A DNA stretch of 35,304 nt. Origin: an uncultured Fidelibacterota bacterium. Lineage in GTDB: Bacteria > Fidelibacterota > Marinisomatia > Marinisomatales > UBA1611. The position numbers and the translations under genes were made by a program. The notes below the pieces were generated by a model. The model worked only from the letters and a program-made list of their open reading frames with translations, searched no databases and was not told the DNA's origin. The DNA is taken from the NCBI GenBank assembly GCA_902559415.1, contig CACEHW010000007.1, positions 1 through 35,304 on the forward strand, given 5' to 3'. This document shows positions 1-35,304 of this stretch, piece by piece (positions within the stretch are counted from its first letter, which is position 1; every line of letters begins with the position of its first letter).

Positions 1-435
1 TATTCCAATATAGTTCTCATGGGGTACTAGAACTAATAATCTCCCAGGGAGGGCAACTTCGGTAGTTACCCTAGGTCCCTTTCCCGCGAAAGGCTCTTTA
101 ATAACTTGAACAAAGATTTCTTGATTTGTTTGTAGATCAACCTCAATGTTATCTGATTTACCTTTTTTCTTTTTATTCCCATCTTCTTCATCTTCAATGA
201 TGTAGTCAGGGTTCGCTATTTCTGAAAAGGGTAAAAATGCATTTAAATCATACCCAATATCAACAAATGCTGCTTGCATACCTGGTAATACATTTTCTAC
301 TTTTCCTTTGTATATATTGCCAACCATTCGTTGTTTATCTTGACGCTCGATATATACTTCAACGATTTGGCCATCCTCTTGGATCGCTATCCTTGTTTCT
401 CCCATACTTTCATTTATGAAAATTTCTTTTTTCAT
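1..435 (-). CDS. rng: Ribonuclease G/E family protein, N-terminal part (CDS runs off the left edge)
   Basis: Not in the ORF track because it is open at the window edge. Reverse complement from ATG at 435 reads MKKEIFINESMGETRIAIQEDGQIVEVYIERQDKQRMVGNIYKGKVENVLPGMQAAFVDIGYDLNAFLPFSEIANPDYIIEDEEDGNKKKKGKSDN...EIFVQVIKEPFAGKGPRVTTEVALPGRLLVLVPHENYIGI, typical of the RNase G/E N-terminus with S1 domain. Confidence 0.93.
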   Translation of the reverse strand, partial: MKKEIFINESMGETRIAIQEDGQIVEVYIERQDKQRMVGNIYKGKVENVLPGMQAAFVDIGYDLNAFLPFSEIANPDYIIEDEEDGNKKKKGKSDNIEVDLQTNQEIFVQVIKEPFAGKGPRVTTEVALPGRLLVLVPHENYIGI

Positions 436-766
436 TTAAACCACCTGTCTTTAATCCTTAGTAGCAGGAACGAGTATACTTATAGTACAGCATCACCTGA
501 CCAAAAAGGCTATATTTTATTTACTATATTAAGGGAGAGTAGATAGGTAAGAAATTTTGTCCCATTTAATTTTGGGATGATAAAAAAGTTGTCAATATCG
601 TCAGAAAAAAATATGAAATCTATTTTCCTTCTAAACTCCCACTTAGCATGAAAATACGCGAAGTTTGTAGTGCTATTCAAGGTAAATAAAAAAATAATTA
701 TTACACGTATTTAGAATTTATTTTAGGATTAATTTTTAACATTAATTTTTAAACAATATAGAATAT

Positions 767-1459
767 ATGAAGCAAATAATAGCTATCGGAGGTGGTGGTT
801 TCGGTAGAAACCCAAATCAAAGAGTCATTGAGAAATACATTATTGAACAATCAAATATTGAAATGCCAAATGTGCTTTTCATACCTACAGCAAGCGCTGA
901 AGATAAATCTTACATAGTTAATTTTTATTCATGTTTTAATGGATTGAATTGTAATCCAAGTCATTTAAATTTTTTTCAGAGAACACCTCGTATTGATAGC
1001 TTAATTAATAAAGCAGATATAATTTATGTTGGAGGTGGTAATACCAAAAGTATGCTTGCTGTTTGGAGAGAGTGGAAGCTTGATAAATTATTATTAAAAG
1101 CCTATAAAAAAGGTACAGTTCTATCCGGTGTAAGTGCGGGCGCTATTTGTTGGTTTGATACTGGTGTAACAGACTCGTGGGCTAGTAATCTAAATGTTAT
1201 TGATTGCATGGGCTTTTTATCTGGCAGTTGTTGTCCGCATTATGATTCTGAAAAAGATAGAAGGCCTAGCGTTCACAAATTTATTGAGGATAATAAAGTT
1301 CCTTCAGTTTATGCTATTGAAGATGGAGCAGCAATGCATTTCATTGATGATAAGCCCTATAAAAACATTTCTTTTTATAAGGAGTCTAATATTTATTTAG
1401 TTGATAAAAAAGATGGTGAAATAATCGAGCAAGCTCAAAAAATGGTACAAATAAACTAG
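767..1459 (+). CDS. Peptidase S51 (dipeptidase E-like) family protein
   Basis: GGGNTKSMLAVWREW and nucleophile motif GVSAGAICWF typical of S51 peptidases. Confidence 0.85.
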   Translation: MKQIIAIGGGGFGRNPNQRVIEKYIIEQSNIEMPNVLFIPTASAEDKSYIVNFYSCFNGLNCNPSHLNFFQRTPRIDSLINKADIIYVGGGNTKSMLAVWREWKLDKLLLKAYKKGTVLSGVSAGAICWFDTGVTDSWASNLNVIDCMGFLSGSCCPHYDSEKDRRPSVHKFIEDNKVPSVYAIEDGAAMHFIDDKPYKNISFYKESNIYLVDKKDGEIIEQAQKMVQIN

Positions 1460-2254
1460 ATGCTTGAAAGAGAGCTTAATGATGATCTAAATATCGCTCT
1501 AAATGCATCTAAGGGTGCAGGAGATATAATTATGAAATATTATAAGCATGATTATGAAATTAAAGAAAAAGGCTATCATAATCCCGTTACTACAGCGGAT
1601 AATGAAGCAGATGACTTTCTAAAAAAAACTTTACTTGATGCAAGGCCTGATTATGGATGGCTTTCTGAAGAAACAGTGGACTCAAAAGATAGGCTTACTA
1701 AAAAGAAGGTTTGGATTGTTGATCCACTAGATGGTACAAAAGAATTTATTGAAGGTGTGCCACAATTTGTAGTGAGTGTGGGACTGGTTGATAATGGTAT
1801 ACCAGTTGTTGGAATTTTACACAATCCAGCTACAAATGAGACCTTTTATGCTAGCCGCGGTTACGGCTCTTTTTTAAATGAAGAGAGATTTGAAGTCACA
1901 AAAAAAGATAGTATAAGTGAAATGACTATTTTAAATAGTCGCTCTGAGACTCGAAAAGGTTTATGGGAACCTTTTGAAAATAGTTTTAAAAGACTCGAAC
2001 CCATTGGAAGTGTAGCCTACAAAATGGGTTTAACTGCTGTTGGGAAAGCAGATATTTTTGCAACTCTTCGTCCAAAAAATGAGTGGGACGTATGTGCGGG
2101 TGTTTGTTTGATAAGCGAGGCTGGAGGGAAGTCAATAAATCTAAATGGTCAAGAATTGGAGTTCAATAAAGAAAAAACTTTGATTGAACCTGGTATAATT
2201 GCTGGTTATAATTTATCAGTTGATAAAACATATAAAGAATTAAATAAAGAATAA
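1460..2254 (+). CDS. Inositol monophosphatase family / 3'(2'),5'-bisphosphate nucleotidase (CysQ-like)
   Basis: WLSEE and WIVDPLDGTKEFIEGVPQFVVSVGL motifs; C-terminal NEWDVCAGVCLISEAGG. Confidence 0.88.
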   Translation: MLERELNDDLNIALNASKGAGDIIMKYYKHDYEIKEKGYHNPVTTADNEADDFLKKTLLDARPDYGWLSEETVDSKDRLTKKKVWIVDPLDGTKEFIEGVPQFVVSVGLVDNGIPVVGILHNPATNETFYASRGYGSFLNEERFEVTKKDSISEMTILNSRSETRKGLWEPFENSFKRLEPIGSVAYKMGLTAVGKADIFATLRPKNEWDVCAGVCLISEAGGKSINLNGQELEFNKEKTLIEPGIIAGYNLSVDKTYKELNKE

Positions 2255-2272
2255 TTTACGATTGGAAATAAA

Positions 2273-2980
2273 ATGAGTAACATTGAAAAAGTATTAGACA
2301 AAGGCTATATCGAAGTAGTCGATGTTTTAGGTGATGATCTAACTCCTGTGAATGCTGCGAGAGTTTCTTTTGGTGGTCGGTCTAAAGAGTTCACTAGTAA
2401 AGATAGAAGATTATCTAAATTTCTTATCAAGCATAAGCATTTTTCACCATTTAGGCATCAACATGTGATGATGATAATCAAAGCCCCTGAGTTTGTGATG
2501 AGGCAATGGTATAAGCATGTTGTTGGTATAGAAACAACATCTGATCATCCTACAAAAGACCATGCATGGAATGAGATCAGTGGTAGGTATGTTGAGTACT
2601 CAGATTTTTACATGCCAGAAAACTTCCGCGCACAATCGGAAGATAATAAACAAGCTAGTGATGGATTAGTAGATAACCAAGAAGGTGCTGAAGACCTCTG
2701 GAATAATGCGCAACGTAATTCAATTGAAGCTTATGAGAAAATGATAGAGATGGGCATGGCTAAAGAGCAAGCTAGGAGTATCCTTCCTCTAACTGTCTAT
2801 ACTCAAGTTTGGTGGACCGCATCTTTTCAATCGATAATGAATTTTATTGAGCTTAGAGATGAACCAACCTCTCAGGTTGAGATACAAGAATATGCAAGAG
2901 TGTTAAAAAAGATTATGTTAAATGTTTTTCCTGAGACAACAAAGCTATGGCAGGAAATTTATTGGGACGAGCAAGAATAA
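2273..2980 (+). CDS. thyX: FAD-dependent thymidylate synthase (ThyX), variant signature
   Basis: LDKGYIEVVDVLGDDLTPVNAARVSF, SPFRHQHVMMIIKAPEFVMRQW, NEISGRY and SILPLTVYTQVWWTASFQSIMNFIELR match the ThyX fold; the RHRx7S region is altered. Confidence 0.9.
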   Translation: MSNIEKVLDKGYIEVVDVLGDDLTPVNAARVSFGGRSKEFTSKDRRLSKFLIKHKHFSPFRHQHVMMIIKAPEFVMRQWYKHVVGIETTSDHPTKDHAWNEISGRYVEYSDFYMPENFRAQSEDNKQASDGLVDNQEGAEDLWNNAQRNSIEAYEKMIEMGMAKEQARSILPLTVYTQVWWTASFQSIMNFIELRDEPTSQVEIQEYARVLKKIMLNVFPETTKLWQEIYWDEQE

Positions 2981-2996
2981 TTAAATATTCTATTCT

Positions 2997-3695
2997 ATGT
3001 TGTGGAAAATAACACAAAATCTTTTGACTACAGTCGTAGTATTCTACACAGGTATACATTGGGGCTTAGCATCAATTCCAGGCATCTATTTAGTTTTAAC
3101 TACAATTGAAAAAACATTTGATAGTTCAAACTTTGAGCGCGCGTTATACATAGGCATAAGCGTCGGACTAGCTTATGTGCTTTGGATGCTTTCTACTATT
3201 ATACTTACGTCTTTTTTAAGTTTTATTTTTAAACCTTCAATAGGAGCTACAAGAGTTCCTTTTTTATCAGCCACATCAATTCGTTGGGGTTTTTTGAATG
3301 TCCTAGATCGTTTGGCAAAACCTTGTATCCACCACATGGTACCATCGTGGATTACAGATTTTTATTATAGAGCATTAGGTTGTAAGATAGGCAGAGGTTC
3401 ATTTGTAAGCAGTGATCGTATCAATGATCCATATCTTGTATCAATTGGAGATAATACAATCATTGGTTCAAAGGTTATCATTACACCTCATTTAGCAGAG
3501 AAAAACGAATTAGTTTTTTCTCCTATTGTAATTGGTAATAATTGTCTTATTGGTTTAGGCTCTCAAATTAATCCTGGTTGTGTAATCGGCGATGGAGCAG
3601 TAATTGCCTCAAGAGCCATAGTACCAAAATATACAAATGTCCCGGCTGGCGAAGTTTGGGGAGGTATTCCAGCCAAACTTATAAAAAAGAAATAG
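2997..3695 (+). CDS. Membrane-anchored left-handed beta-helix (hexapeptide) acyltransferase
   Basis: N-terminal TM segments, then hexapeptide-type repeats (IGDNTIIGSKVIITP, VIGNNCLIGLGSQINPGCVIGDGAVIASRAIVPK) and GIPAKLIKKK. Confidence 0.8.
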   Translation: MLWKITQNLLTTVVVFYTGIHWGLASIPGIYLVLTTIEKTFDSSNFERALYIGISVGLAYVLWMLSTIILTSFLSFIFKPSIGATRVPFLSATSIRWGFLNVLDRLAKPCIHHMVPSWITDFYYRALGCKIGRGSFVSSDRINDPYLVSIGDNTIIGSKVIITPHLAEKNELVFSPIVIGNNCLIGLGSQINPGCVIGDGAVIASRAIVPKYTNVPAGEVWGGIPAKLIKKK

Positions 3696-3737
3696 ATAAC
3701 TATAGATTATTAGGTTTGAATCCTTAACACCTTTGAT

Positions 3738-5954
3738 ATGAATCCATATAATAGAGCTGAAATTATTGATCATAATTTTTTACAATTTCTAAAAAATAAC
3801 CATCAACCCAAAAGCATAGAAAAAATATCATTATCAGACTTGGGGCTGAGTAAAAGTAATGTAATATCCATCTTTGAGAGCCAAGTTTTTAGTAGGCACA
3901 TGGATATAAAGGCAAGAGAGTTAAAAGAAAAAGGCGAGTGTTTTTATACCATAGGCAGCTCTGGGCATGAATCAAATGCTGTATTTGGGAATATTTTCCC
4001 GTTTACAGATATAGCTTTTTTACATTACCGAAGTGGACCATTCTTTATTGAAAGATCTAAGCAACTTGCCGGGAGTACACCACTCTTTGATATGGCATTA
4101 TCATTTATGGCTTCCTCTGATGATCCTATAAGTGGTGGGAGGCATAAGGTAATTGGAAGTAAATCATTAAATATCCCCCCCCAGACCAGTACTATTGCGA
4201 GCCACATACCCAAAGCAGTCGGTACTGCGTTTGGGATTGATAGGGCTAAAGATTTAAAAATCAAAGAAAGAGAATTAAAATCAAATAGTATTGTCCTTTG
4301 TAGTTTTGGAGATGCTAGTGCAAATCATGCTAGTGCATTAACAGGAATTAATACATCAAGGTGGATAAAAAGTATAGGTGGGAATGTTCCCATTATTTTT
4401 ATTTGCGAGGATAATGGCTTAGGAATTTCAGTGCCAACGCCAAAAGGATGGATTGAAAGCACTTTTTCAAATCAAGACCACTTAAAGTATCTGCGCTGTG
4501 ATGGGTTAAATATCTTTGATACTATTAGGGTTTCAAGGGAAGCTGACTCCTACTGTCGTTCTAATCGTGCGCCCGTATTCTTGCACATGAAGACAGTCAG
4601 ACTTATGGGTCATGCTGGTTCAGATATTGAATTAAGTTATCTTGATGAGAGCCAAATTGAAAGTGTAGAAAAAAAAGATCCCTTATTGCTTTCTGCATTA
4701 TCATTAATTGATAATAGGTTATTATCTACTGATGAAGTTGTAAACTTATATGAACATGCTAGAAAAAGAATAAATTTTATTTTTGATCAAGCAACAACAA
4801 AGCCAAGGCTTTCGAAGGCATCTGATGTAATGTCTAATATTATTCCAAAAAAGATCAGGAAAAATCATCCGCAATCCCATGCAGAGAAAGATAGAGAAGA
4901 ACTCTTTGGTAGGGAATATAAGAGGTTAAGCAGGCCTATGCATATGGCCAAATTAATTAATTATGCCTTATTAGATATTATGTTGCAGTATGATAATGCT
5001 TTAATATTCGGAGAGGATGTAGCAAAAAAAGGTGGGGTATACCATATAACAGCTGACCTTTATGATAAATTCTCAATAAGAAGAGTTTTTAATAGTCCAT
5101 TAGATGAAACATCCATAATTGGTTTTGCCTCTGGTCTCGCACATAATGGTTTTTTACCTATTCCAGAAATTCAGTTTCTTGCCTATTTTCATAATGCTGA
5201 AGATCAATTAAGAGGTGAAGCGGCTACATTATCTTTTTTTAGTCAAAACCAATATACAAATCCAATGGTAATTCGTATCGCAGGTTTAGCTTATCAGAAA
5301 GGATTTGGTGGGCATTTTCATAACGATAATTCACTATCAATATTTAGAGACATCCCTGGCATTATTGTTGCCTGTCCCTCAAACGGTGCTGATGCTGTAA
5401 AGATGTTAAGAACCGCTATGAAACATGCCTATAAAAACGGGAGAATAGTGGTGTTTATTGAGCCTATAGCTTTGTATATGGTAAAAGATCTTTATGAGCC
5501 AAAAGATAATAAATGGTGCTTTAAGTATCCAGATATCGAGGAGGAGCATAAAATTGGGCAATATGTGATCTATGGTGAGGGAAACGCATTGACGATAATT
5601 AGTTATGGGAATGGTCTTTATCTATCATTAAAAGCCAAACCAGAAATAGAAAAACAATTAAAAAAGAAAATAAAAATCATCGATTTATGTTGGTTATCTG
5701 ATATTAATATTGATCAATTATTAATTGATATAGAACCATCAAAAAAAGTATTAATTGTTGAAGAATGTAGACGATCTGGTTCTTATGGAGAGGGGCTAAT
5801 GTCATCATTATATTCGAAATCAAAAAATAATATGTCAATAAAACTTCATGCAGCAGAAGACAGCTTTATTCCTTTAGGAGATGCGGCTACATCTACATTA
5901 CCTAGTCATGAATCAATAATTAGTCATGCACTTAGTACATACAAAAATGAATAA
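3738..5954 (+). CDS. Fused alpha/beta 2-oxoacid dehydrogenase E1 component (TPP-dependent)
   Basis: TPP-binding-like GDASANHASALTGINTSRW...CEDNGLGIS; GHAGSD; beta half FGEDVAKKGGVYHITADLYDKF...PLDETSIIGFASGLAHNGFLPIPEIQFLAYFHNAEDQLRGEAA. Confidence 0.85.
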   Translation: MNPYNRAEIIDHNFLQFLKNNHQPKSIEKISLSDLGLSKSNVISIFESQVFSRHMDIKARELKEKGECFYTIGSSGHESNAVFGNIFPFTDIAFLHYRSGPFFIERSKQLAGSTPLFDMALSFMASSDDPISGGRHKVIGSKSLNIPPQTSTIASHIPKAVGTAFGIDRAKDLKIKERELKSNSIVLCSFGDASANHASALTGINTSRWIKSIGGNVPIIFICEDNGLGISVPTPKGWIESTFSNQDHLKYLRCDGLNIFDTIRVSREADSYCRSNRAPVFLHMKTVRLMGHAGSDIELSYLDESQIESVEKKDPLLLSALSLIDNRLLSTDEVVNLYEHARKRINFIFDQATTKPRLSKASDVMSNIIPKKIRKNHPQSHAEKDREELFGREYKRLSRPMHMAKLINYALLDIMLQYDNALIFGEDVAKKGGVYHITADLYDKFSIRRVFNSPLDETSIIGFASGLAHNGFLPIPEIQFLAYFHNAEDQLRGEAATLSFFSQNQYTNPMVIRIAGLAYQKGFGGHFHNDNSLSIFRDIPGIIVACPSNGADAVKMLRTAMKHAYKNGRIVVFIEPIALYMVKDLYEPKDNKWCFKYPDIEEEHKIGQYVIYGEGNALTIISYGNGLYLSLKAKPEIEKQLKKKIKIIDLCWLSDINIDQLLIDIEPSKKVLIVEECRRSGSYGEGLMSSLYSKSKNNMSIKLHAAEDSFIPLGDAATSTLPSHESIISHALSTYKNE

Positions 5955-6960
5955 AAAAAGAATTGTTGTTGTTTGTCCTGGTAGAGGATCTTATTCAAGA
6001 GATACATCTAATTATTTAAAAGATATAGACTCTAGTTTAGTTTCAATGATTGAGGATCAAGATCAATTGAGAGTATCAAAGAAACTCAAAGGAATCTTAG
6101 AATTAGATAAATCTTCTTTTAGATCAAAAGTCCATATGACTGGAGAAAATGCCTCGCCGTTAATTTATTCTTGCAGTTTAAAAGATTATGATGCAATCAA
6201 TAAGGATAAATATGATATAGTTGCTATTTGTGGAAATTCAATGGGTTGGTATATCACTTTAGCTCTTGGAGGTGCAATTTCTTATAAGGATGGTTTTGAG
6301 CTTATTCAAACAATGGGAGGAATTACACAACATCATGGTAAAGGTGGCCAAATCATATACCCTATCGTTGATGAGCAATGGCGTATTGATAATGATCGTA
6401 AAGAAATGGTATTGCAAGAAATTTCAAAAGTAGGTGCAAAGATTTCTATCCACTTAGGTGGATATATTGTAATTGCTGGTGAACAAGATCAATTAGATCA
6501 TCTTTTAAATACATTACCAGCTTTAGATAAATATCCTTTCCAGATACCATTTCATTCTGGGTTTCATACTGATTTGTTATCAGTAGTCCCTTCTTTAGCT
6601 CATTCTTCATTAGATGATAAAATATTTAATAGGCCTAATATTCCAATTGTAGATGGAAGAGGGAATATCTGGTCGCCCTGGTCAACAGATGAAAAAGAAT
6701 TATATAATTACACTTTGAACGATCAGATAACAAGCACATATGATTTTTCTAAATCTATATCTGTTTCTTTGAAAGAGTTTTGTCCCGATCATATTATCCT
6801 TCTTGGACCTGGAAATTCATTAGGTGCTCCCGTTGCACAAATATTAATAAATCATCATTGGAATAAATTAAAAACAAAAACTGATTTTTTAAATTCTCAG
6901 GACAGTGATCCTTATATAATTTCTATGGGATTAGAGGAGCAAAAAAAATTAGTTTTATAA
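5947..6960 (+). CDS. FabD-like acyltransferase (ACP S-malonyltransferase family)
   Basis: VVCPGRGSYSRD N-terminus and GxSxG-type nucleophile elbow CGNSMGWYITLALGG. The track starts at 5926; ATG 5947 (MNKKRIVVVCPGRGSY) is the more natural start and overlaps the upstream gene by 8 nt. Confidence 0.75.
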   Translation: MNKKRIVVVCPGRGSYSRDTSNYLKDIDSSLVSMIEDQDQLRVSKKLKGILELDKSSFRSKVHMTGENASPLIYSCSLKDYDAINKDKYDIVAICGNSMGWYITLALGGAISYKDGFELIQTMGGITQHHGKGGQIIYPIVDEQWRIDNDRKEMVLQEISKVGAKISIHLGGYIVIAGEQDQLDHLLNTLPALDKYPFQIPFHSGFHTDLLSVVPSLAHSSLDDKIFNRPNIPIVDGRGNIWSPWSTDEKELYNYTLNDQITSTYDFSKSISVSLKEFCPDHIILLGPGNSLGAPVAQILINHHWNKLKTKTDFLNSQDSDPYIISMGLEEQKKLVL

Positions 6961-7032
6961 TTTATTTACCATCAAAGTTTACTTTTTTTACTTTATTAAA
7001 CTAATTTTCATAAACACAACAAGGATAATGTA

Positions 7033-8205
7033 ATGAAACTTATAGGTCCAGATTTTTATAATATTTCAGATTTATTAACTGAAGAAGAACTATTTATTCA
7101 AAAAACAGCACATGAATTCGTTTCAAATGAATTCAAACCAGTTATAAATGAACATTTTGAAAAAGGTACTTTCCCTTTAGAAATTGCGACAAAACTTGGT
7201 GAATTAGGTTTTATGGGATCAGCTTTACCTGAAGAAAGCGGAGGGGCAGGAGTTAGTAATGTTGCCTATGGTTTAATTTTACATGAACTTGAAAGAGGTG
7301 ACTCAGGATTACGTTCTTTCGCTAGCGTTCAAGGATCATTAGTTATGTATCCTATTCATGCATACGGATCGAAAGAACAAAAAGAAAAGTGGCTACCAGG
7401 GCTTGGAGCGGGTAGCCTAATTGGATGTTTTGGATTAACTGAATCAAATTTTGGCTCCAACCCTGGTGGTATGGTAACTACTGCAAAAAAAGATGGCGAT
7501 GACTGGATTATTAATGGATCAAAAATGTGGATCACTAATGGAAGTTTAGCGGATGTTGCACTTGTTTGGGCAAAAGATGAATCAGGAGTTATTAGAGGGT
7601 TTTTACTTGAAAAGGGAATGGATGGTTTTACATCAAATGATATTCATGGGAAATTGAGTTTGAGGGCCTCTGTAACATCAGAACTCTCAATGGTAAATGT
7701 AAGAGTACCAGATAGTTCAAGACTACCAAATATTGAAGGTCTCAAAGGACCTCTTTCATGTTTAACACAGGCTAGATATGGTATAGCTTGGGGTATGGTT
7801 GGTGCAGCGGTTGATTGTTATCAGACCGCCTTAGATTATTCATTAGAAAGAAAGCAATTCAGTAAGCCAATTGCTGGGTATCAATTAACGCAAGCTAAAT
7901 TTGCCGAAATGATCACTCAAATTACTATGGCTCAGTTAACTGTTTATCAATTAGGTAGATTAAAAGATGATAATAAAATGAGATTTGATCAAGTTTCTTT
8001 AGCAAAAAGGAATCACTGTAAGATGGCTAGGGATGTTGCTCGAACTTGTCGTGAAATATTAGGTGGTAATGGAATCATGGAGGATTATTCTCCAATGAGG
8101 CATATGACTAATATTGAGACAGTATTTACTTATGAAGGCACCCATGAAATGCATTCATTAATCTTAGGTCAATCAGTTACGGGTATAGCGGCTTATGATT
8201 CTTAA
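7033..8205 (+). CDS. Acyl-CoA dehydrogenase, glutaryl-CoA dehydrogenase-like
   Basis: FGLTESNFGSNPGGM, WIINGSKMWITNG, RKQFSKPIAGYQLTQAKFAEM, REILGGNGI, YEGTHEMHSLILGQ; AAGGA-like RBS upstream. Confidence 0.92.
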   Translation: MKLIGPDFYNISDLLTEEELFIQKTAHEFVSNEFKPVINEHFEKGTFPLEIATKLGELGFMGSALPEESGGAGVSNVAYGLILHELERGDSGLRSFASVQGSLVMYPIHAYGSKEQKEKWLPGLGAGSLIGCFGLTESNFGSNPGGMVTTAKKDGDDWIINGSKMWITNGSLADVALVWAKDESGVIRGFLLEKGMDGFTSNDIHGKLSLRASVTSELSMVNVRVPDSSRLPNIEGLKGPLSCLTQARYGIAWGMVGAAVDCYQTALDYSLERKQFSKPIAGYQLTQAKFAEMITQITMAQLTVYQLGRLKDDNKMRFDQVSLAKRNHCKMARDVARTCREILGGNGIMEDYSPMRHMTNIETVFTYEGTHEMHSLILGQSVTGIAAYDS

Positions 8206-8240
8206 GAGATAATTTAAAAATTATCTCTTAGCATTTTTTT
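8203..8240 (+). terminator. Perfect inverted repeat plus T run between convergent genes; intrinsic terminator
   Basis: TAAGAGATAATTT (8203-8215) pairs perfectly with AAATTATCTCTTA (8218-8230), then GCATTTTTTT (T run 8234-8240). The stop codons of both convergent genes (8205 and 8214) lie inside the palindrome. Confidence 0.75.
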
Positions 8241-8639
8241 GAGTTCTGCTTCATGCATCTCTTCTGTGGCAATCATTGTTCTCGCGTATTCTTCAAGCAT
8301 AATAGATTTTCCATCTATATTTTCTAGAAGATTATAGTATGCTTTAATAGCAGATCTTTCATGTTCCAAGCATTCGTTTAAGATGTCTTCTGTAGAATGT
8401 TTATGCGTCTCTAACAGCTCTCCAATTTTGAGTGTAGGATGCTCTCCTAAGCTTGTAATATGTTCACCTACCATCTCTGCATGCATTAAAGATTCTTTTG
8501 CTTGCTCTCTTAGCCAGTCAACAACACTTAATCGATAAGGGCCTTGAACCATAAAGGCATAATGGGTATATCTAACGACTCCAGCTAATTCAAGTTCTAG
8601 AATGTCGTTTAAGCAGTTTAATATTTTTTCTTTATTCAT
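8214..8639 (-). CDS. Ferritin-like / bacterioferritin-like diiron protein
   Basis: Four-helix pattern with ELAGVVRYTHYAF, ESLMHAEMVGEH, EHERSAIKAYY, ATEEMHEAELKK. Confidence 0.78.
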   Translation of the reverse strand: MNKEKILNCLNDILELELAGVVRYTHYAFMVQGPYRLSVVDWLREQAKESLMHAEMVGEHITSLGEHPTLKIGELLETHKHSTEDILNECLEHERSAIKAYYNLLENIDGKSIMLEEYARTMIATEEMHEAELKKMLRDNF

Positions 8640-8679
8640 AATAAAATTTAGCGCTATTTAAGTAGAAATTATTAAATAT

Positions 8680-9447
8680 CTAAATTAGATGTATAGAGCT
8701 ATAAGTTTGTATTTTTTCATCAATTTCAATTTTCGCATATCCCTCCTTATTAAGTCCAATGAAAACACCTTCATTAGTTTTTTCTTTTTCATGAAATGAA
8801 ATATTTTGATTCATATGCATACAAAGATTTTGCCATTCATCTATTATCATTTTTGAATTTTCAGAGATGTTATTTAATAGCCTCTCAAAGTAGTTAACAA
8901 ATTCAGCAACAATTAGTTCTCTTTGATGGGCATGATTTGTTATGCTGGACATTGTTGAAATATAATTATGTATATTGTGAGGGTGTTCTTCAATAGTCTC
9001 ATTTACATTAATCCCAATACCAATTACAATTTTATCAATTTCTTTATTTTTTATTTTGCTCTCGCAAAGGATCCCACCTATTTTTTTATTAGAGTAATAA
9101 ATATCATTAGGCCATTTTAGTGCACTCTCAACACCTCGTTTTTTCAAAGACTCGGCAACTGAAATCCCGGCAGCAAGAGAGAAGAAACCTGAGAAAGATT
9201 GGGGGTATTTTTTATCAAGTATTAATGTAAAAGCAAGACCTTTACCTGCAACCATAGACCAATTGTTGTTTTGCCTTCCTTTGCCTTTTATTTGATTTTC
9301 AGTTATAATAATAGAACCATGTTGATTGCCTTCATCAATAAGTTCCCATGCTTCTTCATTTGTAGAATCAAGCCGATTATAATACTCAACGTTCTTACCT
9401 AATTCTTTAGTACGTAGATTTGTTTGGATTAATTGAGTAAATATCAT
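8680..9447 (-). CDS. birA: Biotin--[acetyl-CoA-carboxylase] ligase (no HTH domain)
   Basis: RLDSTNEEAWEL, GKGRQNNNWSMVAGKGLAFTLIL, LKWPNDIYYSNKKIGGILCE, VIGIGINVNE. Confidence 0.93.
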   Translation of the reverse strand: MIFTQLIQTNLRTKELGKNVEYYNRLDSTNEEAWELIDEGNQHGSIIITENQIKGKGRQNNNWSMVAGKGLAFTLILDKKYPQSFSGFFSLAAGISVAESLKKRGVESALKWPNDIYYSNKKIGGILCESKIKNKEIDKIVIGIGINVNETIEEHPHNIHNYISTMSSITNHAHQRELIVAEFVNYFERLLNNISENSKMIIDEWQNLCMHMNQNISFHEKEKTNEGVFIGLNKEGYAKIEIDEKIQTYSSIHLI

Positions 9448-9449
9448 AA

Positions 9450-10055
9450 TTAAATAAATAGAGTGTAGTAATAAGTAAAAGTAGAAATAATACCTATAAG
9501 AATTCCAGCAATGATTTGTAATAGATTATGAGCATTTGTAAGAGTTCTAGCTATCGTCACCAAAATAATAAGTCCTATATTGAGTATCAAATATTTATAA
9601 CCAAAAATCCAAAATATTGTCATGCTTGAAGAAAGAGATAGAGCATGGATGGAAATTTTCCAATGTTTTGTTATTAACCACGCTACGATAGTATTCATTA
9701 AGCCACAAAACATAATACCCTGAATTAGTAGTGGTACATTCATCATTCTAAGTAATGTAAAACCAATAAGAAAAAACAATGCCCCAAAAGCCATTGGGAG
9801 AAGTCGTTCTTCTTTTTTCGATGCATCAAGGTCAGTGATTAAGTTTTTGTTTTTTAGAAAAAAGAAAGTTGCCATTGGAAGTACAGTACTAAAAGTTAAA
9901 CAAATTAAAAAAACAGAATTTTTAGTTTCATTTATTATTGGGGAATAATAAATAAGATACCAAAACGTAAAAAAAGTAATAAGCATTGGATGCAATAAAT
10001 AGGATACTATTAAACCAAAATGTTTTTGATTTTTAGAATTAGCCATGAGTTCCAA
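9450..10055 (-). CDS. Integral membrane protein, PAP2-superfamily-like
   Basis: Several hydrophobic segments; KISIHALSLSSSMTIFW and ARTLTNAHNLLQIIAGILIG loosely resemble PAP2-like active-site regions. Confidence 0.5.
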   Translation of the reverse strand: MELMANSKNQKHFGLIVSYLLHPMLITFFTFWYLIYYSPIINETKNSVFLICLTFSTVLPMATFFFLKNKNLITDLDASKKEERLLPMAFGALFFLIGFTLLRMMNVPLLIQGIMFCGLMNTIVAWLITKHWKISIHALSLSSSMTIFWIFGYKYLILNIGLIILVTIARTLTNAHNLLQIIAGILIGIISTFTYYYTLFI

Positions 10056-11526
10056 ATATATCTCTGAGAGTATTTGATATTTCTCCCAAGGTACATTGGT
10101 TCCTAACGCAATCTATTATAGCAGGCATAATGTTATTGTTAGATTTAGCGATGACTTTAAGATTATTCAATCTTTCATTTACTTCAAGATTATTTCGATT
10201 TTCTTTGTAGGTCTTCAATGACTTAATTTGTTTATCGGCAGATTTTATATCAATGTTAAAGGTCTCTATATTTTTTGAGGTTTCATCTTTATGTTTATTT
10301 ACACCAATAACTATATTTGTTTTATTATCTACATTTTTTTGATATTCATATGAACTTCTAGAAATTTGATTTTCAATCCAGCCTGTTTCGATTGCTTCAA
10401 TAGCACCACCCATTGAATCAATCTCTTCAATAATTTTAAATGATTTTTCAATATATTTTTCTGTCATTTCCTCAATTAAATGACTCCCTCCAAATGGGTC
10501 TGGATAATTTGGGATATTTGTTTCATGCGCAATGATTTGCTGTGTCCTTAAAGCTAATTTAGCAGAATCGTCAGATGGCAGGGAGAGAGCTTCATCAAAA
10601 CTATTTGTATGTAATGACTGCGTACCACCAAGTACAGCAGATAAAGCCTGGATAGTTGTTCTGACAATATTATTGTCAGGTTGTTCTGAGGTTAGAGTTG
10701 AGCCGCCAGTTTGTGCATGGAATCTACACATCATGGCCTTATCATCAGTTACACCAAATCTTTCTTTCATGATTGTGGCCCACATTTTTCTAGCAGCTCT
10801 AAATTTTGAGATTTCTTCTATGAAACCATTATGCGAGTTAAAGAAGAAAGAAATTGTTTTTCCTAATTTATTTGGATCCAAACTTTCTTTAATTGCATTT
10901 TCAACATAAGCAATCCCATTAGCAAAAGTAAAAGCTAATTCTTGTTCTACTGTACTTCCTGCTTCTCTGATATGATATCCTGAAATAGATATTGGATTCC
11001 ATTTTGGTAAATTTTGATCACAAAACTCTAGGATATTTGTGACAATTCTCATGGAAGGTTTGGGAGGATAGATATAGGTCCCCCTAGCTGCAAACTCTTT
11101 TAGAATATCATTTTGAATTGTACCTCTGAGTTTATTTAAAGGGACGCCTGTATTTTCAGCATTAACAATGTAAAATGAAAGTAATATTGCAGCAGTTGAA
11201 TTAATTGTCATTGAAGTGGATACTTTCTCTAGAGGAATATCTTGGAAAAGAGATTCTATATTCTCTAGAGTGGAAATCGGAACGCCAACTCTACCTACTT
11301 CACCCTCAGCCATTTTATCATCAGAGTCGAAGCCTATTTGTGTTGGTAGATCAAATGCAACTGACAAGCCCATAACACCATTTTTAAGAAGATATTTAAA
11401 TCTTTTATTAGATTCCTTTGCAGAGGTAAATCCAGCGTATTGTCTCATGGTCCAGAGTCTTGATGAGTACATTCCAGGGTATAGACCCCTGGTAAATGGA
11501 AATTTTCCTGGTTTTTCTTTTTTCAT
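10039..11526 (-). CDS. Methylmalonyl-CoA mutase-type acyl-CoA mutase, catalytic (large) subunit without B12-binding domain
   Basis: [109 protein letters not shown]-like region. Confidence 0.92.
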   Translation of the reverse strand: [495 protein letters not shown]

Positions 11527-11621
11527 ATTAACTTATTATAGTAGTGCAATTATAACTAAGTAGTTAGTACTATAAAAAAGAGTTTTTAATTTGTTTTATT
11601 TTATTCTGATTAAATTTCATA

Positions 11622-12164
11622 ATGGATATACCTATTTCATTTAAAATATATCTTCAATGGAAAAATTTATTTAATAAAAAAGAAGATAATCATAAGATAA
11701 AAATAAGTAAAGAAGGCAGAGGGGTACGTTCTATTTTATTCTTTCTTCCTGAGAAAATTCAAGATGCTAAAATTGTCAATTATCTAGTCAAAGTTGAGAA
11801 TCCGTTACCAGGATATGATATTGGATTAGTTTGTAGTGAAAGATCTAAGATGTTTTATCCTCATATAGATAATGTAAAACTATTTACGTTCAATGATGAA
11901 GATTTAAACTACTTTGATACTATAAAGTCCGTTTTATTTATGGATACAATAAAATCGAAAAACTATGATGCCATAGTTGATTTAAATACAGAATTTTGCG
12001 CAGCTACTACTATGCTTGCATTTGAATTAGATGCTCCTTTAAAAATAGGATTTGATTCAATTGTTAATAGAAAAATCTTCACCATAACTTTGGAACGAAA
12101 AGAAAATACATTTTTTGAAAGCTATTTTTCAAGAATTTTGGACCTCCTAGGAGTGAAACTTTAA
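11622..12164 (+). CDS. Hypothetical protein, possibly glycosyltransferase-9/heptosyltransferase-like fold
   Basis: Intact ORF; SILFFLPEKIQDAKIVNYLVKVENPLPGYDIGLVCSE and YDAIVDLNTEFCAATTMLAFELDAPLKIGF are weakly reminiscent of GT9-like proteins. Confidence 0.4.
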   Translation: MDIPISFKIYLQWKNLFNKKEDNHKIKISKEGRGVRSILFFLPEKIQDAKIVNYLVKVENPLPGYDIGLVCSERSKMFYPHIDNVKLFTFNDEDLNYFDTIKSVLFMDTIKSKNYDAIVDLNTEFCAATTMLAFELDAPLKIGFDSIVNRKIFTITLERKENTFFESYFSRILDLLGVKL

Positions 12165-12252
12165 AAATATAATTTTAGCTTTATTTACATAATAAGTTGC
12201 TGTATTGTAATTCAGCAATTATATTACCCGCCGGTTTATAAAAGGAAAATCA

Positions 12253-12648
12253 ATGTTAGAAGGTATTATTTGTCCAGTGTGTGAGAACACTCTTGAAGAG
12301 GTAGATTTGAGAGAATCCTTAGTTTGCCCTCATTGTAGAGCTGATTTAAAAGATAGAAAATTTCTAGACTTTTTAGAATATTTAATGGCAAATGGGATAG
12401 TTGAGAGCTTAAACTTTTTTGACCCAGAAGTCTATAGTGAAGATGTTGATGATTTGGATCAGACGAAAGAAGAAGAGGGTGATCCAAGTGAATTTGAAAA
12501 GAAAAAAGATCACTATAATATTTATGAAAATGAACTTCTTCCAGAAGATAAAACTGATGAGAATATAAAAGAGTACTCTCAATTTGAAGGTTTAAACGAC
12601 GAATGGGAAGATTTTAATGAGAGAGATTTTGAGAATTCCAGTTCATAA
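12253..12648 (+). CDS. Zinc-ribbon protein with acidic C-terminal tail
   Basis: CPVCENTLEEVDLRESLVCPHC (CX2C...CX2C); AAAGGAAAA-type RBS upstream. Confidence 0.7.
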   Translation: MLEGIICPVCENTLEEVDLRESLVCPHCRADLKDRKFLDFLEYLMANGIVESLNFFDPEVYSEDVDDLDQTKEEEGDPSEFEKKKDHYNIYENELLPEDKTDENIKEYSQFEGLNDEWEDFNERDFENSSS

Positions 12649-12660
12649 TAGAGGCTAGCT

Positions 12661-12987
12661 ATGGAAGATAAAAAGAAAAATATACAACAAATTAATATAG
12701 AGCTTGATGCAGATGTAAGTAGCGGAGAGTATTCAAACTTTGTTGTTGTTACTCATTCACCAGCTGAGTTCGTATTAGATTTTACGAGAATTCTTCCAGG
12801 AGTCCCTAAAGCAAAAGTTCACTCCCGAATTATTATGGCGCCTCCACATGCGAAAACATTTTTAAAAGCGTTGGGTGATAACGTTAGCAAATTTGAATCA
12901 AAGCATGGTGAAATTAAATTACCAAATAATGATGATGGATTTTCTCCATTTGGAGTAAAACCTCCTGATGAAACTATTCCAAACTAA
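12661..12987 (+). CDS. DUF3467 family protein
   Basis: YSNFVVVTHSPAEFVLDFTRILPGVPKAKVHSRIIMAPPHAKTFLKALGDNVSKFE pattern; GAGG RBS upstream. Confidence 0.8.
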   Translation: MEDKKKNIQQINIELDADVSSGEYSNFVVVTHSPAEFVLDFTRILPGVPKAKVHSRIIMAPPHAKTFLKALGDNVSKFESKHGEIKLPNNDDGFSPFGVKPPDETIPN

Positions 12988-13583
12988 ATACTTGGTGGAG
13001 TATCGTTAGCATACCACACCCATATTCTTCCTCTTTTTAGTTCCCTCATTTTTACAATAACCCAAACAGATAATACTGACCACGAAAGTATATATCCAGT
13101 CAAAGCGCCAAATATGATATCTAATGGATAATGTACACCTACATAGACTCTTGAATAAGCAATTACAGCAGCGGATAGAAAAAGAATAATTTTTTTACGT
13201 TCATAAAAGTATGATAATACTGTAGCAAATGCGAAGCTATTTGCTGCATGATTTGATGGAAAGCTCCATTTGCCACCTTTTGAAACTAGTAAATTAATGT
13301 ATTCAATAAATTCATGAGATGGCCTAACTCTACCAACCCAAGGTTTAATGATTTGAGCACAGATTGCATCTGACATCCCAGCAGAAAATAACAACACAAA
13401 GAAAGCTATTTTTCCTCTTTTACCACCAAAAAATAATAAATAAAAAATAAGGATAACGCCAATAACAGTTAAAAAATCCTTGCTGGTAATTACAGGCATA
13501 ATTAAATCAAATACAGGATTTGATATATTCTTATTCAAGAATATCATTAATGATTTATCGATATCTATGATTTTATTTATCAC
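12984..13583 (-). CDS. PAP2-family phosphatase
   Basis: Canonical motifs KPWVGRVRP, PSNHAANSFAFA, SRVYVGVHYPLDIIFG. Confidence 0.92.
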   Translation of the reverse strand: MINKIIDIDKSLMIFLNKNISNPVFDLIMPVITSKDFLTVIGVILIFYLLFFGGKRGKIAFFVLLFSAGMSDAICAQIIKPWVGRVRPSHEFIEYINLLVSKGGKWSFPSNHAANSFAFATVLSYFYERKKIILFLSAAVIAYSRVYVGVHYPLDIIFGALTGYILSWSVLSVWVIVKMRELKRGRIWVWYANDTPPSI

Positions 13584-13668
13584 AAATTTTTAATATTCAT
13601 GTATGATTTTGATTGTTTTTTAACACAACCAATTGGATTTAATGGTTCTTAAGGTTGAGGTAATAAAT

Positions 13669-16600
13669 CTAGAGTTTTGTTTCTAGTCTAAGCATCATTA
13701 CTCTTCCAAGAGATGGGCCTCCAATAATTTCAGTATGATTATGATCTAAAATATTATTAATTGTAAAGTTCATTTTAATATTTTTATTTATCTCATAACC
13801 TAAGTGAAGATCAAGTATAGAGTATGCATTGATTTTCCCATAGTAGATACCAGAAGACCAATCAAAGCTATCAACATATCTACCGTTTAATGATACAGTT
13901 AAAGGATATTTGACCGGGTTATATTGTATCTTAAGACCTGCTTTATGTTTTGGAGCGTTCACTGACTCTTTTGCTTTAGTTAGCGGATTAAGGAATTCTG
14001 TAGTGCCCATGAAAGAGTATGTTAAATCCATATTCCATTTTCTGCTAAGGAAAATTGCTAAACTACCATCAAAACCCCAAATATCTACTTCACCATAGTT
14101 TAAAAATCCGATAACAACGGGAGGTGGCGCACCAGGTATTGTGTCACTCGTTGATGTTACACCGACTAAGCCTTGGCGCCAGAAGTCTAATGCTTCGTCG
14201 TAATCTTCTTGGTCGTTTATAATTATTTGACCATCTACACCATCGATATTTGTAATTCCATTCTGATTATAATCATCTGTGAGAATAGATTTTCTCAGAA
14301 CGAGTGGGCTTATAAAAGTAGCGCCACTAACGAAGCTTGAATAATGACTAGTATAGAGGTCTAATGTCCCAAAAATATTACTAGCTAAACGGCCTTTATA
14401 ACCAACTTCCCAGGTACTTACAATTTCAGGTTCAAGCTCTGGCTGATCTTGTAATTGGCTTGTAAAGTATCCTTTTATTTTTGGGTCAACAGAAGGAAAG
14501 AAAAATATTTTTGTGGAGTCCATTGATCTATAAAGGCCTTCATCAAATTCAAACCAGACATTTTCCCCAGCTTGGTTGGTCGTGTAATTATAACCACCGT
14601 AAGAGCCTCTCGCATAGACCTTAAATATTGCGATCCGTGTTACAAAAATATCAAGAAAAAGCGCTTGATTTGATGGAGTATTAAATGCTTTGGCCCATGT
14701 TAGTCTAAAATTTTGATTTTGTTTTGGTTTAAAAGATAATCCAAACTTAGGAGAAATTTGTAATCCATCAGTTTTGTCAAAATTAAAGTTCCAATTGGTT
14801 GGGCTATACGAATCATTATAACCCTGGTTGTTAAACTCTAGAAAATTTGTTAAGCGGTCATGAACATCTAGCCTGGTAGCTTGAATAAATTCGAGCTTAT
14901 CATTTATTTTCCAGTTTAACTGATAATATGCGCCAAATTCATTAACCTTATAGCGATTATCTTCTGATTCTTCGTCAATCCCTTCATCAATATTTTCATC
15001 TGTTTTACCATCACCATCATTATCAATACCATCAGCGTATACAAAAATATGAGTTCCGTTTATTAGTCTAGCGCCTTCTTCAACAGCATCAATTCCTACA
15101 TCAAAAAGACCGTTGCCGTTATTATCTGTCCAAGGGAACCCATTCCCATCAACGTCATTAAAATCATCGCTGTCACGGTCATTATCTAGGTTATCTCTTA
15201 CGGCACCTTGTACATTATCTCCAGAAAATAGTAAAGCATCATAGGGACTAGATCCCCAAGCAGACACAGGGCTATAGTTTGAAATTTGATTTAGCGAGTC
15301 AATATTACGATAGGCCTCACCATCTTCGTAAAAAAAGCTGTCATTCTCATCGTAAAAAAAGTTAGGTGATCCAGCTTCTCCATTCCCGTTATTATCTCTT
15401 TTATCCGTTAAATCCCTATCAGAGAGGATGGTCCCTTTTGTATCAGGTAATGTAAGAAAATAATCAAGGCCCCATACGAATCTTAGATCACCATTTAGTC
15501 TTTCAATGTAATGTTGTAGCTGTAAACTAAACTTTTTTGATCTGTCATAGATTACACCGCCGGTAGCAAGATTCCTCGTTGCTCTATCAGATTCTCCAGA
15601 AAAACTTGTATTTAAATAAGTTTGTAAGAATAGGTTTTTATATCTCAATTTTCCTTGGTAATACCTGTATATCCATCCATCTGCTAGATATCTAGCAATC
15701 CCAGTAATATTAATATTTCTGGCCCAGGCATAACCATGAGATAGACTAGCTGTAACATCTGAATTAGGTTCCCAATCTAAACGGAGATCGTATCTAACAT
15801 TTTTAACATCAAAATCTGGATAGTCGTCAATACCATCATCATTTGCATCATATCTTAATTTAGGAAGGCCTCCATAATTCATAATGAAATCAGCTTCATC
15901 ATTTTCATCAATTACCCCATCTTCATCATTATCAATTCCATCAGACCTCCAGTTATCATCATATAAGCCATTGTTATTGGTGTCAAAAATAATATTGCCG
16001 TCATCATCAAATTTATACTCTCCAAAACCGCCTTTATCTAGACTCCAATTCCCGTAATAGGTGCCAAATCTCTCTAGCCAGGTAGTACCTGTTTCATCTT
16101 CTTCGTCAATTTGGCCGTCACCATCATTATCAACTCCATCAAACCATATTTCTCCAGGTTCATCTATGCCAAGATCGATACCTTCATCAATAGATCCGTC
16201 ACCATCATTATCAACTCCATCAATATACCCTCTACCAATATCTTCATAACCGATATCATATAGTATAACACCATTATCTAAGATAAATCTACCGTATGGA
16301 TCGTTCAAGGCAACTTGAACCATAGCTGAATCAATAATAGGTGAACCTGCCTCAGCATCAGTGAATATTAAATTATCTACGCCATCTGCAATTTTTGGAC
16401 CAGTCCAGTTATCTATATCTCCAGAACCCCAGCTTAAATTTTCATCAATGAAACCATTGCCATTATCATCTTTACCATTTCCATCTATTTCTCCAGTTAG
16501 CCACTCTACGGGCATTCTAGGGCTACCAAATTCTCCGGCAATTGCACCATCTTCAACCCGATTATGCACTAAGTTACTTCTACCGATAAATGAAGGGGAG

Positions 16601-17502
16601 TGCCCCTCATATTCATCTTCGTTGTAATGCCTCCAGTCTTCACCAGTTAATGCAACAGCAGATAATTTTATGCCAAAATTATTAAATTTATGAGCAGTCC
16701 TAAACGTGTACTTCTCAAGCGGTCTAGTATCTGGTTGGTTTAGATATCCAGTTTGAAAATTAAATTTAGTACCTTGAGATCTTAAAGGTGAGCTTGTAAC
16801 AATATTTAATACTCCGCTGTGTGCATTGGGGCCATATAATGCTGAAGAAGGGCCCAGGACTACCTCAATTTGCTCTACATCATCAAATGACACTGGAATG
16901 ACATTATACGCGGTTAGCCTTAGAGATGGTACATTCGCCATCCTCCCATCAGTCAATGTGAGTAATCTAGAACTAAAAGACGAGTTAAAGCCACGAGCTG
17001 TCATATTATAACTATCAATCCCAGATTGGGTAAAATCTATACCTTTAGTGCCTTTTAAATAATCTCCTAAATTTGTATTACTTTCACGCCTGATCTCTTT
17101 TTTAGAAATGACTGATATTGCTGCTGGCGCATCTTCAATTCGTTCTCTTCTTCTAGATGCGGTAACAACATACTCGTCTAACTCTATCATCTCTGCTTCT
17201 AATAAAATAGTCAATTCACCATCATCATTTGGGATGGTTATTGGCATTTTGTAGGTAGAATAACCCATGTAGGATGCAATAACAGTATATGTACCAGCAT
17301 TGATTTTTTCAATACTAAATCTACCATCTGCATCTGAGGCAGATCCCAATGTTGTCCCATCTAAAGAAATATTAGCAAATGGCAAGCCAGACTTATTTGA
17401 GGCATCTAGGATTTTACCTTCAAGTTTATAGGTTTGGCCAAAAGACAATTGGGTAATTAAAAGTAAGAATGTGGATAATTTTTTATAGTTCATAGTTTTC
17501 AA
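13669..17502 (-). CDS. TonB-dependent receptor with CarboxypepD_reg-like N-terminus and multiple DNDGDG repeat insertions
   Basis: Signal peptide; YKLEGKILDASNKSGLPFANISLDGTTLGSASDADGRFSI; plug domain (ERIEDAPAAISVISKKEI...VLGPSSALYGPNAHSGVLNIVT); C-terminal beta-barrel. Start is TTG at 17502 or ATG at 17493. Confidence 0.92.
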   Translation of the reverse strand: MKTMNYKKLSTFLLLITQLSFGQTYKLEGKILDASNKSGLPFANISLDGTTLGSASDADGRFSIEKINAGTYTVIASYMGYSTYKMPITIPNDDGELTILLEAEMIELDEYVVTASRRRERIEDAPAAISVISKKEIRRESNTNLGDYLKGTKGIDFTQSGIDSYNMTARGFNSSFSSRLLTLTDGRMANVPSLRLTAYNVIPVSFDDVEQIEVVLGPSSALYGPNAHSGVLNIVTSSPLRSQGTKFNFQTGYLNQPDTRPLEKYTFRTAHKFNNFGIKLSAVALTGEDWRHYNEDEYEGHSPSFIGRSNLVHNRVEDGAIAGEFGSPRMPVEWLTGEIDGNGKDDNGNGFIDENLSWGSGDIDNWTGPKIADGVDNLIFTDAEAGSPIIDSAMVQVALNDPYGRFILDNGVILYDIGYEDIGRGYIDGVDNDGDGSIDEGIDLGIDEPGEIWFDGVDNDGDGQIDEEDETGTTWLERFGTYYGNWSLDKGGFGEYKFDDDGNIIFDTNNNGLYDDNWRSDGIDNDEDGVIDENDEADFIMNYGGLPKLRYDANDDGIDDYPDFDVKNVRYDLRLDWEPNSDVTASLSHGYAWARNINITGIARYLADGWIYRYYQGKLRYKNLFLQTYLNTSFSGESDRATRNLATGGVIYDRSKKFSLQLQHYIERLNGDLRFVWGLDYFLTLPDTKGTILSDRDLTDKRDNNGNGEAGSPNFFYDENDSFFYEDGEAYRNIDSLNQISNYSPVSAWGSSPYDALLFSGDNVQGAVRDNLDNDRDSDDFNDVDGNGFPWTDNNGNGLFDVGIDAVEEGARLINGTHIFVYADGIDNDGDGKTDENIDEGIDEESEDNRYKVNEFGAYYQLNWKINDKLEFIQATRLDVHDRLTNFLEFNNQGYNDSYSPTNWNFNFDKTDGLQISPKFGLSFKPKQNQNFRLTWAKAFNTPSNQALFLDIFVTRIAIFKVYARGSYGGYNYTTNQAGENVWFEFDEGLYRSMDSTKIFFFPSVDPKIKGYFTSQLQDQPELEPEIVSTWEVGYKGRLASNIFGTLDLYTSHYSSFVSGATFISPLVLRKSILTDDYNQNGITNIDGVDGQIIINDQEDYDEALDFWRQGLVGVTSTSDTIPGAPPPVVIGFLNYGEVDIWGFDGSLAIFLSRKWNMDLTYSFMGTTEFLNPLTKAKESVNAPKHKAGLKIQYNPVKYPLTVSLNGRYVDSFDWSSGIYYGKINAYSILDLHLGYEINKNIKMNFTINNILDHNHTEIIGGPSLGRVMMLRLETKL
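16115..16222. repeat. Two identical 27-nt direct repeats (16115-16141, 16196-16222) encoding DGVDNDGDG
   Basis: Both read ccgtcaccatcattatcaactccatca on the + strand; degenerate copies occur elsewhere in the TonB receptor gene, e.g. around 15010-15035. Confidence 0.8.
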
Positions 17503-17539
17503 AAAAAACAGCCTCCTGATAAAATCAAGAGGCTGTTTT
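17501..17539 (-). terminator. Intrinsic-terminator hairpin with U8 tract, downstream of the secreted-protein gene and abutting the TonB receptor start
   Basis: On the - strand GAAAACAGCCTC-TTGATTTTATCAG-GAGGCTGTTTTTTTT; arms 17505-17515 and 17529-17539 give 11 perfect pairs, plus 4 more inside the loop. Confidence 0.85.
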
Positions 17540-17570
17540 CTATAATGTTTTATTAATGATTTATAAAATC

Positions 17571-19463
17571 TTACTTAAGGAATAACATTTTACCTTGTAA
17601 TCTTCTTCCATCTGATTCAATATCGTACAGATACATTCCTGTCGGAACAATTGTACCATTTGAGCTCTTACCATTCCAACTAACATCATATGCTCCGGCA
17701 TTGACTTGCTTGTTCATGATAGTTGCAACTTTCTCGCCATTTAGAGCATAGACAGTAACTTTCACATTACTACTACGATCATTTGTGAAACGTATTTTAG
17801 TTGTTGGGTTAAATGGGTTTGGATAGTTGCCTTGAAGTGCAAATTTATCTACAGTAATATTGTTATCATTCACCGTGCTAAGTGCTCCCATGTATGACCA
17901 ATGAGAATCTACACGCTGTGTCCATTTTGCTGGGAAACAGTTTGCATAGCTTTGAACAAAAAGTCTACCACCTTTATTATTCCAGAGTTCTCCATAGTAG
18001 TATGCATTTTCCCATTGAAAATCATTAGTATCAAGATCATGACCTGAATCATCAACTATTACAGGGTCTCCATTTGCGTAAGTTAGTGGAGTTCCTGCTG
18101 CAGTTAACTGTGCTTGAAGTCCTGTTACATTTCCAAGTATGTAAGGTAGTAATGCATTTCCTACATCATCTAACCCTAATCCAGCAGCAAGCCATGCCCC
18201 AACTTGAGCTGTGGCAGCAGCTGGTACACCTGCAGCTTCAACAGCTGCAACGGTAGCATCAGACATATCCCAATAGTAAAGAGTGTATTCTAATACAGAA
18301 TCTACAATCGCAGGAATATTCGGAGCGGTAGGGTCAGCTAGTGCTCCTGCTAAAGCAGCAGCTTGCACACCAGCAGTAATACCATTTAAAGTGATTAGGG
18401 TATTCCATGTCGCATAGTAACCTGTGTACTGTAATCCCTCATCTCCGCTAAAAGCTACACCATCTCCACCACCTAATACGTCACCAGTTGGGTCAAAAAC
18501 GTAGAACCAGTCAGATGAAGTCGCTCCATCTGGTACGCCATCACCGTCAAGATCAATTCCTGTTGCACCTGCTGCAAAAGGAGTATTGTCTGTTGGTACA
18601 TTTATAGTGATACCAGCAGCAGCAGCTTGCGCAGCAACGGCTGGAATAGTAACAGAGTCTACAGGAAGAGCACTTCTTCCAAGCATACCGTTCAATAGTC
18701 CTAATTCAGCTTCAGCTTGTACGTAATATGGATCACCATCACTAACAATCCCTAGATCTGCTTCAACTCCATCAAAAGCTTCCCAACCAATATTTAATCC
18801 GTCAATTGCAGAATAAGTATCATCAGTGTAATTTGCTTGGATATAGCCCCAGCTTTCCATTGGGGTTCCAGCTCCATAATTAACACCATATACATCAGTA
18901 GTCATATTCGGAGCACTAAAAGTAGCAAACACACCTGAGGTAATAATTCCCCATCCCCATCTTACTTTATTTCCAGCAAGTAAAATTGGATCATGACCAC
19001 CATTTGTCCAAGTACCAGCATCTTGAATAGGCAAGAAAACTTGTGTTGTTACGCAGTTTTCAGTATTAGTAGTTGGGTATACGCTACCTTGGTTTATGGT
19101 ATATACACCATCAGCAAAATCTGTGTTAAGCCCTAGACCAAAAGCAGCTAAGGCAGCAGCAGAGCCTAATGGAACTTTTGTAACAGCCATTGTGTCACCA
19201 ACATCAAAGTAAGGCAATGAGAAGTCAAAAATCCCATCATCTCCAGCCATTGGCCAACCTACAGTAACATCGTAAGTTGCTTCTTCTTCATCATATGTGG
19301 TGATGTGGACATTACCATCGTTACCAACTTGCTCGATGTCTCTAGCAACGATTGTATACTCCACTACTAGACTGTCGAGTTCAAAGTTACCCTCAATATT
19401 TTGAGCAGATAAGTTTGAATAACTAATAATTATTGAAAGAAAAACATATAACATTCTTCTCAT
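17571..19463 (-). CDS. Secreted protein with T9SS-type C-terminal sorting domain
   Basis: Signal peptide MRRMLYVFLSIIISYSNLSAQ; C-terminal GNYPNPFNPTTKIRFTNDRSSNVKVTVYALNGEKVATIMNKQVNAGAYDVSWNGKSSNGTIVPTGMYLYDIESDGRRLQGKMLFLK; strong AAGGAGG RBS. Confidence 0.88.
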   Translation of the reverse strand: MRRMLYVFLSIIISYSNLSAQNIEGNFELDSLVVEYTIVARDIEQVGNDGNVHITTYDEEEATYDVTVGWPMAGDDGIFDFSLPYFDVGDTMAVTKVPLGSAAALAAFGLGLNTDFADGVYTINQGSVYPTTNTENCVTTQVFLPIQDAGTWTNGGHDPILLAGNKVRWGWGIITSGVFATFSAPNMTTDVYGVNYGAGTPMESWGYIQANYTDDTYSAIDGLNIGWEAFDGVEADLGIVSDGDPYYVQAEAELGLLNGMLGRSALPVDSVTIPAVAAQAAAAGITINVPTDNTPFAAGATGIDLDGDGVPDGATSSDWFYVFDPTGDVLGGGDGVAFSGDEGLQYTGYYATWNTLITLNGITAGVQAAALAGALADPTAPNIPAIVDSVLEYTLYYWDMSDATVAAVEAAGVPAAATAQVGAWLAAGLGLDDVGNALLPYILGNVTGLQAQLTAAGTPLTYANGDPVIVDDSGHDLDTNDFQWENAYYYGELWNNKGGRLFVQSYANCFPAKWTQRVDSHWSYMGALSTVNDNNITVDKFALQGNYPNPFNPTTKIRFTNDRSSNVKVTVYALNGEKVATIMNKQVNAGAYDVSWNGKSSNGTIVPTGMYLYDIESDGRRLQGKMLFLK

Positions 19464-19492
19464 TTATTCCTCCTTGGTTTATAATTGTCTCA

Positions 19493-19509
19493 GCTACAAT
19501 TATTGTAGC
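19493..19509. promoter_or_regulatory. 17-nt palindrome GCTACAAT-T-ATTGTAGC 5' of the secreted-protein gene
   Basis: Perfect 8+1+8 inverted repeat 29 nt upstream of the ATG at 19463; candidate operator or 5'UTR hairpin. Confidence 0.4.
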
Positions 19510-19566
19510 AATGAATTAACATTTATCCCTAAAACTAGTTAAATCCTTGGCAAGTATCAAAGCGCT

Positions 19567-19668
19567 TTATTTTTTTTGATTTGACCTTGCCCACAACATC
19601 CATAGGGAGTATAAAAATATGATACTTCCGAAAACAAATATCGCATTTAGAATTATATCACTTACCAT
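19567..19668 (-). CDS. Candidate 33-aa single-TM small protein
   Basis: Not in the ORF track (below cutoff). Reads MVSDIILNAIFVFGSIIFLYSLWMLWARSNQKK*: one hydrophobic helix with a positively charged C-terminus. Confidence 0.35.
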   Translation of the reverse strand: MVSDIILNAIFVFGSIIFLYSLWMLWARSNQKK

Positions 19669-19742
19669 ATTATTTAAGTCTGAAGGTTTTTTTTAAAAAG
19701 GATTTAATTAGTTAAATTCAAATGATAATTAATCAAAAATAC

Positions 19743-20504
19743 ATGAAAATAGCGGTATTAGTAAAGCAAGTTATTGGCTCTGAATCAGCCTTAGAAATTT
19801 CTTCAGATCAAAAATGGATTGATGAGTCCAATGCTACTTTTGTAATGAACCCTCCAGATAATTACGCGATCGAAGAAGCGATGCAAATTAAAGAGAAATT
19901 AGGGGATGGAGAGGTTGTTATCGTAAGCATGGGTCCGCAAAGAGTACAAAAAGTTATAAGAGAAGGTTTATCTAAAGGTGCTGATAGAGGAATTCACATT
20001 GAGACCCAAGAATCTAAAAATATTGATCCTCTTGAAGTCGCAAAAAATATATGTCATTCTATAGAGCAGGAAAACTTTGATCTAATTTTATCAGGTCTTC
20101 AATCAGACGATACTGGAATGGGGCAAACAGGAGTTTTAATAGGCGAGCTATTAAACATGTCTACCGCAACCCTTGCTATCGAAACGGATATTGATCAAGA
20201 AACAATTAAAGTTAAAAGAGAATTGGAATCAGGATGGTTTCAATGGGTCACACTTGATTCTCCTTCATCTGTGAGCATTCAGTCTGGAATAAACCAACCC
20301 AGGTATCCATCACTAAAAGGGATCATGGGCGCTAAGAAAAAAGAAATCAAGGTAATTGCTGCGTCAATAGAAGATAGTAAGCAAAACCTAGATAAGATAT
20401 TCGTACCCCAAAAATCAAAAGAAACAGAAGTAATTGATACAGACGTTGATGCTTCGGTTGATAGGATTGTTGATATTCTAAGGTCAGAGATAAAAGCATT
20501 TTAA
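19743..20504 (+). CDS. etfB: Electron transfer flavoprotein beta subunit
   Basis: MKIAVLVKQV start (internal ATG at 19743 preferred over 19722), NPPDNYAIEEAMQIKE, LSGLQSDDTGMGQTGVLIGELL. Confidence 0.93.
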   Translation: MKIAVLVKQVIGSESALEISSDQKWIDESNATFVMNPPDNYAIEEAMQIKEKLGDGEVVIVSMGPQRVQKVIREGLSKGADRGIHIETQESKNIDPLEVAKNICHSIEQENFDLILSGLQSDDTGMGQTGVLIGELLNMSTATLAIETDIDQETIKVKRELESGWFQWVTLDSPSSVSIQSGINQPRYPSLKGIMGAKKKEIKVIAASIEDSKQNLDKIFVPQKSKETEVIDTDVDASVDRIVDILRSEIKAF

Positions 20505-20505
20505 A

Positions 20506-21450
20506 ATGAATATCCTAGTAATTATAGAGCATAAAAATGGTGTGATGCATCGGATGAGCAAAGAAGCAATTGCAGGAGCGCAAAAAATTGGTGGTAATGT
20601 CACTGCTTTGGTCATTGGTGAAAACTCTGATTCAATTACAGATGAGCTCTCTAGCTTTCAAATCGAAAAAACTTTACTTGTGACCAATGAAAAAGTAACC
20701 TCCTATAATGTTGATGGCTACAAAGAGATTATCCTTCAAATTGTTAAAGTAGTTAATCCCGAATTTATTATTACTGGGCACACATATCAGGCTAGAGACT
20801 TTATGCCGAGATTGAGCGCTAGCTTAGATATACCCTTCATACCTGATCTAGTTAGTGTTGAAAATAGCAGTTTTACAAAACAGATTATGAACTCAAAACT
20901 GAATGCATCCATATCATCATCAAGTGGGCCTGTATTAATTAGTTTTCAATCTGCGAGTTTCAGTGAAGAAAATATTTCTAAAGGTTCCAGCCCATTAGAA
21001 AAATTTGAAGTATCTCTTGACGCATCTAATATTAGATCAACAGCTGATGAGCCTTTCCAAGAATCAGCGTCAGAGGTTGATCTAGAAAGTGCAGAGCTAA
21101 TTGTTTCAGTAGGTAGGGGGATTGAAAAGGAAGAAAATAAATCTATCGCTTTTGATTTAGCCGAGGTGTTAGGTGCTGAAGTCTCAGCAAGTAGGCCAGT
21201 TGTTGATGCTGGTTGGCTTCCTAGCTCTCGTCAAGTTGGTAGTTCTGGTAGCACGGTTAGTCCAAAATTATATTTTTCTTTAGGGGTCTCTGGAGCGATA
21301 CAGCATGTTGTAGGTATGAAAGGATCAAAAAATATCTTAGCTATAAATAAAGATCCTGATGCTCCTATCTTTGAAATAGCTGATTATGCTGTCGTTGGGG
21401 ACTTATTAGATATAATCCCAAAGCTTATTGAAAAGCTTAAAGATCTCTAG
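20506..21450 (+). CDS. etfA: Electron transfer flavoprotein alpha subunit
   Basis: C-terminal FAD domain VSVGRGI, ASRPVVDAGWLPSSRQVGSSGSTVSPKLYFSLGVSGAIQHVVGMKGSKNILAINKDPDAPIFEIADYAVVGDL. Confidence 0.96.
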   Translation: MNILVIIEHKNGVMHRMSKEAIAGAQKIGGNVTALVIGENSDSITDELSSFQIEKTLLVTNEKVTSYNVDGYKEIILQIVKVVNPEFIITGHTYQARDFMPRLSASLDIPFIPDLVSVENSSFTKQIMNSKLNASISSSSGPVLISFQSASFSEENISKGSSPLEKFEVSLDASNIRSTADEPFQESASEVDLESAELIVSVGRGIEKEENKSIAFDLAEVLGAEVSASRPVVDAGWLPSSRQVGSSGSTVSPKLYFSLGVSGAIQHVVGMKGSKNILAINKDPDAPIFEIADYAVVGDLLDIIPKLIEKLKDL

Positions 21451-21606
21451 CTTTAAAACCTTCTAGTTTCCAACTATTTCCATATCACTTTTTTGCCATA
21501 GATTATCACTATGTACTTAATTTTTATTAGAGATTTCAGTATTAATAAAATCAATTATTTTGAAAAATTATTTATAATGTATTCTTTAAAGAATCAGGTT
21601 TATTAA

Positions 21607-23616
21607 ATGCTTTCAAACATAGAGAAGATCATTTTTATTATTATAGCGTTAGGCGCATTTGGTCTTTCGTATGTTACCTTTGGTAAAATGTTCAAGGCGA
21701 TTAGCGTTGGCTCTAACCCCATTGATTGGAAAAGGGCATTACTAAATTTCCCAAAAGGCTTACAGGTATTCATAAGTCAAAGAACATTATTTAAAACAAG
21801 GCCAGTTATTGGATTCATTCATGCCCTTATTGCATGGGGTTTTACGTTTTATTTAATTGTAAACATGGTGGATGTATTGTATGGTTTTATACCTGGGTTT
21901 CATTTCTTCCCAAATCATCTAATAGGCAAAACATATAGAATATTTGTTGATACTTTTACCGTTCTAGTTCTGATAGGGGTAATTTATTTTTTAATACGAC
22001 GATTCATCCTAAACGATAATAGGTTAATTATTAATAAGCCTGTGATGTTGAGCGAAGAAGCAAGAGTTGGAATGCGTAATGACTCTCTTTTGGTTGGCTT
22101 GTTTATTTTCTTACATGTTGGCGCTAGATTTTTATCTGCAAGTTTTGAAATTGCTAAAAATGGATCTGATGCATTCCAACCTGCTGCAACAATTATCTCA
22201 TTGTTGTGGTCTGATGTCAGCCAAGAAAATGTTATTTTATTAGAGCATATTACGTGGTGGATAGCATTAGGTCTAATCCTGGGATTCTTACCATATTTCC
22301 CTTTTACCAAGCATGCTCATTTGTTTATGGGGCCATTGAATTATATGGTAAAAGATGAACGCTCTTCAATGGCGGCTATAGAAACAATTAACTTTGAAGA
22401 TGATTCGATTGATCAGTATGGAGCGGGGCAGATTAATCAATTACCACAATCTCAACTTCTAGATGCCTATGCATGTATACAGTGTAGCCGCTGCCAAGAT
22501 GCTTGCCCTGCTTATGAAACAGGGAAGGAGCTTTCGCCATCAGCTCTTGAGATTAACAAAAGATATTTTTTAAATAATCATTTAGATGAATTCATTGATG
22601 GTTCAATTCCTGATGCTGCGATTACAGATTTGATGCTCACAGATGAAGCGGCCTGGAGTTGCACTACTTGTGGTTATTGTGTTGAGGTATGCCCTGTTGG
22701 GAATGAGCCTATGCTTGATATTCTTAGGGCTCGGCAGGACCTGGTAATGATGGAAAGCAAATTCCCGCAAGAAGCGATGGAAACTTTTGATAAAATTGAA
22801 AACTATGGTAATCCTTGGGGTTTAAGCCCTCAAGAAAGAGAAGTCTGGATGGATGGTAGGGATGTACCACTAATGAGAGAGAAGAAAGAAGCAGAAGTAT
22901 TATACTGGGCAGGCTGTGCTGGAGCCTATGATAGCAGAGGAAAAGAAATCTCACAGGCGGTCGTTGATGTGCTTAAAGAAGCAGAAGTTGATTTTGCATC
23001 TTTAGGTAATGAAGAAACATGTACCGGTGATTCTGCGCGCAGAATTGGGAATGAATACCTTTTCCAGGCAATGGCCGAAAAAAACTTAGAAACTTTTGGA
23101 AAATATAAATTTAAAAAAATTGTCACACAGTGTCCGCATTGCTTTACAACTTTAAAAAATGATTATTCTGAATTAGGAGCTGATCTTGAGGTGGTACATC
23201 ATTCACAATTTATTGGCCAGTTGGTAAGTGATGGGAAAATTTCTCCTAAAGCATGGTTAGATGAAGATGTTACTTATCATGATGCATGTTATTTAGGAAG
23301 ACATAATGATGAGTATGACGCGCCACGGGATGTTATTCAGTCTATAATGAAAGATGGGAATCTTAAAGAAATGGAACAATCAAGAGAAGAGAGTTTTTGT
23401 TGTGGTGCAGGTGGCGGGAATATGTGGTATGAAATAAAGACAGGTGAAAGAATAAATCATAATCGTTTCAAACAAGCTGCTGAAACAGGAGCAACGACCG
23501 TTGCAACCGCTTGTAATTTTTGTAATATAATGATGGAAGATGGAATGAAAGTAACGGGCAATGATGAAAAAATGAAGGTAATGGACATTGCAGAATTAGT
23601 ATCTAAAAGTCTATAA
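21607..23616 (+). CDS. Membrane-bound Fe-S ETF:quinone oxidoreductase-type protein (EMO/EtfD-like; NarI-like TM + 2x4Fe-4S + CCG domains)
   Basis: N-terminal TM helices; CIQCSRCQDACPAYETG and CTTCGYCVEVCPVGN clusters; CCG-type CTGDSARRIGNE and CCGAGGGNMW; adjacent to etfBA. Confidence 0.85.
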   Translation: MLSNIEKIIFIIIALGAFGLSYVTFGKMFKAISVGSNPIDWKRALLNFPKGLQVFISQRTLFKTRPVIGFIHALIAWGFTFYLIVNMVDVLYGFIPGFHFFPNHLIGKTYRIFVDTFTVLVLIGVIYFLIRRFILNDNRLIINKPVMLSEEARVGMRNDSLLVGLFIFLHVGARFLSASFEIAKNGSDAFQPAATIISLLWSDVSQENVILLEHITWWIALGLILGFLPYFPFTKHAHLFMGPLNYMVKDERSSMAAIETINFEDDSIDQYGAGQINQLPQSQLLDAYACIQCSRCQDACPAYETGKELSPSALEINKRYFLNNHLDEFIDGSIPDAAITDLMLTDEAAWSCTTCGYCVEVCPVGNEPMLDILRARQDLVMMESKFPQEAMETFDKIENYGNPWGLSPQEREVWMDGRDVPLMREKKEAEVLYWAGCAGAYDSRGKEISQAVVDVLKEAEVDFASLGNEETCTGDSARRIGNEYLFQAMAEKNLETFGKYKFKKIVTQCPHCFTTLKNDYSELGADLEVVHHSQFIGQLVSDGKISPKAWLDEDVTYHDACYLGRHNDEYDAPRDVIQSIMKDGNLKEMEQSREESFCCGAGGGNMWYEIKTGERINHNRFKQAAETGATTVATACNFCNIMMEDGMKVTGNDEKMKVMDIAELVSKSL

Positions 23617-23628
23617 TGTAATTAGATA

Positions 23629-25467
23629 TTAATTTTTTCTTTCCTTTTCAAAGCCATTATCTTTCAGCCAAGTTTTGGCTTTGTCCTCATTTTTTGTATT
23701 AATTAAAAATATAATCTGATTTCCATTTTTAATATTCATTGTACTATCTATAGGCTCTAACGTTTTCTTCTTTTTAATAACCATAGGTAGTAAAAACCCT
23801 TTTATGCTTTCATCTGATAGGTCAAACTTTTTATCATGCTTGTAAATAAAAGACTGATGGCGCGTTAAGTTTTGTTTAACCAGCGCGCACCAAAAATCCA
23901 TGTCAGCCGAATGACCAAATGGGATCTTCCCGCCAGCATCAACAATCATTTTTGGAGTAATACCTTCATGAGAATCTTTTATTCCAATCAGGATTGACAT
24001 CTCCTTACTCAAGTGTTTTGCTCTTTGAGAAAATATATAGTTTACTTCTTCATTGCCACTTAATGCGATAATGCCTTTCCTAATATCTGGTTCAGCTCTT
24101 TGAAGTGTTCGATCATCTAATGCATTTCCAAAGAATACTTTAATACCTTCATTTTCAGCTTTTAAGCAGGAGTTAGGATCTTCATCTATACAAATTATAT
24201 CGTTACCGGCTTTTTTCAACAACCTTGATAGTAGTCGCGAGATTTCATGTGCTCCTAAAATTATCCAACCGGATTGACTTCTTCTTCTAAGGTCAAGTTT
24301 TCCAGCTACAAAACCACCCGTTAAGCCTGCTAGTAAAACAGTTATTATAATTAATAAGAACACCAGAGCTCTAAGTTGAGTTCCATCAAAGCCGTGCATC
24401 TCAAGCTCATACACGAATAAGGACGCTACTGCAGCTGCAACAATTCCTCTTGGAGCTATCCAAGACAGTAACAGTTTTTGTTTAATGTCTAGCCCAGTAT
24501 TTTCTGTCCCAATAAATACAGATAGAGGACGAATTAAAAAGATTAACATTCCTACACTAATGAGGCCTGGTATACCTAGGTTAAAGATTTGTTCAATTCT
24601 TACATCAGCAGACAGAAGAATGAATAACATTCCTATCATTAAGACAGTAAGCTGCTCTTTGAACTCTAGTAGATCTTGCTGGATATATGTTTTTGAATTA
24701 CCAATTGTCATTCCGGCAATTGTAACTGCAGCAATTCCACTTTCTGGGCTAATAGTATTAGAAACCTGAAATAGAGCAATTACCCAACTTAAAATAAAAA
24801 CATTTTCAAGCCCATCAGGTATTAGGTCTCTAAAACGGAACATTACGGTAAGTAAATAACCGCCAGAAATACCCAATATAGCTCCAACTCCTAACCGAGA
24901 CATGATATGATAAAGTCCTGTGACAAAGGATAGTCCAGAAGGACTTATTGCAATTTCAAGTGCAACTACAGCTACAATAGCACCAATAGCATCTAGAAGT
25001 ATTCCCTCTGCCTCAAGAATAGTACTAACCCCATGGTGAACTCGTATTCTTTTTAAAAGTGGAGTAATAACTGTAGGGCCAGTTACAACGATTAATGTCC
25101 CAAATAATATTGAAGTTCTAAAATCCCAACCAAGTACAACAATTGTAATGAAGGTTCCTCCAATTAGTGTAACCAAAGCACCTTTAATTATTAAACCACG
25201 AATCGCTCTTCTTTCCCTCATTATTCTGCTGATTCGTAAGTTCATTCCACCTTCGAAAAGAATTATTGCAACCGCAAAACCAACCAGTATATGTAACCCT
25301 GGTCCAATCGAAGTTGGGTCAATCCAATTAAGGCCATCAGGTCCAAATAAGATTCCAGATAATAGAAGGAGTACAATCCCGGGTAGATGGAGATGCTTTG
25401 AACCAACCTGGGCTAACATCCCGAGGACCATCGAAAGCCCTATAGTAAGTGCAGGGTTATGCATCAA
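23629..25467 (-). CDS. CPA-type cation:proton antiporter with C-terminal RCK/TrkA-N-like domain
   Basis: FEGGMNLRISRI, TGPTVITPLLKRIRVHHGVSTILEAEGILLDAIGAIVAVVALE; C-terminal NAD-binding-like region IICIDEDPNSCLKAENEGIKVFFGNALDDRTLQRA. Confidence 0.85.
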   Translation of the reverse strand: MMHNPALTIGLSMVLGMLAQVGSKHLHLPGIVLLLLSGILFGPDGLNWIDPTSIGPGLHILVGFAVAIILFEGGMNLRISRIMRERRAIRGLIIKGALVTLIGGTFITIVVLGWDFRTSILFGTLIVVTGPTVITPLLKRIRVHHGVSTILEAEGILLDAIGAIVAVVALEIAISPSGLSFVTGLYHIMSRLGVGAILGISGGYLLTVMFRFRDLIPDGLENVFILSWVIALFQVSNTISPESGIAAVTIAGMTIGNSKTYIQQDLLEFKEQLTVLMIGMLFILLSADVRIEQIFNLGIPGLISVGMLIFLIRPLSVFIGTENTGLDIKQKLLLSWIAPRGIVAAAVASLFVYELEMHGFDGTQLRALVFLLIIITVLLAGLTGGFVAGKLDLRRRSQSGWIILGAHEISRLLSRLLKKAGNDIICIDEDPNSCLKAENEGIKVFFGNALDDRTLQRAEPDIRKGIIALSGNEEVNYIFSQRAKHLSKEMSILIGIKDSHEGITPKMIVDAGGKIPFGHSADMDFWCALVKQNLTRHQSFIYKHDKKFDLSDESIKGFLLPMVIKKKKTLEPIDSTMNIKNGNQIIFLINTKNEDKAKTWLKDNGFEKERKN

Positions 25468-25483
25468 TCAAATAAGAATAGAA

Positions 25484-26323
25484 TTAGCTTTTGAGTCCAA
25501 TCTCTAAAAGCCTTTCTTTTAAGTATGTATTTGCTGTGTAATTTTTAGAAAGTTTTACTTCATCTCTAGGGTGGAGAAATAGTGGCATTGAATAGCGACT
25601 ATCATTATTTATTTCGGAAGACGGGTTTACTACCCTATGAGTTGTTGATGGATAATATCCCCCTGATACTTCTTTGAGCATATCTCCGATATTGACAATT
25701 ATAGTACCAGGGTCTGTAGTTATCTCATGCCAATTACCACTCTTGTCTTTTGCTTCAAGACCAGGTCTAGTTCCAGCAACTAATAATGTAATAAGGTTAA
25801 TATCCTCATGCGCAGCAGCTCTTAATGATTTGCTGTCTTCATCTCCTAAAAAGGGAGGATAGTGGATCACTCTAAGTAAATTTGTTCTACTATCCTTTAT
25901 CATATTTTTTAAGGGTTCGCTAAAGTTTGATTGAACATCATGAGGGGTGTTAATCTCTATCCACTCAAGTAATAATGAGGTCATTTCTACTAGGCTATCA
26001 TAAAGCTTTTTTGTGTTATCTGATAGGTCTGGAGGTTTTTTACCCCAAGAATAAAAATGAAAAAATTCTTTATGGTCTTTCGCGCTATATCCCTTTGCGT
26101 TTTCGGTTCCAAGTGGGAAGTATCCATCTTGATTTATTGGATCAAATAAGTACTGATGCTTGGATTCAGAATTGAAGAAAACTTTCCATTCTTTGTATAC
26201 ATCTTCTACAAGCTGGGCTTTTATTGGGTGATCAACGATAACCCCGAAACCAGTTTCTTTTAAAGATTTAGTGAATGCAGCTGGAGCATCTTTATCATTA
26301 TAACGAATCTTGGCTACCTTCAT
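25484..26323 (-). CDS. 2OG-Fe(II)/isopenicillin N synthase-family oxygenase
   Basis: RVIHYPP, AAHEDINLITLLVAG (HxD), NIGDMLKEVSGGYYPSTTHRV, RYSMPLFLHP. Confidence 0.88.
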   Translation of the reverse strand: MKVAKIRYNDKDAPAAFTKSLKETGFGVIVDHPIKAQLVEDVYKEWKVFFNSESKHQYLFDPINQDGYFPLGTENAKGYSAKDHKEFFHFYSWGKKPPDLSDNTKKLYDSLVEMTSLLLEWIEINTPHDVQSNFSEPLKNMIKDSRTNLLRVIHYPPFLGDEDSKSLRAAAHEDINLITLLVAGTRPGLEAKDKSGNWHEITTDPGTIIVNIGDMLKEVSGGYYPSTTHRVVNPSSEINNDSRYSMPLFLHPRDEVKLSKNYTANTYLKERLLEIGLKS

Positions 26324-26339
26324 ATAAAAAATTAAAGAA

Positions 26340-26762
26340 CTAATCCATTGCTATCAATTTTATATTTGCCTCTGATGCATAATTAATAATTCTTTCATCT
26401 CGATAAAACTCATCATAGTAAATAGTCTTTATCCCAGAGTTTGCTATAAGCTTGAAACAATTGTAGCATGGTGATGCTGTTACAAATATTTCTGCCTCAT
26501 TAATACTGACTCCATTTTTAGCAGCTTGGACAATTGCATTCGCCTCTGCATGGGTAGTACGTACACAATGGCCATCAATCATTTCATGTCCAATTTCATC
26601 ACAGTGTTTTAGGCCTTTTATGCTACCGTTGTAGCCCGTAGATAAAATTGTTTTGTCTCTCACAATTACAGCTCCGACATGCTTGCGGTCGCATGTTGAG
26701 CGAGTGGCCACCTCTTTTGCGATATTCATAAAATATGTTTTCCAACTAACTCGGTCATTCAT
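26340..26762 (-). CDS. dCMP deaminase-family protein
   Basis: CDRKHVGAVIVRD, TGYNGS, HAEANAI and PCYNCFKLI zinc-binding deaminase motifs. Confidence 0.9.
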   Translation of the reverse strand: MNDRVSWKTYFMNIAKEVATRSTCDRKHVGAVIVRDKTILSTGYNGSIKGLKHCDEIGHEMIDGHCVRTTHAEANAIVQAAKNGVSINEAEIFVTASPCYNCFKLIANSGIKTIYYDEFYRDERIINYASEANIKLIAMD

Positions 26763-26764
26763 AA

Positions 26765-27013
26765 TCAGTTATTTCTGTTAAAAATTTTTACTGCGTGTCG
26801 AGGTTCACCAAAATATATTTTATCTGCTACCTGAGCTACGTTTGCCACTATGATTAAATAAGCCCAGGTTGGTATTGGTACACCTGCGCAGCCTTTTATA
26901 ATTACTTTCTTTTTACTAAAAGTAGAAAAGTCCATCAAATTAATTTTTTCCCTAAAAGATTTTTCTTTTATAATGCCTTCATCTAAAAAATCTTCTAATA
27001 ATATTGTTTCCAT
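26765..27013 (-). CDS. DUF2480-like small protein
   Basis: VIIKGCAGVPIPTWAYLIIVANVAQVADKIYFGEPRHAVKIF pattern; co-directional with the suf genes. Confidence 0.6.
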   Translation of the reverse strand: METILLEDFLDEGIIKEKSFREKINLMDFSTFSKKKVIIKGCAGVPIPTWAYLIIVANVAQVADKIYFGEPRHAVKIFNRNN

Positions 27014-27014
27014 T

Positions 27015-28232
27015 TTAAAAGTAGCTAATTGTTGAATTGATTGAATCTACTAATTTATCAATATCAGAAAAATCATTATAGATGTAAAAGCTAACCCGGG
27101 CAGTAGATGTTTCATTCAGAGTTTTTAAAAGAGGTTGCGCACAATGATGTCCAACTCGCAGACATATGTTGTCTTCGTTTAAGAATTGAGAAAGGTCTTG
27201 AGGGTGTATGCCCTTTATATTAAAGCTTATTACTCCACCTCTTTTTTCGGGGGTCCCATAAATCTTAATATTGGGGATCTCTTGAAGCTTTTTTAGTGCA
27301 TACGATGTTAATTTTTTTTCATAATTATAAACATTTTCCATGCCAATATTTGAAAGGTATTTTATAGCCTCACCCATTCCGATTGCTTGGACATAATTTG
27401 GCGTTCCAGCCTCAAATTTATAAGGGACTTCATTCCAGGTAGATGTTTCTAGAGTTACTTTTTCAATCATCTCACCACCACTTAAAAATGGATCTAATTC
27501 ATTGAGCAAATCCATCTTGCCCCATAGAACGCCAACGCCTGTAGGACCCAACATTTTATGACCTGAAAAAGCCAAAAAGTCACACTCTAGATCTTGAACA
27601 TCAACAGGCATATGTGATACACTTTGAGCTCCATCAATAATGTAGACCGCGCCTATAGATTTTGCCATTTTTGCAATTTTTTTGATGGGATTAATTGTCC
27701 CAAGTACATTAGACATATGAGTAATGGAAACAATCTTTGTTCTATCTGTAAAATATCTCCTGCTGTTTTCTAAATCTATATCTCCTGATTTTGTTAGGGG
27801 AAGATATTTTAATTTTATACCAATTCTTTTTGATAGTTGTTGCCATGGTACGATATTGGCATGATGCTCCATATGGCTAATCAGTATCTCATCATCTTTT
27901 TCCAACCTAGATTCAAGAGAATAAGAAAGTAAGTTCATTGACGCAGTCGTTCCACTGGTAAAAATCACTTCTTTGGAAGAGGGTGCATTAATGAATTGAG
28001 ATACTGTTTTCCTTGATGATTCGTATAGCTCTGTAGATCTTGACCCTAAATCATAAAGTGCTCTGTGCACATTTGCATTAGAATGCTCATAGACTTTTTT
28101 TATTGTATCTAAAACAACTTTAGGCTTTTGAGAAGTAGAAGCGCTATCAAGGTAGACTAGGCTTTTATCATTAAAAATTGGAAAATCTGTTTTATCAATT
28201 AAATGAGACATTGAGTTTTTAAAACATTCCAA
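27015..28232 (-). CDS. sufS: Cysteine desulfurase SufS (start may be the internal ATG at 28211)
   Basis: YLDSASTSQKP, ISHMEHHANIVPWQQL, DFLAFSGHKMLGPTGVGVLWG, LRVGHHCAQPL. Confidence 0.95.
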   Translation of the reverse strand: MECFKNSMSHLIDKTDFPIFNDKSLVYLDSASTSQKPKVVLDTIKKVYEHSNANVHRALYDLGSRSTELYESSRKTVSQFINAPSSKEVIFTSGTTASMNLLSYSLESRLEKDDEILISHMEHHANIVPWQQLSKRIGIKLKYLPLTKSGDIDLENSRRYFTDRTKIVSITHMSNVLGTINPIKKIAKMAKSIGAVYIIDGAQSVSHMPVDVQDLECDFLAFSGHKMLGPTGVGVLWGKMDLLNELDPFLSGGEMIEKVTLETSTWNEVPYKFEAGTPNYVQAIGMGEAIKYLSNIGMENVYNYEKKLTSYALKKLQEIPNIKIYGTPEKRGGVISFNIKGIHPQDLSQFLNEDNICLRVGHHCAQPLLKTLNETSTARVSFYIYNDFSDIDKLVDSINSTISYF

Positions 28233-28761
28233 GTTCTAATTGAGCAGCTTCTGACATCATTGCTTGGTTCCATTGTGGTTCCCAAACAAGTTCAACTTTT
28301 ACACTCTGGACATTATTTATTGCGCCTACTTTTCTTTCAACCTCATCAGCAATAACAGGCCCCATACCACACCCTGGCGCTGTTAATGTCATCATAATTG
28401 TAACATTTTTTTCTCCATCTTTTGTGTCTTGAATACTTAAATCATATATCAACCCTAACTCAACTATATTGACTGGTATTTCAGGATCATAGCAAGTTTT
28501 TAATTGATCCCATACTAACTGCTCTGAGAAATCTGAATTAGATTTGTAGGTTTGTTTTTCTTCAATTTTTAATCCTAATGCGTCAGCATTCTCGGCACTA
28601 ATTTGGGCCATGTTACCATTTATTATTACGGTGTGATTTCCGCCTAGAGATTGTGTTATTTGAACTAAGTTTCCTTCAGCAAGAGTAACTCTGTCTCCAG
28701 AGGGAACCATATTCGCCTCTACATCTCTTAAAAGTCTTATTCTCTGATCATTATTATTCAT
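28219..28761 (-). CDS. sufT: Fe-S assembly protein SufT (DUF59 with N-terminal extension)
   Basis: RDVEANMVPSGDRVTLAEGNLVQITQSLGGNHTVIINGNMAQI N-terminus; CYDPEIPVNIVELGLIYDL...LTAPGCGMGPVIADEV DUF59 core. Confidence 0.88.
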   Translation of the reverse strand: MNNNDQRIRLLRDVEANMVPSGDRVTLAEGNLVQITQSLGGNHTVIINGNMAQISAENADALGLKIEEKQTYKSNSDFSEQLVWDQLKTCYDPEIPVNIVELGLIYDLSIQDTKDGEKNVTIMMTLTAPGCGMGPVIADEVERKVGAINNVQSVKVELVWEPQWNQAMMSEAAQLELGMF

Positions 28762-29162
28762 ATGCTCATTTCATGAATTTTACTAACTGCACTTGCAAAG
28801 CCGTTGGTTCTTTGTACACTAATTAATCCTGATAATCCAACTTTATTTAGTATATCTGCGTGATTAACAGATTGAATATCTTTTGATTTATGACCACTAT
28901 AAATTTTACAAAGTAAAGACAATAACCCTTTTACAATCAGTGCATCAGAATCACATTTAAAAAAATATTTTTCACCTTGTTTTTTACTAACAACCCAGGC
29001 CTGAGATGTACATCCAGACACTTTAGATTTATCATTTCTATCACTTTCTGGTATACCACTAGATTCTTTAGCAATATCCATTAATTGTGAGAATTTATCT
29101 TTTGGATCATCAAAAATAGAAAATAGGTCTTCTATTTCAGTTAGTGTGTGCTTAATACTCAT
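28758..29162 (-). CDS. sufE: Sulfur acceptor SufE
   Basis: KVSGCTSQAWVV active-site Cys motif; KGLLSLLCKIYSG; suf context. Confidence 0.92.
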   Translation of the reverse strand: MSIKHTLTEIEDLFSIFDDPKDKFSQLMDIAKESSGIPESDRNDKSKVSGCTSQAWVVSKKQGEKYFFKCDSDALIVKGLLSLLCKIYSGHKSKDIQSVNHADILNKVGLSGLISVQRTNGFASAVSKIHEMSI

Positions 29163-29164
29163 TA

Positions 29165-30424
29165 TTAATTATTCTTGATCAGCCAGTTGTCAAATTTATT
29201 AAAGAGGTAATCTCTTAAATCTTTATTTTCTATTTCTTCCATTAACTCAATCACAAATCCTCGAATAAGAAGAGAGGAGGCACTCTCACGATCTAAACCA
29301 CGAGATTGCATATAAAAAAGTGCTTCATTATCTAATGCTCCGGTTGTTGAGCCATGTGCACATTTAACATCATCTGCGTATATCTCTAACTGAGGATTTG
29401 AATTCATTGTAGCTTTGTCTGATAGAAGTAAATTCTTATTTGATTGTTTTGAATTAGTTTTTTGAGAGTCTTCTCTGACAATAGTCCGGCCATTGAAAAC
29501 TCCAGAAGATTTATTATTGAGCACGGATTTAAAATTTTGAGAACTCGTACAATTTGGCATAATGTGATCAGTTGTTATGTATGTCGCTGACTGTTGATCA
29601 TCATCTAAAATAGTCAGTCCAGATAGAAAACAATTAGAGTTGGTACCCTTTAAAGAATTATATATATCTGATCTTTGTAGCGCTCCGCTATCTACAAATT
29701 GAAAATATTTATAATTTGAATTTTCGCTTTGCTCAATATATGAACTCGAGATATTTATGGTTTTATTTGCATTTGAAAAAATCCGTAAATGATTCAATGA
29801 TGCATTTTCTTTTACAGAAGCAAAAACACAATTATTTTGAAAAAATGATGAAGTCTCGCTTGCATATTGTTCGATCACTGTTGCCGAGCTAGATCTGCTA
29901 ATATCAATATTGACCTGTGGACTTATAATTAAATTTTCACTTCCTGAACAAATGAAAAGTATGTGGATCGGCTTATCAATATCTGTATCAGGATCAATAA
30001 TAAATGACATTCCACTGTCGCATAAAGATGTATTAAGTAAATCAAATGGAGTGTCTTTTTTATCTTTTTGTCTCCAGTCGTTTTGTTCAAGGTATTCATG
30101 ATTAGTTAAAACTCTTAATTCTTTTGGAGCATCTGATAGATGCTCTACATAATGACCATTTATGATTACCAATGTGTGAGTATTTTTAATTTTATATTTA
30201 GAAAAATCAATATTTTCAAAAGCATCATTAGCCTCTGATATTCTAAAATTATTTTTATTTAAGAAAGAAAGATCAGTGTGTCTCCAATCTTCCCATTTTT
30301 TTGTAGGCAGGCCTATATCTAAAAATTTTGAGAAAGCTTTTTGCCTGCTATTGTTTAACCTTGAAGGGAAGTATTTGCGAGAAATGATCTTATTAAACTC
30401 ATTTTGGTAGTCGTTTACGTTCAT
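29165..30424 (-). CDS. sufD: SufD
   Basis: PTKKWEDWRHTDLSFL; C-terminal ADDVKCAHGSTTGALDNEALFYMQSRGLDRESASSLLIRGF. Confidence 0.95.
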   Translation of the reverse strand: MNVNDYQNEFNKIISRKYFPSRLNNSRQKAFSKFLDIGLPTKKWEDWRHTDLSFLNKNNFRISEANDAFENIDFSKYKIKNTHTLVIINGHYVEHLSDAPKELRVLTNHEYLEQNDWRQKDKKDTPFDLLNTSLCDSGMSFIIDPDTDIDKPIHILFICSGSENLIISPQVNIDISRSSSATVIEQYASETSSFFQNNCVFASVKENASLNHLRIFSNANKTINISSSYIEQSENSNYKYFQFVDSGALQRSDIYNSLKGTNSNCFLSGLTILDDDQQSATYITTDHIMPNCTSSQNFKSVLNNKSSGVFNGRTIVREDSQKTNSKQSNKNLLLSDKATMNSNPQLEIYADDVKCAHGSTTGALDNEALFYMQSRGLDRESASSLLIRGFVIELMEEIENKDLRDYLFNKFDNWLIKNN

Positions 30425-31161
30425 GATTCAAGCCAGCTGTAACCTTTTTCTTCTAACTCTAGGGCAAGTTCTTTTCCGCCTGATTTAACAATTTTACCAT
30501 CAATAAGAACATGAACGACATCAGGTTCAATATACTTTAATAATCTTTGATAATGAGTTATAACTAAAAAGCTTCTTGAGTTATTTTTATATTTATTTAT
30601 CCCTCTTGATATAATCTTCAATGCATCAATATCAAGACCAGAATCTGTTTCATCCATAATTGCAAGTTCAGGCTCTAGGCATAGGAGTTGCAGCATTTCA
30701 TTTCTCTTTTTTTCTCCGCCTGAAAAGCCTTCATTAACAGCCCTCTTTAAATATTTGGCATCCATTTCAACTTCTTTTAATTTTGATTTTACAAACTTTA
30801 AGAAAGTTGCGGCATCATACTCTTTTTCACCTCTGTATTTTTTTTTAGCGTTCACTGCTGCCCTTAAAAAATAGGTGTTATTTACACCTGGAATAACGGT
30901 AGGATATTGAAAGGACATAAAAATACCAGCTAGAGCTCTTTCATTTGGTTCCATTTCAAGAATTGACTCATCTTTGAATGTGATATCACCTTTTGTCACG
31001 TTATAGTTTTCTCTTCCTGTAATCGCGTTAGAGAGTGTACTTTTTCCTGAACCGTTTAATCCCATAATAGCATGCATTTCACCAGCTTTTATTTTTAGAT
31101 CTATACCGCTTAATATTTCTTTATTTTCTACTTCTACGTGAAGATTATTTATCTCTAGCAT
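30421..31161 (-). CDS. sufC: SufC ATPase
   Basis: Walker A GLNGSGKST, signature EGFSGGEKKRNEMLQLLCLEPELAIMDETDSGLDIDAL. Confidence 0.97.
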   Translation of the reverse strand: MLEINNLHVEVENKEILSGIDLKIKAGEMHAIMGLNGSGKSTLSNAITGRENYNVTKGDITFKDESILEMEPNERALAGIFMSFQYPTVIPGVNNTYFLRAAVNAKKKYRGEKEYDAATFLKFVKSKLKEVEMDAKYLKRAVNEGFSGGEKKRNEMLQLLCLEPELAIMDETDSGLDIDALKIISRGINKYKNNSRSFLVITHYQRLLKYIEPDVVHVLIDGKIVKSGGKELALELEEKGYSWLES

Positions 31162-31175
31162 ATTTCACCTTGTAA

Positions 31176-32624
31176 TTATCCAACGCTTCCTTCTAAGCTT
31201 ACTTCCATTAGTTTTGTGGCTTCCATAGCAAACTCCATTGGTAGTTCATTAAACACCTCTTTACAAAAACCATTAACAATCATTGATACCGCATCTTCAG
31301 TATCTATGCCTCTTTGATTACAATAGAATAATTGATCTTCTCCAATTTTTGATGTTGAAGCTTCGTGCTCCATTGTCGCGGATTGATTTCTTACATCTAT
31401 GTAAGGAAAAGTGTGAGCACCGCAACGATCCCCGATTAAAATAGAGTCACATTGTGAGAAATTTCTCGCATTATCTGCGCTTTTCATAATTTTAACTTCA
31501 CCTCGGTATGTCTGTTGCCCTTTTCCTGCTGAGATTCCTTTAGATATAATTGTGCTTTTTGTGTTTTTTCCAATGTGAATCATTTTTGTACCCGTATCTG
31601 CTTGTTGGAGGTTGTTTGTTAATGCAACAGAGTAAAACTCTCCAACAGAATCATCTCCCTTTAAAATGCAGCTAGGGTATTTCCATGTAACAGCTGAGCC
31701 TGTTTCTACTTGTGTCCAAGATATTCTAGAGTTTTGGCCAGCACATAATCCTCGTTTTGTAACAAAATTGTAAATTCCACCTGCTCCTGTTTTTGGATTC
31801 CCAGGAAACCAATTTTGGACAGTAGAATATTTTATGGTAGCATTATCAAGTGCTACTAATTCTACAACAGCCGCATGCAGTTGGTTTTCATCACGCATGG
31901 GCGCGGTACACCCCTCAAGATAGCTTACAGAACTATTCTCTTCAGCAATAATTAGTGTTCGTTCAAATTGGCCTGTTTTTGCTTCATTAATTCTAAAATA
32001 TGTTGATAATTCCATCGGGCATTTAACACCTTTAGGAATGAAAACAAAAGAGCCATCTGTAAAAACAGCAGAATTCAAACAAGCAAAGTAATTATCAGTA
32101 TAAGGAATAACACTACCTAAGTATTTTTTGACAATCTCTGGGTAGTCAATTGCTGCTTCCGAAAAACTACAAAAAATCACCCCATGACTTTTTAATTCTT
32201 CTCTAAAAGTGGTCGCAACTGAAACACTATCAAACACAGCATCAACGGCAATCCCATTCATCATCTTTTGTTCATCCAGTGGGATACCTAATTTATTATA
32301 AGTCTTGAGTAACTCTGGATCTAGTTCATCTAAGCTTTTTAATTCTTTTTTCTTAGGAGCAGAGTAATAGCTTATATCCTGATAGTCAATCTTATCATAG
32401 TTAACATTTTGCCAGTCAGGTTCTTTCATCTTTAGCCATTTTCTGTATGCTTTTAAGCGCCATTCTAGTAACCAAGAAGGTTCTTTTTTCTTCTTTGAGA
32501 TGAAATGTATTGTCTCTTCGCTAATTCCAGGAGCGAGTGTATCTGATTCTATTTCAGTAATAAACCCGTATTTGTATTCTTCTTTAACGCGCTGATCTAT
32601 TACACTATTTTTATTATTGTCCAT
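31176..32624 (-). CDS. sufB: SufB
   Basis: [33 protein letters not shown]-like, [44 protein letters not shown]. Confidence 0.97.
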
Positions 32625-32648
32625 AAATTATTTTGTCTTCATTGCCTT

Positions 32649-33026
32649 TTAGGCTGAAAAAGAAGTACCGCAGCCACAAGTTCTTTCAGCATTTGGATTT
32701 TCAATTTTAAAACCCCCGTTAAGCATGTCATCTGAATAATCAATGGTTATATTTTTTAAATAGAGCCAGCTTTTCAGATCACAAATCACTTTTAATCCAT
32801 TCTGCTCAAAAACTTTATCATAAGTGTTCTGCTTTTCATCAAAATCCATTTTATAGTTCATGCCTGAACAGCCACCACTATCAACGGACATTCTAAGATA
32901 GTATCCGTTCTTTCCCTCAGAAGACATAACAGCTTTCAACCTGGTCACTGCTTTTTTTGATACAAAGATCTGAGCATCTTTAAATTCATTTTGAGCTTGC
33001 TCGATTGTTGATTGTTCTTTTTTCAT
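32649..33026 (-). CDS. sufA: A-type Fe-S carrier (SufA/ErpA/IscA family)
   Basis: YLRMSVDSGGCSGMNYKMDFD and C-terminal ERTCGCGTSF. The track starts at 33071; internal ATG 33026 avoids the 41-nt overlap with the upstream gene. Confidence 0.9.
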   Translation of the reverse strand: MKKEQSTIEQAQNEFKDAQIFVSKKAVTRLKAVMSSEGKNGYYLRMSVDSGGCSGMNYKMDFDEKQNTYDKVFEQNGLKVICDLKSWLYLKNITIDYSDDMLNGGFKIENPNAERTCGCGTSFSA

Positions 33027-33030
33027 GCGT

Positions 33031-33393
33031 TTATTCCCATGTTGTTTCAAGTTTTTCTTGTTGGGTTTCATTTATTTCTTCATCAAATCCTAATTTTTCA
33101 CGCGCTTCTTGAGTCATCATCTCAGGTTTCCATGGAGGGTCAAATGTGACCTCAACACTCACATCCTTGATCTCAGGCATAAGAGCCACCTTAGTTTTGA
33201 TGTCTTCAGCCATATGTTGGCCCATTGTACAGCCCGGTGTAGTGAGAGACATTAAGACCTCTACATCTGATTTTTCTTTGTCATATTCTTTGATGCTGAT
33301 ATTATAAATTAAACCCAAGTTCCAAAGATCAATTGGGATCTCAGGGTCATAGCACTGCTTTAAAATATCAATTATTTTATCTTTTAATTTCAT
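33031..33393 (-). CDS. MIP18/DUF59 Fe-S assembly protein (second DUF59 in the operon)
   Basis: CYDPEIPIDLWNLGLIYNISI...LTTPGCTMGQHMAEDI...VEVTFDPPWKPEMM. Confidence 0.9.
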   Translation of the reverse strand: MKLKDKIIDILKQCYDPEIPIDLWNLGLIYNISIKEYDKEKSDVEVLMSLTTPGCTMGQHMAEDIKTKVALMPEIKDVSVEVTFDPPWKPEMMTQEAREKLGFDEEINETQQEKLETTWE

Positions 33394-33785
33394 TGTGAAA
33401 TATCCGCTATTGTTAGGTTGTCAAAAAGGTTTCTTATAGAGTCATTAATTTTGTTAATGGGGGTGCGAATATTGCAGCTATTTAGATGGTCACATCCAGC
33501 TTCAAAATAACAGTCCATAATAGCTGTAGGACCCTCTAAAATTTCAAAAAAATGATTTAGTGTCGTACTCTCTATTTTTTTTGATGCTTTATATCCACCA
33601 TTTGGTCCTTTGAAAGATTCAATTATATCTGAGCTGGCTAGTTTTTGGAGTGTCTTCGCTAAAATTTCTTTAGGTATTCCATAAGAAGATGCGATCTCAG
33701 ATACTGGAACGAGTTTTTCCTTGTTTTCTTGGAGGTGCCTCATAGCAATGAGAGCATATTCTACTTTTTTAGTAATCTTTAACAT
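33390..33785 (-). CDS. Rrf2-family Fe-S-sensing transcriptional regulator
   Basis: KKVEYALIAMRHL, SYGIPKEILAKTLQKLASSDIIESFKGPNGGY; CYFEAGCDHLNSC is an exact CX5CX5C. Track start 33833 (MFGFIYILAIYF...) replaced by MLKITKK at 33785, the family-typical start. Confidence 0.92.
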   Translation of the reverse strand: MLKITKKVEYALIAMRHLQENKEKLVPVSEIASSYGIPKEILAKTLQKLASSDIIESFKGPNGGYKASKKIESTTLNHFFEILEGPTAIMDCYFEAGCDHLNSCNIRTPINKINDSIRNLFDNLTIADISQ

Positions 33786-33831
33786 TTTTTTGGACTGGAA
33801 GTATATAGCCAGAATGTAAATAAAACCAAAC

Positions 33832-33862
33832 ATTATATACGACTAATTTTGTCGGATATAAT
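33832..33862. promoter_or_regulatory. 31-nt near-perfect inverted repeat; candidate Rrf2/IscR-type operator
   Basis: ATTATATACGAC-TAATTTT-GTCGGATATAAT: 12-nt arms with one mismatch, 7-nt spacer, 46 nt upstream of the Rrf2 start. Confidence 0.7.
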
Positions 33863-33881
33863 ATCTAAGAAGAGAGTAAGC

Positions 33882-34922
33882 TTATAGATTAGCTATGACA
33901 GGCTTGTCTTTTGCACTAATAATTTCTCCAATAACTTTTGCTTTATTACCAAAATCATTTAAAAATGCCTCGGCATCTTTTGGTGGTAATGTTATCAGAA
34001 GTCCTCCAGAAGTTTGCGCATCGCATATAATTAACTTTTCATTGTACGATAGTTCAGAACTAAAATTTGTATACTTTTCAGCATGTTCAAGATTGCGTTT
34101 TGATCCACCCGGCATTATCCCTTCTTCTATTAAGTCCAATGTTCCTGGCAACAAATCAATCTGGTTAAAATAAATTTTCGCAGATACTTTACTAGATTTG
34201 CAAATTTCAATTAGGTGCCCAACTAGCCCAAATCCGGTGATATCTGTAACCGCGTTTGGAGTAAATTTTTGTGCAACTTCAGAAGCTTTTTTGTTTAAGT
34301 TTTTCATAGTCTCTATAGCGGAAGATATAATTTTAGAAGAGGCTTTTTCTTTTTTAATTGCTGTTGATATAATTCCTGTACCAATAGGTTTCGTGAGAAT
34401 TATTTTGTCGCCTTCTTTAGCACCTGCATTCGTCCAAATATTTTTTTCAATTACCTCTCCCGTTACAACTAAGCCGTATTTTGGTTCATTATCATCTATT
34501 GAATGTCCACCGACTATTGGTATCCCTGCTTCTGCTGCCTTGTCTGCTCCACCTTGCATAATCTCAGATAATATTTCATTTGGAAGCTTCTGGATAGGGA
34601 ATCCAACTATATTTAAAGCAAATAAAGGTCGGCCACCCATAGCATAAATATCCGATAGAGAATTTGCTGCAGATATTTGTCCAAATGTATATGGATCATC
34701 AACAATTGGTGTGAAAAAATCAACAGTTTGGAGAATGATCTTTCCATCGCTAAGGCGTACGACAGCTGCATCATCCGTACTAGTATAGTCCGTGATAACA
34801 GAGTTGTTTGTGCTCATCTTTACATTACCCAGAACCTGGGCTAGGTCTTCAGGACCAATTTTACAAGCTCAGCCAGCACCATGGCTAAACGTAGTTAGCC
34901 TGATTTTTTCTCGACCTTTCAT
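33882..34922 (-). CDS. selD: Selenide, water dikinase SelD, probable selenoprotein with in-frame UGA at 34869-34871
   Basis: The track begins at internal Met 34817. Extending upstream in the same frame gives MKGREKIRLTTFSHGAG(UGA)ACKIGPEDLAQVLGNVKMSTNNSVITDYTSTDDAAVV; SHGAG-[C/U]-xCKI is the conserved SelD catalytic region. An in-frame TAA at 34932-34934 limits the ORF upstream. Confidence 0.92.
34827..34841 (-). promoter_or_regulatory. Candidate bacterial SECIS hairpin of selD
   Basis: RNA G-CCCAG-GUU-CUGGG-U: 5 Watson-Crick pairs plus one G-U, loop starting with G; 33 nt between UGA and loop. A second hairpin GGUC-CUGAA-GACC (34844-34856) lies between. Confidence 0.5.
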
Positions 34923-35114
34923 TAAGTAAAATTAACAATTTAAAGTTCTATAAAACATCAATTCAAATTTTTTTTGAAATCTTTAGAATCTGTTTTGACA
35001 TATAATAACGAATGGTAAATTAAACCTATATATATATTGAATTTTTAGTGGTTAATGCTGAAGATTTAATTATTAAAAATTTTATTTTCAATATTCAATG
35101 TAGAGACAGGAACA

Positions 35115-35304
35115 ATGGGAAAAACATTTAAAACGATTGATGATGCGGTTATTCGCTTCGCTGGTGATTCTGGCGATGGAATGCAATTAACGGGAGGTAG
35201 ATTTACAGAAACTACTGCTACTTTAGGTAATGACCTAAGTACGTTGCCTGATTTCCCTGCTGAAATTAGAGCCCCTGCTGGCTCATTAGCAGGTGTAAGT
35301 GCAT
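35115..35304 (+). CDS. korA: 2-oxoacid:ferredoxin oxidoreductase alpha subunit, N-terminal part (runs off the right edge)
   Basis: From ATG 35115: [70 protein letters not shown]. Absent from the track because it is open-ended. Confidence 0.9.

Follow-up and report, generated by a model that had tools for sequence, protein, structure and literature searches.

Upstream of the suf operon in the window (the whole analysed stretch of 35,304 nt), which is headed by a gene for an Rrf2-family regulator, lies a long inverted repeat. This raises the questions of whether the repeat is an operator for that regulator, in which direction the regulator would act on the operon, and how it is related to IscR.

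A palindromic site at the head of the suf operon

Direct inspection of the window sequence found ATTATATACGACTAATTTTGTCGGATATAAT at exactly 33832-33862, a palindrome of 31 nt whose two 12-nt arms mismatch at a single pair and enclose a 7-nt centre, as the initial annotation had described. Its inner 25 nt on the minus strand, ATATCCGACAAAATTAGTCGTATAT, agree at exactly 21/25 positions with the E. coli IscR type-1 consensus as published, ATASYYGACTRWWWYAGTCRRSTAT (PMC3899308), a sequence-level match that is the same on either strand; the annotation had given this consensus correctly and estimated the agreement at about 21. The repeat, called O1 below, and the genes downstream of it are as follows.

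33832-33862, minus strand: operator O1, 31-nt IscR type-1-like palindrome with a GAC-N7-GTC core, assigned from sequence, consensus match, matrix score and conservation in relatives
33390-33785, minus strand: Rrf2-family regulator of 131 aa, start MLKITKK taken from orthologs (PF02082 and TIGR00738 above cut-off)
33031-33393, minus strand: SufT/DUF59-like protein (PF01883)
32649-33071, minus strand: SufA/ErpA-type carrier, start codon uncertain (TIGR00049 above cut-off)
31176-32624, minus strand: sufB (NF008773 and TIGR01980 above cut-off)
30421-31161, minus strand: sufC (TIGR01978 above cut-off)
29165-30424, minus strand: sufD (TIGR01981 above cut-off)
28758-29162, minus strand: sufE (PF02657)
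28219-28761, minus strand: long sufT (TIGR03406 above cut-off)
27015-28232, minus strand: sufS, cysteine desulfurase (TIGR01979 above cut-off)
26765-27013, minus strand: DUF2480 protein (PF10652), end of the conserved suf cluster, which is the same in relatives

The runner-up place in the window matched the type-1 consensus at 19/25 positions, and 1 Mb of Markov-1 sequence of window composition contained five matches at 20/25 and none at 21/25. With a matrix built from the sites of relatives, from which the window's genus was excluded, O1 scored 37.2 bits, the maximum in 5 Mb of random sequence being 15.2 bits. Because the window contains a handful of further 12-bp inverted repeats, a palindrome is not rare in itself, and it is the motif that is the rare part. 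O1 was the sole such site in the assembly of 1.2 Mb, which has a completeness of about 65%. Two sequence-model matches elsewhere in this genome were partial, namely G000:C14:8104, which was dropped with a matrix score below 8 bits, and C51:1941, with an E value of 1.3.

The centre of O1 lies 62 nt upstream of the regulator start codon, since the start was taken as MLKITKK (33785); a start at 33833, which would run into the operator, was rejected, the corresponding upstream ATG being out of frame in locus L003. On the upstream side, the stop codon of selD lies 20 bp from O1 on the same strand. This selenophosphate synthetase gene (33882-34922, minus strand), which immediately precedes the suf operon in many relatives as well, has an in-frame TGA at 34869-34871 that likely encodes selenocysteine. 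The IscU/SufU-type scaffold PF01592 was found nowhere in the window's genome and in only one other genome of the family, so SUF is probably the sole assembly system, and the control of SUF rather than ISC genes that had been suggested at first presupposes a choice that this lineage does not have.

Conservation of the site and its co-occurrence with the regulator

Across Neomarinimicrobiota, the motif TATATACGACTAAATTAGTCGTATWTA, with the core GAC-N7-GTC, precedes suf operons headed by an Rrf2 gene. Of 61 relatives, 54 had a match to the regulator at E<=0.001, mostly with strong scores, and the regions upstream of its orthologs had the motif in common at near-constant positions, embedded in upstream DNA of otherwise poor conservation. 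A total of 51 sites, which are phylogenetically non-independent and come from MAGs of uneven completeness, gave a motif of 32 bits with an invariant GA in the left half-site and an invariant TC in the right one. The initial annotation had made its proposal depend on conservation of the palindrome upstream of orthologous rrf2-suf operons; in the relatives the site is conserved there, and it is kept across families and classes. A scan of the genome and its relatives, of the kind that it had proposed, returned no site but the one at suf in the window's genome and, in the 61 whole genomes of relatives, strong matches that were nearly all at rrf2-suf. The palindrome is almost certainly the switch site, as predicted from sequence, of the regulator encoded beside it, and the 32-bit motif provides a means to read regulons in the phylum.

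Among 245 genomes of the phylum, 103 had the site (E<=0.001), 134 had the regulator (E<=1e-22) and 100 had both. The site was thus present in 100/134 genomes with the regulator versus 3/111 without it (Fisher p ~2e-34, uncorrected for shared ancestry), and 34 regulator-bearing genomes had no site at this strict threshold. G046 and G056, both near-complete reduced genomes from family f15, keep sufB and have neither regulator nor site. In seven loci (L064-L070), rrf2 is located inside the suf cluster, behind sufS; no site was found upstream of rrf2 in any of the seven, and all seven had a site ahead of sufB (12.0 to 26.9 bits, the weakest within the upper random range), which indicates that the site tracks the operon promoter and not the regulator gene.

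Extra sites in relatives were located upstream of genes whose names, outside suf, were assigned by reading translations, without a family search. They comprised a ferredoxin (L106), a TonB receptor and an iron ABC transporter (L108 and L110), a peroxiredoxin (L134) and cytochrome oxidase subunit I (L112). In two families (L107 and L139) the site preceded an operon of a DUF4395 protein, cysteine synthase, a JAB protein and ThiS/ThiF-like proteins, and in a third family (L135) a set of cysteine synthase, JAB and ThiS-like genes. The operator before these cysteine-synthase operons with JAB and CysO-type ThiS-like genes suggests that the supply of cysteine and that of Fe-S clusters are controlled jointly.

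Promoter layout and the direction of regulation

To describe the promoter, we anchored an alignment on the site centre in the 41 loci with a single upstream site (O1-only loci). Two further elements could be placed in the window.

33827-33830, minus strand: -35-like element TTTG, with TTG at +18 from the operator centre (in 38/41 O1-only loci)
33800-33805, minus strand: -10-like element TATACT, at +42 from the operator centre (TAnnnT in 30/41 O1-only loci)

Transcription is predicted to start near 33793, about +54 from the operator centre, which places O1 upstream of the -35 element with its centre at about -54 from the predicted start. A second site, O2, located 57-60 bp downstream and over the predicted transcription start, accompanies O1 in 16 loci, and such pairs, 57-60 bp apart, flank the promoter in L021, L024, L025, L027, L028, L029, L031 and others. 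The downstream slot alone occurs in 15 loci and covers the predicted start in most of them; in L133 and L146 the site lies at a greater distance from the start codon, so that these two may represent a different arrangement. Between lineages the two slots substitute for each other. We did not find this promoter layout, of a predicted operator with suf, described.

The reading that we favour, and hold to be quite probable, is that the holo-regulator represses its own suf operon through O1 and that repression is released upon Fe-S scarcity. A regulator dimer would occupy both half-sites of GAC-N7-GTC in a cluster-loaded form, probably [4Fe-4S], bound by three Cys and a Glu of the partner subunit. 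The holo-regulator, positioned against the -35 element, would then repress rrf2-suf transcription, the sign being the one that we infer. Under low iron or oxidants, Fe-S clusters would be lost and the regulator would come off the DNA, and SUF, the only assembly system found in the lineage, would be produced until the regulator was reloaded, forming a negative feedback.

The same operator could also work with the opposite sign, the regulator in its apo or holo form activating from O1 and repressing from O2 where O2 is present. O1 adjoins the -35 element at a nearly invariant spacing, a feature typical of activators in contact with RNA polymerase, so that its rigid phasing could reflect an activation role, and there is a precedent in the E. 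coli suf operon, which is activated by apo-IscR (PMC12594620). However, the 15 loci with only the downstream slot, mostly over the predicted start, could only be repressed from it, and sites of the GAC-N7-GTC type serve repression in E. coli, P. aeruginosa and M. xanthus. The interchange of the slots between lineages also speaks against activation: either slot appears to be sufficient, which argues for repression, as activation from a position over the start could scarcely occur. We therefore regard activation from O1 as unlikely. A further scheme, likewise unlikely, would assign one regulator opposite effects at fixed slots, activation at O1 and repression at O2, with lineages keeping one or both, and would have an NsrR-like, non-IscR Rrf2 protein that retained or regained the IscR type-1 operator independently.

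As judged from sequence, the circuit belongs to a known kind and involves another lineage of regulator. A search of the papers covered here for Rrf2 with suf and Marinimicrobia returned no description of it. With this circuit, a largely uncultured phylum gains a testable case of Fe-S homeostasis.

Relationship of the regulator to IscR, NsrR and RisR

The regulator is 93% identical to that of the nearest named locus, by which the contig is assigned to Candidatus Marinimicrobia/Neomarinimicrobiota, and belongs to the Rrf2 superfamily (PF02082, 96.1 bits, cut-off 30; TIGR00738, 91.8 bits, cut-off 73.3). A fold search with its structure model returned the expected Rrf2 structures. Its score was below the cut-offs of the IscR profile TIGR02010 (57.1 bits against 207.55), the NsrR profile PRK11014 (39.9 against 182) and the RirA and CymR profiles. 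The highest-scoring named subfamily was the suf-linked TIGR02944 (suf_reg_Xantho), to which the regulator was not assigned because its 80.3 bits fall below the cut-off of 110.65.

The initial annotation had noted the spacing CX5CX5C in the regulator and taken it as an IscR-type cluster site. The spacing itself is borne out by C92, C98 and C104, with the three Cys present in 71/71 orthologs, but it also occurs in Streptomyces coelicolor NsrR, and at the position of His107, the fourth cluster ligand of IscR, 66 of the 71 orthologs have Arg or Lys (R 57, K 9, L 3, Q 2) and none has His. The residues of the recognition helix with which IscR reads bases are also replaced: Ser40 is Ser in 4/71 orthologs, Glu43 is replaced by Ala in 68 and by Ser in 3, and Gln44 is Lys in 71/71. 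IscR Arg8 is Glu in 69/71, aligned with NsrR Asp8. In NsrR, Asp8 is the fourth ligand of the [4Fe-4S] cluster (PMC5411485). Streptomyces coelicolor NsrR further resembles the window regulator in having CX5CX5C followed by CxxR, Ala 43 and Lys 44, and in the place of its Asp8 the window regulator has an acidic Glu; NsrR differs in its context of NO detoxification, the gene of the window regulator being located amid Fe-S assembly genes. C92, C98, C104 and Glu9 are thus likely the cluster ligands as predicted from these alignments. The predicted structure reached high confidence in the winged helix only; its cluster loop 88-105 had pLDDT <50, so that it decides nothing on the ligands.

These data bear on whether the regulator could be a genuine ortholog of IscR, its [2Fe-2S] cluster being bound by three Cys plus a further IscR-type ligand, in which case the IscR circuit would have moved to suf. 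The type-1-like site, the CX5CX5C spacing and the Rrf2 fold would be expected of such an ortholog, but the profile score and the replaced residues make this very improbable, and in a small tree the IscR proteins of E. coli and T. potens stand apart on a long branch (weak evidence, the branch lengths being extreme). The regulator is, on sequence grounds, a distant cousin of IscR and not IscR. Of the IscR-like autoregulatory circuit proposed at the outset, the conserved type-1-like operator and the autoregulatory arrangement stand, and the identity with IscR does not. In E. coli, the E43A substitution allows apo-IscR to bind type-1 sites (PMC3899308, PMC5411485); given Ala at this position in the window regulator, cluster control of binding must rest elsewhere, for instance, perhaps, on a loop ordered by the cluster, as proposed for NsrR.

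Type-1 sites of E. coli and P. aeruginosa share the operator core, the spacing and the outer ATA/TAT with the window's site, which, like them, lies at the promoter of an operon headed by the regulator gene, and in the 3-kb iscR region of E. coli the top match of the Neomarinimicrobiota matrix was site A (7.8 bits). The inner flank differs, being ATATAC-GAC in the window-family consensus and ATASYY-GAC in IscR type-1 sites, as does the regulator lineage, the window regulator lacking His107, Glu43, Ser40 and Gln44. Unlike IscR of E. coli and P. aeruginosa, the window regulator is predicted to control SUF as the only system found.

The closest described system appears to be RisR of M. xanthus, an Rrf2 protein of group IS6 that is encoded at the head of a suf operon and acts as a holo-repressor, probably with a [4Fe-4S] cluster, at a GAC-N7-GTC site over the suf promoter (PMC9973013). 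The window locus likewise has an Rrf2 gene leading suf and GAC-N7-GTC at the promoter. Compared by description, both regulators have three Cys and no conserved Ser40, Glu43 or Gln44, and both systems have AT-rich operator flanks and an autoregulatory arrangement. RisR differs in also controlling an isc operon, which the window lineage does not have, in its Cys spacing (C92, C102, C108 versus C92, C98, C104) and in its suf site, which overlaps -35 and -10, whereas O1 is just upstream of -35; the window-family flanks TATATAC-GAC...GTC-GTATATA are also unlike those of RisR. IscR, RisR and the window lineage thus differ in recognition residues and probable cluster ligands, while the paired operator GAC-N7-GTC is nearly the same. 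Two questions thereby become testable, namely whether the operator goes back to the ancestor of the Fe-S Rrf2 regulators or was arrived at more than once, and which residues read it.

Two readings of the repeat do without a regulator. As an RNA hairpin, it would be a selD terminator or an attenuator and no protein site; it lies just past the selD stop codon and is foldable (-14.2 kcal/mol, z -2.7). However, pairing was kept in only 77% of cells with compensatory change little above shuffles, the conservation is of letters rather than pairs, and the motif is also seen spanning the start codon and ahead of sufB as well as of cysteine and ferredoxin genes. With neither clear covariation nor a terminator prediction or Rfam match, the hairpin was rejected as highly improbable. 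A chance palindrome in AT-rich DNA, for which the handful of further inverted repeats of 12 bp in the window would speak, is ruled out by the matrix null together with the footprint across families and classes and has a negligible probability.

Other inverted repeats in the window were seen at 8203-8230 and 17507-17537, one perfect and AT-rich and one GC-richer that may be a terminator. Distant Rrf2 relatives of 32-36% identity in Bdellovibrionota and an epsilonproteobacterial MAG (L039-L043) have a different upstream repeat, which in L040 and L043 is of the type AAATAGG...CCTATTT. One contig in the genome of another family (G144:C31, L128) carries suf genes 93-98% identical to those of the window, and its placement there is probably a binning error.
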